From assembly GCF_028993575.1 (NCBI RefSeq), contig NZ_CP118615.1, positions 1,302,001 through 1,366,000 of the forward strand: 64,000 nt of DNA, in the 5' to 3' direction. The notes beneath the pieces were generated by a model. That model did no database searches. It was not told the DNA's origin and saw nothing but the letters and a program-made list of their open reading frames with translations. Position numbers and translations under genes: made by a program. This DNA comes from Micromonospora cathayae (lineage in GTDB: Bacteria; Actinomycetota; Actinomycetes; Mycobacteriales; Micromonosporaceae). This document shows positions 1 through 64,000 of this stretch, in pieces. Each line of letters begins with the position of its first letter. Positions within the stretch are counted from its first letter, which is position 1.

Positions 1-73
1 TCCCGCGCCACGCATGCGGCCCCATGACCGTCACCACCGGGCCATCGACCTTCACCAGGTAAACGACCGCCAT
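1..73 (-). CDS. possible leftward gene, N-terminal fragment only
   Basis: An ATG at position 73 on the minus strand opens a frame that runs off the left edge after 24 codons (it begins MAVVYLVKVDGPVV). Codon third positions are GC-rich as in the neighbouring genes, and the frame would be divergent from the endonuclease IV gene. There is no strong Shine-Dalgarno sequence and too little protein to assign a family. It may be a real divergent gene or chance. Confidence 0.3.
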   Translation of the reverse strand, partial: MAVVYLVKVDGPVVTVMGPHAWRG

Positions 74-162
74 CGACCCGGGTGACGCCCGGCGGGCCCG
101 GGTCTGCTGGGCGCGCCCTGCCGTCACCCGCGATGACGCCGGTCGCCAGTAGGCTCCCCTGC

Positions 163-948
163 ATGCGTATCGGAGCCCACGTCGACCCGACCGACCCGCT
201 CGCGGAGGCGGCGATCCGCACCGCCGACGCCGTGCAGTTCTTCCTCTCCGACCCGCAAGGGTGGAAGGCCCCCCAGCCCAGAGAGGACGTCGACCGGCTG
301 CGGGCCTCGGACGTCGACGTCTACGTCCACGCGCCGTACGTCGTCAACGTCGCGACGCTGAACAACCGCATCCGGATCCCCAGCCGGAAACTGCTGCTCG
401 GGCACGCGACCGCCGCCACGGAGATCGGGGCCAGGGGGTTGATCGTGCACGGCGGTCACGTGAACGCCGGTGACGACCTGGCGAAGGGCTTCGACAACTG
501 GCGTAAGACCTTCGCGTACGCCGCCGAGCAGGGCGGCTTCGGGGTCCCCGTCCTGATCGAGAACACCGCCGGCGGTGACAACGCCTGCGCCCGCAAACTG
601 GACGCACTGGCCCGGCTCTGGGACGCCCTCGACGGGTACGACGTGGGGTTCTGCCTGGACACCTGCCACGCCCACGCCGGCGGCGAGGAACTGCTCGACC
701 TGGTGGACCGGGTGAAGGCGGTGACCGGCCGGATCGACCTGATCCACGCCAACAACTCCAAGGACGCCTTCGACTCCGGCCGCGACCGGCACGACAACCT
801 CGCCGACGGCACCATCGACCCGGAGTTGCTGGTGGCACTCATCCGGGCCGCCGACGCGCCGGTCATCGTGGAGACCCCCGGCGGAGCGGACGGGCAGGGC
901 GCGGACATCGCCTTCCTGCGGCAGCATCTGGGTGGTACGTCGGCATGA
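163..948 (+). CDS. nfo: deoxyribonuclease IV (AP endonuclease, Nfo family)
   Basis: A TIM-barrel protein of about 261 residues, the usual size for the endonuclease IV / xylose-isomerase-like family that cuts DNA 5' to abasic sites in base excision repair. Metal-site sequences are visible: IVHGGHVNAG for the HxGH region, VLIENTAGG for the metal-binding Glu, FCLDTCHAHAGG for Asp/His, DLIHANNSKD and HDNLADG. The start at 163 (MRIGAHV) is preferred over an upstream in-frame start at 82 because family members begin with this RIGAHVS-like strand. It overlaps the next gene by an ATGA junction, so the two are probably translationally coupled. Family assignment is firm; the cellular role is inferred. 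Confidence 0.9.
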   Translation: MRIGAHVDPTDPLAEAAIRTADAVQFFLSDPQGWKAPQPREDVDRLRASDVDVYVHAPYVVNVATLNNRIRIPSRKLLLGHATAATEIGARGLIVHGGHVNAGDDLAKGFDNWRKTFAYAAEQGGFGVPVLIENTAGGDNACARKLDALARLWDALDGYDVGFCLDTCHAHAGGEELLDLVDRVKAVTGRIDLIHANNSKDAFDSGRDRHDNLADGTIDPELLVALIRAADAPVIVETPGGADGQGADIAFLRQHLGGTSA

Positions 949-3200
949 GTAGCGGAACGTCCGACGCGACGGGGACCGGCACCGGACGGGACGAACGCGC
1001 CGGCGACCCCGTCCGCCCGGCCGGGCCGACACCGGCCACCGTGGTGCGGGACGACACCACGGCGGCCGGCGCCGAAGGTGCTGCGGGCACGTCGCGCCCC
1101 ACCGGAGCACCGGCCGCAGCCGGCGGCGACAAGGCCAGCGAACCGAGCGGCGACAAGGCCGGCGACGGCAAGGCCAGCAAACCCAGCGACGGCAGACCCA
1201 ACGGTGACAAGGCCGGCGACAACAGCGACAAGGCCGCCGCCAACGGCGGCGAGCCCGGCGAGGACAAGTCCGGCGGCGGCGGTGGCAGGAAGCCCGGCGA
1301 CAGCGACGACAACGCGAGCGAGCCCGGCGACGGCAAGGACGGGAAGGGCCCCGAGGGCAAGGAGAGCAAGGACGGAGAGAGCAAGGAGGGCAAGGGTACC
1401 GGCGGCGAGGAGCCCGCCAAGGACGGTGACCCCTTCGAGGCGTTCGGCCCGGCCCCCGACGTGGTGCCGGGTCGGCTCGGGCGGACGGCCCGCCGGGTGG
1501 GTCGCTTCCTGGTCCACGAGTGGACCCTGGCCACCCTCGGCGCGGTCGTGTTGGCCGTCCTGCTCACCTGGCCAGCCCTGCGCTACCCCCTCTACACGAT
1601 CCCGCAGGACATCTACGATCCCACCCTCCAGGCGTGGCAGGTCGCCTGGTCCGGGCACATCCTGCTCAGCAACCCGGCCCACCTGTGGCAGGCGAACACG
1701 TTCTATCCGGAGTCGTGGAGTTTCGCCTTCTCCGACATGCTCCTCGGGTACGCCCCGGCCGGCATGATCGGCCACGGTCCCGAGGCCGCCGTGCTGCGCT
1801 ACAACATCCTCTTCGTGTTCGCCCACGCGCTGGCCACGCTGGGGGCGTACGCGCTGGCCCGGCAGCTCGGCGCGGGCCGGATCGGCGCGGCGGCGGCCGG
1901 GGTGAGCTACGCGTACGCGCCGTGGCTGCTGGCCCAGGCCGGGCACCTGCACATCATCTCCAACGGCGGTATCCCGCTGGCGTTGGCCATGCTGGCCCGG
2001 GGACACGGCTGGTCGCTGCGGTACGGCTACCGCCCGAAGCGGCGGCACGCCGGTTGGGCGCTGGCCGGGTGGCTGGTCGCCGCCTGGCAGCTCAGCCTGG
2101 GCTTCGGGATCGGTCTGCCGTTCGCGTACGTGCTGGGTGGCATCGTGCTGGTCGCCACCGTCACCTGGTACCTGCGGCGGTTCTGGATCCGGCCGGTCCG
2201 GCACCCGTTCGGCCCCCGGCTGCTGATCACCGACGTGATCGGTGGCCTGATCTTCGCCGCCACCGGGGCGCTGCTGGCCATTCCGTACTTCAAGGTCGCG
2301 GAGCTGCACCCGAACGCCCGGCGCAGCATCGGTGACATCGAGGTCTACTCGCCGCCGGCCTACGGGTTCTTCACCGCGCCGGCCGAGTCCCGGATCTGGG
2401 GTGGTCTGCACGAGGGGGCGCGGGCCGGGCTGCCCTGGCATCCGGAGATGACGTTGTTGCCGGGCTTCGTGCTCTACGCGCTCGCCGCCGCGGGGCTGTT
2501 CTTCTCGGTCTGGAAGCTGCGGCACCGGCTGCTGCTGCTGGCCGGGGTGCTGGTCAGCATGGTGCTGGCGATGGGCACCGAGTTCTTCGGGGGCACCTTC
2601 ACCTACGTACCGCTCTTCGAGTACCTGCCCGGCTGGGACGGCATCCGGACCCCGGGCCGGCTGATGCTGTGGGCCACCCTCCTGCTCGGTCTGCTGGCCG
2701 CCGGGGCGCTCACCGCCTTCGCGATGCGGGTACGCGAACTCGCCGCCCACCGGGTTCCGCCCTGGCCCGGCCCGTGGTTGCGGGCGGCGACCCTGCTGCC
2801 GCTGCTGCTGGTGGTGGTGGAAGGGCTGAACGCCACTCCGCATCCGGTGGTGCCGCCCCAGCCGGCGGCGCTGCGCAGCGTCGAGGGGCCGCTGCTGGTG
2901 CTGCCGAGCAGCCAGAACCACGACCAGCCGGTGATGCTCTGGACGACCAGCCGGTTCCAGGACGTGGTCAACGGCGGCAGTGGGTTCACCCCGGCCCGGC
3001 TGGCCGAGACCCGGGAGGTGACGCTCTCCTTCCCGGATCCGACCAGCATCGACTACCTGCGGCGACTCGGGGTGCGGGCCGTGGTGATCCCCCGGGACCA
3101 GGTGGTCGGCACCCCGTGGGAGGCCACCATCGACCTGCCGGTCGACGGGCTGGGTATCCGCCGGGAGGAGATCGGCGACGCGGTGGTCTACCGGCTCTGA
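945..3200 (+). CDS. multi-pass membrane protein, GT-C glycosyltransferase-like, with charged low-complexity N-terminus
   Basis: A 751-residue protein. Residues 1 to about 165 are a disordered tract rich in Gly, Lys, Glu, Asp and Ser with repeated GDKA/SDGK-like words. From about residue 190 there are some ten or more hydrophobic segments, then a soluble C-terminal domain of about 120 residues (beginning near PHPVVPPQPAAL). The first periplasmic loop has acidic residues (PQDIYDPTLQAWQ), as in lipid-linked-sugar GT-C transferases. A transferase function is therefore plausible but unproven; a YfhO-like membrane protein is the alternative. Its ATG overlaps the nfo stop codon. The next gene is convergent, and a 12-bp-stem hairpin follows the stop. 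Confidence 0.7.
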   Translation: MSSGTSDATGTGTGRDERAGDPVRPAGPTPATVVRDDTTAAGAEGAAGTSRPTGAPAAAGGDKASEPSGDKAGDGKASKPSDGRPNGDKAGDNSDKAAANGGEPGEDKSGGGGGRKPGDSDDNASEPGDGKDGKGPEGKESKDGESKEGKGTGGEEPAKDGDPFEAFGPAPDVVPGRLGRTARRVGRFLVHEWTLATLGAVVLAVLLTWPALRYPLYTIPQDIYDPTLQAWQVAWSGHILLSNPAHLWQANTFYPESWSFAFSDMLLGYAPAGMIGHGPEAAVLRYNILFVFAHALATLGAYALARQLGAGRIGAAAAGVSYAYAPWLLAQAGHLHIISNGGIPLALAMLARGHGWSLRYGYRPKRRHAGWALAGWLVAAWQLSLGFGIGLPFAYVLGGIVLVATVTWYLRRFWIRPVRHPFGPRLLITDVIGGLIFAATGALLAIPYFKVAELHPNARRSIGDIEVYSPPAYGFFTAPAESRIWGGLHEGARAGLPWHPEMTLLPGFVLYALAAAGLFFSVWKLRHRLLLLAGVLVSMVLAMGTEFFGGTFTYVPLFEYLPGWDGIRTPGRLMLWATLLLGLLAAGALTAFAMRVRELAAHRVPPWPGPWLRAATLLPLLLVVVEGLNATPHPVVPPQPAALRSVEGPLLVLPSSQNHDQPVMLWTTSRFQDVVNGGSGFTPARLAETREVTLSFPDPTSIDYLRRLGVRAVVIPRDQVVGTPWEATIDLPVDGLGIRREEIGDAVVYRL

Positions 3201-3220
3201 CCCGGTGCCGCCCAGCGATG

Positions 3221-3252
3221 GCGCCGGTGCCGCCGAGTGACGGCACCGGCGC
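3221..3252 (+). terminator. hairpin after the GT-C-like membrane protein gene
   Basis: A perfect 12-bp inverted repeat (GCGCCGGTGCCG and its complement) with an 8-nt loop lies 20 bp after the stop at 3200, in the 209-bp gap between convergent genes. There is no U-tract, which is normal for high-GC actinobacterial terminators. It could serve both directions. Confidence 0.65.
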
Positions 3253-3409
3253 TGTCGGCGGTCACCGGGTCGGCCGGGTCGTCGGCGGCTGCCGGTTCCG
3301 GGCGGCCGCCGGCTGCGCTGCCGGACATCGGGTCCGGCAGCGGTTGCCAGGCCCGCTGGGTCCCCGGGCGGACCCGCCGGTTGCGCCGGGCCCGCCGGCC
3401 CGGCTCGGG

Positions 3410-4924
3410 TCAGCTCGTGGCGGCACCGGCCGGTTCGGGTTCCGGTGGCGCCGCCGCCCGCTGTCGCCAGCGGGAGTACCAGGGCGCGTCGGGTGCCCCG
3501 TCGAGCAGGCCGCCGTCGGGGTCGTCGGCGTAGGTGGCGCGGACCGGGTCCCGCTCGGGGTGCAGGATCTCCTGGATGATCAAGACGCAGAGCACCACGA
3601 CGGTGGCGAGCCGGAGGGTCGACGCGAGCACGAACACGCCTTCCGGGAAGACCGGTTTGCCGGTGGCCGAGCCGAGTAGTTCACCGTAGAAGGCGACGAA
3701 GTAGCCGACCTCGGCGAGCTGCCAGGCCAGGAAGGCACCCCAGCGGGGCCGGGCGAGCACCGCCAGCGGCAGCAGCCAGAGCACGAACTGCTGCGACCAG
3801 ACCTTGCTGAAGATCAGGAAGGCGGCGACGACCAGGAAGGCGAGCTGGGCCAGCCGGGGTCGGCGGGGGGCCAGCAGCGCCAGCGCGGCCACCCCGATGC
3901 AGGCCAGCCCGAACAGCGCGTACGACAGGTAGTTGAGGGTGGGGATGTTGTTGTTGAGCCACTCGAACGGCCCCTGCTGGGTCGGGCTGCCCGGGTTGAT
4001 CTTCCCGTCCAGGTAGCGCCCGATGTACCAGAAGGTGCCCCAGTCGATGGGGCGGGTGCTGTTCAGCTCGAAGAACCGGTCCCAGTTCTCCCGGTACGGG
4101 ATGGCGGCCGGCAGGTTCACCGCGACCAGCGACACCAGTGCCGTACCGAGGGCGGTGAGGGCGGCGCGTACCTTGCCGGCGCGTAGCGCGAGCACCAGGA
4201 TCGGGCCGAGGATGAACAGCGGCCACATTTTGGCCGCGCCGGCCAGGCCGAGCAGCACCCCGGCCAGGGCCGGTCGGTTCCGGGCCCAGGCGAACAGCCC
4301 GAACGCGCCGAGGCCGATGGCGAGCAGGTCCCAGTTGACGGTGGCGGTGAGCAGCAGCGCCGGGGCCAGGGCGAACAGCGCGGCGTCCCAGGGTCGTCGG
4401 CGGCGCAGGGCGAGGATCACCGCGACGGTGGCGACCGCCAGCGCGCCGAGCACCAGGGCGTTGAGGTTGTAGAACCACTGCCCCTGGTTGATGTCCGGGT
4501 TGTCGACGCCGATGGCGTGCACCGGCAGGCCGAGGACGCCCATGAAGTACCCGGTGAGCACCGGATACTCGACCGGGTGGTCCCGGTACGGGACCTTGCC
4601 CTCGTTGAGACCCTCGGCGTAGTAGAGCGCGAGCACGTCGCTGTAGCAGAACCGGGTGTACTGGACGTTGTTCGTCCAGGCGCCGTCCTGACAGGGCGAC
4701 TTCTGCACCCAGTGCAGGGCGAGGGTGAGGCAGACCAGGGCGAGCACGATGCGTACCGCGGTCCAGAAGCGGCGTTCCCCGCCGGCGGGCCGGTCCAGCG
4801 CGACCGCGTGGTCGCCGAGGGGACCGCCGATGAGCTGGGACGCGCCCCGGACGAACCCGTCCGACCGGGACGGATGGTCGCTGCGCTCAGCGTCGTCGAT
4901 GCCTGCGGTCGGCTGCGTGCTCAT
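3410..4924 (-). CDS. GT87 / DUF2029 family membrane glycosyltransferase
   Basis: A 504-residue polytopic membrane protein with about ten hydrophobic segments starting near residue 55. The first outer loop reads DVLALYYAEGLNEGK and then YRDHPVEYPVLTGYFMG, matching the acidic and VEYP signatures of the polyprenyl-phosphomannose-dependent mannosyltransferases of family GT87. Known members add alpha-mannose to envelope glycolipids and lipoglycans at the outer face of the membrane; the precise acceptor here cannot be read. The C-terminal 60 residues are hydrophilic. The ATG at 4924 gives a typical N-terminal cytoplasmic tail. It lies in the same orientation downstream of the PBP gene, but a strong hairpin separates them. 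Confidence 0.8.
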   Translation of the reverse strand: MSTQPTAGIDDAERSDHPSRSDGFVRGASQLIGGPLGDHAVALDRPAGGERRFWTAVRIVLALVCLTLALHWVQKSPCQDGAWTNNVQYTRFCYSDVLALYYAEGLNEGKVPYRDHPVEYPVLTGYFMGVLGLPVHAIGVDNPDINQGQWFYNLNALVLGALAVATVAVILALRRRRPWDAALFALAPALLLTATVNWDLLAIGLGAFGLFAWARNRPALAGVLLGLAGAAKMWPLFILGPILVLALRAGKVRAALTALGTALVSLVAVNLPAAIPYRENWDRFFELNSTRPIDWGTFWYIGRYLDGKINPGSPTQQGPFEWLNNNIPTLNYLSYALFGLACIGVAALALLAPRRPRLAQLAFLVVAAFLIFSKVWSQQFVLWLLPLAVLARPRWGAFLAWQLAEVGYFVAFYGELLGSATGKPVFPEGVFVLASTLRLATVVVLCVLIIQEILHPERDPVRATYADDPDGGLLDGAPDAPWYSRWRQRAAAPPEPEPAGAATS

Positions 4925-5001
4925 AACCAGGCATCCTGCCGTACCCGGGGCCCTCCCGTCCCGCCCGTCCCGGGACGTTCGACGATGGCGGCCGGAAACG
5001 G

Positions 5002-5036
5002 CGACGGCGGCCGGAGGAATCCTCCGGCCGCCGTCG
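5002..5036 (-). terminator. strong hairpin terminator after the PBP gene
   Basis: A 35-nt palindrome with 17-bp complementary arms starting CGACGGCGGCCGGAGGA and a single unpaired centre base. It lies 23 bp beyond the PBP stop at 5059 and ahead of the GT87 gene, so it probably ends PBP transcription. Confidence 0.8.
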
Positions 5037-5058
5037 GCGGGTTGGCGCTGGTGGTACG

Positions 5059-8022
5059 TCAGTCCTCGTTGGTACGGGGCGGTGGTGAGATCAGGTCACC
5101 GCCACCGCCACCGCCCGGTCCACCCGGGTTGGTGGGGGTGGTGGGCTCGCCGCCACCCGGTCCACCCGGTCCACCCGGGCCGCCAGGCCCCTGGTTGCCG
5201 CCGCCGTTGTCCGGGCAGAGGATGCCCAGCGGGTCGAGGCAGGGCGGGTTCGGGTTGGGGTTCTGGCCCGGCGGCGGGTTGGTCGGCGCGGGCGGCGGCG
5301 GCTCCTCGCCGTTGCCCTTGTTCGGGTCGCCAATACCGCTGATCTCGGGCAGGTCCACCTTGTCCATGCCCTTGTGTGCGGCCTCCATGTACTTTTCCCA
5401 GACGTCGGCGGGCATGTTGCCACCACCGATGTCATTGCCGTTCTTGTCGAGGATCTTCGGCTTCTTCGGATCCTCGCTGCCGATCCAGACGGCGGTGGCG
5501 AGCTGGGGGGTGTACCCGACCATCCAGGCGTCTGCGTTCTGCTCAGTGTTCGAGTACTGCCAGGTACCGGTCTTGCCGGCGGCCTGTCGGCCACCCTCCA
5601 ACGAGTTGTCGATGTTGCCGGGGATCTTCTTCAGCACGGCGGTCACCTCACGGGCGATGTCCCGGTTGATCCGCTGCTGTGACTTGATCTTAGGCCCGGT
5701 GCCGGGGACGGTCTCCCATTTCCCGGTCTCCTGGTCCTGCTGCTCGATCTTGGTCACGAAGTGGGCCTTGTTGAACTTGCCCTCGTTGGCGAGCGTGGCG
5801 AGCCCGTTGGCGTGGTCGAGCACGGTGATCGGGAACTGCCCGTACGCCATGACCTCGTCGAACTTCGACGGCGCGAGCTGGTCCGGCTCGGCCTTCATCA
5901 GGTCGTACGCCTTGACCGGCTCCCGGGTCCACATCGTGGTGACACCGGCCTGGCGGGCCATGTTGAGCACGGTGGCCGGCTTGATCTCCTTGGCCACGTG
6001 GTAGAAGGGCACGTTGTACGACTCGACGGTCGACTCCTCCAGCGTGCACCACTTGTTGCACTTCTTGCTGACGTCGCGGCCGGCGTTGCCGATCTCGTCG
6101 GCGAAGCCCTTCGGCTTGAACGGGGTGGCGTCCCAGCGCGATTTCACCGAGATGCCCTCGTTGATCGCCGCCGCCAGGGTGTAGACCTTGAACGTCGAGC
6201 CCGGCGGGTGGCCGCCGGAGAGTTCACCGTTGCTGTCGATGTTGAAGCCGGCGTAGTCGATGTCCGCTCCGCTCTCGCCGCCGTAGTAGGCACGTACCGC
6301 GCCGGTCTTCGGGTCGATCGAGACGACCGCCGCCATCAGGTTTGGCGGATGGCCGTAGAGCGGGGAGGACTTTACCTGCTGCCGGGCGGCGTTCTCGGCG
6401 GCCTTCTGCATCTTCGGGTCGATGGTGGTGGTGATCTTGTAACCACCGGTGCGCAGCGCGTCGACGCAACTGATCTTCCCCTCCGCGCCGGAGTCGGAGC
6501 ACATGCCCCACTGCTCCATCTCCTTGCGGACGTAGTTGATCACGTTGCCCTTGGGGGAGGCGACCCCGAAGCCGTTCGCCGTCTCCTTGTTCATGTCCGG
6601 CATCGCGGCCGGCCGCTCCTCGGGCTTGAGCCAGCCCTCCTCGACCATGCCGCCGATCACGTAGTTCCACCGGTCCTGGGCGGCCTTGGTGGCCTCCGGG
6701 CCCTTGGTCGGGTCGTACCCGGGGTGGGTGGCGCTGGCCTGCGGCTGCTTGATCACCCCGGCCAGCGCGGCGGCCTCCGCCACGTTCAGCTTGCTCGCGG
6801 ACTTCCCGAAGTACGCCTTCGCCGCCGCCTCGACCCCGTACGCGCCCCGTCCGAAGTAGATGGTGTTCAGGTAGTGCTGCATGATCTCGTCCTTGGAGAA
6901 CTGATCATTCAGCTTGGAGGCGAGGATCGCCTCTTTCACCTTCCGGGCGTACGTGTCGTCCTTCAGGCTCTCGTAGGCGTTCCGCGCGTATTGCTGGGTG
7001 ATGGTCGAGGCACCCTGCTTGGTGCCGCCGGTGAAGTTGTTCCAGGCGGCCCGGGCGATGCCCTTGTAGTCGACCCCGGAGTGCTCGTAGAAGTTCCGGT
7101 CCTCGGCGGCGGCCACCGCGTACTGGACGTGCTTCGGGAGGTCCTTGATCGCGATGAACTCACGGTTCTCACTGCCGAGCTTGGCGACGAGTCCCTTGCC
7201 GTCCTTCATGTAGACGGTCGTCGCGAACGGCAGCGGCAGGCTGTTCGGCAGCACGACCTGCGCCGAGTAGTACGTGAAGCCGACCACGCCGATGCCGGCG
7301 AGCATGATGAAGACCGCGAAGCTCGCGATGAGCATGTTGATCCGCTTGCGCTTCTTCGCCCGCTTGAGCGCCTCCGGGTCCCGGTTGGCGCGGCTGCGCC
7401 GGCCGGGGCCGGTCGGCCCGCCCGGCCCGGCACCGTCCAGGCCGGAGCCACCGGGCGGGGCGACGCTGGCCCGGGCGACGGTGGCCCGACCGGCCATGCC
7501 GCCGACCGACGCGGAACCCACGGACGCCGAACCCACCGAGGCGGCGCCGACGGACGCCGAGCCGACCGAGGCCCGGCCGGCGGGGCTCACCGGGGAGGCG
7601 GAACCGACGGACGCCCGGCCGCTGCCCACCGAGGCCCGACCGGCCGGGGCGTGCCCACCCGCCGGGGAGACCGGGACCGAGGCCCGGCCGGCGCCGGCCC
7701 GGCCGACCGAGGCCGAGCCGGCCGGCGGCGGGCTGATCGGCGGGGCCATGCCGTGCCGGGGTACGGACGCCGAGCCGGCCACCGACGCGCGCCCGCTGGA
7801 CCCGGTGGCCCGGGGTGTCGGGGCGGCCCGGCCGGTGGGTGTCGCCCCGTCGGGTCCGGAGGACCACGGTGTCGTCGGGTCGGGCCCGGAAGACCAACCG
7901 GTTCCCCGGGCGTCCGCGCCGGGACGGCGGTACGCGTCGTCCGCCTCCGGCCCGGGGTCACCGTTCTGACCCGGAATCCGGGCCCGCCCACGCGGGGAAC
8001 TGGGATCGCCGTACGAGTTCAT
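5059..8022 (-). CDS. bifunctional class A penicillin-binding protein (transglycosylase/transpeptidase)
   Basis: 987 residues. Residues 1-225 are a cytoplasmic, disordered tract containing many Gly-Arg/Ser-Ala-Ser-Val repeats, ending in a basic RAKKRKR patch. One membrane segment spans about 229-253. A GT51 glycosyltransferase domain follows, with EDRNF (Glu307) and GASTITQQ (337-344). The penicillin-binding transpeptidase carries STFK (609-612), SYN (668-670) and KTGT (817-820). The last 90 residues are Gly/Pro-rich and extracytoplasmic. All catalytic motifs are intact, so it should polymerise lipid II and cross-link peptidoglycan. Typical class A PBPs are 650-850 residues; the excess here is the two low-complexity ends. 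Confidence 0.93.
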   Translation of the reverse strand: MNSYGDPSSPRGRARIPGQNGDPGPEADDAYRRPGADARGTGWSSGPDPTTPWSSGPDGATPTGRAAPTPRATGSSGRASVAGSASVPRHGMAPPISPPPAGSASVGRAGAGRASVPVSPAGGHAPAGRASVGSGRASVGSASPVSPAGRASVGSASVGAASVGSASVGSASVGGMAGRATVARASVAPPGGSGLDGAGPGGPTGPGRRSRANRDPEALKRAKKRKRINMLIASFAVFIMLAGIGVVGFTYYSAQVVLPNSLPLPFATTVYMKDGKGLVAKLGSENREFIAIKDLPKHVQYAVAAAEDRNFYEHSGVDYKGIARAAWNNFTGGTKQGASTITQQYARNAYESLKDDTYARKVKEAILASKLNDQFSKDEIMQHYLNTIYFGRGAYGVEAAAKAYFGKSASKLNVAEAAALAGVIKQPQASATHPGYDPTKGPEATKAAQDRWNYVIGGMVEEGWLKPEERPAAMPDMNKETANGFGVASPKGNVINYVRKEMEQWGMCSDSGAEGKISCVDALRTGGYKITTTIDPKMQKAAENAARQQVKSSPLYGHPPNLMAAVVSIDPKTGAVRAYYGGESGADIDYAGFNIDSNGELSGGHPPGSTFKVYTLAAAINEGISVKSRWDATPFKPKGFADEIGNAGRDVSKKCNKWCTLEESTVESYNVPFYHVAKEIKPATVLNMARQAGVTTMWTREPVKAYDLMKAEPDQLAPSKFDEVMAYGQFPITVLDHANGLATLANEGKFNKAHFVTKIEQQDQETGKWETVPGTGPKIKSQQRINRDIAREVTAVLKKIPGNIDNSLEGGRQAAGKTGTWQYSNTEQNADAWMVGYTPQLATAVWIGSEDPKKPKILDKNGNDIGGGNMPADVWEKYMEAAHKGMDKVDLPEISGIGDPNKGNGEEPPPPAPTNPPPGQNPNPNPPCLDPLGILCPDNGGGNQGPGGPGGPGGPGGGEPTTPTNPGGPGGGGGGDLISPPPRTNED
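7462..7791 (-). repeat. Ala-Ser-Val coding minisatellite in the PBP N-terminus
   Basis: About 330 bp encode residues 78-187 of the PBP as a degenerate array of G-[R/S/A]-A-S-V words; the densest part is five tandem 15-bp units (GSASVG, GAASVG and so on). Such in-frame repeats can expand or contract by slippage without breaking the frame. Confidence 0.85.
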
Positions 8023-8216
8023 TCCTCACACCCTGCCGGTCGCGGTGGGACGCGGGTGCGCCACCACCGGTTTGCCGTGAGCTGTGCCACGCGGTGCCTC
8101 CGCCCGAGCCGTCGGGTCGGAGCCGCTGAATTCTGCGCGAACCGGAGCAATCCGGCCGAAAGACTGTCGATCGCCCCGTCCGTCGTCGTTGTCGGCGGCT
8201 GCCGGAGGCGTTGGAC

Positions 8217-8663
8217 TCACCGTTGTGCCTCTCGCCTCCGCCGCGCGGTCGAACCGCCGACCGCGTCCTGTTCCTGCCCGTCGTCCGCGCCCGCGACCAG
8301 GCCGTCCCGGCCGAGCAGGAACTGCTCGACGAGATGGTTCCAGTCACATCCGAGGCACACCTCCACCACGAAGACCTGGAACTCACGCAGCGTCATCGCC
8401 AGTACGGGCAACTCGGCCCGGGTACGCGCCTGACCGGCGGACTGCTTGAGTTCGTCCCCGTAAATGTAGTGGACGTGGGTGAGGTTCTCCCGTCGGCAGA
8501 TCGGACACCGTTGCTCGGTCGGCTCGCCATGGAACCGGGCAGCGTTCTTGAGGTAGGGCGACGCGTCGCAGACGTCGTACGTACCGACCCGACCGGAGAG
8601 CACCTCACGCAGCACCGCCCGCTTCTGGAGCGAGTAGTCGACGACCTGGCGCTGCGTACGCAT
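8217..8663 (-). CDS. DUF5318 family protein
   Basis: A 148-residue soluble protein with a CPIC pair and a later CLGCDW pair, suggesting a small zinc-binding site, embedded in RCPICRRENLTHVHYIYGD. This resembles the actinobacterial DUF5318 family, whose function is unknown. The ATG at 8663 (MRTQRQVVDYSLQKR) is preferred over an upstream in-frame start at 8702 because the family begins with this sequence. It lies just upstream of the PBP gene in the same orientation with a 194-bp gap. Confidence 0.75.
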   Translation of the reverse strand: MRTQRQVVDYSLQKRAVLREVLSGRVGTYDVCDASPYLKNAARFHGEPTEQRCPICRRENLTHVHYIYGDELKQSAGQARTRAELPVLAMTLREFQVFVVEVCLGCDWNHLVEQFLLGRDGLVAGADDGQEQDAVGGSTARRRREAQR

Positions 8664-8771
8664 GCGGCAAAGGGTACGCGTTCCGACCGGATGGGGCGAC
8701 AACGCTCACGTTCCGTCACGACACGGTGGCATCGCGGGGGGTTTGCCCTGATGAGGGGGAACCGCTAACGT

Positions 8772-8796
8772 GCGATGTATCGGTCCGATACATCGC
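8772..8796. promoter_or_regulatory. palindromic operator upstream of the PadR gene
   Basis: A 25-bp palindrome with 12-bp perfect arms (GCGATGTATCGG and its complement) around one central T, lying 44 bp upstream of the PadR GTG start. It contains ATGT...ACAT half-sites as in PadR-family operators, though with an 11-bp inner spacing instead of the often-quoted 8. Autoregulation is the natural reading. Confidence 0.7.
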
Positions 8797-8840
8797 GTCG
8801 ACCAACCGGTCCGCGGCCACGGGGGAAGAGAGGATGGCCC

Positions 8841-9479
8841 GTGCTCGAGTTCGCCATCCTCGGCCTGCTCCAGGAGTCCCCGATGCACGGCTACGAGCTC
8901 CGCAAGGAGCTCACCGCCAAGCTGGGCGCGATCCGGGCGGCGATCAGCTACGGCTCGCTCTACCCCACGCTGCGCCGGCTCCAGGCAGCCGGGTGGATCA
9001 CCGAGGCTGACGAGACACCGGCGACTCCGGAGGAGGTTCCCGCGCTGACCAGCCGACGCGGTCGGGTGGTCTACAAGATCACTGCGGAGGGCAAGGAACG
9101 CTTCGCCCAACTGATCGCCCAGGCCGGTCCGGAGACGTACGACGACACCGGCTTCGGCGTGCACTTCGCGTTCTTCGCCCGCACCGACCAGGCCACCCGG
9201 CTGCGGATCCTGGAAGGTCGTCGCCGCAAGATCGAGGAACGCCGCGAGGGTCTTCGCGACGTGCTGGGCCGGGCGGCCGAGCGCCTCGACGCGTACACCC
9301 TGGAACTTCAGCGCCACGGCCTCGAAGCCTGTGAGCGCGAGGTCCGCTGGCTGGAGGAGCTCATCGCCAACGAGCGCTCCGGCCGGGCCCCGACGGTCCC
9401 CGACAGCGGGACGGCCGGCGGCCGACGAGAAGACACCAGCCCGCCTCCGCCTGGAGAGTCCAGGAATGAGCGGCCGTGA
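8841..9479 (+). CDS. PadR family transcriptional regulator
   Basis: 212 residues from GTG 8841 (reads [23 protein letters not shown]), preceded by a GGAAGAGAGGA ribosome site. The N-terminal winged helix shows the PadR hallmark LGLL...HGYEL...[18 protein letters not shown], followed by a wing with [17 protein letters not shown]-terminal helical dimerisation half follows ([19 protein letters not shown]). An upstream in-frame ATG at 8775 lies inside the palindromic operator and is unlikely to be used. Its stop at 9479 is 23 bp before ino1, so both are probably one transcript and PadR may control inositol synthesis. Confidence 0.88.
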
Positions 9480-9502
9480 TGAAAAAGAAGGAGGCAGACG
9501 CT

Positions 9503-10582
9503 ATGGGCTCCGTCCGCGTCGCCATCGTCGGTGTGGGTAACTGCGCCTCGTCCCTCGTACAGGGCGTGGAGTACTACCGGAACGCCGACCCGAACGATCG
9601 CGTCCCGGGTCTCATGCACGTCACCTTCGGCGACTACCACGTATCCGACGTGCAGTTCGTCGCGGCGTTCGACGTGGACGCCAAGAAGGTGGGCATGGAC
9701 CTCGCCGAGGCGATCGTGGCCAGCGAGAACAACACCATCAAGCTGTGCGACGTGCCGCCGACCGGCGTCACCGTGCAGCGCGGCCCGACCTTCGACGGTC
9801 TGGGCCAGTACTACCGCGAGATCGTCGAGGAGTCCGACGCCCAGCCGGTCGACGTGGCGCAGGCGCTGCGGGACGCGCAGGTCGACGTGGTCGTCTCCTA
9901 CCTGCCGGTCGGCTCGGAGCAGGCCGACAAGTTCTACGCCCAGGCCGCCATCGACGCCGGTTGCGCGTTCGTGAACGCCCTGCCGGTCTTCATCGCCTCC
10001 GACCCGGAGTGGGCGCAGAAGTTCGTCGACGCCGGTCTGCCGATCGTCGGTGACGACATCAAGAGCCAGGTCGGTGCCACCATCGTGCACCGGGCGCTGG
10101 CGAAGCTGTTCGAGGACCGCGGGGTCGAGCTGCTGCGCACGTACCAGCTCAACTTCGGCGGCAACATGGACTTCATGAACATGCTGGAGCGCAACCGGCT
10201 GGTCTCGAAGAAGATCTCGAAGACCCAGTCGGTGACCTCCCAGATCCCGCACGAGATGGCCAAGAGCGACGTGCACATCGGCCCGTCCGACCACGTGCCG
10301 TGGCTGGACGACCGCAAGTGGGCGTACATCCGCCTGGAGGGCCGCTCCTTCGGCGACACCCCGCTCAACGCGGAGCTGAAGCTCGAGGTGTGGGACTCGC
10401 CGAACTCGGCCGGTGTCATCATCGACGCCGTCCGGGCCGCCAAGATCGCGCTGGACCGGAAGATCGCCGGCCCGATCCTGTCGGCGTCCTCCTACTTCAT
10501 GAAGTCCCCGCCGGTGCAGTACGCCGACCACGACGCGCACGCCGCCGTCGAGGCGTTCATCAAGGGCGAGATCGAGCGCTGA
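9503..10582 (+). CDS. ino1: inositol-3-phosphate synthase (actinobacterial type)
   Basis: 359 residues converting glucose-6-phosphate to 1L-myo-inositol-3-phosphate with NAD, the first step to phosphatidylinositol and mycothiol. It has the Rossmann motif [16 protein letters not shown] at the N-terminus, and then [35 protein letters not shown] and KSPPVQ segments typical of the short mycobacterial/Streptomyces enzyme. The ATG at 9503 has AAGGAGG ten bases upstream, so the upstream in-frame ATGs at 9476 and 9479 are rejected. It follows the PadR gene closely and ends at a strong hairpin. Confidence 0.95.
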
Positions 10583-10604
10583 CGCGCCGACCACCGCACG
10601 TCGA

Positions 10605-10634
10605 AGGGCCGGGTCCGGAAGCGGACCCGGCCCT
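10605..10634 (+). terminator. hairpin terminator after ino1
   Basis: A perfect 12-bp stem (AGGGCCGGGTCC and its complement) with a 6-nt loop, 22 bp after the ino1 stop and ahead of a convergent small gene at 10660. Confidence 0.8.
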
Positions 10635-10659
10635 CGCCGTCCGCCTCAGACAACCTGTC

Positions 10660-10896
10660 TCACCTGTCCCCCAGCATCTCGAAGAACTCCGCATTCTCTT
10701 CGAGGACCCGGCGCGCGGCCTGACGGGTCCACTCGTCGCGCTCGTGTCGATCCGGGTTCGCCTGGACCGCCCCTTCGACCGTCTTGTGCATCAAGCGGTG
10801 CTCCGCCTCGGCGATCTCCTTGAGCCGCTGCTCGACGTCGGGCCTGAGGTTCAACGGTCGAAACTCGTCCCGCTGGTCGTCAACCGGGTCAGGCAC
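10660..10896 (-). CDS. small hypothetical protein, possibly ribbon-helix-helix-like
   Basis: A 78-residue hydrophilic protein from GTG 10896, chosen because GGAGGAG lies 5 nt upstream; the longer open frame has no such site. It starts VPDPVDDQRDEFRPLNLRPD and then shows an amphipathic helical stretch (VEQRLKEIAEAEHRLMHKTVEGAVQ). A short strand followed by two helices is reminiscent of ribbon-helix-helix antitoxins, but no diagnostic residue confirms it. It follows the 10923-11342 gene by 26 bp, so the two are probably co-transcribed, divergent from the XRE/DUF397 pair. Confidence 0.6.
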   Translation of the reverse strand: MPDPVDDQRDEFRPLNLRPDVEQRLKEIAEAEHRLMHKTVEGAVQANPDRHERDEWTRQAARRVLEENAEFFEMLGDR

Positions 10897-10922
10897 CAGT
10901 TCTCCTCCCTGCTCCGGTCGGG

Positions 10923-11342
10923 TCAGCCGGTTGCCGACCCGAGCCGCCACCGCCACGCCCGGGTCACGAGCGGGGCGGGGCGTGGACTGCCCCAGCGGTG
11001 CGGTGCCAGCCAGTGGCGCAGCACGGCGAGCCGACCCGCCGTCAGTACCGGCGTGCGTACCGGCAGGCCCAACTCGACCAGGCGGTTCGCCGCCGCGTTG
11101 GCCGGCGCGCACGGCCCCGGTGCCAGGCAGACCCGGCAGATACCGGGCTCCTGATCAGCTACGTGCGCGGCGATGATCTCGTGTGCGGCACGGCTCTCGG
11201 CCCGCGCGCGGGATTCGTGGACGCCCATCTGTGCGTACCCCTCCTGATGGAAGAGGCGGACGTGCGACGCACCGGCGGGCCCCTGCGGAGCGGGCACGAC
11301 GTGGTAGACAGACGGGGAGTCGTTCCCCGGGACGTCATCCAT
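10923..11342 (-). CDS. hypothetical protein with Cys cluster, divergent from XRE regulator
   Basis: 139 residues from ATG 11342 (MDDVPGNDSPSVYHVVP), with GGGAGA eight bases upstream. The middle is Ala/Arg-rich and helical (ESRARAESRAAHEIIAAHVA). A CRVCLAPGPCAPANAAANRLVELGLP segment follows, whose three Cys could bind metal. I recognise no named family. It is co-oriented with the 78-residue gene and divergent from a DUF5753 XRE regulator whose probable operator lies in the shared promoter region, suggesting control by that regulator. Confidence 0.6.
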   Translation of the reverse strand: MDDVPGNDSPSVYHVVPAPQGPAGASHVRLFHQEGYAQMGVHESRARAESRAAHEIIAAHVADQEPGICRVCLAPGPCAPANAAANRLVELGLPVRTPVLTAGRLAVLRHWLAPHRWGSPRPAPLVTRAWRWRLGSATG

Positions 11343-11470
11343 CGCGATGTCTCCCGTTCGGCTCGTTGCCGGACCGGGGTGGGCATGCCGCCAAGCCGAC
11401 CACCCCGGTCCGTTCTTCCCACTCGACCGTCGGTAACCTTTCGTGACCGCAGCCTCACGCAGCATGCATG

Positions 11471-11504
11471 CTACTCTCCGCCTTCGCAAGCTTGCGGATA
11501 GTAG
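11471..11504. promoter_or_regulatory. inverted repeat in the divergent promoter region of the XRE gene
   Basis: Eleven-base arms CTACTCTCCGC and GCGGATAGTAG (one mismatch when paired) flank a 12-base centre. The region also contains the perfect palindrome CGCAAGCTTGCG (11485-11496). It sits 46 bp before the XRE start at 11550. The sequence CATGCTACTC at 11467-11476 recurs upstream of the other HTH gene at 16797. Confidence 0.5.
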
Positions 11505-11549
11505 TTTCGCAGCTCATGCTGTTGTTGCGCCGATGGATGGGAGTGGCGG

Positions 11550-12404
11550 ATGCGCAACGAGCAAGCGGTGACGTTGCGGGCACAGTGGATCGGTCAACAG
11601 CTCCGCGACATGCGGGAGCGGGCCAGGCTGACCCTGAAGGACGTCGGCGACTACCTCAACCGGAACGCCTCCACGGTGAGCCGGATGGAGTCCGGGATCG
11701 TCCCGCCCCGGGTGCCCGAAGTCCTCGCCTACCTCGACCTCTGCGGCGTTGACGACCCACGCCGACGCGAAGACCTGAAGACGATGGCTCAGGACGCCTG
11801 GCAGAAGGGCTGGTGGGACGGCTTCAGCGCCAACGTCGCCGGTTCCCTGATCGACTGGATCTGGCTGGAGAGCCGGGCCACCGAGATCCGCTCGTTCCAG
11901 CTAGTCGTCGTCCCCGGCCTGCTACAGATCCGCAGCTATGCCGAGGCCCTGATCCGAGCGTGGGATGAGTCTGCCGCCGATGAGCAGGTCAGCCGCTTCG
12001 TGGATGTACGGATGAAGCGACAGCGCCGGCTGGAGGAAGGCGAGCCGGTCTACTTCTCGGCGGTGATCGATGAAGGGGCGTTACGCCGTACCGTGGGTGG
12101 CCCGGAGGTGATGCGTCAACAGTTGGCGCATCTGCGCATGCTAGCCGGGTGGCCGAACGTCGAGATCATGATTCTCCCGGCACAGGCTGGTGCTCACGCC
12201 AGTCCCGATGGCGGCTTCGATGTCTTTCGGATGCGCCGCCCCTACCCGCCAACAGGCTGCATCGGCACAGCTGCGGGAACCATCGTGGTCGAAGGCACGA
12301 CCGCCGAATCACTCATGCAGCGTTACGATCGACTACGGCGTGTGGCACTGCGCAACGGTGCCGTACAACGGTTCCTCTTCGATCTGGAAGCACGTCTGGA
12401 GTGA
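11550..12404 (+). CDS. XRE-type helix-turn-helix regulator with DUF5753 domain
   Basis: 284 residues. An N-terminal HTH_3/XRE domain (residues 10-65, with LKDVGDYLNRNASTVSRMESG) is followed by a DUF5753 domain starting near LESRATEIRSFQLVVVPGLLQIRSYAEALI and ending in EGTTAESLMQRYDRLRRVAL. This architecture is widespread in Streptomyces and Micromonospora, where each XRE/DUF5753 protein is paired with a small DUF397 protein and affects morphological development or antibiotic production. The partner follows after 6 bp. It is divergent from two small genes. The effector ligand is unknown. Confidence 0.9.
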   Translation: MRNEQAVTLRAQWIGQQLRDMRERARLTLKDVGDYLNRNASTVSRMESGIVPPRVPEVLAYLDLCGVDDPRRREDLKTMAQDAWQKGWWDGFSANVAGSLIDWIWLESRATEIRSFQLVVVPGLLQIRSYAEALIRAWDESAADEQVSRFVDVRMKRQRRLEEGEPVYFSAVIDEGALRRTVGGPEVMRQQLAHLRMLAGWPNVEIMILPAQAGAHASPDGGFDVFRMRRPYPPTGCIGTAAGTIVVEGTTAESLMQRYDRLRRVALRNGAVQRFLFDLEARLE

Positions 12405-12410
12405 GCGCGC

Positions 12411-12647
12411 ATGGCGAGCGTCGACCGGCCCGGAGCGGAACGTCTGGGTGAGGTGGCCTGGCACGTGAGCACCCGCAGCGGCAACGGCGGCGGCAACTGT
12501 GTGGAGGCCGGGCCGGTGCTCGACGGCAGCCGACGGTTCGCCGTACGCGACAGCAAGGACCGCGGCGGGCCGGTTTTGGTCTACCCGGCGGACGCCTGGA
12601 CGGCGTTCGTCACCGCCCTGCGCACGCCAGGGTCACTGCCCTCCTGA
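12411..12647 (+). CDS. DUF397 domain protein, partner of the upstream XRE regulator
   Basis: 78 residues with the DUF397 signature WHVSTRSGNGGGNCVEAGPV, then FAVRDSKDRGGPVLVYPADAWTAFVTAL. These small proteins accompany XRE/DUF5753 regulators and in studied pairs antagonise or modulate the HTH partner. The 6-bp spacing to the regulator indicates one operon. The gene that follows is convergent. Confidence 0.88.
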   Translation: MASVDRPGAERLGEVAWHVSTRSGNGGGNCVEAGPVLDGSRRFAVRDSKDRGGPVLVYPADAWTAFVTALRTPGSLPS

Positions 12648-12771
12648 TCGACGGCTCGTCCGCCACTGGATCCCCACGCCGAGATGTGGCTGGTTCCGGT
12701 GTGATCCGCTCGGCGTGTCGTGTGTCTGAGCCGCCCGGAACTGTCAGCCGATCAGCGGCCCCGCCCCGGCG

Positions 12772-13251
12772 TCAGGACCAGGCGCGCTGGAACGCCACCC
12801 GGGCCTCCAGCTCCAGCAGGTGCACCTTGCGGGGCAGGCCACCACCGAAGCCGACCAGCTTCCCGCCGGCCCCGACGATCCGGTGACAGGGCACGATCAC
12901 CGGGATCGGGTTGCGGTTGCAGGCCACCCCGACCGCGCGGGCCGCGCCCGGATCGCCGAGCGCCGTCGCCACCTCGCCGTAGGTGACGGTCTCCCCGTAC
13001 GGGATGCGGGTCATCTCACGCCAGACCGCCCGCTCGAAGTCCGAGCCCCGGCGGGCCGCCACCGGCACGGTGAACCCGGTCAGCTCGCCCGCGAAGTACC
13101 CGGCCAGCTCCGCCACGGCCTGCCCGGACAGCGCGTCGACGGCCACCGTGCCGGCCGACTCCACCCGCCCGAAGTGCAGGCCGCACACCGCCGTGTCGTC
13201 CACGGCGACACTGAGTTCGCCGATCGGCGAGTCGAACACGGTCCAGCGCAT
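12772..13251 (-). CDS. ogt: methylated-DNA--protein-cysteine methyltransferase
   Basis: 159 residues. It has the suicide-cysteine motif VIVPCHRIVG, the helix-turn-helix YGEVATALGDPGAARAVGVACNRNP and a small N-terminal domain, all typical of Ogt/MGMT, which removes O6-alkyl groups from guanine. The ATG at 13251 (MRWTVFDSPIGEL) matches the family start and has GGGAG about 12 nt upstream; an in-frame start at 13281 would add ten atypical residues. It stands alone, convergent with the DUF397 gene and divergent from the sigma factor. Confidence 0.93.
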   Translation of the reverse strand: MRWTVFDSPIGELSVAVDDTAVCGLHFGRVESAGTVAVDALSGQAVAELAGYFAGELTGFTVPVAARRGSDFERAVWREMTRIPYGETVTYGEVATALGDPGAARAVGVACNRNPIPVIVPCHRIVGAGGKLVGFGGGLPRKVHLLELEARVAFQRAWS

Positions 13252-13322
13252 CCACCCATTCTCCCGCCCGACCGGAGGCAAACTTTCGCCGGCCGGGCGC
13301 GTCTGGGTAACGGAGGTGGGCG

Positions 13323-13841
13323 GTGACAGAGGTGACCGACCGGGAGTTCACCGCGTTCGTCAACGAACGGGGTGACGCACTGCTGCGGGTGGCGTACGCC
13401 CTCGCCGGCAACCAGCACGCCGCGGAGGACCTGTTGCAGAACGCGTTGGCAAAGGCGTACACCCGCTGGTCGCGGATCCGGGGCGACGCGGAGCCGTACG
13501 TCCGGCGGATCCTCTACCACGACCAGGTCTCGGGTTGGCGGCGCCGACGGCGGCAACCCGAGGTGCCGATGGCCGATCCCCCCGAGCGGCCGGCGGGCCA
13601 CGACCACCGCGAGACGGATCTGCGTCTGCTGCTACGGGACGCGCTGCGCGAGCTGCCACCCCGGCAGCGCGCGGTACTGACCCTGCGGTACCTGGAGGAC
13701 CTGAGCGTCGAGCAGACCGCCGAGCTGCTCGGTTGCCGGGTCGGCACGGTGGCCAGCCAGGCGTCCCGGGCCCTGGTGAAGCTCCGGCAACTCGTGCCGG
13801 CCTTCGACGACCTGACGGCCCGGCAGGAGGTCGGCCGGTGA
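13323..13841 (+). CDS. SigE-family ECF RNA polymerase sigma factor
   Basis: 172 residues from GTG 13323. Region 2 (FVNERGDALLRVAYALAGNQHAAEDLLQNALAKAYTRW) and region 4 (LRELPPRQRAVLTLRYLEDLSVEQTAELLGCRVGTVASQASRALVKLR) are both present and are linked by a short PERPAGHDH-type spacer. This matches the actinobacterial SigE-family ECF group (PF04542/PF08281). The stop overlaps the next GTG start by a GTGA junction; that gene encodes a membrane protein that may sense and restrain it. Confidence 0.9.
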   Translation: MTEVTDREFTAFVNERGDALLRVAYALAGNQHAAEDLLQNALAKAYTRWSRIRGDAEPYVRRILYHDQVSGWRRRRRQPEVPMADPPERPAGHDHRETDLRLLLRDALRELPPRQRAVLTLRYLEDLSVEQTAELLGCRVGTVASQASRALVKLRQLVPAFDDLTARQEVGR

Positions 13842-14941
13842 CCGGCGCACCGGAGGACGCGCTGCGGGCCGCCGTACGTGAGCTGGCCGGATCGGCGCGG
13901 AGCGCACCGGGCCTGGCGGCGGCGGCGCTGGGCCGGGCGCACCGCATGCGCCGCCGCCGGCGGGCCGCCACCGTCGGCGGCGCGGCCCTGGCCGTGCTGG
14001 CCCTCGCCGTCCCGTTCGCCCTGCTCCGCCCGGACCCGGCGGGGCCGGTGGTCGCCGACCCCACGCCCACCCCGAGCGTGCTGGTGCACCCGGCACCCGG
14101 CCCGGACTGGACCGCCCGGCCGCTGGTGCTGCCCGGTGGCTGGGTGGTCACCGGGGCCACCGGCACCGGCACCGGCACCCCGGCGCGGACCGGCTACGTC
14201 CTCAACCGGGACCAGAACCGCTACCTGCGCAACACCGGGTACGAGGAACTCTGGGCGGCTCCGCGCGGCACCACCGCCGTGGTGGTCGACTACGACCGGC
14301 CCCGGGACACCGGGCTGATCGACCTGACCACTGGCCGGGTGCGCTGGGTGCGGACCGGTCAGCCGACGCTGAACGCGCACTGGTCCCCGGACGGCACCCG
14401 GGCGGTGGTCACCCTGCTCGACAAGGAGACCGCCGAGTGGTCCTTCGGGGTGCTGGACGTCGACGGCGGCTTCCGGACCTTCCCGGTGGACATGCGGGTC
14501 AGGTACTTCTGCACCGACATCTGTGTCTTCACCTGGAGCCGGGACGGCCGGGAGGTGGTGCTCCAGCAGACTGACCCGGGCGAGCCGCGCTCCGAGTCGG
14601 AGCCGCACCCCCGGCGCGGGGTGCAGCTGTTCTCCGCCGACGACGGCCGACCCACCCGGTTCCTGCCGCTGCCGGGCGACCCCGCCGGCCCGTGGGCCTG
14701 GTCGCCGGACGGCCGGTTGGTGGTGGTGAAGGGCCGGACGGGTCCGCTGCTCGTGGAGACCGCCACCGGCCGGGTCCGGGGCGACGCCCCCGCCGAGGAC
14801 GCGGCCTGGATCGACGACCGGCGGCTGCTGTACCACCACGGAGACGACATGGTGCTCGCCGACGTCGACGGTCGTGAGCTGGAGCGGCAGCCGCTACCCC
14901 GGGAGCTGGACCTGTTGCGGCTCTCCATCGCCCCGCGCTGA
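13838..14941 (+). CDS. membrane-anchored WD40-like protein, probable partner of the ECF sigma factor
   Basis: 367 residues from GTG 13838, overlapping the sigma stop by four bases. A cytoplasmic head of about 40 residues (EDALRAAVRELAGSARSAPGLAAAALGRA) leads through an RRRRR stop-transfer patch to one membrane helix (ATVGGAALAVLALAVPFALL). A large extracytoplasmic part has repeated SPDG.. beta-propeller-like words (WSPDGTRAVVTL, WSRDGREVV, WSPDGRLVVV). No zinc-binding anti-sigma motif is seen, so the anti-sigma role is inferred from position and topology. Confidence 0.75.
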   Translation: MTGAPEDALRAAVRELAGSARSAPGLAAAALGRAHRMRRRRRAATVGGAALAVLALAVPFALLRPDPAGPVVADPTPTPSVLVHPAPGPDWTARPLVLPGGWVVTGATGTGTGTPARTGYVLNRDQNRYLRNTGYEELWAAPRGTTAVVVDYDRPRDTGLIDLTTGRVRWVRTGQPTLNAHWSPDGTRAVVTLLDKETAEWSFGVLDVDGGFRTFPVDMRVRYFCTDICVFTWSRDGREVVLQQTDPGEPRSESEPHPRRGVQLFSADDGRPTRFLPLPGDPAGPWAWSPDGRLVVVKGRTGPLLVETATGRVRGDAPAEDAAWIDDRRLLYHHGDDMVLADVDGRELERQPLPRELDLLRLSIAPR

Positions 14942-15135
14942 GGTCCGGCCGTTGTCACGCCCGGCCGTTGTCGCGCCCGGTCACAGACGTGCCTCTCCCG
15001 CGCAGCTGATCCGAGCCGTTGATCGGAAATGATTGATCCCCAGCTCACGGCGTGTCGGTCAATCATCGCGGCCACTACCAATGCGGTAGCGGGGCGTTCA
15101 CCAAGCCGATCCGCCCCAGTGAGGAGTCGATACCC

Positions 15136-15546
15136 ATGTCCGGCAAGCTGAAGAAGATCGTCGTCGGCGCGGCCACCACCGCCGCGGTGGCCGCGGGCCT
15201 CACCACGCTCACCCCCGGAGCCGCACAGGCCGCCCCCTACAACGGCGCCTGCGGTTCCAGTTACGGCGTGATCGACGCCATGAGCCTGGTCGGTCGCGGC
15301 ACCGTCTACCTGACCTACAGCGGCAGCACCGGAAAGAACTGTGTGGTGACCGTTCGCGACAACCCGGGTACCCGGCTGCCGATGAGCGCCAGCGTCTCGC
15401 TGGCCGGTGCCCCCTGGATCACCGACAGCGGCAACTACACCACGTACGCCGGACCGGTCTACGTGTCCGCCCCGGGCCGCTGCATCGACTGGGGTGGCAG
15501 CATCAACGGGCTGGGCAGCTACCAGTACAACGTGCACTGCGGCTGA
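15136..15546 (+). CDS. secreted SapA-like protein (spore-associated protein A family)
   Basis: 136 residues. A Sec signal peptide (KLKKIVVGAATTAAVAAGLTTL, cleaved after AQA near residue 33) precedes a 103-residue mature protein with three or four Cys. The core (YNGACGSSYGVID, TGKNCVVTVRDNPG, TTYAGPVYV, CIDWGGSI, YNVHCG) closely matches Streptomyces spore-associated protein A, which is found on aerial hyphae and spores. GAGGAG lies ten bases before the ATG. The 194 bp upstream hold no recognised gene. A convergent gene follows after a hairpin. Confidence 0.85.
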   Translation: MSGKLKKIVVGAATTAAVAAGLTTLTPGAAQAAPYNGACGSSYGVIDAMSLVGRGTVYLTYSGSTGKNCVVTVRDNPGTRLPMSASVSLAGAPWITDSGNYTTYAGPVYVSAPGRCIDWGGSINGLGSYQYNVHCG

Positions 15547-15557
15547 CCCCGGCCCGA

Positions 15558-15595
15558 CCGGTGGCGGTGGGACCGTCCGGTCCTGCCGTCACCGG
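15558..15595. terminator. hairpin between convergent sapA-like and HTH genes
   Basis: Outer 10-bp arms (CCGGTGGCGG / CCGTCACCGG, one G-T pair) enclose a 6-bp inner stem (GGACCG / CGGTCC). It lies 11 bp after one stop and 5 bp before the other, so it can end both transcripts. Confidence 0.6.
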
Positions 15596-15600
15596 TGCCC

Positions 15601-16797
15601 TCAGTTCGCCCGGGGGTACGCACAGGCCGCGTTGGCCAGCCGTTCCCTCTCGTCACCGTCCGGCGGCAGCGTGGCCGGGCGGCTCGTACCGTCCATCCGG
15701 GCCGTTCGGACGGCCAGCACGTCGGTCGGCCCCTGCCCGCCGAGACAGGCCACGGCGGCCACCATGACGTCCTCGGTGGGGGCGGGCCGCCGACGGAGCT
15801 GGTCCGCCCGCCAGACCGCGTCGAAGGCGGGCGTGGTCGTGTCGGTCAGCAGGACCTGATGCCACCGGTGGTCCGCCGGTAGGGCCGGATCGTCCGCGTA
15901 CCGGACGGCGAAGCCGACGATCTCGACGTGGGTGCCGGTCGCGGAGAGCCTGAGGCCGGTGGGGTGCCCCGCCACGCCGACCGTGATCGAGGCGGGTGCC
16001 GGACGGCCCTCCGGGCAGTCGGACGGCCGTAGCCCGGCCGGCGGATTGCCGTGGATGACGGCGGAGGCGACGACCCCGCCGCCGGCGACGAGGAACCAGC
16101 GGACGTCCGGGGTACCGGCGGTCGCGTCGGTGATGTTCTGCCCCAGGCAGTAGCCGGTCAGTCCGAGGACACACCCGGGCGGGAGGGAGTAGAGGACCTC
16201 CGATCCCAGGGTCGGTTCCCGGCGGACGTTCACCCCGCTGCCGTACGTCGTACCGGTGAACGGGGCGTCCGCCTGTGCCGGCGGGCAGCTCGGACCGGCG
16301 GCGGGTGCCGTCGGACCGCCCCGCTGGAACCACCCGACAGAGATCAGGAGCAGGGCCAGGGCCAGCACCCCACCGGACACCGCGATCCAGCGGTACCGGC
16401 GACGGGAACGAGCCCCGCCGGCCGCCGACGGTGGTGACGGGGTGCCGGGTTCCGGAGGCGTGCGCGTCGGATCGGACGGCACCGGCCGGGACGCATCCCC
16501 CGCCGGTTCGCCCGCCCGCACCGACGACCGGCTCAACTCCCGGTCCAGGCGGTGCCACCGGGCCCGCCAGACCTCGACGTCACCCCCGCACGCGCCCACG
16601 TACGCGAGTACGACGTCGAGGCTGGGCCGGTGCAGACCGCCGGCCGCCTCGGAGAGGGTGGACGCGCTGTAACCCGCAGCCCTGGCCATCGACCGGTAGG
16701 TCGGCCCACCCGCCTCGGTGCGGAGTTTCCGCAGGTCGTACGCGAAAGCTTGCAACGGGCCGGCAGTCGGATCCACCGGCCGCTCCTGCCGAGCCAT
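15601..16797 (-). CDS. membrane-anchored HTH protein with extracytoplasmic SH3-like domain
   Basis: 398 residues. An XRE-like helix-turn-helix occupies residues 15-80 (LRKLRTEAGGPTYRSMARAAGYSASTLSEAAGG). A Pro-rich linker, a basic RSRRRYR stop and one membrane helix (137-157) follow. The exterior region starts with an SH3b-like stretch at about 178-240 (GTTYGSGVNVRREPTLGSEVLYSLPPGCVLGLTGYCLG). The arrangement suggests a one-component sensor that binds DNA inside and a ligand outside. An inverted repeat with a TGCTACT half-site lies 90 bp upstream. Confidence 0.8.
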   Translation of the reverse strand: MARQERPVDPTAGPLQAFAYDLRKLRTEAGGPTYRSMARAAGYSASTLSEAAGGLHRPSLDVVLAYVGACGGDVEVWRARWHRLDRELSRSSVRAGEPAGDASRPVPSDPTRTPPEPGTPSPPSAAGGARSRRRYRWIAVSGGVLALALLLISVGWFQRGGPTAPAAGPSCPPAQADAPFTGTTYGSGVNVRREPTLGSEVLYSLPPGCVLGLTGYCLGQNITDATAGTPDVRWFLVAGGGVVASAVIHGNPPAGLRPSDCPEGRPAPASITVGVAGHPTGLRLSATGTHVEIVGFAVRYADDPALPADHRWHQVLLTDTTTPAFDAVWRADQLRRRPAPTEDVMVAAVACLGGQGPTDVLAVRTARMDGTSRPATLPPDGDERERLANAACAYPRAN

Positions 16798-16885
16798 GCC
16801 TCTCCCCGTGGAGACTTCGATCGTCCGGCATACCGCGCGTCGAGCGACGATCGGTTACGGCATCGCGCCGAACATCATCATGCTA

Positions 16886-16903
16886 AGTAGCAGACATGCT
16901 ACT
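16886..16903. promoter_or_regulatory. inverted repeat upstream of the membrane HTH gene
   Basis: Perfect 7-base arms AGTAGCA and TGCTACT are separated by GACA. The ten bases CATGCTACTC (16895-16904) are identical to a stretch in the promoter region of the XRE/DUF5753 gene at 11467-11476, suggesting a shared class of operator. Confidence 0.45.
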
Positions 16904-16983
16904 CCCTGTTCAAGGAAGGCGGGCAGGGCGTGAAGTTTGCGACTATCGGCGCAATAAGGTAATAACAGAACGAGAGTGGTCTG

Positions 16984-18300
16984 TCACGACATCTCGGACA
17001 GCGGTACCGCGAAGACCACCCGCTTGTCGATCACCACGTCGGTGTACGGGTCGGCGTAGTGCTCGGTGGCCGTCCAGATCTTGCCGGGTCCCATTCCGGA
17101 GCCGGTGCCGCTGTGCTCGTGGTAGAGGTCCTCAGGGCCGATCGCCCAGCTCCACCGGTCCATCGTGACGTCCTTCTGGCCGCTGTACATGAAGCTGTGC
17201 TTCTCCGCCGAGGAGCGGCCCAGGTAGTACGTGCCGTCCCAGGTCTGCACCCCCTGCACGTTGGACTTCGGGCTGGTCACCGCGTCGGTCGGGACGGCCT
17301 GGCCTCCGGTCAGCACGAGTTGCCGGGTCGAGGCGTCCACCGGGTAGCGGACCACCCGGCCACCGGCCACGTTCAGGTTCGCGGTGTCGACGCCGCTGAG
17401 GTACTCACCGACCACCAGGGTGTCCGGGGTGGTGCTGCGGTCCAGGGTCAGCGACGAGAAGCACAGCGACGAGGTGGCCGGTACGCAGCTCGTCTGGATG
17501 TTGGCCTGCCGGTACGTGCCGATCTGCGGCAGCACGTACGAGTAGCCGTAGCCCTTGTACACACCGTTGTGCAGGCCGACCTTGTCCCCGTTGGCGGCGT
17601 CCACCCAGAGGAACTTCCGCATGTCGAAGACCCGGATGCCGTCCTCGGTGTCGGTGACGTACAGGTAGTTGCCCAGCCAGGCGATGCCCCCGGCGTGGAT
17701 GCCGACCGCCTTGTAGTTCGGGGTGCTGGTCTTCGTCGGTTCGACCAGCAGCACGTGCCGGTACTCGCCGGTGGCCCGGTTCACCACCGAGATCCGGGCC
17801 CCCTTGTCGTACGAGGTGCCGGCGTTGGTGGCGGAGTAGTGCCAGGCCACCACCATCACCTGGTGGTCACCCCACAGGTGGTCGTCGTCGGCGTCGGACG
17901 AGCCGGTGACGCCCTGCGGCAGCCAGTGTCTGGTCGTACTGTCCTCGGTGTTCCAGCAGAAGCGGTCGGAGGAGCTGATGATGTCCTCCGGGGCGAGCGG
18001 GATGTCGGTGCGGGCGTAGTACTCCGGCTGGGCGGCGAGCTGGCTGCTGTTGCAGGAGTTGGTCTGCCGGTTGGCGGTCTCCAGCACGGTGGCGACGTTG
18101 TCCGCGCCGATCGTGCTGGCCAACGCGTTGGCGTAGCTGGTCAGGCTGAAATCCGGGGTGAGCGTGAACGCGGCGGCGTCCCGGATGGTGACCTGGGTCA
18201 GCCGCGGATCGTCGGCGGCGACGGCCGGGCCGGGCAGTGCCGCCGGGGCGGCGACGGCCACCAGCAGACCGAGGGCGAGGACTTTCAGTCGAGGACGCAT
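16984..18300 (-). CDS. secreted protein of unknown function, propeller-like repeats
   Basis: 438 residues with a clear Sec signal peptide (MRPRLKVLALGLLVAVAAPAALPGPAVA, cleavage near residue 28) and no later membrane segment. The mature protein contains spaced beta-rich words (GGIAWLGNYLYVTDTEDGIRVFDMRKF, DTLVVGEYLSG, VQGVQTWDGTYYLGRS) suggesting a beta-propeller or lectin-like fold. Paired Cys are present. I recognise no named family and see no catalytic signature. It is transcribed alone, divergent from the NfeD gene. Confidence 0.75.
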   Translation of the reverse strand: MRPRLKVLALGLLVAVAAPAALPGPAVAADDPRLTQVTIRDAAAFTLTPDFSLTSYANALASTIGADNVATVLETANRQTNSCNSSQLAAQPEYYARTDIPLAPEDIISSSDRFCWNTEDSTTRHWLPQGVTGSSDADDDHLWGDHQVMVVAWHYSATNAGTSYDKGARISVVNRATGEYRHVLLVEPTKTSTPNYKAVGIHAGGIAWLGNYLYVTDTEDGIRVFDMRKFLWVDAANGDKVGLHNGVYKGYGYSYVLPQIGTYRQANIQTSCVPATSSLCFSSLTLDRSTTPDTLVVGEYLSGVDTANLNVAGGRVVRYPVDASTRQLVLTGGQAVPTDAVTSPKSNVQGVQTWDGTYYLGRSSAEKHSFMYSGQKDVTMDRWSWAIGPEDLYHEHSGTGSGMGPGKIWTATEHYADPYTDVVIDKRVVFAVPLSEMS

Positions 18301-18385
18301 AGATCATGATTATTGCGGCTCGACGGGGACTCGTGTGTCCGGCCGGTCACCCGGTGGGGTTGCCCCTGGTGGCTAGCGTGCGGGT

Positions 18386-18898
18386 GTGGCCACCGGAACG
18401 CTGATCTTCCTCATCATCGGTGCGGCCGGCGTCGCGGTCCTCGCGGTCGCCCTGCTCGGCGGGGAGTTGCTGCACCTCGGCCAGCCGGGCGTCGACGGGC
18501 CGGTCTCGGTGGAGGCGGTCGCCGGGTTCGCCGGGGCGTTCGGCTTCGGTGGGGCGATCGCCAACGAGTTGCTCGGTGCCGGTACCCCCGCCCTGGTCGC
18601 CGGGGCGGTCACCGCGGGCGCGGGCGCGGCCGTCCCCACCGCCTGGTTCGCGGCCCGGCTGAGCCGAGCCGCCCGGAACATGCGTACCGACCCGACGCCC
18701 ACCCGGGACCACCTGGTCGGCGCGCTGGGCCTGGTGGTCACCCCGATCCCCGCCACCGGTTACGGCGAGGTGCGGGTACGCCTCGCCGGGCAGCCGGTGA
18801 AGCTCAACGCCCGCGCCGACCGCCCGCTGCCGGTCGGCACCCAGGTCTTCGTGGTGGAAGCACTCAGCGAGACCAGCGTGCACGTCGAGACGTACTGA
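18386..18898 (+). CDS. NfeD-like membrane protein
   Basis: 170 residues from GTG 18386. Hydrophobic segments at about 5-25, 45-65 and 70-92 are followed by a C-terminal beta-barrel (OB-type) domain (LVGALGLVVTPIPATGYGEVRVRLAGQPVKLNARAD, PVGTQVFVVEAL), the architecture of NfeD proteins that partner flotillins in membrane microdomains. Flotillin follows after 28 bp, a classic NfeD-flotillin pairing. Divergent from the secreted protein gene. Confidence 0.82.
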   Translation: MATGTLIFLIIGAAGVAVLAVALLGGELLHLGQPGVDGPVSVEAVAGFAGAFGFGGAIANELLGAGTPALVAGAVTAGAGAAVPTAWFAARLSRAARNMRTDPTPTRDHLVGALGLVVTPIPATGYGEVRVRLAGQPVKLNARADRPLPVGTQVFVVEALSETSVHVETY

Positions 18899-18926
18899 AC
18901 CTTCCCGTAGAGAGACGGACCCCCAC

Positions 18927-20438
18927 ATGCCCCTCCTCATCGCCATCGGCGGCGCGGTACTGCTCCTTCTCGTCCTGGTCATGTTCGTGCTGTCCAGGAT
19001 CAAGGTGGCCGGGCCGAACGAGGCGTTCATCGTCACCGGCCGCAAGGGCCGCACCACCCAGACCGCCGACGGCGGCCGGTCCACCGACAACTCCGGCCAG
19101 AAGGTCGTCCTGGGCGCGTCGGTGTTCGTGCTGCCGGTGGTGCAGAAGCTCCAGTCGCTGGACCTGTCCAGCCGACGGATCGACGTCGGCATCAAGGGCG
19201 CGGTCAGCAAGCAGGGCATCCGCGCCGACCTGCACGGCGTGGCCATCGTCAAGGTGGGCGGCACCGAGGACGCCATCCGGGCCGCCGCACAACGCTTCCT
19301 GCACCAGCAGGACGAGATCGAGGACTTCACCCGGGAGGTGCTGGCCGGCGCGCTGCGGTCGATCGTCGGCCGGCTCACCGTCGAGGAGGTGATCCGGGAC
19401 CGGGCGGCCTTCGCCAGCGCGGTCGCCGAGGAGGCCGAGCACTCGATGACCAACCAGGGTCTGGTGCTGGACACCTTCCAGCTCCAGGACATCCTCGCCG
19501 AGGGTTCGTACCTCCAGGACCTGGGTCGGCCGGAGGCGGCCCGGGTACTCAAGGACGCGGCCATCGCCGAGGCGCGGGCCCGGCAGCAGGCCGAGCAGGA
19601 GCGGCTGCTCGCCGAGGAGGCCATCGCCGAAGCCAACCGGAACCTGTCGCTGAAGCAGGCCGCCATCCAGGCCGAGATCGACGCGGCGAAGGCGAAGTCG
19701 GCGGCGGCCGGTCCGCTCGCACAGGCCGAACGGGACCAGGCGATCCTCTCCGAGCAGCAGAAGGTGGCCGAGCGCAACGCCGAACTGAAGCAGCGGCAGC
19801 TGGACACCGAGGTCCGCAAGCCGGCCGACGCGGCCCGGTACAAGGTCGAGCAGGAGGCCGAGGCGGCCCGCAACGCGGCCGTGCTGGAAGCGGACGCGCG
19901 CCGGCAGGCCACCATCGCCGCCGCCCAGGCCGCCGCCGAGCAGGCCCGGCTGACCGGTGAGGGCGAGCGGGCCCGCCGGGCGGCGCTGGCCGAGGCGAAC
20001 GCGATCGAGGGCGCCAAGGAGGGTGAGGCCGAGCAGCGGCGGCGGTCGGCGATCGCCGAGGCGGTCGAGCGGGAGGGCCGGGCGGAGGCCGAGGCGATCC
20101 TGGCCAAGGGGCAGGCCGAGGCGGAGGCGATGGCCCGCAAGGCCGAGGCGTTCGCCGCGTACGGTGAGGCCGCCGTGCTGGACCTGCTGGTCCGGGTGCT
20201 CCCGCAGGTCGTCGAGGCGGCCAGCGCCCCGATCGGTGCGATCGACAAGATGACCGTGATCTCCACCGACGGCGCGTCGTCGCTGACGAAGTCGGTCGCC
20301 GGGAACGTGGCCCAGGGCCTCCAATTGGGTTCCGACCTGACCGGCATCGACCTGGCGGGTCTGCTGGCGAAGCTCGGCTCGGCGTCGTCCGTGAACGGCA
20401 CGGCTCCCGTCGAGTCCACGGCGGTCGAGACGCGGTAA
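18927..20438 (+). CDS. flotillin family SPFH protein
   Basis: 503 residues. An N-terminal hydrophobic hairpin (PLLIAIGGAVLLLLVLVMFVLSRI) anchors the protein. A band-7/SPFH domain at about 30-200 follows (IKVAGPNEAFIVTGRKGR, GASVFVLPVVQKLQSLDLSSRRIDV, FLHQQDEIEDFTREVLAGALRSIVGRLTVEEVIRDR). The flotillin part, about 200-430, is a long Ala/Glu-rich coiled coil (EAEAARNAAVLEADARRQATIAAAQ). Such proteins form membrane scaffolds. A ribosome site (AGAGAGACGG) precedes the ATG. It is convergent with the signalling cluster at 20556-26709. Confidence 0.92.
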   Translation: MPLLIAIGGAVLLLLVLVMFVLSRIKVAGPNEAFIVTGRKGRTTQTADGGRSTDNSGQKVVLGASVFVLPVVQKLQSLDLSSRRIDVGIKGAVSKQGIRADLHGVAIVKVGGTEDAIRAAAQRFLHQQDEIEDFTREVLAGALRSIVGRLTVEEVIRDRAAFASAVAEEAEHSMTNQGLVLDTFQLQDILAEGSYLQDLGRPEAARVLKDAAIAEARARQQAEQERLLAEEAIAEANRNLSLKQAAIQAEIDAAKAKSAAAGPLAQAERDQAILSEQQKVAERNAELKQRQLDTEVRKPADAARYKVEQEAEAARNAAVLEADARRQATIAAAQAAAEQARLTGEGERARRAALAEANAIEGAKEGEAEQRRRSAIAEAVEREGRAEAEAILAKGQAEAEAMARKAEAFAAYGEAAVLDLLVRVLPQVVEAASAPIGAIDKMTVISTDGASSLTKSVAGNVAQGLQLGSDLTGIDLAGLLAKLGSASSVNGTAPVESTAVETR

Positions 20439-20490
20439 CCGGCCGCCGGGACACGACAGCTGACCGCCGGGACGCGGTCGTGACCGGCCG

Positions 20491-20531
20491 CCGGGATCGG
20501 CACCGTCCGTCGTGGTCGGTGCCGATCCCGG
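20491..20531. terminator. hairpin between flotillin and DUF4407 genes
   Basis: Perfect 14-bp arms (CCGGGATCGGCACC and its complement) with a 13-nt loop, in the 117-bp gap between two convergent operons. Probably bidirectional. Confidence 0.75.
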
Positions 20532-20555
20532 GCCGCCGCGGTCAGGACGGGCGGC

Positions 20556-21968
20556 TCACAGTACCGAGCGTCCGTTGAGCCCGCCGGTACCGTTCGCTCC
20601 GGCGGGCGACCGGCTCGGCGCCGTCCCGGAGCGACTCTCCGGACCCGGATCACGGAGCAGCTTGGCGGCGAGGTCGTTCACGGCCACGTCACGTCGGGCC
20701 CGCAGCGACACCTGGTGTTCCTGGAGTCTCAGCTCGTGCTCCGCGCGCCGCATCCGCGCCTGGTTGTCGATGTCGTCCCGGTCGGCGGAGTACCGGTCGG
20801 CGATCCGACGCTCGTCGGTGCTGGTCTCGTCGACGAAGATCCGCTCGGTGCTCTCACTGCGCACGCGGTACAGGCGGTCGTATCCGCTGGTGCCGCCGAA
20901 GAACTTCGCCATCATCGGCAGGCAGTCGACCGCGATGAAGAAGAGCCGGATCGCCCAGGTGCTCGCGAACAGCGCCGGATTGCTGCCGGTCAGCTCGTGC
21001 AGGGCGGCCAGCCGTTCGAGGAAACCGATCGGTCCTTGATGACTGCGTTCCTCCTCGACCCGTTCGGCGATCTTCCGGTCCCGGTCCTGTTCGAAGTTCG
21101 CCACCGCGGTAGAGAGCTGTTGTTCCAGGACGACGATCCGTCCCCGTAGCTCGGAGTGCTTCCGGCCGTTCTCCTCGATGGGGTGGCTGCGGGCGAAGGC
21201 CTCGGCTTCGGCGGTGCGCTGACGGCAGCGCGGGCCGTTCCCCGACCGCCCGGTGAAGCCGGTACCGCCGCCGCCCGTGCACTCCCGGGCGGCTTTCTCC
21301 CGAAGTCCGTTGAGCGCGGTGGTGTCCTTGTCGACGGTCTTCTGGAGCGCCGCCGCCTCGGTACGCGTACCGGCCAGTTCCCGCCGGATCGCGGCCGGGG
21401 TGGTCTCGAACGACAGCAGGTACTGCCGACAGTCCTGGCTGGCCGAGGTGTCCTCGGCGGTGGCGGTCTTCTCCCCGTTGCAGGACAGCAGACTGGTCCG
21501 CAACGTGTCGAGCTGCCCGCTGCGTTCCTCCCTGATGTGCTGTTCGATGGCGGTCTCGAAGATCCGCATGACCAGCGGCTCGGCGATCACGACGCCGAAC
21601 ATCACCGCCAGGGCCAGCCGGGCCAGCAGGGGACCGACCCGGCGGACGCCACCCGCCATGCTGGTGACCAGTTGCCGGTCGAAGTTGATGATGAACAGGA
21701 ACCAGAGCAGGGCGGGGAACAGGTGCCAGGCGGACACCCGGCCGAGAACCTGGTTGACGGCGACCCACATGGAGAACGCGGCGAGCAACGCGGTACCGAG
21801 GATCACCCCGCCCAGCGAGGTGTGCCGGGCCCGCTCGTGCCACACCCTGCGGAGCAGCGTCTCGTCCACCCCGGCCACTCCGCGGAGCAGTCGCGGCAGG
21901 TCGACGCCACGACGCCACGTCCCGCTCCGCTCGTCCCGCCGGGCGGGCTCCGGTCCACGATCAGTCAA
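20556..21968 (-). CDS. DUF4407 family membrane protein
   Basis: 470 residues. Three membrane segments at about 50-70, 80-97 and 111-135 precede a long periplasmic or coiled-coil region (about 140-320, with RRELAGTRTEAAALQKTVDKDTTALN and SELRGRIVVLEQQLSTAVANFEQDRDRKIAERVEEE). A fourth helix lies at 332-354 (FASTWAIRLFFIAVDCLPMMAKFF), followed by a charged tail. NFDRQLVTSM and EPLVMRIFE are characteristic of DUF4407, a family of unknown function. It is the last gene of the leftward cluster and overlaps the upstream gene by 8 bp, so it is probably translationally coupled. Confidence 0.82.
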   Translation of the reverse strand: MTDRGPEPARRDERSGTWRRGVDLPRLLRGVAGVDETLLRRVWHERARHTSLGGVILGTALLAAFSMWVAVNQVLGRVSAWHLFPALLWFLFIINFDRQLVTSMAGGVRRVGPLLARLALAVMFGVVIAEPLVMRIFETAIEQHIREERSGQLDTLRTSLLSCNGEKTATAEDTSASQDCRQYLLSFETTPAAIRRELAGTRTEAAALQKTVDKDTTALNGLREKAARECTGGGGTGFTGRSGNGPRCRQRTAEAEAFARSHPIEENGRKHSELRGRIVVLEQQLSTAVANFEQDRDRKIAERVEEERSHQGPIGFLERLAALHELTGSNPALFASTWAIRLFFIAVDCLPMMAKFFGGTSGYDRLYRVRSESTERIFVDETSTDERRIADRYSADRDDIDNQARMRRAEHELRLQEHQVSLRARRDVAVNDLAAKLLRDPGPESRSGTAPSRSPAGANGTGGLNGRSVL

Positions 21969-22944
21969 TGTCGGCCTCGTTCGGGATGAAGTCCGGCCGG
22001 GTGTCGTCGCCGTTCCTGCGGGCTCCGGGCCCGTGCGGAAGTGCGGTCGACGCCTCGACGGTCAGGGCCGGGTTGTTCTCGGTCGCGGAGCTGCGGCCGA
22101 CCAGCTCTTCCACCAGTCGGACCGGATCGAAGTCGGCCCGGTCCAGGAAGCCGCGGGCGACCATGTCCTGCACCACGGCTCCGACCAGTCGTCGGCGTTC
22201 CGCCTCGGTGTCGTGCATCCGCTCGGCGACCTGGCCCACGTTGATCTCGTTGCGGCTGATCCCCAGGGCGTCGGCGTAGGTGGGCCCTGCGGACAGCAGC
22301 GTGGCGTACCGGTCGATCTCCTCGTTCTGCCAGGCCACGTCGAGTCGGCCGACCTCCTGGTCCCACTTCTTGTCCCGGACCCGGCGACGCTGGGCGCGCA
22401 GGTCGGCCGAGGGGTGCACCACCACGGAGCTGAGTGCGACGTCCATGCCCGGCACCACCGGCGGCACGAGGTGACAGTAGGCGGTGATTCGGGCGTCCAC
22501 CTGGCGCCGGACGTCGTTGATGTCCTCGATCCGGAACTGGAGGCCCAGGTTCTTCAGTTCGCGGTCCTGCCACAGATAGGTGGTCAGCAGGGTGACGAGG
22601 TCGTTCAGTCCGGCCTCGGCGACCGCCTCCGGGGTGAGGACCTGACACCGGAAGTTGACGACCACCGTGAACTCGTCCGCCGCGCTGGCCGACGGGATGG
22701 CCAGGACGCACTGCAGGTTGGCCGCGCGTCGTTGCACCACGCTGACCGCGACCGCGTCGACCACGGTCTCGTCGCTGTGGTCGACGTGGCGGTCACCGTA
22801 GAGTCGGTGTTGTCCGTTGACCTTGAACACGTAGACCGCGCCGGGCGGCAACGAGGGCAGGTCGGTGACGAGTCGCCGGCGGGTGCCGATCAGGCGACGC
22901 AGCACCGGCGGCAGGTTCTTCTCCGTCAGTACGGGATAGGGCAT
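21961..22944 (-). CDS. SPFH/band-7-like cytosolic protein in the signalling cluster
   Basis: 327 residues with no membrane segment. Residues about 65-200 read like an SPFH domain: alternating strands (VVDAVAVSVV, EFTVVVNFRCQVLTPEAV), a helix (LNDLVTLLTTYLWQDREL) and then an Arg/Lys/Glu-rich exit (VVVHPSADLRAQRRRVRDKKWDQEVGR). I infer the fold by eye; no family name is certain. The C-terminal third is hydrophilic. It lies between the NTPase (36-bp gap) and DUF4407 (8-bp overlap) and may scaffold the complex at the membrane. Confidence 0.6.
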   Translation of the reverse strand: MPYPVLTEKNLPPVLRRLIGTRRRLVTDLPSLPPGAVYVFKVNGQHRLYGDRHVDHSDETVVDAVAVSVVQRRAANLQCVLAIPSASAADEFTVVVNFRCQVLTPEAVAEAGLNDLVTLLTTYLWQDRELKNLGLQFRIEDINDVRRQVDARITAYCHLVPPVVPGMDVALSSVVVHPSADLRAQRRRVRDKKWDQEVGRLDVAWQNEEIDRYATLLSAGPTYADALGISRNEINVGQVAERMHDTEAERRRLVGAVVQDMVARGFLDRADFDPVRLVEELVGRSSATENNPALTVEASTALPHGPGARRNGDDTRPDFIPNEADID

Positions 22945-22980
22945 GGGGTCCTTCTCTCAAGGGTGTCGCGGGACGGCCCG

Positions 22981-25107
22981 TCAACGCAGGACGGTGCGGG
23001 GCGTCCCGCCGGCGAGCGCCGCGAGCAACGCGGCGATCACCGGTCGGGTCTGCACGGGGTCACCCGGGGCACGCAGTGCCTGCGCCAGTTCCCGGCACAG
23101 ACGCACGCACTCCGCCTCGGTCAGTTGCCGACGTAGCACGGCACCCAGCTCCCGTACCGCGTACTCGGCTTCCTCGTGTCCGGCAAGGCTTTCCAGGGTC
23201 AGCTTCAACGCGTCGATGGCGCCCGACCGGTGGGGCAGGCTGCGCAGCGCCTCGGCCCAGAGGATGCCGAGCGGCTCGGTCGCCGCCGGCTGCTGCCGCA
23301 GCAAATGGGCCACCACCGGACGGGTGTGTTCGAGATGCTCCACCGAGAGCACCTCGATGACCGCTTCGGTGGCGAACCCCGCTATCCGGGGCTCCGGGGC
23401 CTGAGCGAGGGTGCGGCGTAGTCGGTGCATCAGGCGCTTGAGCAGTCGCGTCGCCGCCTGCGGGTCGGCCGCCGCAGTACAGAACAGCAGGCCCAGCGAG
23501 CGGACGGCCAGCTCACGGATCGGTTTGCCCCGGGTGGACAGGTGCCAGAGCCAGGGCTCCGCCTCGGTCGGGTAGCGGATACCGAGTGGCCCGCCGAGCG
23601 CGGTGGCGGCGGTCACCGCCGGGCCCTGCCCGGCACCGTCGGCCCAGCTCAGCGCCACCTGTAGGGCGGTCGGTGCCAACGCGTCGTCGGCGGCCATGCA
23701 GGACAGGACCGACGTCGCGGTGAACCGTTCGCCCGCCCGGCCCTTCGCCCAGCCGACGAGCATGTCCCGCACCAGCGGGGCGGCGTCGCGGTTCCGGGCC
23801 AGCAGGGCCATCCCGAGGCCCAGTTGCAGGCGTACCTCGGTGTCGCCGGACGCGGCCAGTTCGTCGATCCAGATCCGTAGCGGACGCCAGAGCCGGTAGC
23901 CGCACTCGTAGAGTTCGTGCAGCACGTGCTCGCGCATGCCGTCGGCGACGAACCCGACCCGCCGTTCGGCCCAACCAAAGTCGTCGACGCGGTCGGCGCT
24001 GGTCCGGCGGGTCACCAGCCCACCGTCCCGGTAGAGGTTGCGCCGTTCCTGCAACGGCCCGGCGGTGGTCGCCCCCGGTGGGGCCGGAGATGCCACGCCG
24101 GCGGAGAGAGCGAGTTCCTCCGCGCGGTCGATCTCACGCAGCCGGGCGTACACCTCCTCGAACCTGCGCTCGGGAAGTTCGTGGGCGAAGGCCAGCGCCG
24201 CGACCCGTAGCAGTTCCTGCCAGGAGTTGTCTTCCGTGAACCACTTCGCCACCCGGTTCCGCTCGGTGTGCTCCGCTACGGCCAGCGCGATCTCCACGCC
24301 CTGGGGCAGCCGATCCAGCAGGCCGACCACCTCGCCGGGCAGGCGGAGTTCGGCGACCCGCTGGCGGACCCGGTCGACCGCTGCGGCGTCGATCGGTCGA
24401 CCGAGCCGCAGGTAGGTGTCGAGGATCGCCCCCGCCTTCGGCGGGCTCCACGGGACGGCTCGTTGTTCCAGGTCACCCCGGCACAGGGTCCGCTGGTTCA
24501 CGGTGCACACCAGGAAGGCACCCCGGTCGGTCAGCCGGTCACCGAGCCGGGCCGCGTCGAACGCCTGCACCGCAGCGTCCCGCTTCTCGCCGAGCCAGTC
24601 GAGGACCAGGTAGCCGCGCCCCCGGACGAAGTCGTACTCGCTGAGTTGGGCCAGGGTCATCGCCGGGGAAAGACCGGTGATCCGGCCCTCGGCACCGATC
24701 CGTTCGCGCAGCAGGGCCAGGGCACCGGTACGGCGGCCGACCCCCGGGTCCCCCGTGAGGAAGACGAGTCGCTCCCGGTCGAGCAGTCCGGCCGCCTGGG
24801 GGTACCCGTCCGGCGGTGCGAAGTACCGCAGCGCGTGGTCGACCTCGGCCTCCGGGATCCGGCCCACCGAGACGTGGCTCACCGCCGCGCCACCGGAGAT
24901 GCCGAAGGTGGCCTGGCCGGCGTGCACCTGCCCGTAGAACTGGTTGATGACCCGCGCTTCGCGCCGTTGCTCCTGAGCGCCGGGGGTGTCCGGGTCGGGC
25001 TGTGGGGCGGACGACGCTCCAGCGGCGTCGGCCTGCTCGCCCGGCTCCGGTGGCTCGGGTGTTGTCGGATCGGTACGCGGTGCGTCCGTGGCTTCCGGAT
25101 CAGCCAC
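22981..25107 (-). CDS. STAND-like NTPase with helical-repeat C-terminus
   Basis: 708 residues from GTG 25107. The N-terminal 50 residues are Pro/Glu-rich. Residues 54-73 form a motif (INQFYGQVHAGQATFGISGG) shared with the C-terminus of the upstream protein. A P-loop follows at 119-127 (GDPGVGRRT); the usual Lys is Arg. A Walker B-like strand (RGYLVLDWLGE) lies near 165-173, then a winged-helix-like part. The C-terminal 350 residues are helical and HEAT-like (EVRLQLGLGMALLARN, WLWHLSTRGKPIRELAVRSLGLL). This is the architecture of STAND/NLR-like signalling ATPases in bacterial conflict and signalling systems. It overlaps the cyclase-like gene by 8 bp. Confidence 0.7.
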   Translation of the reverse strand: MADPEATDAPRTDPTTPEPPEPGEQADAAGASSAPQPDPDTPGAQEQRREARVINQFYGQVHAGQATFGISGGAAVSHVSVGRIPEAEVDHALRYFAPPDGYPQAAGLLDRERLVFLTGDPGVGRRTGALALLRERIGAEGRITGLSPAMTLAQLSEYDFVRGRGYLVLDWLGEKRDAAVQAFDAARLGDRLTDRGAFLVCTVNQRTLCRGDLEQRAVPWSPPKAGAILDTYLRLGRPIDAAAVDRVRQRVAELRLPGEVVGLLDRLPQGVEIALAVAEHTERNRVAKWFTEDNSWQELLRVAALAFAHELPERRFEEVYARLREIDRAEELALSAGVASPAPPGATTAGPLQERRNLYRDGGLVTRRTSADRVDDFGWAERRVGFVADGMREHVLHELYECGYRLWRPLRIWIDELAASGDTEVRLQLGLGMALLARNRDAAPLVRDMLVGWAKGRAGERFTATSVLSCMAADDALAPTALQVALSWADGAGQGPAVTAATALGGPLGIRYPTEAEPWLWHLSTRGKPIRELAVRSLGLLFCTAAADPQAATRLLKRLMHRLRRTLAQAPEPRIAGFATEAVIEVLSVEHLEHTRPVVAHLLRQQPAATEPLGILWAEALRSLPHRSGAIDALKLTLESLAGHEEAEYAVRELGAVLRRQLTEAECVRLCRELAQALRAPGDPVQTRPVIAALLAALAGGTPRTVLR
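24889..24948 (-). other. N-terminal shared motif of the STAND protein
   Basis: Encodes residues 54-73 of the NTPase. Twelve of 20 positions are identical to residues 240-259 of the cyclase-like protein. The conserved frame is N-x-F-x-G-x-V-x-A-x-x-A-T-F-G-x-S-G-G. The layout is one motif copy at an effector C-terminus and one at the N-terminus of the adjacent NLR-like protein, as described for bacterial amyloid signalling sequences. Confidence 0.6.
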
Positions 25108-25888
25108 GGCTTCCGCCGGAGAAGCCGAAGGTGGCGTGGCTGGCGTCCACCGCGCCCTGGAAGACGTTCATCACGTCGGCGCGCTGCTGCGGCTGTGGTG
25201 CACCGGGGGTACCCGCCGGGTCGCGGCCGGCGGCCGGGTCGTCAGGCCGGGGCTCACCTGGCTGGTCGGGGGTGCTCCCGGCTCCGGTCGGCTGATGCTG
25301 CGGGCGGCCGGCGCCGGGGACCCGGATCCACGCCGTCGCCCGGTACTCCTTCTCCACCACCTCGACCTCGTGGAAGTCGCTTTCGACGTAGGTGGTGTGG
25401 TCACCGAGCACGAGCGCCCGGAAGACGTCGTCGGAGAGGATGAGTGCCAGGTTCGCCTGCGGGGCAGCCGCCAGGGCCTGCCGCAGCGGACCCGAGTTCA
25501 GCAGCCGGCTCACCGTGACCACGCCCCGCCCCGGGTATCCGTTCGCCCCCGGATAGGCCACTCCCTGGTCGACGGCGATCCGCAGTCGCACCCGGTCCGT
25601 GTCGGTCCGGTACCGGTTGACCCGGTTCAGTTCCGCGTCGATGTGCCGGACGTAGTCGTCGACGACCCTGGGCTCGCCGCGCCCGAGTGGAACGAGCGCG
25701 AGTTCACCGTCACCGCTGGCCTGGGTGGTCCAGGACCCGCGGTCCAGACCTGCTGCCCCCGCTGCCCTGGTGAAGATCTGGACCAACCGTTGTTGCACCT
25801 CAGCCTGTGCTCGGTCGTCCCGCCTCCCGTAACCTTCCACGTCCACGGAAACACACAGTCTTCGATCGAAGAGTTCTGTAACAGTCAA
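25100..25888 (-). CDS. class III nucleotide cyclase-like protein with C-terminal signalling motif
   Basis: 262 residues from TTG 25888, chosen because AGGGAGAGG lies 8 nt upstream; another in-frame TTG at 25909 has no ribosome site. Residues 10-155 follow the class III cyclase pattern: VSVDVEGYG (metal Asp16), ASGDGEL (metal Asp60), RVRLRIAVDQG, GRGVVTVSRLL (Arg128) and ILSDDVFRALV. The base-selecting Lys is Gln56, and the transition-state Asn is Val124. A Pro-rich linker leads to the 20-residue motif repeated in the STAND protein. It may make a non-canonical cyclic nucleotide or act as a non-catalytic sensor. Confidence 0.65.
   Translation of the reverse strand: MTVTELFDRRLCVSVDVEGYGRRDDRAQAEVQQRLVQIFTRAAGAAGLDRGSWTTQASGDGELALVPLGRGEPRVVDDYVRHIDAELNRVNRYRTDTDRVRLRIAVDQGVAYPGANGYPGRGVVTVSRLLNSGPLRQALAAAPQANLALILSDDVFRALVLGDHTTYVESDFHEVEVVEKEYRATAWIRVPGAGRPQHQPTGAGSTPDQPGEPRPDDPAAGRDPAGTPGAPQPQQRADVMNVFQGAVDASHATFGFSGGSRG
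25112..25171 (-). other. C-terminal shared motif of the cyclase-like protein
   Basis: Encodes residues 240-259 (MNVFQGAVDASHATFGFSGG), three residues before the C-terminus. It is the counterpart of the STAND N-terminal motif at 24889-24948. Confidence 0.6.
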
Positions 25889-25896
25889 CGAAGGGG

Positions 25897-25905
25897 CCTC
25901 TCCCT
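25897..25905 (-). promoter_or_regulatory. ribosome-binding site that fixes the TTG start of the cyclase-like gene
   Basis: AGGGAGAGG on the minus strand, 8 nt before TTG 25888. It is the only good Shine-Dalgarno sequence in this stretch and decides the start in the absence of ATG or GTG. Confidence 0.6.
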
Positions 25906-25957
25906 GCAAGGAACGTCGCCGCCACCGGACACTGTGCGATAGACGACGGACGAGAAT

Positions 25958-25973
25958 CCCGTACTAGTACGGG
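25958..25973. promoter_or_regulatory. 16-bp perfect palindrome over the CRP-type gene stop codon
   Basis: CCCGTACTAGTACGGG is self-complementary. It covers the TAG stop of the CRP-type gene and lies 70 bp upstream of the cyclase-like start. The lack of a loop argues against a terminator and favours a protein-binding site or a processing point. It does not match the canonical CRP site (TGTGA...TCACA). Confidence 0.5.
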
Positions 25974-26668
25974 GTCTGATCTGTCAGTTGACTGACCTGG
26001 CGCAGACCCGCCAGGTCCCGGACCACGAGCCGCCGATAACCGCGGGCGATCAACCCTTGTTGATCAAGAATGGAAAGCGCCTTCTCCGCAGCAGGGAGGG
26101 AGACCCCCGCCATCGACGCCAACTCGGCCTGGCGAAGCGGAATACCAAGATCGACGCCTTCGCTCGTGGCAGCCCCGTACATCTCCACCAGACGCGCAAT
26201 GATGCGACCGACCCGGGTGGGCGCGTCATAGGCCCGCAGGTCGACGCGTTGCTGATTCGCCCACCGCAGTCGACGACTGATGGTCCGCCGGATCTCGACG
26301 TCGATCTCCGGGTGGAGCCTGCCGAGGTGACGGAGCTCTTCCGGCCCGATCCGCCGGGCCGACACAGCAGCACAGGTGACCACGGTGGCCGAGCGGGGTT
26401 CGCCGTCCACTGCGGCCAGCTCGCCGACCACCTCGCCCCCGACCCGTACGGCAAGCAACGCCTCGTAGCCTTCCGCCGTCGACAGGGCGACCTTGACGGA
26501 ACCGCTGAGGAGCACCAGAACGTGACGGGAATCCTCGCCCTGACGGAAGACCACCCGTCCACCCGGAACGTCGATCCGGGCGCCCGCCCGGCACACGACC
26601 TGCCGGGCGGGACCGCTGAGTCGACCGAGCAGGGTCTGGGCGGGCCATTCGGACGCCTCGCGGGTCAT
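25964..26668 (-). CDS. CRP/FNR family regulator with intact cyclic-nucleotide pocket
   Basis: 234 residues from ATG 26668. An N-terminal cNMP-binding domain (residues about 15-115) contains the phosphate-binding cassette GELAAVDGEPRSATV, with the Glu83 and Arg92-Ser-Ala positions that contact cAMP in CRP. A dimer helix (RRTISRRLRWANQQRVDL) and a winged helix at about 170-215 (IPLRQAELASMAGVSLPAAEKALSILDQQGLI) follow. A GTG at 26692 is an alternative start. The ATG overlaps the stop of a 14-residue leader. The cyclase-like gene follows 75 bp downstream in the same direction, linking a nucleotide receptor to a possible nucleotide producer. Confidence 0.85.
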   Translation of the reverse strand: MTREASEWPAQTLLGRLSGPARQVVCRAGARIDVPGGRVVFRQGEDSRHVLVLLSGSVKVALSTAEGYEALLAVRVGGEVVGELAAVDGEPRSATVVTCAAVSARRIGPEELRHLGRLHPEIDVEIRRTISRRLRWANQQRVDLRAYDAPTRVGRIIARLVEMYGAATSEGVDLGIPLRQAELASMAGVSLPAAEKALSILDQQGLIARGYRRLVVRDLAGLRQVSQLTDQTPY

Positions 26669-26709
26669 CCTTTCCGAACCACCCGGTCGCACCGACGGAT
26701 GCGGACCAT
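26665..26709 (-). CDS. possible 14-residue leader peptide before the CRP-type gene
   Basis: The ATG at 26709 has AAGGAGG upstream (GGAGG about 11 nt away). It encodes MVRIRRCDRVVRKG and stops at a TGA that overlaps the CRP ATG (ATGA). The CRP ATG itself has GGAAAGG with no spacing, so re-initiation from this leader could drive its translation. No protein family; judged only by its signals. Confidence 0.4.
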   Translation of the reverse strand: MVRIRRCDRVVRKG

Positions 26710-27000
26710 GAAATCCACCGCCTCCTTGCCGAGCAGCGCGAACGCAGTCAATTTTGCTCCACCGGAAGAGTCCACATCATCCCTCAGCGGCACGGCGCGA
26801 CAGTCCCACGCACGGGACCGGGCAGGGATGGAAACATACGGTAGGACAGATGGGAATGCACAACAATAGTCGGAGCGCTTATTTCTCGGCGAAAAGTTCG
26901 ACGGCACGTCACCCGATGCCGTCACCCGAAGATCGTTCTCACGGGCGGGAACCGCGATTCGGCACCGTTGGCTGTCACAGGGTCTGGTACTTCTTCCGGT

Positions 27001-27423
27001 ATGACTTCTGCCGTTCCGCCCAGCTCGCCGGTCGTCGTCGGCCTGCCGATCGCCGACCGGACGACCTCGTTCCGTTTTTATCGGGACGCCCTCGGCCTCA
27101 CCACGGTCGGCGAACCGGCCACCGACGGCATACCCGAGCCGTTGCAGTTCGTGGTGAACGAGGGCCTGCGGCTGATGCTGGTGCCCACCGGCGGGTTCGG
27201 TTGGGTCGTCGGGCCGCACGAGGTCGCCCCGCGCGGGCAGAGCGAATGCCTGCTCGGCCTGACCCTTTCCACACCGGAGGAGGTCGACCTGCTGGTCGAG
27301 CGGGCCCGGAGCGCGGGTGCCGACGTCGTGACCGGCCCGGCGCAGCAGCCCTGGGGGTACAGCGCCGTCTTCGCCGACCCGGACGGGCACCTCTGGATGC
27401 TGTCCGTGCCGCCGACCGGCTGA
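27001..27423 (+). CDS. VOC (glyoxalase/bleomycin-resistance-like) family protein
   Basis: 140 residues with the vicinal-oxygen-chelate fold in two betaalphabeta-beta-beta units: VVVGLPIADRTTSFRFYRDALGLTTV at the N-terminus and LVERARSAGADVVTGPAQQPWGYSAVFADPDGHLWML at the C-terminus, including the terminal PDGH..ML element. Substrate unknown; relatives include glyoxalases, dioxygenases and antibiotic-binding proteins. The ATG at 27001 is preferred over an in-frame start at 26968 because the domain begins about 12 residues later. The ribosome site is weak. The 290 bp upstream, shared with the divergent CRP-type gene, hold no recognised gene. Confidence 0.82.
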   Translation: MTSAVPPSSPVVVGLPIADRTTSFRFYRDALGLTTVGEPATDGIPEPLQFVVNEGLRLMLVPTGGFGWVVGPHEVAPRGQSECLLGLTLSTPEEVDLLVERARSAGADVVTGPAQQPWGYSAVFADPDGHLWMLSVPPTG

Positions 27424-27500
27424 CCGCGTCGCCGACCGACTGAGCCGGCGGGTGGCGGGCCGACCACGTCGGACGGGCTGATCGCGGCGGGTAGCGGGCC

Positions 27501-27520
27501 GGACGGTCCCCGGGCCGTCC
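27501..27520. terminator. short hairpin between VOC and CCA-adding enzyme genes
   Basis: GGACGGTCCC and CGGGCCGTCC pair as a 9-bp stem with one G-T pair, in the 136-bp gap between convergent genes. The loop is very tight, so support is moderate. Confidence 0.4.
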
Positions 27521-27559
27521 CCGTCGACCGCCCGGCTCGGGACGCCACGGCCGGTGCGG

Positions 27560-29020
27560 TCAGTCGACCAGGCCCTCGGCACGCGCCCAGCGCAGCAGTT
27601 CCGCCTCGGCGGCGTCCCGGTCCAGCGGGCCACGCTCCAGGCGGACGTCCTTGAGGTGCTTCCAGGCCCGCCCGACGATCGGCCCCGGCGGTACGCCGAG
27701 CAGCTCCATGATCGCGTTGCCGTCCAGGTCGGGGCGTACCCGGGCCAGGTCCTCCTCGGCGGCGATCCGGGCGATCCGCTCCTCCAGCGCGTCGTAGTCG
27801 GCCGCGAGGTTGGCGGCCTTGCGCCGGTTGCGGGTGGTGCAGTCCGAGCGGGTCAGCTTGTGCAGCCGGGACAGCAGGTCACCGGCGTCGGTGACGTACC
27901 GGCGCACCGCCGAGTCGGTCCACTCGCCCCGGCCGTACCCGTAGAACCGCAGGTGCAGGTTGACCAGCTTGGTCACCTGGGCGGTGACGTCCTTCGGGTA
28001 CCGCATGGCCTTCATCCGGGCCTTGGTCAGCCGCGCGCCGACCACCTCGTGGTGGTGGAAGCTGACCCGGCCGTCCGCGCCGACCGCCTTGGTCGCCGGC
28101 TTGCCCACGTCGTGCATCAGCGCGGCCATCCGCAGGACGAAGTCACAGCCGTCGTCCTCCAGGGCGACCGCGTTGCTGACCACGGTCAGCGTGTGCTCGT
28201 AGACGTCCTTGTGCTGGGCGTGCTCGTCAATCTCCAGCTTGAGCCCGGTCAGCTCGGGCAGGAACCGCTCGGCCAGCCCGGTGTCGACCAGCAGCCGCAG
28301 CCCGGTCACCGGGTCCGCGCCGCAGAGCAGCTTGGTGAACTCGTCCCGGATCCGCTCGGCGGTGATCCGGTCCAGGTCAGCGGCCATCCGGACCATGGCC
28401 GCCCGCACGTCCGGGTGGACGGCGAAGCGGAGCTGCGCGGCGAACCGGGCCGCGCGCAGCATCCGCAGCGGGTCGTCACCAAAGGACTCCCGGGGCGTCC
28501 CCGGGGTACGGATCACCTTCGCGGCCAGGTCGTCCAGGCCGCCGTACGGGTCGGTGAACCGGTGGTCGGGCAGGCTGACCGCCATCGCGTTGACGGTGAA
28601 GTCGCGCCGCTTCAGGTCGTCGGCCAGGTTCGTCCCGTACGCCACCACCGGGTTGCGGCTGACCTGGTCGTACGACTCGGCGCGGAAGGTGGTGATCTCC
28701 AGCCGCAGGCCGCCGCGCTGCGCGCCGATGGTGCCGAACTCCCGGCCGGTCTCCCAGATCGACTCGGCCCAGCCCTTGAGCACCTTCAGCGTCTGGTCCG
28801 GGTGGGCGTCGGTGCAGAAGTCGAGGTCCTCGCCGAGCCGGCCGAGCAGGGCGTCCCGTACCGAGCCACCCACCAGGTGCAGTTCGTGCCCGGCGCGGGC
28901 GAACCGGCGGCCCAGCTCGTCGGCGACCGGGGAGACACGGAGCAGTTCGGCGACGGCGTTGCGCTGGGCTGCGGTGAGCTGGCGGCGGTCGACGGCGTGG
29001 GGTACGGAGGCTTCGGACAT
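27560..29020 (-). CDS. pcnA: CCA tRNA nucleotidyltransferase (class II, with HD domain)
   Basis: 486 residues. The nucleotidyltransferase head has GGSVRDALLGRLGEDLDFCTDA with the two catalytic Asp (DLD). The RRDFTVNAMA motif, the GDDPLRMLRAARFAAQ segment and a C-terminal HD domain (LMHDVGKP, FHHHEVVGAR) follow. It adds or repairs the 3' CCA end of tRNA. Gene order is conserved in actinobacteria, where it is divergent from murJ. In mycobacteria a NUDIX gene and a large membrane-protein gene lie between pcnA and murJ; here only about 126 bp separate them. ATG 29020 is the natural start. Confidence 0.94.
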   Translation of the reverse strand: MSEASVPHAVDRRQLTAAQRNAVAELLRVSPVADELGRRFARAGHELHLVGGSVRDALLGRLGEDLDFCTDAHPDQTLKVLKGWAESIWETGREFGTIGAQRGGLRLEITTFRAESYDQVSRNPVVAYGTNLADDLKRRDFTVNAMAVSLPDHRFTDPYGGLDDLAAKVIRTPGTPRESFGDDPLRMLRAARFAAQLRFAVHPDVRAAMVRMAADLDRITAERIRDEFTKLLCGADPVTGLRLLVDTGLAERFLPELTGLKLEIDEHAQHKDVYEHTLTVVSNAVALEDDGCDFVLRMAALMHDVGKPATKAVGADGRVSFHHHEVVGARLTKARMKAMRYPKDVTAQVTKLVNLHLRFYGYGRGEWTDSAVRRYVTDAGDLLSRLHKLTRSDCTTRNRRKAANLAADYDALEERIARIAAEEDLARVRPDLDGNAIMELLGVPPGPIVGRAWKHLKDVRLERGPLDRDAAEAELLRWARAEGLVD

Positions 29021-29146
29021 CGGAGCGCCAGCCTAGCGGTCCGGGGTGCGATCCGGTCCGCCGGGCGAGGTGGTGTGGGACGTTGATTAAGGTCTTGGTC
29101 GTGTGCGGGCCGGTGCCCGGCCATCTCGTACCCCTTGGGAGGCTCG

Positions 29147-30889
29147 ATGAGCGGCGGGCTCTACCGCAGCGCGAACGCCGGGTGGGGGGACGACCGCCGG
29201 CCGGACGGCGCGACGTACATCTCGGCCGAGCCGTTGAACCAGCCGGCGATGGAGTCGACCGCCCCGCCGCAGGAGCAGGTGGCCGAGGCCAGCGCCGCGA
29301 CGAACAGCGCGGTGATGGCGATCGGCAGCCTGGTCAGCCGGGGTACCGGTTTCCTGCGCACGCTCGCCCTGACCGCCGCGCTGGGTGGTGCGCTGGTCGG
29401 TGACGCGTACACCACCGCGCAGATCCTGCCCGGGATGGTGTACGAGTTCCTGCTCGGCGGCATCCTCACCAGCGTGCTGATCCCGGTGCTGGTCCGGCGG
29501 CGCAAGGCCGACGCCGACGGCGGCCAGGCGTACGCCCAGCGGCTGCTCACCCTGGCGGTGCTCACGCTCGGCGTGGCGGCGGTCCTCGCGGTGGCGATGG
29601 CATCGGTGCTGACCTGGCTCTACTCCAGCGACCAGTCCAGCGACAGCTACAAGGACCTGGTCACCGCGTTGGCCCGGCTGATGCTGCCGATGATCTTCTT
29701 CTCCGGGCTGAGTGCGTTGATCAGCGCGGTGCTGAACACCCGGGGGCACTTCGCCGCCCCGATGTGGGCACCGATCCTGAACAACGTCGTGGTGATCGGC
29801 ACCGCCCTGGCCTACATCGGGATCTTCGGCGCGGAGATCGTCGACCCGGACGAGATGACCACCGGGCGGATCCTGCTGATCGGCGGCGGCACCCTGCTGG
29901 GCGTGACGGTCCAGGCGTTGGGGCTGCTCCCGGCACTGCGGAAGGTCGGCTTCCGGTGGAAGCTGCGGTTCGACTTCCGGAAGCTGGGGCTGGCCGAGCT
30001 GGGCCGGCTCGGGATCTGGATGTTCTGCTACGTGGCGGTCAGCCAGATCGGCCTGATCGTGCTGTTCAACCTGCTCAACCGGGCCGGCGAGGACAACGCC
30101 GCCGGTCCGCTGATCTACAACAACGTGTTCCTGCTGCTGATGATGGCGCACGGCATCATCGCCGTGTCGATCATCACGGCGTTGATGCCCCGGATGAGCG
30201 CCGCCGCCGCCGACGGCCGGTACGCCGACCTCGCCGCCGACCTGTCCAAGGGCACCCGGACGGTCAGCGCGGTGCTCGCCCCGATCGCGGTCTGCTACGC
30301 GGTGCTGGCCACCCCGCTGGCGAACACCCTGTTCCGGTACGGGGCGTTCAGCGCGGAGAACGCCACCGCCACCTCGCTGGTGCTGCTGGTGGCCGCGCTC
30401 GCGCTGGTGCCGTTCGCGGTGAGCCAGTTGTTCACCTTCGCCTTCTACGCGCTGCCGGACACCCGCACCCCGGCGCTGGTCAACATTCCGGTGGTGGCGC
30501 TGCGGATCGGCGTGCAGGTCGCGTTGTTCGCGGCGTTCTCGGCGAGCTTCGCCGCCGCCGGCATGATGATCGGCAACGCGGTGTCGTACCTGGCCGCCGC
30601 GATCGTCTCGGCCTGGCTGCTGCGGCCCCGGGTGGGCCGGATCGGCCTCGGCGCGATCACCCGCACGCTGGGCAAGGTGCTGGTGGCGGCGCTCGGATCC
30701 GCCCTGGTCGGCCTGCTGGTGGTGAACCTGCTGCCCGGCGGCGACACGCCGAGCCGACTGGAGGCGATCGTCCAACTCGTGATCGGTGGCGCGGTGATCG
30801 CCGGAAGCTACCTCGGGTTGGCCGCGCTGCTGCGGATCCGGGAGATCACCGAGGTGATCGGGATGGTCCGGAGCCGGCTCGGCCGCTGA
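29147..30889 (+). CDS. murJ: lipid II flippase MurJ (MviN family)
   Basis: 580 residues from ATG 29147 with GGGAGG five nt upstream; a TTG at 29135 is in frame but lies on the ribosome site. A hydrophilic 45-residue N-terminus precedes about 14 membrane helices of the MATE/MurJ fold (SLVSRGTGFLRTLALTAALG is the signature first helix). MurJ moves lipid-linked peptidoglycan precursor across the membrane. In mycobacteria the same polypeptide continues into a pseudokinase; here that part is a separate gene 428 bp downstream. Confidence 0.93.
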   Translation: MSGGLYRSANAGWGDDRRPDGATYISAEPLNQPAMESTAPPQEQVAEASAATNSAVMAIGSLVSRGTGFLRTLALTAALGGALVGDAYTTAQILPGMVYEFLLGGILTSVLIPVLVRRRKADADGGQAYAQRLLTLAVLTLGVAAVLAVAMASVLTWLYSSDQSSDSYKDLVTALARLMLPMIFFSGLSALISAVLNTRGHFAAPMWAPILNNVVVIGTALAYIGIFGAEIVDPDEMTTGRILLIGGGTLLGVTVQALGLLPALRKVGFRWKLRFDFRKLGLAELGRLGIWMFCYVAVSQIGLIVLFNLLNRAGEDNAAGPLIYNNVFLLLMMAHGIIAVSIITALMPRMSAAAADGRYADLAADLSKGTRTVSAVLAPIAVCYAVLATPLANTLFRYGAFSAENATATSLVLLVAALALVPFAVSQLFTFAFYALPDTRTPALVNIPVVALRIGVQVALFAAFSASFAAAGMMIGNAVSYLAAAIVSAWLLRPRVGRIGLGAITRTLGKVLVAALGSALVGLLVVNLLPGGDTPSRLEAIVQLVIGGAVIAGSYLGLAALLRIREITEVIGMVRSRLGR

Positions 30890-30897
30890 CCAGGGCC

Positions 30898-30993
30898 TGT
30901 GGACAGAGGGTGACCGTGGATCACCAGCCTGGGGATGTACCTGTGGATAACTCAGCGCGCCGCCGCTCAGCTGCCGTTTCGGCCTGTGGATAA
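30898..30993. promoter_or_regulatory. three DnaA-box-like elements between murJ and the pseudokinase gene
   Basis: TGTGGACAG at 30898-30906 and two perfect TGTGGATAA boxes at 30942-30950 and 30985-30993. They sit in the 428-bp gap 30890-31317, which otherwise holds no gene that I can see and must contain the promoter of the next gene. Distance to oriC is about 21 kb. Confidence 0.6.
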
Positions 30994-31317
30994 CCAACCG
31001 TACGGATGAGTTCGGGTCGACGATCGGTGGGAACTCGCCAGCCGTCGACCCGGGCGTCGGTTCGGGCGAGCCCCTCCGGTGACGGCTTGCGACCTGCCTC
31101 TAGATTTGGCACGTACATGTGCCAGCAACGTGGCTGACAACGGTCGTAACCGGACAGGCCACTCGTTACCGGCACCGTGTACGGGTACGGCGGCAAGATG
31201 ACATGTCGGGGAGCCACGCAACCCAGGTAAGGTCGCTCTCGACGGGTACGGCCGCCGGCGGCGCTCCGCGCGTCGACGACACGGCCGGTTCCTTCACGAG
31301 GCAGAGCGGGAAGCCAC

Positions 31318-32931
31318 ATGCCCAGCAGTTCGGGTCCATCGATCGGCACGATCACCGAGGGAGGACGGGTGACCCAGGTCGGCGAGGGTCAGGAGGCGGA
31401 GGAGAGCGCTCCGCCGGTCATGACCTTCGGTGCTCCCACGGTCGGTGAGATCCTTGCCGAACGGTACGAACTGGTCGAGCACATCAACAACGACAGCGCC
31501 GGTCGCCAGGTCTGGCGCGGGATCGACGTCATCCTGCGCCGCCCCGTCGCGGTGGTGCTGCGTCATCCGGGCGGCGCGTCGGCCACCGAGATGCTCCAGG
31601 CCGCGGTCGCCGCCAGCCGGGTCATCCACCCCAACCTGGTCGGCGTCTACGACGCCATCGACGAGGCCGAACGGGCGTACGTGGTACGCGAGTGGGTGGA
31701 CGGGCGGTCCCTGCGGGAGCTGACCGCCGACGGCCCGCTGGACCCGGCCCGCGCCACCACCGTCGGGCACGCCGTCGCCAGCGCCCTCGCCGCCGTGCAC
31801 GCCACCGGCATGGTGCACGGCAACGTGCACCCCGGCACCGTGATGATCAGCGACGACGGCCGGGTGGTGCTCGCCGACGCGCGCACCGACGGCGCGGACA
31901 GCCAGGAGAACGACCTGCGGGCGGTCGGCGGCGTCCTCTACTTCGCCCTCACCGGTCACTGGCCGCACGGCGAGGCCCCGCTGCACGGTGCCACCGCCGG
32001 CCACGGCCGGGCCGCCATCCCGGACGCCACGCGCGACGCCAACGGCGGGCTCGCCGCACCCCGGCAGGTCCGCGCCGGCGTTCCCGCGTACCTCGACGAC
32101 CTGACCATGGACCTGCTCGACCGGCAGATCGCGCCGCCCTCGTCGGACGTGCTCGCCGCCGAGCTGGGCCGCCTCGAGGTGCCCGCCGACGAGCAGTACC
32201 TCGACCAGGCCGGGCCGCTGCGGTTCACCGCCGACGGCGACGACGAGCGGACCCCGCTGTCGCCGACCGGTGGACGCAAGGTGATCTTCGGCATCGCCGG
32301 GCTGCTCGCCGTCGCCCTCGTCGGGCTCCTGGTGGGGATCGGCACGCTGTGGAGCGGCGGGGACGACAGTCCCACCGGGCAGGCCAGCGATCCCACCCCT
32401 CCGGCCGCCACCGACGACGCGCCCACCCCGGCCCCGGCCGCCGTCCGCACCCTGAAGCTCGGTGCCGACCAGGTCCGGGTGATCGATCCGGACAGCAAGT
32501 CCCGGGACGAGTTCGGCGGCATCGAGAAGGTCGTGGACGGCAACCAGGACGAAGCCTGGCAGACCGACAGCTACTACAACGCCAACTTCAGCAACCTGAA
32601 GCAGGGCATGGGCATCCTGATCGACCTCAAGCAGCCGCAGACGGTGAAGTCGGTCGAGGCGTCGCTGTCCAGCCGGGGCGCGACCGCCCAGCTCTTCACC
32701 GGAACGACCACCGCCGAGTCCACCTCGTCCGGCGACAAGGCGCTGGTGGCCGCGTACAAGACCAAGCCGGTCGGGCCGGCGTTGCAGCAGCACGGTGCGA
32801 AGATGGTCTTCGACGGCTTCGAGGCCACCCAGCAGTACCGGTACCTGCTGTTCTGGGTTACCGAGTTGCCGGAGATCGAGCCGGGCCGGTTCAAGCTGAT
32901 CGTCGAGGAGATCACGGTCCAGGTGCAGTGA
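31318..32931 (+). CDS. MurJ-linked Ser/Thr pseudokinase with extracytoplasmic domain
   Basis: 537 residues. Residues 45-285 form a protein-kinase fold without the catalytic residues: the VAVK lysine is missing (RPVAVVLR), HRDLKPxN is HGNVHPGTV (167-175) and DFG is DAR. One membrane helix (322-344) follows, and then a 190-residue exterior domain with discoidin/sugar-binding-like beta segments (DEAWQTDSYYNANFSNLKQGMGILIDLKQPQTVKSVEASL). It matches the C-terminal part of mycobacterial MviN (Rv3910), whose phosphorylated pseudokinase recruits the FHA protein FhaA to regulate cell-wall synthesis. Here it is a separate polypeptide. Confidence 0.85.
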   Translation: MPSSSGPSIGTITEGGRVTQVGEGQEAEESAPPVMTFGAPTVGEILAERYELVEHINNDSAGRQVWRGIDVILRRPVAVVLRHPGGASATEMLQAAVAASRVIHPNLVGVYDAIDEAERAYVVREWVDGRSLRELTADGPLDPARATTVGHAVASALAAVHATGMVHGNVHPGTVMISDDGRVVLADARTDGADSQENDLRAVGGVLYFALTGHWPHGEAPLHGATAGHGRAAIPDATRDANGGLAAPRQVRAGVPAYLDDLTMDLLDRQIAPPSSDVLAAELGRLEVPADEQYLDQAGPLRFTADGDDERTPLSPTGGRKVIFGIAGLLAVALVGLLVGIGTLWSGGDDSPTGQASDPTPPAATDDAPTPAPAAVRTLKLGADQVRVIDPDSKSRDEFGGIEKVVDGNQDEAWQTDSYYNANFSNLKQGMGILIDLKQPQTVKSVEASLSSRGATAQLFTGTTTAESTSSGDKALVAAYKTKPVGPALQQHGAKMVFDGFEATQQYRYLLFWVTELPEIEPGRFKLIVEEITVQVQ

Positions 32932-32977
32932 ACCGGCGGCGGCGACCCTCCGGCCATCCCGCACACCGGGTGTGGCG

Positions 32978-33784
32978 ATGACCGGGCGTGGCGCGGAGAC
33001 GGGCGGCGGGCCGGTCGGCCCGCCGACGGTGCTGCCCGCCGACTCCGGTCCACTGGCCGGCACGTCCGACGCCGACCTGCTCCGGGCACACGTCGCCGGT
33101 GACCGGGACGCCTTCGCCGAGCTGTTCCACCGGCACCGGGACCGCCTCTGGGCGGTGGCGGTACGCACCATCGGGGACCGGGAGGAAGCCGCCGACGCCC
33201 TCCAGGACGCGCTGCTCTCCGCACACCGCGCGGCGGCCCGCTTCCGGGGCGACTCGGCGGTCACCACCTGGCTGCACCGGATCGTGGTCAACGCCTGCCT
33301 GGACCGGATCCGTCGTCGTCAGGCCCATCCCACCGTCCCGCTGCCGGACGGCAACCGGTCGGACGACACGGGTGCCACCGGTGGCGTCGAGCCGGCCGCC
33401 CCGGCCCCGGACCACGACACCGCGCTGGTGGTCCGGCAGGCCCTCGCGCAGTTGCCGACCGAGCAGCGGGCCGCGCTGGTGCTGGTCGACGTACAGGGCT
33501 ATCCGGTTGCCGAGGTGGCCCGGATCCTCGACGTGGCCGAGGGCACGGTGAAGAGTCGCTGCGCCCGGGGCCGCGCCCGGCTGGCCGTACTTCTCGGGCA
33601 CCTGCGGACCGGCTCGGTGCCGGCGGGCGAGACCGCCGGGCGGGCCACCGACCACGTCGGCAGGCGTCCCGGGGCCGACCGGAACGTGCCGGGCGTCACC
33701 GACGGGAACCCACGACCTCCCGAAGGCGTCGGATCAGGGCCGGGGCGATCCCGGCAGCGCGCCGACCAGAGGGAGGACTCGTGA
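32978..33784 (+). CDS. sigM: ECF sigma factor, SigM-like
   Basis: 268 residues from ATG 32978; a GTG six bases earlier is an alternative. Region 2 (SDADLLRAHVAGDRDAFAELFHRHRDRLWAVAVRTIGDREEAADALQDALLSAHRAAARFRGDSAVTTWLHRIVVNACLDRIRRR) and region 4 (LPTEQRAALVLVDVQGYPVAEVARILDVAEGTVKSRCARGRARL) are intact. The C-terminal 65 residues are disordered. Position upstream of an anti-sigma gene and trxB-trxA-cwlM is the conserved SigM locus of mycobacteria. It overlaps the next GTG by four bases. Confidence 0.88.
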   Translation: MTGRGAETGGGPVGPPTVLPADSGPLAGTSDADLLRAHVAGDRDAFAELFHRHRDRLWAVAVRTIGDREEAADALQDALLSAHRAAARFRGDSAVTTWLHRIVVNACLDRIRRRQAHPTVPLPDGNRSDDTGATGGVEPAAPAPDHDTALVVRQALAQLPTEQRAALVLVDVQGYPVAEVARILDVAEGTVKSRCARGRARLAVLLGHLRTGSVPAGETAGRATDHVGRRPGADRNVPGVTDGNPRPPEGVGSGPGRSRQRADQREDS

Positions 33785-34701
33785 CCGCGGGGCGGTTCCG
33801 GGAGGTCGACCTCGACCTGCTCGCCGACTACGTCGGCGGCGCGTTGGCGGGTACCCCGGACGAGGCCACGGTCGCCCGGCTGGTGGCGGACGACGACGCC
33901 TGGGGCGGGGCGTACGCCGAACTGGCCCCTGCGGTCGCGCTGGTCCGCGCCGACCTGGCCGGGTGGGCCGAGCCGGCCGAGGCGATGCCGGCGACGGTGG
34001 CCGACCGGCTCTCCGCCGCGCTCGCCGGGGCCGGGCCGGCGGCCACGCCGGTCGTGCCCGCCCAACCGGTCGGTGAGCCGGGCCGCCCGCTCGCCGTGGT
34101 CGGCACCGCCGCCGACGCCACCGGGCATCCGGGCGGCGCCGGCCGGGCCCGGCGTCGTCGCTGGTCCCGGCGGGCCGGTCCGGTGCTGGTCGCTGCGGCG
34201 GCGGTGGCCGCGGCCGGATTCGGGGTGACGCAGTTCGTCACCGCCCAGAACGACGGACTCACCGCCGGCAGCGCCGCCCAGGAGGACGCCGGCGCCGCCG
34301 GTGGCTACCGGCTCGTCACCGATCCCACCAACAGCGGTACCCGCTACACCCCGGAGAGCCTGGCCAGCGCGGTCTCGGCGCCCGGCGTGCTACGGGAGAG
34401 CGCCGCCCCGCAGGCACCGACCGGCGCCGACGACGGCCCCCGCCGTCCCGCCCCCGCCGTCGACCTGAGCCGGCTGGCCGACCCGGCGGCCCTCGACACC
34501 TGCCTAGGCGCGGTCAGTGCCGCCCACGGGGCCACCCCGATCACCGTGGACCGGCTCGAGTACGCGTCCTTCCAGAACGAACCGGCCCTGGTCGTCGGCC
34601 TGGTGGACGCCGCCGGGGAACGCTGGATCGTGGTGACCGGCCCGGAGTGCGGGGTACCCGGATCCGGCGCAGACACCCGCTACCGCACGCGGGTAGGGTG
34701 A
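33781..34701 (+). CDS. probable anti-sigma factor of the SigM-like protein
   Basis: 306 residues from GTG 33781. A cytoplasmic helical N-terminal domain (DLDLLADYVGGALAGTPDEATVARLVADDDAWGGAYAELAPAVALVRADL) resembles the anti-sigma binding fold but has no HxxxCxxC zinc motif. A basic stop-transfer patch (RARRRRWSRR) and one membrane helix (about 138-157) follow, then a periplasmic domain. It overlaps the sigma gene by GTGA. Role inferred from position and topology; sequence identity to known anti-SigM proteins was not checked. Confidence 0.75.
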   Translation: MTAGRFREVDLDLLADYVGGALAGTPDEATVARLVADDDAWGGAYAELAPAVALVRADLAGWAEPAEAMPATVADRLSAALAGAGPAATPVVPAQPVGEPGRPLAVVGTAADATGHPGGAGRARRRRWSRRAGPVLVAAAAVAAAGFGVTQFVTAQNDGLTAGSAAQEDAGAAGGYRLVTDPTNSGTRYTPESLASAVSAPGVLRESAAPQAPTGADDGPRRPAPAVDLSRLADPAALDTCLGAVSAAHGATPITVDRLEYASFQNEPALVVGLVDAAGERWIVVTGPECGVPGSGADTRYRTRVG

Positions 34702-34760
34702 GGTTCGCGTCACCGGAAGTCTGGCCGTCCACGTGACGTCACCCACCGGATGACCGGCTC

Positions 34761-34788
34761 GGGAATCCCTGCTTCGTACGATGACGTT
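34761..34788 (+). promoter_or_regulatory. SigR/SigH-type promoter for trxB-trxA
   Basis: GGGAAT at 34761-34766 and CGTT at 34785-34788 with 18 bases between, the consensus spacing of disulphide-stress sigma factors SigR (Streptomyces) and SigH (mycobacteria). It lies about 95 bp upstream of trxB, and trxBA is a classical SigR target. Confidence 0.6.
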
Positions 34789-34881
34789 CTGCATGTCAGT
34801 TGCCGGCGACGTGAGGCGTCGGTACACGGATCGACATCGGTGCGCGCGCCGGTGACGAACACACACACTCGGGAGACGGCA

Positions 34882-35832
34882 GTGGACGAGGTCCGCAACC
34901 TGATCATCATCGGCTCCGGGCCGGCCGGTTACACGGCGGCGGTCTACGCGGCGCGCGCCAACCTGAAGCCCCTGGTCATCGAGGGCGTCCAGTCCGGTGG
35001 CGCGCTGATGACCACCACCGAGGTGGAGAACTTCCCCGGTTTCGCCGACGGCATTCTCGGTCCCGAACTGATGGACAACATGCGCAAGCAGGCCGAGCGG
35101 TTCGGCGCGGAGTTCCTCACCGACGACGTGACCCGGGTCGAGCTGAACGACACCGGCACCCCGGGTTCCGGCGCGGTCAGCCGGGTCTGGGTCGGCGAGA
35201 CCGAGTACCAGGCCCGCGCGGTCATCCTCACCACCGGTTCGGCGTGGCGTCCGCTGGGTGTGCCCGGCGAGCAGGAGTACCTCGGCCACGGCGTGTCGTC
35301 CTGCGCCACCTGTGACGGCTTCTTCTTCCGCAACCAGCACATCGTGGTGGTCGGCGGTGGCGACTCCGCGATGGAGGAGGCGAGCTTCCTCACCCGGTTC
35401 GCCGACTCGGTCACCATCGTCCACCGGCGCGACTCGTTCCGGGCCAGCAAGATCATGGCGGAGCGGGCGCTGAGCAACGACAAGATCAAGGTCGAGTGGA
35501 ACAGCGTCGTCGAGGAGATCCTCGGCGCCGACAACAAGGTCACCGGGGTACGGCTGCGCAACGTGCACACCGGCGAGGCCAAGGTGCTCGACGTCACCGG
35601 CGTGTTCATCGCGATCGGCCACGACCCGCGCAGCGAACTGTTCCGCGGCCAGGTCGACCTGGACGACGAGGGCTACGTCAAGGTCGACGCCCCGGGCACC
35701 CGGACCAACATCCCGGGCGTGTTCGCCGCCGGTGACCTGGTCGACCACACCTACCGGCAGGCGATCACCGCCGCCGGCACCGGCTGCGCCGCCGCGCTCG
35801 ACGCCGAGCGGTTCATCGCCACCCTGAGCTAG
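34882..35832 (+). CDS. trxB: thioredoxin-disulfide reductase
   Basis: 316 residues from GTG 34882 (reads [25 protein letters not shown]), with GGGAG upstream; an in-frame start at 34750 would add 44 poor residues. FAD-binding GSGPAGYTA, the redox-active CATC (in [11 protein letters not shown]), the [15 protein letters not shown] and the C-terminal [31 protein letters not shown] are all present. Reduces thioredoxin with NADPH. It is followed by trxA after 32 bp and probably driven by the SigR-type promoter. Confidence 0.96.
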
Positions 35833-35864
35833 GAAACCTGCAAACAGCCCGGAGGAGGGTCATA

Positions 35865-36188
35865 GTGGGAACAACGACGGCGGTCACCGACGCCAACTTC
35901 GCCACCGACGTACTGAAGTCCGACAAGCCGGTACTGGTGGACTTCTGGGCCGAGTGGTGCGTGCCGTGCCGCAAGGTGGCACCGCTGCTGGAGGAGATCG
36001 CCAACGAGATGGGCGACCAGGTCCGGATCGTCAAGCTCAACATCGACGAGAACCCGGAGACCGCCCGCGCCTACCGGGTGATGTCCGTGCCGACCCTCAC
36101 CGTCTTCAAGGACGGCGAGCCGGTGCAGTCCATCGCCGGGGCCAAGCCCAAGGGCGAGCTGGTGAAGCTGATCCAGGCCGCGCTCTGA
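35865..36188 (+). CDS. trxA: thioredoxin with WCVPC active site
   Basis: 107 residues from GTG 35865 with GGAGGAGG upstream. Thioredoxin fold: VLVDFWAEWCVPCRKVAPLLEEIA, then VPTLTVFKDGEPV with the cis-Pro and the terminal helix GELVKLIQAAL. The active site is WCVPC where most thioredoxins have WCGPC, which may shift the redox potential or partner choice. Reduced by the upstream TrxB. A strong hairpin follows. Confidence 0.95.
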   Translation: MGTTTAVTDANFATDVLKSDKPVLVDFWAEWCVPCRKVAPLLEEIANEMGDQVRIVKLNIDENPETARAYRVMSVPTLTVFKDGEPVQSIAGAKPKGELVKLIQAAL

Positions 36189-36212
36189 CCCGCTGACCCG
36201 ACCGACGTCAGC

Positions 36213-36256
36213 CGCGGAACCCCCGTACCCCGAACCTGGGGTGCGGGGGTTCCGCG
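36213..36256 (+). terminator. strong hairpin terminator after trxA
   Basis: A 19-bp stem (left arm CGCGGAACCCCCGTACCCC, right arm with one G-T pair) and a 6-nt loop, 24 bp after the trxA stop. It separates the trx operon from the amidase gene. Confidence 0.85.
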
Positions 36257-36396
36257 CGTGGGCGGCCGACGCTTCCGGCAACCGGGAACGCGGCGTCACC
36301 GGCCACGGTACGCTCCGTAAGCGTCCTCGCCGAGGAGCGCCCCTGCGTACGACAGTGGTGGGTGGCCCGGTGTCAGCAGCCGCAGAGGGGGTCGTC

Positions 36397-37566
36397 GTGC
36401 GTCCGATCCGCCCCGGTGACCGGGGACCCGCCGTGCGGGAGATCCGCCGGGTCCTCACCGACCTCGACCTGCTCGCCCCGGCCGAGGGTCGGCTCGCGGA
36501 CGCGTTCGACGCCGCCACCGAACGGGCCGTCCGGGCCTTCCAGCAGTCCCGGGGGCTGAGCGTGGACGGCCGGGTGGGCGCGGAGACCTGGCGGGCCCTC
36601 GACGCGGCCCGCTGGCGGCTCGGTGCCCGCACCCTCTACCACGCCGTACCGGAACCGATCACCGGCGAGGACGTCCGGTCGTTGCAGGAACGTCTCCTGG
36701 AGATGGGGTACGACGCCGGCCGTGCCGACGCCATCTACGGCGCGCGGACCGCCCGGGCGCTCGCCCAGTTCCAACGGGAGGTGGGGCTGACCCCGGACGG
36801 CTCCTGCGGCCCGCACACGCTGGACGCGTTGCGCCGGCTCGGCCGGAAGGTGGTCGGTGGCCGCCCGCAGTGGCTGCGCGAGTCCGACGCGATCCGGCAG
36901 TCCGGCCCGGCCCTGGTCGGCCGGACCGTGGTGATCGACCCGGGCCACGGGGGTGCCGACCCGGGGGTGGTGGTTCGCGACGGGCCGCTGCGCTGGACCG
37001 AGGCGGACCTGGTGCACGACCTGGCCAGCCGGCTGGAAGGGCGACTGGCCGCAGCCGGGGTACGGGTGCAGCTCACCCGCGGGCCGTCGTCGCCGGCCTC
37101 CTGCCTGCCGGACGCCGACCGGGCCGGGCTGGCGAACTCGCTCGGCGCCGACGTGTTCATCTCCCTGCACACCGACGAGCACCGGAACCCGGCCGCCGAG
37201 GGGGTGGCGACGTACCACTACGGCACCGACAACGGCGTCACCTCGGCCACCGGGGAACGCCTCGCCGGGCTGGTGCAGCGCGAGATCGTGGCCCGGACCG
37301 GGCTGCGGGACTGCCGTACCCACGCCAAGGCGTGGGACCTGCTGCGGCTCACCCGGATGCCGGCGGTACGCGTCGAGGTCGGCTACCTCACCTCGCCGCA
37401 GGACCGTGGCCGGCTGGTCGACCCCCGGTTCCGGGACCGGGTGGTCGAGGCGATCGTGGCCGCCGTACAACGGATGTTCTTCCCGATCGAGCAGGACGTG
37501 CCGACCGGCTCGATCGACGTCAGCGAGCTACGGGCCGTGGTGGCCGCCGGCCGGGCCACGGAGTGA
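36397..37566 (+). CDS. cwlM: CwlM-like N-acetylmuramoyl-L-alanine amidase homologue
   Basis: 389 residues from GTG 36397 (GAGGGGG six nt upstream); an in-frame GTG at 36370 would add nine residues. Two peptidoglycan-binding PGB_1 repeats at about 5-70 and 88-148 precede an amidase_3 domain with VVIDPGHGGADPG (zinc His184), ADLVHDLA after a Glu (203), FISLHTDEH and VEVGYLTSPQ. No signal peptide, as for mycobacterial CwlM, which stays in the cytoplasm and activates MurA when phosphorylated. Synteny with sigM-trx supports the name. Zinc ligands look present, so enzyme activity cannot be excluded. Confidence 0.88.
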   Translation: MRPIRPGDRGPAVREIRRVLTDLDLLAPAEGRLADAFDAATERAVRAFQQSRGLSVDGRVGAETWRALDAARWRLGARTLYHAVPEPITGEDVRSLQERLLEMGYDAGRADAIYGARTARALAQFQREVGLTPDGSCGPHTLDALRRLGRKVVGGRPQWLRESDAIRQSGPALVGRTVVIDPGHGGADPGVVVRDGPLRWTEADLVHDLASRLEGRLAAAGVRVQLTRGPSSPASCLPDADRAGLANSLGADVFISLHTDEHRNPAAEGVATYHYGTDNGVTSATGERLAGLVQREIVARTGLRDCRTHAKAWDLLRLTRMPAVRVEVGYLTSPQDRGRLVDPRFRDRVVEAIVAAVQRMFFPIEQDVPTGSIDVSELRAVVAAGRATE

Positions 37567-37627
37567 GCCTCCCCGGTGCACGGGTGACTGACCGGCCCCG
37601 CGTGGTCGGTCGGGCAACCGGCCGGGG

Positions 37628-37692
37628 CAGCGGACGGCGCGGTTGTCAGTCGGCCGGGCGGCAGCGGACCGCGCGGTTGTCGGTCGGCCGGG
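37628..37692. repeat. two-copy 31-bp direct repeat after cwlM
   Basis: Two copies starting CAGCGGAC, at 37628-37658 and 37662-37692, differing at about two positions, in the 153-bp gap between convergent cwlM and GNAT genes. A further GGTGGTGGACCGGGTGG word is duplicated just right of it. Function unknown. Confidence 0.6.
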
Positions 37693-37719
37693 GTGGTGGA
37701 CCGGGTGGGTGGCGCGGTG

Positions 37720-38388
37720 TCAGCCGGCGGGGGTGGTGGACCGGGTGGCCGGCCGGACCGGACGCAACAGGGTCTCCGGGCTCATCGACCCGAGCAGCTT
37801 CTCCAGCGCGTACTCGACGTCCGACTTCCAGGACAGCGCGGTCCGCAGCTCCAGCCGCAGCCTGGGGTAGCGCGGGTGCGGGCGGACCGTCTTGAAGCCG
37901 ACCGAGAGGAAGTAGTCGGCCGGCGCGACGCATCCACCGGTCGTCAGGTCGTCGATGTCACCGAACTTGGCGTCGCCGAACGCCTCGATCGCCTTGATCC
38001 CGCGTTTCGTCAGGTCCCGGGCGACCCCCTGCACCAGCATCCGCCCCAGCCCGCCCCCGGCGAAGGAGGGAACCACGTGCGCCGTCATCAGCAGCGCGGC
38101 ATCGGCCGAGACCGGCGAGGTCGGGAAGGCCATCGAGCGGGGTACGTAGGCCGGCGGCGCGAACATCACGAACCCGGCGGGCATCCCGTCGACGTAGACG
38201 AGCTTGCCGCAGGAACCCCACTCCAGCAGGGTCTGCGAGACCCACGCCTCCTTCTCCAGACCCGGGTTCCCGGCGGCACAGGCCCGGTCGGCGGAGACCG
38301 GATCCAGCTCCCAGAAGACGCACTGCCGGCACGGACGGGGCAGGTCTTCCAGGGTGTCGAGGGTCAGGCTGACCAGACGTCGCGACAT
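37720..38388 (-). CDS. GNAT family N-acetyltransferase
   Basis: 222 residues from ATG 38388; upstream in-frame codons to 38544 lack the family sequence. The N-terminal part has a CRQCVFWE pair of cysteines and DRACAAGNPGLEKEAWVSQTLLEWG. The acetyl-CoA site is VVPSFAGGGLGRMLVQGVARDLTKRGIKAIEAFG, the RxxGxG/A region in degenerate form (Gly-rich loop). The C-terminus continues FLSVGFKTVRPHPRYPRLRLEL, a typical GNAT ending. Substrate unknown. It occupies the place between cwlM and parB found in related genomes and is convergent with cwlM. Confidence 0.8.
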   Translation of the reverse strand: MSRRLVSLTLDTLEDLPRPCRQCVFWELDPVSADRACAAGNPGLEKEAWVSQTLLEWGSCGKLVYVDGMPAGFVMFAPPAYVPRSMAFPTSPVSADAALLMTAHVVPSFAGGGLGRMLVQGVARDLTKRGIKAIEAFGDAKFGDIDDLTTGGCVAPADYFLSVGFKTVRPHPRYPRLRLELRTALSWKSDVEYALEKLLGSMSPETLLRPVRPATRSTTPAG

Positions 38389-38739
38389 TGACGCATCCCC
38401 ACAATAGGCTCGGAGGTGACGACACCGCGGATCATGCCGCCGCGTTCTCCCCCGACGAGCGATCGTACGCCGCAACCCGCCGCTGTGGGAGGGGACGCGC
38501 GAACAACCGCCCGACCGGAAGGGCCCGGCCGACCGGCGGTACACCGGCGGACCTGCCGGTCTGCCCCGGTCCGGGATGTGGACGGATTCTCACGTGTCCG
38601 CCACGACACGCCCGGCAGGGACTACGATCGACCGACCGGCCCAATGCGTCACCGACCGACGCACCGGACTCCAGCGGCGCAGCCGACCGGGTGCCCCGGA
38701 GCTGGGCGGGAGCCAACCGACAGCCGATGAGGTGATGTC
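38389..38739. other. divergent intergenic region, GNAT and aminotransferase
   Basis: 351 bp between divergent genes. It must carry both promoters. I see no gene, hairpin or repeat that I can support. GGTGAT just before ATG 38740 may be the ribosome site. Confidence 0.5.
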
Positions 38740-40050
38740 ATGACCGGCACGACGCTCGACGACTACACCGACCGGTACGCCCGGCGGGTACGCGGCATGA
38801 CCGCGTCGGAGATCCGCGCACTCTTCGCGGTCGCCAGTCGTCCCGAGGTGGTCTCGCTGGCCGGCGGCGCACCCTACATCGCCGCGCTGCCGCTCGACGC
38901 GGTGGGCGAGATGCTCGGACGGCTCGGCTCCGAGCACGGGGCCACCACCCTCCAGTACGGCATCGGTCAGGGCCTGCCCGAGCTGCGCGAGCGGATCTGC
39001 GAGGTGATGGCCCTCTCCGGCATCGACGCCTCCTGCGGGGCCTCCCCGGAGGACGTGGTGGTGACCGTCGGCGGTCAGCAGGCGCTCGACCTGGTCGCCC
39101 GGCTCTTCCTCGACCCCGGGGACGTGGTGCTCGCCGAGGGGCCGACCTACGTCGGCGCGCTCGGGGTCTTCCAGGCGGCCCAGGCGCAGGTCGTGCACGT
39201 GCCGATGGACGAGGACGGGCTGATCCCGGAGGCGCTGGAGGCCGCCGTGGCGGACTGCGCCCGCGCCGGCCGGCGGGTCAAGTTCCTCTACACCATCCCC
39301 ACTTACCAGAACCCGGCCGGCGTGACGCTGAGCGAGGAACGGCGCGAGCGGGTGCTCGACATCTGCGAGCGTGCCGGGCTCCTGGTGATCGAGGACGACC
39401 CGTACGGGCGGCTGGGGTTCGAGTCGGAAGCCCCCAAGCCGCTGCGGGCCCGCCGCCGGGAGGGCGTGTTCTACCTGAGCACCTTCTCCAAGACCTTCGC
39501 CCCCGGGCTGCGGGTGGGCTGGATCCTCGCCCCGCACGCCGTCCGCGACAAGCTGGTCATCGCCAGCGAGGCGCAGATCCTCTGCCCCAGCGGGTACGCC
39601 CAGGCGGCCGTGTCGACGTACCTCGGCACCATGCCGTGGCGGCAGCAGCTCAAGGTCTACCAGGAGGTCTACCGGGAACGGCGGGACGCCCTGCTGGACG
39701 CGCTGGCCGACCTGATGCCGGAGGGCACCACCTGGACCCGGCCGAAGGGCGGGCTGTTCGTCTGGGCGACCCTGCCCGAGGGGCTCGACTCCAAGGCGAT
39801 GGTGCCGCGCGCCATCGCCGCCCGGGTGGCGTACGTGCCGGGCACCGGCTTCTACGCCGACGGCACCGGTGGCGGCCACATGCGGCTCAACTTCTCCTTC
39901 CCGTCCCCGGAGCGGATCCGGGAGGGCGTCCGGCGACTGGCGGGCGTGATGGAGCAGGAGATCGCCATGCGGCGGGTCTTCGGTCAGGTCAGCCGGCCGG
40001 GCCGGCGGGGGCAGGCCGGCGCGGACGCGCCGGGACCCGACTTGGCATGA
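38740..40050 (+). CDS. PLP-dependent aminotransferase, class I/II (MocR/LysN-like without HTH)
   Basis: 436 residues. Fold type I aminotransferase: PTYQNPAGVTLSEERRERVLDICERAGLLVIEDDPYGRLGF has the PLP-contacting Asn, Asp and Tyr. STFSKTFAPGLRVGWILAP carries the Schiff-base Lys, and HMRLNFSFPSPERIREGVRRL has the carboxylate-binding Arg. The closest pattern is the 2-aminoadipate/valine-pyruvate aminotransferase group. There is no N-terminal helix-turn-helix. The stop overlaps the next ATG (ATGA), coupling it to the D-Ala-D-Ala ligase-like gene. Confidence 0.88.
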   Translation: MTGTTLDDYTDRYARRVRGMTASEIRALFAVASRPEVVSLAGGAPYIAALPLDAVGEMLGRLGSEHGATTLQYGIGQGLPELRERICEVMALSGIDASCGASPEDVVVTVGGQQALDLVARLFLDPGDVVLAEGPTYVGALGVFQAAQAQVVHVPMDEDGLIPEALEAAVADCARAGRRVKFLYTIPTYQNPAGVTLSEERRERVLDICERAGLLVIEDDPYGRLGFESEAPKPLRARRREGVFYLSTFSKTFAPGLRVGWILAPHAVRDKLVIASEAQILCPSGYAQAAVSTYLGTMPWRQQLKVYQEVYRERRDALLDALADLMPEGTTWTRPKGGLFVWATLPEGLDSKAMVPRAIAARVAYVPGTGFYADGTGGGHMRLNFSFPSPERIREGVRRLAGVMEQEIAMRRVFGQVSRPGRRGQAGADAPGPDLA

Positions 40051-41063
40051 TCTCCGGCATGGCTGTCACCTCCGCCGACCACTCCGGCTCCACCAGCGGT
40101 TCGTCCCCCGACACCGGGGAACTGCGTGTCCTCGTCCTCGCCGGCGGGCTGTCGTACGAACGCGACGTCTCGCTGAAGTCGGGCCGCCGGGTACTCGACG
40201 CGCTCCGCGCCGCAGGCGTGGACGCCGACCTGCGGGACGCCGACATCGCCCTGCTCCCCGCCCTGGCCGCCGACCCGCCGGACGCGGTGGTGATCGCCCT
40301 GCACGGCGCCACCGGCGAGGACGGCTCGCTGCGCGGTGTGCTCGACCTGTGCGGCGTGCCGTACGTCGGTTGCGACGCCCGCTCGGCCCGGCTCGCCTGG
40401 GACAAGCCCTCCGCCAAGACGGTGCTCCGCGAGGCCGGCATCCCCACCCCGGACTGGGTGGCCCTGCCGCACGACCGGTTCTCCGAGCTGGGTGCGGTGG
40501 CGGTGCTGGAACGGATCGTCGACCGGCTCGGGTTGCCGGTGATGGTGAAGCCGGCGCAGGGCGGTTCCGGTCTGGGTGCCGCCGTGGTCCGGGACGCCGC
40601 CGCACTGCCCGCCGCCATGGTCGGCTGCTTCGCGTACGACTCGACCGCGCTGGTCGAGCGGTACGTGCCGGGCATGGACGTGGCGGTCTCCGTGGTCGAC
40701 CTCGGCGACGGGCCGCGCGCCCTGCCGGCGGTGGAGATCGTGCCGCGCAACGGGGTCTACGACTACGCCGCCCGCTACACCGCCGGACGGACCACCTGGC
40801 ACGCTCCGGCCCGGTTGACAGGCGAGGCGGCCGCCCGGGTGGCCGACGTGGCCCTGGCCGCGCACGACGCGCTCGGGCTGCGGGACCTGTCCCGGGTCGA
40901 CCTGATCGTCGACGAGGCCGGTCAGCCGCATGTGCTGGAGGTCAACGTCTCGCCGGGCATGACCGAGACGTCGCTGCTGCCGCTGGCCGTACAGGCCGCC
41001 GGGCTGGACTTCGGGCGGCTGCTCGAGTCGCTGGTGCACCGGGCCGCCGTCCGGCCCGCCTGA
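40047..41063 (+). CDS. D-alanine--D-alanine ligase family ATP-grasp protein
   Basis: 338 residues from ATG 40047 (overlapping the upstream TGA) or 334 from ATG 40059. The N-terminal domain has LAGGLSYERDVSLKSGRRV and VVIALHGATGEDGSLRGVLDL as in Ddl. The ATP-grasp part has VMVKPAQGGSGLGAAVV, ALVERYVPGMDVAVSVV and a metal-binding DLIVDEAGQPHVLEVNVSPGMTE. It may be the Ddl of peptidoglycan synthesis or a paralogue for another dipeptide; pairing with an aminotransferase is the only clue. Substrate residues were not compared with reference enzymes. Confidence 0.85.
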   Translation: MISGMAVTSADHSGSTSGSSPDTGELRVLVLAGGLSYERDVSLKSGRRVLDALRAAGVDADLRDADIALLPALAADPPDAVVIALHGATGEDGSLRGVLDLCGVPYVGCDARSARLAWDKPSAKTVLREAGIPTPDWVALPHDRFSELGAVAVLERIVDRLGLPVMVKPAQGGSGLGAAVVRDAAALPAAMVGCFAYDSTALVERYVPGMDVAVSVVDLGDGPRALPAVEIVPRNGVYDYAARYTAGRTTWHAPARLTGEAAARVADVALAAHDALGLRDLSRVDLIVDEAGQPHVLEVNVSPGMTETSLLPLAVQAAGLDFGRLLESLVHRAAVRPA

Positions 41064-41120
41064 CCCGCCGCTCCGTCACCTCCTCCACCGGGCCGTCCCG
41101 TCGCACCCGCGTCGGGACGG

Positions 41121-41230
41121 CCCGGTGTCAATCTTCGCCCGTACCCACTCCGGGTCAGCCCGGTGTCTTACTTGGCCGCGCCTACTCGGGGTCAGCCCGG
41201 TGTCTTCCCTGACCGTGCCTACCCGAGGAC
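41121..41230. repeat. three degenerate tandem repeats of about 38 bp
   Basis: Units begin CCCGGTGTC at 41121, 41159 and 41196, each followed by a T-rich word and GCCTACTCGGGGTCAG-like sequence. The third is the most diverged. The array lies in the 216-bp gap between convergent genes. GGGATCAGCCGGCC words repeat further right up to 41290. No function seen. Confidence 0.65.
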
Positions 41231-41279
41231 GGGGGGACCAAGCCGGCCGTGGGCGGGATCAGCCGGCCGTGCGGCGGGA

Positions 41280-42065
41280 TCAGCCGGCCTTCTCCCCGTC
41301 GACGCCCGGTGTCGTCTCGACCGGGTCCGGGTCGGTGCGGGGCGCGGGAATCCGCCCGACCGGGTCGTCCGTCTCCTCGGCCGCCTCGATCACCGATCCG
41401 GCATCACCCTCCGCAGAAGACTCCTCCCACGAGGTGTGCGTGCTGAAGCTCGCCGGGGCCTGCCACTGGATCCGGGACGGCTCGGCCAGTGGCCGCCCGC
41501 CGAACTCACCGAGCCAGGCGGCGACGAGGGCCAGATTCTCCCGCCACTGCTCGTCGGAGATGGGCGGCAGGATCGAGTCCCACAGGGAGAGGAACGTTCC
41601 CCGTAGCTGTAGCCGGCCGTACGGACGGGCCAGGAACCACAGGTGCAGGTGGGAGGAGCCGTCTCCCCAACGGCTGACGTGCACCCGGGCCACCCCGTCC
41701 AGGGACCGGATCGCCCGTTCCAGCCGTACCGTCATGACGCCCAGTTCGGCGGCGAGCAGGTTCGGCAGGTCGCCCAGGTCGAGATGCGAGCGGGACTCGA
41801 GAATCAACACCATCGGCAGGCCCGTCGGGCGGTCCATGGCCCGCACCCGCCAGCGTTCACCCACCCAGATGTACGCCTCGTCCGGCGCGACGCAGGCCGT
41901 GCACTCCCGGTCCCCCTCGCCCTTCCGGGGAGGCTCGACCGCGACCGGGTCGTCGAGTTGCTTGACGCGAAGCTCCCCTTCGAAGGGGAAGGAAGGCCAC
42001 TGGGTGAAGTCCGGGACGGGGGGTGGGGTGTCGGGCACGACGCTGACCCTAACCGAGTCCGGCAC
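41280..42065 (-). CDS. HIT-like (histidine-triad/GalT-type) superfamily protein
   Basis: 261 residues. A CTAC pair near residue 56 (RECTACVAPDEAYIWVGERWRVRAM) and SSHLHLWFLARPYG with its alternating His resemble the zinc and triad elements of HIT/GalT proteins. The stretch LPMVLILESRSHLDLGDLPNLLAAELGVMTVRLERAI matches the central HIT strands and helix. The histidine spacing is H-x-H rather than H-x-H-x-H, so hydrolase activity is uncertain. The C-terminal 60 residues are acidic. Located left of the parS/DnaA-box region and reading away from it. Confidence 0.7.
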   Translation of the reverse strand: MPDSVRVSVVPDTPPPVPDFTQWPSFPFEGELRVKQLDDPVAVEPPRKGEGDRECTACVAPDEAYIWVGERWRVRAMDRPTGLPMVLILESRSHLDLGDLPNLLAAELGVMTVRLERAIRSLDGVARVHVSRWGDGSSHLHLWFLARPYGRLQLRGTFLSLWDSILPPISDEQWRENLALVAAWLGEFGGRPLAEPSRIQWQAPASFSTHTSWEESSAEGDAGSVIEAAEETDDPVGRIPAPRTDPDPVETTPGVDGEKAG

Positions 42066-42227
42066 CCGCTGTCCCTACCCGAATGCGTGGTCTCCCGGGT
42101 ACTCGTCGTCAGGCCGACCCGACTCCCCGGGGCGGTGCGTCGACCGGGCCGGAGGCAAGCGGAACGGGCTGCCCGGTCGGTTCGGTCGGCGGCCGGCAAC
42201 TCCCGATGAGGCGGCCGTCACACACCT

Positions 42228-42305
42228 TCATCCACAGGCTCACACCCGGTTCCACGCGCTGTTTCACGTGAAACGGGATGCCCTGTGGATAACTCCTGTG
42301 GATAA
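42228..42305. promoter_or_regulatory. DnaA boxes beside parS
   Basis: TCATCCACA at 42228-42236 and two perfect TGTGGATAA at 42284-42292 and 42297-42305, spaced 13 bp start to start. They flank the parS site at 42261-42274. Confidence 0.6.
42261..42274. promoter_or_regulatory. parS: parS site 1
   Basis: GTTTCACGTGAAAC, a perfect 14-bp palindrome identical to the core of the bacterial ParB-binding site TGTTTCACGTGAAACA; here it is preceded by T. Confidence 0.95.
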
Positions 42306-42382
42306 CTTGGGCCCGTTTCGGCGTCCCAGGTTGTCTGCCGCGACTTCGCCCGGCCCTCCGGCACGAGCGTTCCGACTGAGCC

Positions 42383-42396
42383 GTTTCACGTGAAAC
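42383..42396. promoter_or_regulatory. parS: parS site 2
   Basis: GTTTCACGTGAAAC, a perfect parS core, 122 bp from site 1 in the intergenic region downstream of parB. Confidence 0.95.
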
Positions 42397-42806
42397 TGGG
42401 GCCCGCCGGAGAGTCCTCCTGGGCGACGGAAGCGGGGCGGTACGTCCGGCCGTACAGCGATCAACCGCCTCGCTGGATCGACCCGCGTGGCGGGGCCGCG
42501 CTCCCGGTGCCGGAAGCCGTCCTGGTTGGCCGCCGTGGACCACGGATGCTGATCCGAGCCGGGGTCACACCTATGGGCGGACGATGGTGAGAGGTGCATC
42601 GCCGAGGCGACCGTCCCACGCGATCTCGGCACAGCGACGCCCGGCCCCGGCCGGCTCGGAGACCCGGCTGCTCTGCGGCCTGGTCGAGACGCCACCGCGG
42701 CGGGTCGGCGGAGGTCAGCCAGCAGGCGGCGACGTGCCATGAGTCTGTGCCCGCTTCCCATGCTGCCGGTCGCGCCCGGCCCCGTGCTCCCGACCGCGCC
42801 TTGCCC

Positions 42807-42918
42807 GACGGGCGACGGGCGACGGGCGACGGGCGACGGGCGACGGGCGACGGGCGACGGGCGACGGGCGACGGGCGACGGGCGACGGGCGACGGGCGAC
42901 GGGCGACGGGCGACGGGC
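42807..42918. repeat. GACGGGC minisatellite, 16 copies
   Basis: Sixteen perfect tandem copies of the 7-bp unit GACGGGC, followed by a partial copy to 42922. The array starts about 64 bp left of the parB stop at 42986. The plus strand has GGG every 7 bases (loops CGAC), so it satisfies the G3-N4 rule for several overlapping G-quadruplexes. Not a CRISPR: the unit is too short and there are no spacers. Confidence 0.95.
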
Positions 42919-42985
42919 GACGATACGGAAACGACCGCGACCCGGGTTGGTTGCGGGTGCGGTCGTGTCCGTTCAGATCGGGGGG

Positions 42986-44110
42986 CTACTCCTCGGGCTC
43001 TCCCGGTTCCTCCTGCCCGACGCCGATGATTCCGACGATCCTCTCCAGATCGTCCACCGTGGCGAACTCGATAGTGATCTTGCCCTTGCTCCGGCCGATG
43101 TCCACCTTCACCCGGGTGTCAAACCGGTCGGAGAGCCGGTCCGCCAGGTCGGTCAACGCGGGCGCGTGCGCCTTGGGCCGCCGGCGGGCGGCCGGGGTCT
43201 TCGTCTCACCGTCGCTGAGCGCCAGCGAGACGATCTCCTCCGTCGCCCGTACCGAGAGCCCTTCGGCCACGATCCGGAGCGCCAACTGCTCCTGGGCTTC
43301 GGACTCCTCCAGGCTCAGCAGGGCCCGGGCGTGCCCGGCCGAGAGCACCCCTGCCGCGACCCGACGCTGGACCTGCGGCGGCAGATTGAGAAGCCGGATG
43401 GTGTTGGAGATCTGTGGCCGGCTGCGGCCGATCCGCCGGGCGAGTTCCTCGTGGGTCGCGCCGAACTCCTCCAGGAGCTGCTGGTAGGCGGCAGCTTCTT
43501 CGAGCGGGTTCAGATTGGCCCGGTGGATGTTCTCCAGCAGCGCGTCCCGGAGCATGGCGTCGTCGCGGGTGTCCCGGACGATCGCCGGGATGTTCTCCCG
43601 GCCGACGGCCTGGGCGGCGCGCCACCGCCGCTCACCCATCACCAGCTCGTACTTCTCGTCGTCGAGCTGGCGGACCACGATGGGCTGGAGGAAGCCGACC
43701 TGCTCGATCGAGGTCTTCAGTTCCTCCAGCGCGTCCTCGTCGAAGACCTGCCGGGGCTGCTTCGGGTTCGGCACGATCGAGTCGACCGGTATCTCGGCGA
43801 ACCGGGCTCCCGGTACCGGCGAGAGTTCAGGGCCGGTCGGCGCGGCGGGCTCGGCCCGGTCCGTCCCGACACCGGCCTGGACCCCCTCGACGCCGGCCGG
43901 GGTCGTCCCGGCGTCGGCCGCGTTCTCCTCGGCCCGGTCGCCGCTGGCCGAGGTTCCGCCGGTGGCGCCGAACCCGGTAGGGACGGCGACCGGGGCGGCC
44001 CGATCGGGCACCGGCGGAGCAGGGGTCGTGGTTTCCGGCGTCTCCACGGGGGCGGTGGGGATCAGCGCCCCCAGCCCTCGACCCAGTCCGCCACGCGGAC
44101 GGTTCTTCAT
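42986..44110 (-). CDS. parB: chromosome partitioning protein ParB (CTPase clamp)
   Basis: 374 residues from ATG 44110. The N-terminus has the [17 protein letters not shown] motif seen in ParB, which contacts ParA, then a 90-residue Ala/Pro-rich linker. The N-domain CTP motifs are [25 protein letters not shown] and [12 protein letters not shown]. The HTH core ([44 protein letters not shown]) binds parS, followed by the C-terminal dimer domain. It loads at the four parS sites around this locus. Lies 27 bp downstream of parA in one operon. Confidence 0.96.
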
Positions 44111-44137
44111 GCGACGCCTCCCAGCGACTTGTCCGCA

Positions 44138-45457
44138 CTACGCATTCCGGCCCACCGGCTCCTTGACCCCCCGCTCGGCGATTTCCTGGGCGGCGGCGAA
44201 GTAACTGGTGGCCCCTCGTGATCCGGGATCGTAGGTCATCACGGACTGGCCGTAGCTCGGGGCCTCGGAGACCCGCACGTTCCGCGGGATGACCGCTTGG
44301 AGGACCTTGTTCCCGAAGTGGTTCCGGACGTCCTGCTCCACCGCGTCGGCGAGTCGGGTCCGCCGGTCGTACATGGTGAGCAGGATGGTGGAGACCTCGA
44401 GCGTCGGGTTGAGGTGCTTGCGAACCAGGTTGATGTTGTTGATGAGCTGGTTCAGCCCTTCCAGCGCGTAGTACTCGCACTGGATGGGGATGAGCACCTC
44501 CTGGGCAGCCACCAGGGCGTTCACCGTCAGCAGACCCAGCGACGGCGGGCAGTCGATGAAGACGTAGTCGAAGTGGCCGGGATAGGCGGCGATGGCCCGC
44601 TGGAGGCGGGACTCCCGGGCCACCACCGAGACCAGTTCGATCTCGGCACCGGCCAGGTCGATGGTGGCCGGTACGCACCACAGGTTCGGGATGCCCTCCA
44701 CCCCCTGGGCGACCTCCTCCAGTGGAACGCTGTCGATCAGGCAGTCGTAGACGTCCGGCACCCCGGTGTGGTGCGGGACGTTGAGCCCGGTCGAAGCATT
44801 GCCCTGCGGGTCCAGGTCGACCACGAGGACCCGGTTGCCGTGCAGGGCGAGCGCCACCGCCAGGTTCACCGTGGTCGTGGTCTTCCCCACGCCGCCCTTC
44901 TGGTTCGCGACGCACATCACCCTGGTCTGTTCAGGGCGCGGCATGGTGACCTCGCCACTGGGATTCAGGATCTGCACGGCGCGCATAGCCTCCATAGCCA
45001 ACGGTGGGTCATCCTCTTCGCGCGTCGGGGTTTCACGTGAAACGTACGCGTCGCCGACCGGCTCCCGTTCCGGGGAGTCGACCGACGACGTGAACGGGTC
45101 GGTGGTGTCAAAGGGCAGCCCGGAGACGGCCGCCGGGGCGGGTTGGGGCGGCACGATCCCCGGGCCGGGCACCTCCGCCACCGGACGTGTCGACTCGTGG
45201 TGGAGCACGTCGCCGGAGCGGTAGACCTGGGGCGGTCGTTGCCCGCCACCCTCCGGGTGCATCGGGGTGCGCGGGTCGACGGTGGACAGCTCGCCCCCGT
45301 ACGTGGACAGGCCGGTCGGGGGACGGCCGGGATCAGCGGGTCGGCCGCCCTCCACCGACCAGCGGTCCCGGTCGGTTTCACGTGAAACGGGGGACGTCGT
45401 GGCGGGCTCTGCCCGTCCGGTCACCCCGGGATCGTCGTACCTGCCGTCGTCATGCAC
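44138..45457 (-). CDS. parA: chromosome partitioning ATPase ParA with long N-terminal extension
   Basis: 439 residues from GTG 45457. Residues 1-175 are a disordered Pro/Glu/Arg-rich extension. The deviant Walker A ATPase starts at about 179 (VMCVANQKGGVGKTTTTVNL), followed by LVVDLDPQGNAS and FIDCPPSLGLL. Most ParA proteins are 250-330 residues; the extension is unusual. Two parS sites lie in it, each encoding Val-Ser-Arg-Glu-Thr in the same frame. A start near residue 150 (MEAMRAVQ or later) would give a standard ParA and would leave the parS sites in the leader, so the true start is uncertain. Confidence 0.92.
   Translation of the reverse strand: MHDDGRYDDPGVTGRAEPATTSPVSRETDRDRWSVEGGRPADPGRPPTGLSTYGGELSTVDPRTPMHPEGGGQRPPQVYRSGDVLHHESTRPVAEVPGPGIVPPQPAPAAVSGLPFDTTDPFTSSVDSPEREPVGDAYVSRETPTREEDDPPLAMEAMRAVQILNPSGEVTMPRPEQTRVMCVANQKGGVGKTTTTVNLAVALALHGNRVLVVDLDPQGNASTGLNVPHHTGVPDVYDCLIDSVPLEEVAQGVEGIPNLWCVPATIDLAGAEIELVSVVARESRLQRAIAAYPGHFDYVFIDCPPSLGLLTVNALVAAQEVLIPIQCEYYALEGLNQLINNINLVRKHLNPTLEVSTILLTMYDRRTRLADAVEQDVRNHFGNKVLQAVIPRNVRVSEAPSYGQSVMTYDPGSRGATSYFAAAQEIAERGVKEPVGRNA
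45030..45043. promoter_or_regulatory. parS: parS site 3 (inside parA)
   Basis: GTTTCACGTGAAAC within the parA reading frame, encoding residues 139-143 (VSRET) of the long form. Confidence 0.95.
45375..45388. promoter_or_regulatory. parS: parS site 4 (inside parA)
   Basis: GTTTCACGTGAAAC within the parA reading frame, encoding residues 24-28 (VSRET) of the long form, 345 bp (115 codons) from site 3. Confidence 0.95.
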
Positions 45458-45798
45458 CTGTCATCCCTGCCCGCTTCGGATGGTCGGTCCGCACACCGTC
45501 GCTGCCGTACCCGCGTACCGCTCCACGAAGCGTACGGCCCGGCGGGGAGGACCGGGACCCGGTGACGCGGGCCGCCGTCCGTCCCACCCTATCGACGCGC
45601 GGCCAGCCTACGGGGGATGGGCGGAGAAGGTCCATGCCGAAGATCTCAGCCGTCGACGGGCTTGCACAGGTTCAACGACTCAACGCCCGACCGGAAGCCG
45701 GCGGGGCTGGACGTCCTCGGATCTCCCGCCCCGCCGGCCCATTGCCGGGAGTCGAGAATCTCCCGGGGAAGCCCCGCCCCCACTGGCCCGCTCCGGGC
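45458..45798. other. parA-rsmG intergenic region
   Basis: 341 bp that should contain the parA promoter if parA is transcribed separately from rsmG. I see no gene, box or hairpin that I can support. Frames crossing it belong to shadow ORFs of parA and rsmG. Confidence 0.5.
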
Positions 45799-46878
45799 TC
45801 ATCGTCCTCGGGAGCGCCCACCCCGTCGGGCCGCCCTCGGCTGCTTGCGTACCGGTCCGACGATCCGCTCCCGGACGACTTCGACCACTGTGGTGGGCGG
45901 ATCGATCACCCCCGCGCCACACAGCCGCACCACCGGTGCGGCACCGCCGAGCCGGGCCACCTCGGCGGCATGCTCGGTGATCTCGTCCGCCGCCGAGGAG
46001 CCCTTCAACGCCAGCAGTCGTCCACCTCGGACGGTCAGCGGCAGGCACCAGCCGGCCAACCGGTCCAGGGGTGCCACCGCCCGGGCGGTCACCACGTCGG
46101 CGCTGAGCGGACCGAGCCCGCCGGTACCGGCCGCCGCCTCCTCGGCCCGACCCCGGAACACCCGGACCATCCTGGTGAGCCCGAGTCCCTCCACCGCCTC
46201 GATCAGGAACGAGGTACGGCGGGCGAGGGGCTCGACCAGGGTGACGGTCAGGTCCGGACGGGCGATTGCCAGCACCATCCCGGGCAGTCCGGCACCGGAG
46301 CCCACGTCGATCACGGAGGCGCCCTCGGGAATCCGCTCGGCGACCGCCGCGCAGTTGAGCAGGTGCCGGTCCCAGATCCGCGGGGCCTCCCGGGGGCCGA
46401 TCAGGCCACGTACCACCCCGTCGGTGGCGAGGAGTTCCGCGTACGCGGCGGCGAGGTCCAGCCGGTCCCCGAAGAGGGTACGGGCCGCTGCCGCCAACTC
46501 CGGCGGCAGCGCCGCCTCCTGGGCCGGCAGACCGGGTTCGCCCCGGCCGGGTTCGCCCCGGCCGGGTTCGCCCCGGCCGGGTTCGCCCCGGACGGAGAGA
46601 CCGGCACCCTCCTGGATGGCGAGGTCGGATCCGTCCCGGGCGGACAGACCGACCCCTTCCCGGGCCGGGAGGTCGCGCCCCTCTCGAGCAGGGAGGTCGG
46701 GCCCCTCCTGGCCGCCGGTTGTGCCCCGGGCGTCCGGACCGGGTGGCTGCGGGGCGGAAGGGGCGGCGGGGCCGGCGAGTCCGGCCGGGGCGGCGTCGGT
46801 CGACTGGTGGGTGACAGGCGACGGCCCGGGTGGCGTACCACCCGGGCCGAAAGCGCCAGCCGTGGCGTCGGAGGTCAC
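45799..46878 (-). CDS. rsmG: 16S rRNA (guanine527-N7)-methyltransferase RsmG with N-terminal extension
   Basis: 359 residues from GTG 46878. The enzyme domain begins near residue 120 ([29 protein letters not shown]), with WDRHLLNCA, the SAM motif [17 protein letters not shown] and [17 protein letters not shown]. RsmG methylates G527 of 16S rRNA, and its loss gives streptomycin resistance in other bacteria. Typical RsmG has 200-240 residues, so the first 115 (Pro/Gly/Arg-rich, including four GEPGR repeats) are extra. The GTG lies 4 bases after the jag stop. Confidence 0.92.
46532..46591 (-). repeat. four 15-bp tandem repeats in rsmG
   Basis: Four near-identical units CCGGGTTCGCCCCGG encode Gly-Glu-Pro-Gly-Arg repeats of the RsmG N-terminal extension, ahead of the catalytic domain. 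Confidence 0.9.
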
Positions 46879-46882
46879 CCGG

Positions 46883-47464
46883 TCAGTCCACCGGCCGGAC
46901 GACGATACGGCGGTTCGGCTCCACGCCCTCGGACTCGCTCTCGACGCCCGCCATGGCGTTCACCACGTCGTGCACGCACTTGCGCTCGAACGCCGACATC
47001 GGCTCCAGTCGCACCGGCTCGCCGTACTCCTTGACCTTCTCCACCGCGTTCTTCGCGACGGCGGCCAGTTCCTTGCGACGGTTCGCCCGGTAGCCGCCCA
47101 CGTCCAACAGCAGCCGGCTCGGGGTACCGGTCTGCCGGAAGACCGCCAGCCGGGCCAGTTCCTGGAGGGCTTCCAGCGTCGCGCCACGCTGCCCGACCAG
47201 GTTCTGCAGGCGGGCACCGACCACCTCGACGACCGGACGGCCACCCGACACCAGCTCGTCGATGTCACCGTCGTAGTCGAGGATGTCGAGCAGCCCCTCG
47301 ATGTAGTCGGCGGCGATCTCGCTCTGCCGGAACAGGTCACCCTCGCCGGGGGTCTTCTTCTCCCGGGCCTCGGTCTCCTCGGCGCCGATCTTCACGTCCG
47401 CCCCGCTCGGGGCCGCGTCCTCCTCCGGGGACTGCTCGGCGCGGGGGATGCTGGTCTCGGTCAC
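46883..47464 (-). CDS. jag: Jag/KhpB RNA-binding protein (KH and R3H domains)
   Basis: 193 residues. A hydrophilic 45-residue N-terminus leads to the KH domain with its GxxG loop ([29 protein letters not shown]) and the R3H domain ([40 protein letters not shown]). These proteins bind RNA with KhpA and affect cell-wall synthesis. Between rsmG and yidC, as in most actinobacteria. The ATG at 47464 is used. Confidence 0.93.
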
Positions 47465-47677
47465 GGTTCATCTCCGTACTTCGTTCGGCCGGACCGTCGG
47501 GTCCGCTGGTTCCCCGGACCGGCGGGAGGTCTCGCCGGTGCCCCGGGCACGTCTGTACGGGCAGTGTCGCCCGTGACCGCGCCGTCGCGCGGGGAATCCG
47601 CTCCGCCGCCGCTGTCCGCCGCGCGGTACGGATCCGGCCGCCGCCGGGGGTGGCCCGGCGGCGGCCTGTGGATCGGG

Positions 47678-48661
47678 TCAGCCCTGCCGCTTGGCGGGCC
47701 GGTTCTTCTTCGGGTTGACCGGCTTCGCGCCCGGCTTGGGGCCGGCGACCTTGGGGGCGGCGGGCTTGGCCGGGGCCTGCGGGGCCGGCTTCTTCCGGCC
47801 GAGGAGGCCGGTCGACTTGGCCGGCTGCACCGGGTTCCGGGTCGCGCCGCCCGCCTTGGCGGTCACGCTCGGCGGCGGCGGGTACTTCCGGAGCACCCAC
47901 TGCTGCTGGCCGAGGGTGAAGAGGTTGTTGGTGACCCAGTAGATGATCACGCCGATGGGGAAGATCGCGCCGGAGATCAGCAGGGACGCCGGGATGCCGT
48001 AGAGCATCAGCCGCTGGATCATGCGCTGCTGCGGATCCTCCGCCCAACCGGTCTTGAGGATCATCTGGCGGCTGGTCAGGTAGGTGGTGCCCATCATGAC
48101 CAGGACCAGGATGCCGGCCATCACCTTGACGGTGGTGCCGTTCGCCCCGAGTCGGGCCAGCTCGTCCGCGGTGGAGCCGAACTTGCCGGCGATCGGGGCG
48201 GTGAAGAGCTTCGCGGCGGAGGCGCTCTCGAACTGGCCGACCGTCCAGCCGTAGAGGGTCTTGCCCGGGTTGGCCGGGTCGAGTCGGCGCAGCACGTGGA
48301 AGAGGCCGAGGAAGACGGGGATCTGGAGGAACATCGGAAGGCAGCCCATGAGCGGGTTGGCCTTTTCCTTCCGGTAGAGCTCCATCATCTCCTTCTGGAG
48401 CGTCTCCCGGTCACCCTTGTGCTTCTCCTGCAGCGCCTTCACCTGCGGCTGCAACGCCTGCATGGCCCGCTGGGACTTGATCTGCTTGACGAAGACCGGG
48501 AACAGGATCACCCGTACGGTGACCACCAGGAAGACGATGGCCAGGATCCAGGCCCAGTTCGTCCCGGCGAACGCGCCGTCCGGCACCCCGATGGCCTCCC
48601 AGGCCGAATGCCAGGCCAGCAGGATCCACGAAATCGCATAGTAGATCCAGTCGAGACTCAA
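47678..48661 (-). CDS. yidC: membrane protein insertase YidC
   Basis: 327 residues from TTG 48661, four bases after the yidD stop. Hydrophobic segments include YYAISWILLAWHSAW, WAWILAIVFLVVTVRVILFPVFVKQIKSQRAMQALQPQV, PMFLQIPVFLGLFHVLRR and KVMAGILVLVMMGTTYLTS. The conserved Arg-containing groove segment and coiled loop (LQPQVKALQEKHKGDRETLQKEMMELY) fit YidC1/Oxa1. The C-terminus is a Lys/Pro-rich tail of about 65 residues. 213 bp separate it from jag. Confidence 0.94.
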   Translation of the reverse strand: MSLDWIYYAISWILLAWHSAWEAIGVPDGAFAGTNWAWILAIVFLVVTVRVILFPVFVKQIKSQRAMQALQPQVKALQEKHKGDRETLQKEMMELYRKEKANPLMGCLPMFLQIPVFLGLFHVLRRLDPANPGKTLYGWTVGQFESASAAKLFTAPIAGKFGSTADELARLGANGTTVKVMAGILVLVMMGTTYLTSRQMILKTGWAEDPQQRMIQRLMLYGIPASLLISGAIFPIGVIIYWVTNNLFTLGQQQWVLRKYPPPPSVTAKAGGATRNPVQPAKSTGLLGRKKPAPQAPAKPAAPKVAGPKPGAKPVNPKKNRPAKRQG

Positions 48662-48664
48662 TTC

Positions 48665-48952
48665 TCAGGCTCCAGTCACGTCGGCACGGCGGCGGCCGCC
48701 CGGCTCCGGCACCGGGTCATATCCACCGGGGTGGAAGGGGTGGCAGCGCAGCAGCCGTCGAACCGTCAGGCCGGCTCCCCGTAGCGCGCCGTGCCGGACG
48801 ACGGCCTCCAGGCCGTACGCGCTGCACGACGGGTAGAACCGACAGCGGGCCGGCAGTGCCGGGCTTATCCAACGACGGTACGCGATGATGGGTCCCACCA
48901 GCACCCGGGCACCGAGTGTCGAGGGCCGTGGGGTGGCGGATTCGTTGTTCAT
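48665..48952 (-). CDS. yidD: membrane protein insertion efficiency factor YidD
   Basis: 95 residues from ATG 48952, overlapping the rnpA stop by ATGA. The family signature is complete: [68 protein letters not shown]. Small amphipathic protein that assists YidC insertion. Longer in-frame upstream sequence belongs to the rnpA overlap. Confidence 0.95.
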
Positions 48953-49362
48953 CGGGACCGCCGGCCCCGGGGCGCCCGGGCGGCGGCGATGGCCGCGTCG
49001 AGGTCCGCCCCGAGCCGGACGTACGCCGCCTCGGCCGCCGCAGGGAGCGCGCGTACCACCATCGTGCTGCCCGGGGGCAGCGTGTCGATCCGGTCCCGGA
49101 CCAGGTGGCGCAGGCGGCGGCGGACCTTGTTGCGGACCACCGCCGGCCCGACGGCCTTGGACACGACGAAGCCGGCGCGGGTCGGCATGGAGGTCTCCTC
49201 CACACCGGCGTCCCGCGCCGGCTTCGGCGAAGGCGGTGCTGTCGCGTCGGGTGTCGGCAGGGTCAGGTGTACGACGACCGCGCCACGACCGGCGCGTCGC
49301 CCACCCCGGACCGCTGCGGCGAAGTCGTTGCTGCGCCGCAGTCGCTGTGCGGCCGTCAGCAC
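48949..49362 (-). CDS. rnpA: ribonuclease P protein component
   Basis: 137 residues from GTG 49362. It has the RNP motif [48 protein letters not shown] and the N-terminal [20 protein letters not shown] strand typical of RnpA. It forms the protein part of RNase P with M1-type RNA for tRNA 5' maturation. Gene order rpmH-rnpA-yidD-yidC is the conserved origin block. Confidence 0.95.
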
Positions 49363-49397
49363 GACTACCCACGTCCCCCGAGCGGACCCGTTCGGCC

Positions 49398-49535
49398 TCA
49401 GGCCGACAGGCGGGCGCGGCCCTTGGAACGGCGGGTCGAGATGATGGCGCGGCCGGCACGGGTACGCATGCGCAACCGGAAGCCGTGGGTCTTCGCGCGC
49501 CGGCGGTTGTTCGGCTGGTAGGTGCGCTTGCTCAC
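49398..49535 (-). CDS. rpmH: 50S ribosomal protein L34
   Basis: 45 residues from GTG 49535: reads [20 protein letters not shown] and ends [10 protein letters not shown], the invariant L34 sequence. First gene of the leftward block from the origin. Confidence 0.97.
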
Positions 49536-50218
49536 GTCAGGCTCTCCGTTTTCCGTACGCCCCGCGCGGGGGATCGCCCGGGGTGTGTGGTGGTCCAGGC
49601 CACGCCGTGGTGGCCCCGATCGGCGCTGCCCTACGATGCGAGGGCCTCGGTGATGCGGGCACCACGATCGCGGACAGCAGGCACCCATCACCCTAGCAGA
49701 GGGCGACAGAGCAGCCGCTCCAGCCTACGCAGGGCGGCAATGACCGTCAAACCTCCCCGGCACGCCCCGAAACCGGCCCGCCGACGCAGCTCAGCCGGCG
49801 CGACGCGCCCGGGACCGAAGCGGCGGTTTTCGCTGATACCGACAAGGGCCGCGCCGCGTCACCGGTTGAAGCGGCGCGGACAACGCTGTTAGCGTGCGCG
49901 CTTGCGGTCCGCGTCGTGATCCGGCAAGCAGCGTCCGGTGTCGTCGACGGTCGTTGACAGGCAAGACCGGACAGGGCAGTGAATCGTTCGGCACGGTGAA
50001 CCCGCTTCAGCACCCGTTCAGGCAGGGGGCAGGTCCCACCCGCATCCGGCGGGCGGCCACAATCGGTCGGTACACAGGCTGTGGATAACTTGTGGATGAC
50101 GACCGGTCAGCCGTCCGGGCGGATGGTGTTCCAGCCGCTCGAACGCGGTGGCGGGCCCGGGACGGCCGACTGGAGAGACAGCGGCGGCCGGGAGCAGAGG
50201 CGAGGGGGTGGCACGACG
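49536..50218. other. rpmH-dnaA intergenic region
   Basis: 683 bp between divergent rpmH and dnaA genes. It must contain both promoters. DnaA boxes lie at the right end (50080-50099). No supportable gene is seen; the ORF starting at 50081 upstream of the dnaA GTG is a continuation of the dnaA frame through a DnaA box. Confidence 0.6.
50080..50099. promoter_or_regulatory. DnaA boxes upstream of dnaA
   Basis: TGTGGATAA at 50080-50088 and TGTGGATGA at 50091-50099, 11 bp apart and 120-140 bp before dnaA, consistent with autoregulation. Confidence 0.7.
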
Positions 50219-52006
50219 GTGGCCGGAACGACCGACCTTGCCGCGGTGTGGACGGCGACGACGGACGAGCTCGCCGACGAGATCATCTCGGCGCAGCAGC
50301 GCGCCTACCTGAGGCTGACCCGGCTGCGCGCGATCGTGGAGGACACCGCGCTGCTCTCCGTGCCCGACGCCTTCACCCGGGACGTGATCGAGTCCCGGCT
50401 CCGGCCGGCCATCACCGAGGCGCTGACCCGCCGGCTCGGCCGGCCGATCCAGGTGGCGGTCACCGTCCGGGTCGCCGAGGACGGCGCGGGACGCGCGCTG
50501 GGCACCGTCTACCGCAGCGCGCCCGACTCGGAGACCCCCGAACTGCCCTTCGCCGGCTTCGACCCGGGCAGCGGCCACCCCGAGCCGGCCGCCCCGTTCC
50601 GCGACCATCCGCCGTCGTACCGCGATCACGAGGGTGCGGCCGCCGACCCCGGCCCGGACCCGGCGCGCCCCGACCCGGACGATCTCGCGCCGCGGTTGAT
50701 CCCGACCAGCCGGGGCGGCCAGGAGACGCTGTTCCCCACCACCTTCGCCGAGCAGCTGCGGGGTGCGCCGGTCGACCGGCGGAGCTACGACGGCCGTCCC
50801 GACGTCGGTCCCGACGGGCCCCGCCCGTACGAGCAGCGGTACCGCGACGACGCCGGACCGGTCCGGGACCGGCTGCCCCGCGACGGCGGCACCGACAGCG
50901 GGCCGGGGCGGGGTGGCCCGGAACACCGGCCCGGCGGTCAGGGTGACCGGCGGTTGCCCGGCGGCGCGGAGAGCGGGGGCAACCGGCTCAACCCGAAGTA
51001 CATGTTCGAGACGTTCGTCATCGGCTCCTCGAACCGGTTCGCGCACGCGGCGAGTGTGGCGGTGGCCGAGTCGCCGGCGAAGGCGTACAACCCGCTGTTC
51101 ATCTACGGCAGCTCCGGGTTGGGCAAGACCCACCTGCTGCACGCCATCGGCCACTACGCGACGACGTTGGGCAACGCCCGCTCGGTCCGGTACGTCTCGA
51201 CCGAGGAGTTCACCAACGACTTCATCAACTCGCTGCGGGACGACAAGACCAGCGCGTTCCAGCGTCGCTACCGGGACGTGGACATCCTCCTGATCGACGA
51301 CATCCAGTTCCTGGAGAACCGGGAGCGCACCCAGGAGGAGTTCTTCCACACCTTCAACACGCTGCACAACGCCAACAAGCAGATCGTGATCACCTCGGAC
51401 CGGTCGCCGAAGCAGCTCGCCACCCTGGAGGACCGGCTGCGGACCCGGTTCGAGTGGGGCCTGCTGGCCGACATCCAGCCGCCGGACCTGGAGACCCGGA
51501 TCGCGATCCTGCAGAAGAAGGCCGCCCAGGAGCGGCTGTACGCCCCGCCGGACGTGCTGGAGTTCATCGCCTCCCGGGTGTCGAACTCGATCCGGGAGCT
51601 GGAGGGGGCGTTGATCCGGGTCACCGCGTTCGCCAGCCTGACCCGCTCGACGGTGGAACTGTCGCTGGCCGAGGAGGTGCTCCGGGACTTCATCCCGGAC
51701 GGCGCCGGCCCGGAGATCACCGCCGACCAGATCATGGTCTCCACCGCCGACTACTTCGGGGTCAGCCTGGAGGACCTGCGCGGCCACTCCCGGTCGCGGG
51801 TGCTGGTCAACGCCCGGCAGGTCGCCATGTACCTGTGCCGGGAGCTGACCGACCTCTCGCTGCCCCGGATCGGCCAGGCGTTCGGCGGCCGGGACCACAC
51901 CACGGTGATGCACGCCGACCGCAAGATCCGACAGCAGATGGCGGAGCGCCGCTCGCTCTACAACCAGATCGCCGAGCTGACCAACCGGATCAAGCAGACC
52001 TCCTGA
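50219..52006 (+). CDS. dnaA: chromosomal replication initiator DnaA
   Basis: 595 residues from GTG 50219 (reads [22 protein letters not shown]), with GAGGGGG about ten nt upstream. Domain I (1-95) is followed by a Pro/Arg/Gly-rich domain II (about 100-255), longer than in most bacteria but usual in actinomycetes. The AAA+ domain III has [15 protein letters not shown] (about 297) and [16 protein letters not shown]. Domain IV carries the DnaA signature [15 protein letters not shown] near residue 555. It opens oriC immediately downstream. Confidence 0.97.
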
Positions 52007-52167
52007 CCCGCCCCGTCCGCCGCCCGCGAGCGGCGGACCCGTACCCCGGCAGAACCCCTACCCCGACTGCGCCCGGCCCATCGACGGCCGGGCGCTTCGC
52101 TGTCTGCGGGGCTGTTCGGTCCCGTCGGGTCGGCCCGGTCGGTCCCGTCGGACCGGGCTGGGTCCCG

Positions 52168-52739
52168 TTGTCCACAGGTGGCCCGGGTCACTTCCGGGCC
52201 GGCCTGCCGGCCCCGTCGGGGCTGTTCCGTCGTCCACCGGCCCCGGACGCTTTCCACAGGGTGGCCGAGTTGTCCACAGCAAGTTATCCACAGTCGGTGG
52301 AAAACTACGGTGCGCCTCGGCCCGGTTACCCACAGGTTGTGGACAAGTCCTGGGGACGGGCTGTGGACGACTGTGGACGACTGTGGACAGCCGGACCGGT
52401 TGTCCACCGGTCGACCGCCTCCTGTGCATAGCCTGTTGAAGGTTCTGGGGACAACGCCGGTTCCGCCGGACCGGCCTGTCCACAGACCTGGGGAGAAAGT
52501 CGGTGGATAACCGGTGGATAACCGGTGGACGACGGTGGACAACTCGGCCGTCGCGGTGGCCTGTGGACGGCAAGCCGGGTTTTACCCCAGGTTCTCCACA
52601 GGTAACCCACCGGTGGATAAGCGCTCTGAGCTGCGAAAACGTGACTTCTCCACAGTTTGCACAGGTGCGACGAAGACGATGGGTTATCTCTTTGAAGAGA
52701 ACAAAAACCAATCATCACCGTTGGACTTCCTGTGGATCG
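52168..52739. other. oriC: chromosomal origin oriC with DnaA-box arrays
   Basis: The 902-bp dnaA-dnaN gap (52007-52908) carries about 20 DnaA-box-like 9-mers in both orientations. Near-perfect copies include TTGTCCACA at 52168 and 52270, TTATCCACA at 52284 and TGTGGACAA at 52338. Phased arrays are TGTGGACGA/G at 52362, 52372 and 52382, and GGTGGAYRA at 52502, 52513, 52524 and 52534. Further boxes start at 52592, 52612, 52646 and 52731. An A/T-richer stretch at 52683-52719 could be the unwinding element. Actinobacterial origins are long with many weak boxes, so this is a typical oriC. Confidence 0.93.
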
Positions 52740-52908
52740 GGCCGTCGGCCTCCGACCCGAGTCGGCCGGCACCGGCCGATCCACGGGGTCGGGCGCACAG
52801 CCGATGCCCACGCGCCCTAAGGTGCGATGGGTACCCGCACGGTCGGGCGGGACGGTGGGCAGCGGTCGGCATGAGAGAGTTGTCGCTGACGTCGACGCGG
52901 AGGCATTG

Positions 52909-54042
52909 ATGAAGTTCCGAGTGGAGCGCGACGCGCTCGCCGAGGCCGTGGCGTGGACCGCGAAGAGCCTCCCCAGCCGGCCCTCGGTGCCGGTGCTGGC
53001 CGGGGTGATGCTCCGGGTCACCGACGGCAACCTGCAGGTGTCCGGCTTCGACTACGAGGTCTCCAGCCAGGTCACCGTCGAGGTACAGGGTGACGCCGAC
53101 GGTGCCGCGCTGGTCTCCGGCCGGCTGCTCGCCGAGATCACCAAGGCCCTGCCGGCCAAGCCGGTCGACATCGCGGCCGTCGGGGCGCACCTGGAGCTGG
53201 TCTGCGGCAGCGCCCGCTTCACCCTGCCCACCATGCCCGTGGAGGACTACCCCAGCCTGCCGGAGATGCCGGAGAGCGCCGGTACGGTCGACGCCGCCGC
53301 GTTCGCCGCCGCCGTCGCCCAGGTGGCCGTCGCCGCCGGCCGGGACGAGACGCTGCCGATGATGACCGGGGTCCGGCTGGAGCTGAACGGCGACACCCTC
53401 GCCATGCTCGCCACGGACCGGTACCGGCTCGCGTTGCGGGAGATGACCTGGCGACCGGACGACCCGGAGATCAGCCTCAACGCCCTGGTCCCGGCCCGGA
53501 CGCTGCACGACACGGCCAAGGCCCTCGGCCCGCTCGGCGGCGAGGTGACCATGGCCCTGTCGCAGGGCACGGCCGGCGAGGGCATGATCGGCTTCTCCGG
53601 TGGTACCCGGCGGACCACCAGCCGGCTGCTCGACGGGGCGAACTACCCGCCGGTCCGGTCGCTCTTCCCGGCCAGCCACAACGCCGAGGCGCGGGTGTCG
53701 GTCGCCACCCTGATCGAGGTGGTCAAGCGGGTCGCGCTGGTCGCCGAGCGGACCACCCCGGTGCTGCTGAGCTTCAGCACCGACGGGCTGGTCGTCGAGG
53801 CCGGCGGCACCGAGGAGGCCCGGGCCAGCGAGGCCATGGACGCCACCTTCACCGGTGACGCGCTGACCATCGGCTTCAACCCGCAGTACCTGATCGACGG
53901 TCTGTCGAACCTGGGTGCGCAGACCGCCGTGCTCTCCTTCGTCGACGCGTTCAAGCCGGCGGTGATTTCCCCGGCTGGTGAGGATGGCGAGGTCATTCCC
54001 GGGTACCGGTACCTGATCATGCCGATCCGGGTCTCCCGCTGA
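52909..54042 (+). CDS. dnaN: DNA polymerase III beta sliding clamp
   Basis: 377 residues from ATG 52909 (MKFRVERDALAEAVAWTAKSLPSRP), with GGAGG upstream. Three clamp domains with the usual VPVLAGVMLRV, FTLPTMPVEDYPSLPEMP, DRYRLALREMTW and the C-terminal ISPAGEDGEVIPGYRYLIMPIRV. Directly downstream of oriC and rightward. Confidence 0.97.
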   Translation: MKFRVERDALAEAVAWTAKSLPSRPSVPVLAGVMLRVTDGNLQVSGFDYEVSSQVTVEVQGDADGAALVSGRLLAEITKALPAKPVDIAAVGAHLELVCGSARFTLPTMPVEDYPSLPEMPESAGTVDAAAFAAAVAQVAVAAGRDETLPMMTGVRLELNGDTLAMLATDRYRLALREMTWRPDDPEISLNALVPARTLHDTAKALGPLGGEVTMALSQGTAGEGMIGFSGGTRRTTSRLLDGANYPPVRSLFPASHNAEARVSVATLIEVVKRVALVAERTTPVLLSFSTDGLVVEAGGTEEARASEAMDATFTGDALTIGFNPQYLIDGLSNLGAQTAVLSFVDAFKPAVISPAGEDGEVIPGYRYLIMPIRVSR

Positions 54043-54085
54043 TCGCGAAACCCCCTCGATCCAGAACCACCGGAGGTAGGTACAG

Positions 54086-54958
54086 ATGCAGCTCGGCCTG
54101 GTAGGACTCGGTCGGATGGGCGGCAACATGCGCGAGCGGCTGCGGGCCGCCGGGCACGAGGTCGTCGGGTTCGACCACAACGCGGAGCTGACCGACGTCG
54201 CCTCCCTGGCGGAGCTGGTCGAGAAGCTCGACGGCCCGCGCGCGATCTGGGTGATGGTGCCGGCCGGCGTCACCGACGCCACCATCGACGAGCTGGCCGC
54301 CCTGCTCGGTGACGGCGACATCATCATCGACGGCGGCAACTCCCGGTTCAGCGACGACGCGCCGCGCGCCGAGCGGCTGCACGAGCGCGGCATCGGCTAC
54401 CTCGACGTCGGCGTCTCCGGCGGCGTGTGGGGCCGGGAGAACGGGTACGCCCTGATGGTCGGCGGCTCGGAGGAGCACGTCGCCCGGCTGATGCCGATCT
54501 TCGAGGCGCTCAAGCCGGCCGGCGAGTTCGGCTTCGTGCACGCCGGCCCGGTCGGGGCCGGGCACTACGCCAAGATGGTGCACAACGGCATCGAGTACGG
54601 CCTGATGCACGCCTACGCCGAGGGGTACGAGCTGCTCGCCGCCTCCGAGCTGGTGACCAACGTGCCGGGCGTGTTCAAGTCGTGGCGCGAGGGCACCGTG
54701 GTCCGGTCCTGGCTGCTCGACCTGCTCGACCGGGCCCTGGACGAGGACCCGGAGCTGGCCGAGCTGAGCGGCTACACCGAGGACACCGGCGAGGGCCGCT
54801 GGACGGTCGACGAGGCGGTCCGGCTGGCCGTGCCGCTGAACGTCATCACCGCCTCGCTGTTCGCCCGGTTCGCCTCCCGCCAGGACGACTCGCCCGCGAT
54901 GAAGGCGGTGGCCGCGCTGCGTCAGCAGTTCGGCGGGCACGCCGTCCGCAAGCGCTGA
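54086..54958 (+). CDS. gnd: 6-phosphogluconate dehydrogenase, short NAD type
   Basis: 290 residues, shorter than the 470-residue classical enzyme. N-terminal Rossmann LGLVGLGRMGGNMRERL, the substrate-binding GGNSRFSDDAPRAERL, GVSGGVWGRENGYALMVGG and KMVHNGIEYGLMHAYAEGYEL with the catalytic Lys. Oxidises 6-phosphogluconate to ribulose-5-phosphate and CO2. Its insertion between dnaN and recF is usual in Streptomyces and Micromonospora. AGGAGGTAGG-type ribosome site upstream (GGAGGTAGG at 54071). Confidence 0.93.
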   Translation: MQLGLVGLGRMGGNMRERLRAAGHEVVGFDHNAELTDVASLAELVEKLDGPRAIWVMVPAGVTDATIDELAALLGDGDIIIDGGNSRFSDDAPRAERLHERGIGYLDVGVSGGVWGRENGYALMVGGSEEHVARLMPIFEALKPAGEFGFVHAGPVGAGHYAKMVHNGIEYGLMHAYAEGYELLAASELVTNVPGVFKSWREGTVVRSWLLDLLDRALDEDPELAELSGYTEDTGEGRWTVDEAVRLAVPLNVITASLFARFASRQDDSPAMKAVAALRQQFGGHAVRKR

Positions 54959-54973
54959 CGGCACCGACCGCCC

Positions 54974-56107
54974 GTGTACGTCCGCCGGCTCGAACTCGTC
55001 GACTTCCGCTCGTACGAGCGGGTCGGCGTGGACCTGGAGCCGGGGGCGAACGTCCTGACCGGCCCGAACGGGGTCGGCAAGACCAACCTGGTCGAGGCGC
55101 TGGGCTACGTGGCGACCCTGGACAGCCACCGGGTCGCCACCGACGCGCCGCTGGTCCGGCTCGGCGCCGAGTCGGCGGTGATCCGCTGCGCGGTGCTGCA
55201 CGAGGGACGCGAGCTGCTGGTCGAGCTGGAGATCGTCCCGGGGAAGGCCAACCGGGCCCGGCTCGGCCGGTCACCGGCCCGTCGGGCCCGGGACGTGCTC
55301 GGCGCGCTGCGCCTGGTGCTGTTCGCCCCGGAGGATCTCGAACTCGTCCGGGGCGACCCGGGCGAGCGTCGCCGCTACCTGGACGACCTGCTGGTGCTCC
55401 GCCAGCCCCGCTACGCCGGGGTACGCGCCGACTACGAACGCGTGGTCAAGCAGCGCAACGCCCTGCTGCGGACGGCGTACCTGGCCCGTAAGACCGGCGG
55501 TACCCGGGGCGGTGACCTGTCCACCCTGGCGGTGTGGGACACCCACCTGGCCCGGCACGGCGCGGAGCTGCTCGCCGGGCGACTGGAGCTGGTCACCGCG
55601 CTCGGCCCGCACGTGACGAAGGCGTACGACGCGGTGGCGGCCGGTCGCGGGGCGGCCGGCATCGCGTACCGGCCGTCGCTGGAGCTGGCCGATGCCCCGG
55701 CGGACCGTACGGTGCTCGCCGAGGCGTTGACCGCCGCGCTGGCCGAGTCGCGTAGCGCCGAGGTGGACCGGGGCACCACCCTGGTCGGCCCGCACCGGGA
55801 CGATCTCGCGCTGACCCTGGGCCCGCTGCCCGCCAAGGGGTACGCCAGCCACGGCGAGTCCTGGTCGTTCGCGCTCGCGCTGCGACTGGCCGCGTACGAC
55901 CTGCTCCGCTCGGACGGGATCGAACCGGTGCTGGTGCTCGACGACGTCTTCGCCGAGCTGGACGCCGGGCGACGGGAACGGCTGGCCGGGCTGGTGGGTG
56001 GGGCCGCGCAGCTCCTGGTGACCTGCGCGGTCGACGACGACGTGCCGGTGGCCCTGCGCGGGGCCCGGTTCAGCGTCGGCGAGGGGACGGTGCAGCGTGT
56101 CGGATGA
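54974..56107 (+). CDS. recF: DNA repair and replication protein RecF
   Basis: 377 residues from GTG 54974. [45 protein letters not shown] holds the Walker A. The signature [44 protein letters not shown] and the C-terminal Walker B ([23 protein letters not shown]) complete the SMC-like ATPase. Loads RecA at gaps. Overlaps dciA by 11 bp. Confidence 0.96.
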
Positions 56108-56771
56108 CCGGCAGCTTCCGCCGCCCCGGACCGGCCCCGGTCGGAGCCCGTCCGGCGGCGACGCGTCCCGTGGCGGCCGACCCGGCCCGGGGGGCGGTCC
56201 GGCTGCCGACGCGCCCGCCGGGCCTGCTGAACCCGCCGGGCCACCTGGGCCTACTGAACCTGCTGGGCCTGCCGGGCCGGAGCTGGCCCGGGCGGTGCTG
56301 GACGCGGCACGGGCCCGACGCGAGGCGACCGCGGCCAACCGTCGGCGCAGCGTGGTCGGTGGCGGCGAGGGCGGCCAGCGTCGACTGCGCGGATACTCCG
56401 GTCCCGGGCCGGACCCCCGGGACCCGCAGCCGCTCGGTGTGGTGCTGGAGCGGCTGATGAAGGCCCGGGGTTGGCAGCAGCCGGCCGCCGAGGCCACCGT
56501 CTTCGGTGCCTGGGAGCGGGTGGTCGGCCCGGACGTCGCCCAGCACAGTCGTCCGGTGAAGCTGGAGAACGGCGAACTCACCGTGGAGGCCCGGTCGACG
56601 GCCTGGGCGACACAGCTGCGGCTGCTGGCCGGCTCACTGATCCAGCAGATCGCCCGTGAGGTCGGTCACAACGTGGTGCGCAAACTGCACATCCACGGCC
56701 CGGCCGCGCCCTCCTGGTCCCGGGGCCCCCGCCGGGTACGCGGCCGAGGCCCCCGCGACACCTACGGCTGA
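56097..56771 (+). CDS. dciA: DciA family replication protein (DUF721)
   Basis: 224 residues from GTG 56097. The N-terminal 100 residues are Gly/Pro-rich and disordered. The DUF721/DciA fold ([77 protein letters not shown]) follows, with the C-terminal [12 protein letters not shown] strand. DciA acts as loader or helper of the DnaB helicase in bacteria lacking DnaC. Usual position between recF and gyrB. Confidence 0.9.
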
Positions 56772-56796
56772 CCCGAACGGTGGGGTGGTGGGGCGG

Positions 56797-57351
56797 TCAG
56801 GTGGCGGCGTAGACGGCGAAGCCCCGGTCGGCGCAGCGCCGGTAGAAGGCGGCCAGCACGGCCAGCTCGGCGCAGGTGAAGTTCCACTGCGGCGGGTCGC
56901 CGGCCTCGTCGCGCAGGCCGTCCAGGCGGCTGTCCAGCCAGCGGAGCTGCTGCTCGGCCAGGCGACCGTCACCGAGCAGGGCCCGCAGGACGTCACTGAC
57001 CGACTCGAAGGTGACGGATTCGCCGTGCTCGCGGTGCCGGGCGACGAAGCGTTCCAGCCCGTCGGCGATCCAGGAGCAGCCGTCCGGATCGATCACCGGG
57101 TCCTCGTCCTCGGCGGCGTTCTCCGTGGCGTAGAGCACATTCTCGAGGCCGAGCAGGAGATCCACCAGCTCGGTGTAGGCGGTCGCCCGGACCGTACCGG
57201 TCTTGGCGATCAGCTCGGCCAGGGCCGCGGTCGGCGCGGAGATCTGCGGCATCTCCACGATCTCGCCGAAGTCCACGAACTCGGCCGGTGCCACCGGGTC
57301 GTAGAAGCGGCCCGTCCGCGGCCAGAGCACCGCGACGTTGTCCAGCCCCAT
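56797..57351 (-). CDS. hypothetical protein between dciA and gyrB
   Basis: 184 residues, acidic and soluble, with no signal peptide and no recognised family. It begins MGLDNVAVLWPRTGRFYDPVAPAEFVDFGE. Helical segments (ALAELIAKTGTVRATAYTELVDLLLGLENVLYA, VLRALLGDGRLAEQQLRWLDSRLDGL) alternate with Trp-containing ends; CSWIADGLERF and WNFTCAELAVLAAFYRRCA carry the Cys. GC-rich codons fit the neighbours, so it is a real gene rather than a shadow. It reads against dciA and away from gyrB. Confidence 0.75.
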   Translation of the reverse strand: MGLDNVAVLWPRTGRFYDPVAPAEFVDFGEIVEMPQISAPTAALAELIAKTGTVRATAYTELVDLLLGLENVLYATENAAEDEDPVIDPDGCSWIADGLERFVARHREHGESVTFESVSDVLRALLGDGRLAEQQLRWLDSRLDGLRDEAGDPPQWNFTCAELAVLAAFYRRCADRGFAVYAAT

Positions 57352-57889
57352 CGGGCGTCACCTCTTCAGCACGTGTCGAGCCAGTTGGTCCGATCGTCCG
57401 ATTCTGCCCTCTAAAGATCAAGAGCGGCACCCCGGGTGGCGCCGCCAACGTACGGCACTGTGCGTACTCCGCGCGACCCCGGGGAGTACCGGGTGCCGGT
57501 CGTTCCGGTCGAACGACCCGTCGGCGACCGCGCCCGACGAACGGGGCCGCTCGTGTAGGGGGAGTTGCAGGTACCGCGATTCGGCCGCCAGCGGAGGTCT
57601 GAGCCGGCTTCAAGGGGTGCCGAGTGGTGGTTCTGTCGTCCGCGCACAGTAGGATTGGGGACGAGACGAAGATCTGACGCGGCGCACCGCCACGGACCCT
57701 GCCGGGCCCCGACGTGCCCGTGTCGCATCGAGTTGATCGCGATCCGCGGGCAACCGCGGCGACCGGCGCGTTCGGCCCGTACCCCGGAATCTACCTGGTG
57801 CCGGTCCGCGCGCCCGACGTCGCGTCCTGTCCGCCGAACCCGCGCCCGACGCGCCCTGCGGCGCGGACGGCGCGAGAAAGTGGCCGAGG
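57352..57889. other. gyrB upstream region
   Basis: 538 bp between the divergent hypothetical gene and gyrB. It must carry the gyrB promoter. No supportable gene, hairpin or box was found; the longer open frames here are shadows of gyrB or the hypothetical gene. Confidence 0.5.
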
Positions 57890-59836
57890 GTGGCAGACCA
57901 GAACAAGCAGGAGTACGGCGCCGAGTCGATCACCGTCCTCGAGGGTCTGGAGGCGGTCCGGAAGCGGCCCGGCATGTACATCGGGTCCACCGGGGAACGT
58001 GGTCTGCACCACCTTGTCTGGGAGGTCGTCGACAACGCGGTCGACGAGGCCCTGGCCGGTCACTGCGACACCATCGACGTGGTCCTCCTCGCCGACGGCG
58101 GGGTCCGGGTCACCGACAACGGCCGTGGCTTCCCGGTCGACCTGCACCCCAAGCTGAAGAAGCCCGGCGTCGAGGTGGCGCTGACCGTGCTGCACGCCGG
58201 CGGCAAGTTCGACGGCAAGGCGTACGCGGTCTCCGGCGGCCTGCACGGTGTCGGCGTGTCCGTCGTGAACGCGCTCTCCACGAAGATGGCCGTCGAGATC
58301 CACAAGTCCGGTTTCGTCTGGCGGCAGCAGTACGCCAACTCCAAGCCGTCCCCGCTGGAGAAGGGCGAGACCACCGACCGCACCGGTTCGGCGGTCGCCT
58401 TCTGGCCGGACCCGGACGTCTTCGAGACGGTCGACTTCGACTTCCAGACCATCTACCGGCGGCTCCAGGAGATGGCCTTCCTCAACCGGGGCCTGACCAT
58501 CCACCTGCTCGACGAGCGCGTCCCGGAGGGCGAGGACGGCAAGCAGCGCGAGGTCACCTTCTGCTACAAGGGCGGCATCGCGGACTTCGTCCGGCACCTC
58601 AACGCGTCGAAGAACCCGATCCACAAGACGGTGGTCGAGTTCGGTGCCGAGGAGGAGGGCATGTCGGTCGAGATCGCCATGCAGTGGAACGAGTCGTACG
58701 GCGAGTCGGTCTACACCTTCGCGAACACCATCAACACCCACGAGGGCGGCACCCACGAGGAGGGCTTCCGGGCCGCGCTGACCGGCATCGTGAACAAGTA
58801 CGGTGCCGAGAAGAAGCTGCTGAAGGCCGACGAGAAGCTCTCCGGCGAGGACATCCGCGAGGGGCTCGCCGCGATCATCTCGGTGAAGCTGGCGAACCCG
58901 CAGTTCGAGGGGCAGACCAAGACCAAGCTCGGCAACACCCCGGTGAAGAGTTTCGTGCTCCGGGTCTGCAACGAGTGGCTGGTCGACTGGTTCGACCGGA
59001 ACCCGGCCGAGGCCAAGGTGATCATCACCAAGGCGTCCCAGGCCGCCCGGGCCCGGATCGCCGCCCAGCAGGCCCGCAAGCTGGCCCGCCGCAAGTCGCT
59101 GCTGGAGTCCGGCTCGATGCCGGGCAAGCTGGCCGACTGCCAGTCCACCGACCCGCGGGAGTCCGAGGTCTTCATCGTCGAGGGTGACTCGGCGGGTGGT
59201 TCGGCCAAGCAGGGCCGTGACCCGCGTACCCAGGCGATCCTGCCGATCCGGGGCAAGATCCTGAACGTGGAGAAGGCCCGGATCGACCGGGTGCTGAAGA
59301 ACAACGAGGTCCAGGCGCTGATCACCGCGCTGGGCACCGGCATCCACGACGACTTCGACATGGAGAAGCTGCGGTACCACAAGGTGGTGCTGATGGCCGA
59401 CGCCGACGTGGACGGCCAGCACATCCAGACCCTGCTGCTGACCCTGCTGTTCCGCTTCATGCGTCCGCTGGTCGAGCTGGGGCACGTCTACCTGGCCGCC
59501 CCGCCGCTCTACAAGATCAAGTGGAACAAGAAGGGCGACGACGCCCAGTACGCCTACTCCGACCGGGAGCGGGACGGGCTGATCGCGCTGCGGCAGCAGA
59601 AGAAGCCGAACGCCAAGCCGGACGACATCCAGCGGTTCAAGGGTCTCGGCGAGATGAACTATCCCGAGCTGTGGGAAACCACCATGAACCCGGCGACCCG
59701 TACGTTGCGTCAGGTGACGCTCGACGACGCGGCGGTGGCCGACGAGCTGTTCAGCGTACTGATGGGTGAGGACGTCGAAGCCCGCCGCTCGTTCATCCAG
59801 CGCAACGCCAAGGACGTGCGGTTCCTGGACATCTGA
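57890..59836 (+). CDS. gyrB: DNA gyrase subunit B
   Basis: 648 residues from GTG 57890. GHKL ATPase: [41 protein letters not shown] and [56 protein letters not shown] and [10 protein letters not shown]. The C-terminal [10 protein letters not shown] and the terminal motif ([17 protein letters not shown]) are intact. With GyrA it introduces negative supercoils. 128 bp separate it from gyrA. Confidence 0.97.
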
Positions 59837-59888
59837 CGGATCGCGCGGGACGGACCGGGGCACCCGGCCCGTCCACCGATCCACAGAG

Positions 59889-59928
59889 TTATCCACAGGT
59901 TCGACGGTATCCACAGCCGTTATCCACA
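59889..59928. promoter_or_regulatory. DnaA boxes in the gyrB-gyrA gap
   Basis: TTATCCACA at 59889-59897 and 59920-59928, and GTATCCACA at 59907-59915, all in the same orientation, 37-76 bp before the gyrA GTG. They could bind DnaA or be relics of origin sequence. Confidence 0.6.
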
Positions 59929-59964
59929 GCACAAAAACGACTCTGACTCTGATAAGGGTTAACA

Positions 59965-62900
59965 GTGACCGATACTCCCGAGTCCACCCCCAACGAACCG
60001 GTGACCCCGGACGCCGCCGCCGCGGTCGTGCAGCACGACCGGATCGAACCGGTCGGCCTCGAGGTGGAGATGCAGCGCTCCTACCTCGACTACGCGATGA
60101 GCGTCATCGTCGGACGGGCGCTGCCGGACGTCCGGGACGGGCTCAAGCCGGTCCACCGCAAGATCCTTTACGCCATGTTCGACTCCGGCTACCGGCCGGA
60201 CCGCGGCTACGTGAAGTGCTCCCGGGTCGTCGGCGACGTGATGGGTCAGTTCCACCCGCACGGTGACTCGGCGATCTACGACGCGCTGGTCCGGATGGCG
60301 CAGCCCTGGTCACTGCGGTACCCGCTGGTCGACGGCAACGGCAACTTCGGCTCCCCCGGCAACGATCCGGCTGCGGCCATGAGGTACTGTATTGCGGCCG
60401 ATGTCCGGATTCGTACCGCTGAGGGGTCGGTGCGGGTCGACCAGGTCGTGCCCGGCGCAGCCCCGAGCAGCGAGACCGACATCACGCTCAAGGTCCGCGA
60501 CCGCAACGGTGACCTGGCGCACGCCTCGAAGTTCTTCCACTCCGGCGAGCACCCGACGCTGCGGCTGCGCACCCGCGAGGGGTACGAGCTGACCGGTACC
60601 CACAACCACCCGGTGCTCTGCCTGGTGAACGTGGCCGGCGTGCCCACCCTGCTCTGGAAGCTGCTCGCCGAGATCTCCCCCGGGGACCGGGTGGTCATCC
60701 AGCGGACGGTGCCGGAGGAGATCGGCTACCCGATGCTGGAGCACGTCGAGGCCGCCGTCCTCGCCGGCGCGTTCGTCAGCGAGGGCTGGGTCTCCGAGGG
60801 CCGGGCCGGCTTCAACAACGTCGACCGGGAGTACTTCGTCCGGGTGCTGGCCGCCTATGACCTCGCGGTCGGCGGCCCCCGCTACGTCGCCCAGCGCACC
60901 ATCGCCTCCGGCAGCACCCTGCACGAGCTGGACGTCCAGGACCTGACCGCGCTGCGCAAGAGCGTCCTCGGTGAGCTGACCGGGGCGCGCAGTGCGGCGA
61001 AGTTCGTGCCCGAGTTCGTCTGGCAGGGGCCGGCGGCGGTCAAGCGCGCGTTCCTCCAGGCGCTCTTCGAGGGGGACGGCTCCTCGTCGCTGCTGCCCCG
61101 AAACACCATCCAGATCTCGTACTCGACCCGCAGCGACCGGCTGGCCCGCGAGGTCCAGCAGCTCCTGCTGGAGTTCGGCGTGATCAGCAAGCAGTGCCGG
61201 TACGACGATGGTGAGATCAAGGTCGTGGTGACCAACCGCCGCGACGCCCGGATCTTCGCCCAGCAGGTCGGTTTCCTCGGCCGTAAGCAGGCCAAGCTGG
61301 AGTCCGAGTTGACGGCTGTGCCGGCCACCAGTACCGCGCTCTCCGCCGACCACGTCCCGTTCGTGGCCGACTTCGTCCGGGAGCACGGCGCCACCCGCTG
61401 GACCGAGCGGGACTGGCTGCGCCGGCACAACGTCGACCGGGTGGAGCGCTGGGAGCGGGACCGCGACGAGATCACCGCCCGGATCACCGAGGCTGACGTG
61501 CTCGACGTGGTCGAGCCGCTGGTGGACGGGCGCTTCTACTACGCCGAGGTGGACTCGGTGGTGGACGCGGGCGTCCAGCCGGTCTACAGCATCCGGGTCG
61601 ACACCGACGACCACTCGTTCGTCTCGGACGGCTTCGTCAGCCACAACACCGAATGCAAGCTGGACCCGCTGGCGATGGAGATGCTGCGGGACATCGACGA
61701 GGACACCGTCGACCTCCAGGACAACTACGACGGCCGGGCCAAGGAGCCCACCATCCTGCCGTCCCGGATCCCGAACCTGCTGATCAACGGTTCCGAGGGC
61801 ATCGCGGTCGGCATGGCCACCAAGATCCCGCCGCACAACCTGCGGGAGATCGGCGCGGCGGTGCAGTGGTGCCTGGAGCACCCGGAGGAGGACGAGGCCA
61901 CCACCCTCGACGCGCTGCTGGAGATCGTCAAGGGTCCGGACTTCCCGACCCACGGCCTGATCGTCGGTACCACGGCCATCCAGGACGCGTACCGCACCGG
62001 GCGGGGCTCGATCCGGATGCGCGCGGTGGTCGAGGTCGAGGAGGACAAGCGGGGTCGTCCCTGCCTGGTGGTCAGCGAGCTGCCGTACCAGGTCAACCCG
62101 GACAACCTGGCCGAGCGGATCGCCGAGCTGATCAAGGAGGGCAAGCTCGGCGGCATCGCCGACATCCGGGACGAGTCCTCCGGGCGTACCGGTATGCGGA
62201 TCGTGCTGGTGCTCAAGCGCGACGCGGTCGCCAAGGTGGTGCTGAACAACCTCTACAAGCACACCCAGCTCCAGGAGACCTTCGGCGCGAACATGCTGGC
62301 CCTGGTCGACGGGGTGCCGCGCACGCTGAACCTGGCCCAGTTCATCCGGTACTACGTCGAGCACCAGATCGAGGTGATCCGGCGGCGGACGGCGTTCCGG
62401 CTGCGCAAGGCCGAGGAGCGGGCGCACATCCTGCGCGGTCTGTCGAAGGCGCTAGACGCGCTGGACGAGGTGATCGCCCTGATCCGGCGCTCGCCCACCG
62501 TCGAGGACGCCCGGCAGGGCCTGATCCAGCTGCTGACCATCGACGAGATCCAGGCCACCGCGATCCTGGACATGCAGCTGCGCCGGCTGGCCGCCCTGGA
62601 GCGGCAGCGGATCCTGGACGACCTGGCCAAGCTCGAGATCGAGATCGCCGACCTGAAGGACATCCTGGCGAAGCCGGAGCGGCAGCGGAAGATCGTCTCC
62701 GAGGAGTTGGGCGAGATCGTCGCCAAGTGGGGCGACGAGCGGCGGACCAAGATCGTGCCGTTCGACGGCGAGGTCTCGATGGAGGACCTGATCGCCCGCG
62801 AGGACGTGGTGGTGACCATCACCCGCACCGGGTACGCCAAGCGGACCAAGGTGGATCTGTACCGCTCGCAGCGGCGGGGCGGCAAGGGGGTCAGTGGCGC

Positions 62901-63744
62901 CACGCTGCGGCAGGACGACATCGTCAGCCACTTCTTCGTATGCTCCACCCACGACTGGATCCTGTTCTTCACCAACAAGGGGCGGGTGTACCGGGCCAAG
63001 GCGTACGAACTCCCGGAGGCCAGTAGGGTGGCGAAGGGCCAACACGTGGCCAATCTGCTCGCCTTCCAACCGGAGGAGCAGATCGCACAGATCATTGAGA
63101 TCCCGGACTACCAGGTAGCGCCCTATCTGGTACTCGCCACGAAGAACGGCCTGGTGAAGAAGACGAAGCTCGAGGAGTTCGACTCCAACCGCTCGGGCGG
63201 CATCATCGCGATCAACCTGCGTGATGAGGACGAGCTGGTCGGTGCTGCCCTGGTCGCGCCCTCCGACGACCTGCTGCTGGTCTCGAAGAACGCCCAGGCG
63301 ATCCGGTTCAACGCGTCCGACGAGGCGCTGCGGCCGATGGGCCGGGCGACCTCCGGCGTGATCGGCATGCGGTTCACCGACGACGACGTCCTGCTCGCCA
63401 TGGAGGTCGTCCGGGAGGGCATGGACGTCCTGGTGGCGACGAACGGGGGATATGCGAAACGGACCCCCATCGAGGAATACCCGGTGCAGGGCCGGGGAGG
63501 TAAGGGCGTGTTGACTGCGAAGATCACCGAGCGACGCGGTGGTCTGGTCGGCGCTGTCGTGATCAATCCGGACGACGAGTTGTTCGCGATCACCAGCAAC
63601 GGTGGCGTCATCCGGACTCCGGTGAAGCCTGTACGCCGTACGCGTGATCGGAACACAATGGGGGTCAAGCTGATGGACCTCCCGGACGGCGTAACTATCG
63701 TGGCGATTGCTCGCAATGCCGACGAGCCTGACGAACAGGACTAG
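59965..63744 (+). CDS. gyrA: DNA gyrase subunit A, interrupted by an intein
   Basis: 1259 codons from GTG 59965 (AAGGG upstream). The N-terminal extein holds [44 protein letters not shown], the quinolone region [45 protein letters not shown] with the wild-type Ser and Asp, and the catalytic Tyr141. The intein follows (142-561). After it, [28 protein letters not shown] continues into the breakage-reunion domain, coiled coil and C-terminal beta-pinwheel with GyrA-box (QRRGGKG). Spliced length is 839 residues. Confidence 0.96.
60388..61647 (+). mobile_element. GyrA intein with LAGLIDADG homing endonuclease
   Basis: 420 residues in frame from Cys142 to Asn561. N-block: [20 protein letters not shown], and block [10 protein letters not shown] with His. 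C-blocks: [22 protein letters not shown] ending His-Asn, then extein Thr562. Endonuclease motifs LAGAFVSEG (about 60766) and LQALFEGDG (about 61054) carry the acidic residues. The insertion point, after the catalytic Tyr in MRY, is the site used by mycobacterial GyrA inteins. Lower GC bias at the start of the intein is visible. Confidence 0.95.
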
Positions 63745-63747
63745 TTG

Positions 63748-64000
63748 ATGACGGAGACACAGGCGAAGTCGGGGAACAAGGGGACCTCGGCCAAACCGGT
63801 CGACGAGGATGCCGCGAAGGGCGGTGCACCCGCGACCGGCCGCGCCGCTGTGGGCCGGGCCACGGTCCCCGCTGACGCGCCTGCCCCGAAGTTCACCCGG
63901 GCCCCGGGGATGACACCGCCGCCGGACAAGCCGGCCGCCGACGAGGCGGGCAAGGGCGACCGGACCGAGGCGCTCAGCGTCGACGCGCCGACATCGGCCG
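63748..64000 (+). CDS. DUF3566-type protein after gyrA, N-terminal part
   Basis: Starts at ATG 63748, three bases after the gyrA stop, and runs off the right edge after 84 codons. It begins MTETQAKSGNKGTSAKPVDEDAA and contains TGRAAVGRATVPADAP and TRAPGMTPPPDKP, a disordered Ala/Pro/Lys-rich head. In actinobacteria the gene following gyrA encodes a membrane protein with this kind of head and a DUF3566 transmembrane domain, sometimes connected with cell division. Here the domain itself lies outside the window, so the family call rests on position. Confidence 0.7.
   Translation, partial: MTETQAKSGNKGTSAKPVDEDAAKGGAPATGRAAVGRATVPADAPAPKFTRAPGMTPPPDKPAADEAGKGDRTEALSVDAPTSA

What the first reader, a model, noticed from the sequence alone, without database searches (positions are those of the whole stretch)
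20556..26709. Candidate undescribed signalling system: CRP, cyclase-like, STAND, SPFH-like and DUF4407 genes in one leftward cluster
Seen: five same-strand genes with two 8-bp overlaps, in the order CRP-type receptor, class III cyclase-like protein, STAND-like NTPase, SPFH-like protein and DUF4407 membrane protein. Known: class III cyclases and STAND/NLR-like ATPases recur in bacterial immunity and conflict loci, and CRP proteins read cyclic nucleotides. Inference: the locus may sense a stress, make or sense a nucleotide signal, and act at the membrane through SPFH/DUF4407. I know no described system with exactly this set.
Basis: partly seen in the sequence, partly recalled or inferred. Interest (0 to 1): 0.85.

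Follow-up and report, generated by a model that had tools for sequence, protein, structure and literature searches.

The report
Receptor-linked cyclase signalling gene cassette
Five neighbouring genes in an actinomycete form a conserved unit in which an immune-receptor-like protein and a nucleotide-making enzyme carry the same short tag, so the receptor probably clusters and switches on the enzyme, whose product is then read by the gene regulator encoded next door.

Summary
Confirmed: five leftward genes with two 8-bp overlaps. Profiles or predicted folds support CRP, class III cyclase, SPFH and DUF4407; the 'STAND' protein is a divergent nSTAND3-like core with a degenerate P-loop. The complete set is in 11 of 67 neighbourhoods examined, this one included.

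(1) The cyclase tail and the STAND N-terminus share a ~21-residue motif (13 of 21 identical). Across loci the motif changes type jointly in effector and receptor (0 of 20,000 permutations; own receptor best within genome for 16 of 18), the layout of bacterial NLR amyloid (BASS) signalosomes. (2) The effector is exchangeable: TIR (2), SARP/BTAD (2) or an unknown protein (1) replaces the cyclase in 5 of 45 STAND loci. CRP is linked in 37 of 40 cyclase loci and 0 of 5 others.

Best reading: receptor assembly templates cyclase clustering, a cyclic nucleotide is made, CRP changes transcription, SPFH/DUF4407 act at the membrane. Linkage and motif matching are shown; amyloid, catalysis, ligand and phenotype are inferred. 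Related BASS and cyclase/EAD systems are published; this combination was not found in eight paper searches.

The parts
25964..26692 (-). CRP-family transcription factor (cNMP-binding domain + HTH_Crp_2)
   Evidence: Pfam; a CRP lies within 3.5 kb in 37 of 40 cyclase-STAND loci
26381..26425 (-). phosphate-binding cassette of the CRP (GELAAVDGEPRSATV), Glu and Arg kept
   Evidence: place; Glu in 45 of 46 and Arg in 44 of 46 CRPs
25100..25909 (-). class III nucleotidyl cyclase-like effector, disordered linker and C-terminal motif (start codon uncertain)
   Evidence: AlphaFold mean pLDDT 84.9 and fold matches; D23, D67, R135, K187
25112..25174 (-). effector-side motif VMNVFQGAVDASHATFGFSGG near the cyclase C-terminus (aa 246-266)
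22981..25107 (-). STAND-like (divergent nSTAND3) receptor with degenerate P-loop; C-terminal repeats possibly HEAT-like (weak HEAT matches in relatives only)
24889..24951 (-). receptor-side motif VINQFYGQVHAGQATFGISGG (aa 53-73)
   Evidence: found by a profile built from cyclase tails only, E 1.1e-7; the only place in the window below E 0.1 besides the cyclase itself
24709..24753 (-). degenerate Walker A (GDPGVGRRTGALALL)
21961..22944 (-). divergent SPFH-domain protein without predicted membrane helix
   Evidence: an SPFH match lies next to the STAND gene in 27 of 45 STAND loci
20556..21968 (-). DUF4407 membrane protein, four hydrophobic stretches
   Evidence: Pfam; hydropathy

Best explanation
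A five-gene receptor signalosome with a second-messenger output. The STAND-like protein senses an unknown trigger, probably through its C-terminal half, and self-assembles. Its N-terminal ~21-residue motif then templates the same motif on the cyclase tail, in the manner of amyloid/RHIM-type (BASS) motifs. Class III cyclases form their active sites at a dimer interface (general knowledge), so clustering turns the enzyme on. It makes a cyclic nucleotide of unknown base; the positions that usually select a purine base are Gln and Gly. The CRP encoded first in the cluster binds this product and changes transcription. The SPFH and DUF4407 proteins form a membrane platform that anchors the receptor or carries out a membrane response. 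SHOWN: gene linkage, the shared motif, joint change of motif type in effector and receptor, effector exchange, conservation of catalytic and ligand-binding residues. INFERRED: amyloid templating, enzyme activity, CRP as reader, the role of SPFH/DUF4407, and defence as the purpose.
For: Motif: a profile built from cyclase tails alone finds the STAND N-terminus at E 1.1e-7 among 989 window peptides. Pairing: 32 representatives of 44 adjacent pairs, mean own score 53.9 against 28.7 for foreign receptors, 0 of 20,000 permutations; own receptor best within genome in 16 of 18. Two controls are flat: a cyclase-domain segment against the receptor head 13,882 of 20,000, the tail against the receptor C-terminus 2,829 of 20,000. 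Effector exchange: TIR in L077 and L080, SARP/BTAD in L118 and L120, with a tail resembling the neighbouring receptor's N-terminus. CRP within 3.5 kb in 37 of 40 cyclase loci and 0 of 5 others; in the 15 SPFH-found loci with a STAND gene 10 of 11 against 0 of 4, Fisher p 0.0037. Catalytic residues: D23 107 of 108, D67 and R135 120 of 120, K187 119 of 119 (the window's own database entry is among the 120). CRP pocket Glu 45 of 46, Arg 44 of 46.
Against: The STAND P-loop is degenerate, so ATP-driven assembly may not operate. The purine-binding Lys and Asp and the transition-state Asn of other class III cyclases (recalled) are Q63, G124 and V131, so the domain could be inactive or a binder. The own receptor is not in the top three for 8 of 32 pairs (L047, L066, L115 rank 28, 29, 14; L044, L045, L048, L118, L123 rank 4 to 6), and of the non-cyclase effectors L118 and L123 match only weakly. 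3 of 40 cyclase loci show no CRP: L115, L090, and L050 at a contig end. No shared CRP operator was found. In 18 of 40 cyclase-STAND loci no SPFH gene was detected beside the receptor, so it is not essential to the pair. The loci share ancestry, which the permutations do not fully remove. Amyloid formation is untested.
Confidence: 0.55

Rival explanations
1. The cyclase-like domain is a pseudo-enzyme or nucleotide binder. The shared motif only builds a scaffold, and the CRP is a simple regulator that responds to general cAMP.
For: Base-selecting and transition-state positions are replaced. Kaur et al. 2020 (PMC7159879, passages seen) report that several cNMP cyclase domains fused to the vWA component of related conflict systems are catalytically inactive.
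Against: Both metal Asp, the catalytic Arg and the Lys are almost invariant in 120 homologues, which a pure scaffold would not need. A CRP is linked to cyclase effectors (37 of 40) and to none of the 5 other effectors.
Confidence: 0.22
2. A conflict/defence operon of the EAD type (Kaur et al.): the motif is a short effector-associated adaptor acting by ordinary homotypic binding, not amyloid.
For: Published systems couple trypsins and, infrequently, cNMP cyclases to inactive STAND modules through the same adaptors (PMC8195603 section 6). The STAND here also looks inactive.
Against: No EAD or death-like Pfam domain was matched in the window proteins or in 10 receptors of relatives. The shared part is ~20 residues at the end of a low-confidence, Pro/Ala-rich linker.
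Confidence: 0.15
3. Five genes with separate duties placed together as an accessory island, with no common pathway.
For: The block lies at a variable place: the matched parts of flotillin and pcnA end about 110 bases apart in 3 of 7 relatives. DUF4407 is common elsewhere.
Against: The same five genes recur together in 11 of 67 neighbourhoods, with overlapping frames here and a motif shared by two of the proteins.
Confidence: 0.03
4. A Pycsar-type system: the cyclase makes cUMP or cCMP on infection and the CRP-like protein is the receptor.
For: Same logic of cyclase plus cNMP-binding protein; identical 44-residue spacing of the metal Asp (D23/D67 here; D102/D146 and D62/D106 in two PycC, PMC11224242, passages seen). 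The CRP matches five PADLOC Pycsar models over its cNMP-domain part.
Against: No PADLOC match for the cyclase at E 1. The cNMP-binding protein carries a DNA-binding domain, not TIR or TM, and a STAND receptor with the matched motif is added.
Confidence: 0.05

Closest known systems
BASS / NLR amyloid signalosomes of multicellular bacteria (original Dyrka et al. 2020 paper not read, recalled; PMC7889193 and PMC12261475, passages seen)
   Same: Adjacent effector and NLR-like genes; short motif at effector C-terminus and receptor N-terminus, many motif families; TIR among the effectors named
   Different: Effector here is a nucleotidyl cyclase with a linked CRP; SPFH and DUF4407 are added; receptor P-loop degenerate. 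The passages name Bell, CHAT and TIR effectors; the word 'cyclase' has 0 occurrences in the main texts of PMC7889193, PMC12261475 and PMC8086366
EAD/bDLD-coupled conflict systems with iSTAND2 and infrequent cNMP cyclase (Kaur et al. 2020, 2021; PMC7159879 and PMC8195603, passages and sections seen)
   Same: Cyclase and inactive STAND carry the same adaptor; occasional links to CRP-like genes; cyclase and Band-7 domains coupled in vWA proteins
   Different: No MoxR or vWA gene among the five genes; adaptor is a ~20-residue motif, not a recognised domain; CRP-cyclase-STAND-SPFH-DUF4407 set
Pycsar (PMC11224242, passages seen)
   Same: Class III-fold cyclase plus cNMP-binding protein; same spacing of metal Asp
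   Different: No PADLOC match for the cyclase; partner is a transcription factor; STAND receptor present
Fungal HET-S and mammalian RHIM signalosomes (PMC7889193, passages)
   Same: Receptor templates a short motif on the effector
   Different: Effector is a cyclase-like enzyme

Membership tests
BASS-type NLR amyloid signalosome | Effector gene next to NLR/STAND-like gene | tested here: met
BASS-type NLR amyloid signalosome | Same short motif at effector C-terminus and receptor N-terminus | tested here: met
   (weak or absent match in 8 of 32 pairs)
BASS-type NLR amyloid signalosome | Motif belongs to one of the ten published BASS families | not tested
   no BASS profiles at hand
BASS-type NLR amyloid signalosome | Motif forms amyloid and cross-seeds | not testable with these tools
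   needs bench work
BASS-type NLR amyloid signalosome | Receptor with intact NTPase P-loop | tested here: not met
   R for K in 45 of 56 proteins with a residue there, window included; so it is described as working like a BASS system, not filed as a member
EAD/bDLD-coupled conflict system | EAD or death-like adaptor domain in both proteins | tested here: inconclusive
   no such Pfam match, but the EAD profiles of the papers were not run
EAD/bDLD-coupled conflict system | MoxR and vWA genes in the operon | tested here: inconclusive
   none among the five genes; full neighbourhoods were not Pfam-scanned, and two relatives (L048, L054) have a downstream OmpA protein with a sub-threshold VWA match
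Pycsar | PycC-family cyclase | tested here: not met
   no PADLOC match for the cyclase at E 1; a remote relation is not excluded
Pycsar | cNMP-binding TIR or TM effector | tested here: not met
   the cNMP-binding protein is a CRP with HTH
class III nucleotidyl cyclase | Class III fold | tested here: met
class III nucleotidyl cyclase | Two metal Asp and catalytic Arg | tested here: met
   D23, D67, R135; roles by comparison with known cyclases, recalled
class III nucleotidyl cyclase | Cyclic nucleotide produced | not testable with these tools
   needs enzymology
SPFH proteins | SPFH fold | tested here: met

The most novel reading that the evidence does not exclude
Prion-like templating activates a second-messenger enzyme in bacteria. 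A receptor's short motif nucleates cyclase clusters, the cyclase makes a cyclic nucleotide with non-standard base choice, and a dedicated CRP turns an immune-type alarm into a transcriptional programme instead of immediate death. The output module is exchangeable, with TIR or a SARP activator in sister cassettes, so one receptor-membrane core serves different outputs.
Probability: 0.4. Interest if true: 0.9.

Novelty: new variant of a known kind. Interest (0 to 1): 0.8.

Why it matters
It joins two fields that are kept apart: amyloid/NLR signalosomes and cyclic-nucleotide immunity. If right, a bacterial cyclase is switched on by templated clustering, and its output is gene expression through a dedicated CRP. 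Natural exchange of cyclase plus CRP for TIR or for a SARP regulator gives ready-made swaps for experiments, and the different motif pairs within one genome look like insulated signalling wires. The system is compact (five genes, ~6 kb) and directly testable in laboratory Streptomyces.

Tried and rejected
CRP operator: a search for perfect inverted repeats (6-bp arms) upstream of the called CRP genes gave no shared site. Consensus promoter and terminator scans gave 0 and 2, no more than shuffles. PADLOC and NCBIfam named none of genes 2-5. The PDB sequence search gave weak Ma1120 cyclase hits for the cyclase profile (E 0.0036) and only chance-level hits for the SPFH profile; fold searches were needed. 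Pycsar was rejected as membership. The separate-genes reading is disfavoured by conservation. A class-wide cyclase survey never returned an answer, so no class-wide frequency of the cyclase is given. Of 43 other cyclase places, 37 were fetched with long flanks and 6 were not. Three of 18 SPFH-found loci (L085, L086, L121) show no STAND gene and are outside the 15 used for the Fisher test. Eight paper searches listed no paper that I recognised as describing this gene set; the library lacks most subscription papers, and the original BASS paper was not read.
Full report
OBSERVATION. The window lies in a 7.2-Mb genome held as one contig; the closest named homologues are Micromonospora proteins. 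Five leftward ORFs are present as described, with 8-bp overlaps at 25100-25107 and 21961-21968. Pfam identifies the CRP (cNMP_binding 3.6e-15, HTH_Crp_2 3.9e-13) and DUF4407 (5.7e-65); the third gene gets a weak nSTAND3 match (19 bits, cut-off 27.2) and genes 2 and 4 nothing at E 1. NCBIfam and PADLOC name none of genes 2-5. The start of the cyclase is uncertain; the database entry of the same gene has 228 residues and would lack D23.

CONSERVATION OF THE SET. I examined 67 neighbourhoods: this window; 14 from named genomes found with a cyclase alignment; 40 from relatives, of which 37 are cyclase places (6 of its 43 other places were not fetched) and 3 are SPFH or STAND places, fetched; and 12 found with an SPFH profile in 296 genomes of the class. 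Of the 67, 45 hold a STAND-like gene by an iterated profile; 40 of the 45 have the cyclase beside it, 27 an SPFH match, 14 also DUF4407; the complete five-gene set is in 11 (this window, L045, L046, L047, L063, L069, L112, L113, L114, L116, L117). Most neighbourhoods were found through the cyclase, so 40 of 45 is biased upward. In 101 relatives the SPFH protein is matched in 5 genomes, the STAND protein in 4 and the cyclase in 29: the cassette is sporadic, the cyclase family wider. DUF4407 is matched in 64 of 296 class genomes (55 over the cut-off); by coordinates it lies beside a hit of this SPFH family in 9 of them.

SHARED MOTIF. The cyclase tail ends in VMNVFQGAVDASHATFGFSGG plus three residues, and the STAND protein holds VINQFYGQVHAGQATFGISGG at residues 53-73: 13 of 21 identical. 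In the 120 homologues listed, the linker varies but many tails end in a motif of this type (40 aligned). A profile built from cyclase tails alone finds, among 989 six-frame peptides of the window, only the cyclase itself and the STAND N-terminus below E 0.1 (1.1e-7 for the latter, next 0.21). At other loci the motif is of different type yet again shared: VDVNGGVIGI with VDLNGGVIGI (L051, whose receptor is of another family), VVGGDEITY twice (L053), NVGQTAYGDHATLTN with NVGQTAYGDHAVLVN (L091), a 37-residue match in L095, GQNAxGxxAxAIG forms in L059-L062, L064, L065, L067, L068, L070 and L097. Test on 32 representatives of 44 adjacent pairs (receptors clustered at 50% identity): mean own score 53.9, foreign 28.7 (sd 7.4); 17 own receptors rank first and 24 in the top three; 0 of 20,000 permutations reach the observed sum. 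An earlier test with 30 representatives of 47 pairs (49 before two with gaps of 600 bases or more were dropped), clustered by the cyclase, agrees (14 of 30 first; 0 of 20,000), and two controls are flat (13,882 and 2,829 of 20,000). Within seven genomes with several cyclase loci, a list I drew up by hand, the own receptor scores best for 16 of 18 (the exceptions are L094 and a tie at L093); in this genome the two pairs score 88 and 103 with their own and 28 and 26 with the other receptor. Failures: L047, L066 and L115 show no convincing match, and L044, L045, L048, L118 and L123 rank fourth to sixth. Permutations do not remove shared ancestry; the within-genome comparison is the better guard.

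EFFECTOR EXCHANGE. In L077 (same genus) the cyclase place is taken by a TIR protein (Pfam 5e-11) whose tail VTNNFHKQVNADHAVFGV resembles the receptor's VTNNFYGGVATNGAVFGV, followed by SPFH and DUF4407. L080 has a second TIR (7.1e-9), L118 and L120 have BTAD/SARP-type regulators (9.9e-17, 3.3e-26), L123 a 116-residue protein without a significant family; tail matches are fair in L080 and L120 and weak in L118 and L123. None of these five has a CRP nearby (the missing upstream part of L080 was fetched as L124 and no called gene there matches), whereas 37 of 40 cyclase loci do (Fisher 4.6e-5; in the 15 SPFH-found loci with a STAND gene 10 of 11 against 0 of 4, p 0.0037). Five is a small number, but the pattern links the CRP to the cyclase and not to the receptor core. 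SARP replacement suggests that transcription is a natural output.

CATALYSIS AND LIGAND. In 120 homologues (the window's own entry among them) D23 is kept in 107 of the 108 that have a residue there, D67 and R135 in 120 of 120, K187 in 119 of 119. The positions of the usual purine-selecting Lys and Asp and of the catalytic Asn (recalled from known cyclases) are Q63, G124 and V131. The metal Asp spacing of 44 equals that of two PycC enzymes (PMC11224242). The CRP pocket Glu and Arg are kept in 45 and 44 of 46. I read this as an enzyme with altered base choice; an inactive binder is the main rival. The PycC paper also notes that cyclases isolated as monomers can become active as dimers.

RECEPTOR. 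The STAND-like protein has a Walker A with R in place of K in 45 of 56 proteins (window counted twice) and mostly no Ser/Thr after it. Ten receptors of relatives show weak HEAT, nSTAND3, NACHT/AAA or nSTAND5 matches, or none. It resembles the inactive STAND modules described by Kaur et al..

PLACE. The block lies between flotillin (18927-20438) and pcnA (27560-29020; the name pcnA is my reading of the translation, not a profile result). In 3 of 7 relatives with this flotillin the matched parts of the two genes end about 110 bases apart (L126, L128, L132); in the other four pcnA is not within the 1.5-kb flank held. The block, with a glyoxalase-like gene, is therefore probably an accessory insertion.

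COMPARISON. The layout is that of BASS signalosomes, but the degenerate P-loop and the untested motif family keep me from filing it as a member. Adaptors shared by a cNMP cyclase and an inactive STAND are published for EAD systems, and CRP links and cyclase/Band-7 couplings are mentioned there. New here, as far as the searched papers go, are a cyclase with matched short motifs, its CRP partner, the SPFH-DUF4407 module and the natural exchange of effectors. Hence: new variant of a known kind.

Noticed in passing
L058 (G000:C1:3893000-3909000), cyclase 7241-8089: The window's own genome has a second cyclase-receptor pair with a different motif type (VRVDGTNAMGHGATAVG with VRVDGANAMGHGSFAIG) and a divergently placed CRP; no SPFH or DUF4407 was detected beside it.
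   Followed up: partly
L118 10986-12125, L120 3871-5232: SARP/BTAD-type transcriptional activators sit in the effector place next to the receptor with a similar tail, a possible one-step version of cyclase plus CRP.
   Followed up: partly
L053 13877-15115, L123 6932-7888, L048 14062-15327, L054 14113-15375: Downstream genes of related cassettes include PP2C phosphatases (L053, L123) and OmpA proteins with sub-threshold VWA matches (L048, L054).
   Followed up: no
window 18386-20438: NfeD-like and flotillin genes lie convergent to the cassette; flotillin is another SPFH protein, 93-95% identical in 7 same-genus relatives, so probably not part of the system.
   Followed up: partly
L085 (G056:C83): A short SPFH match (with a stop inside) and a 973-residue ORF with a DUF4407 match remain without cyclase or STAND gene, possibly a remnant.
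   Followed up: no
class-wide: DUF4407 proteins are frequent in actinomycetes outside this cassette (64 of 296 genomes, up to six matched places in one).
   Followed up: no
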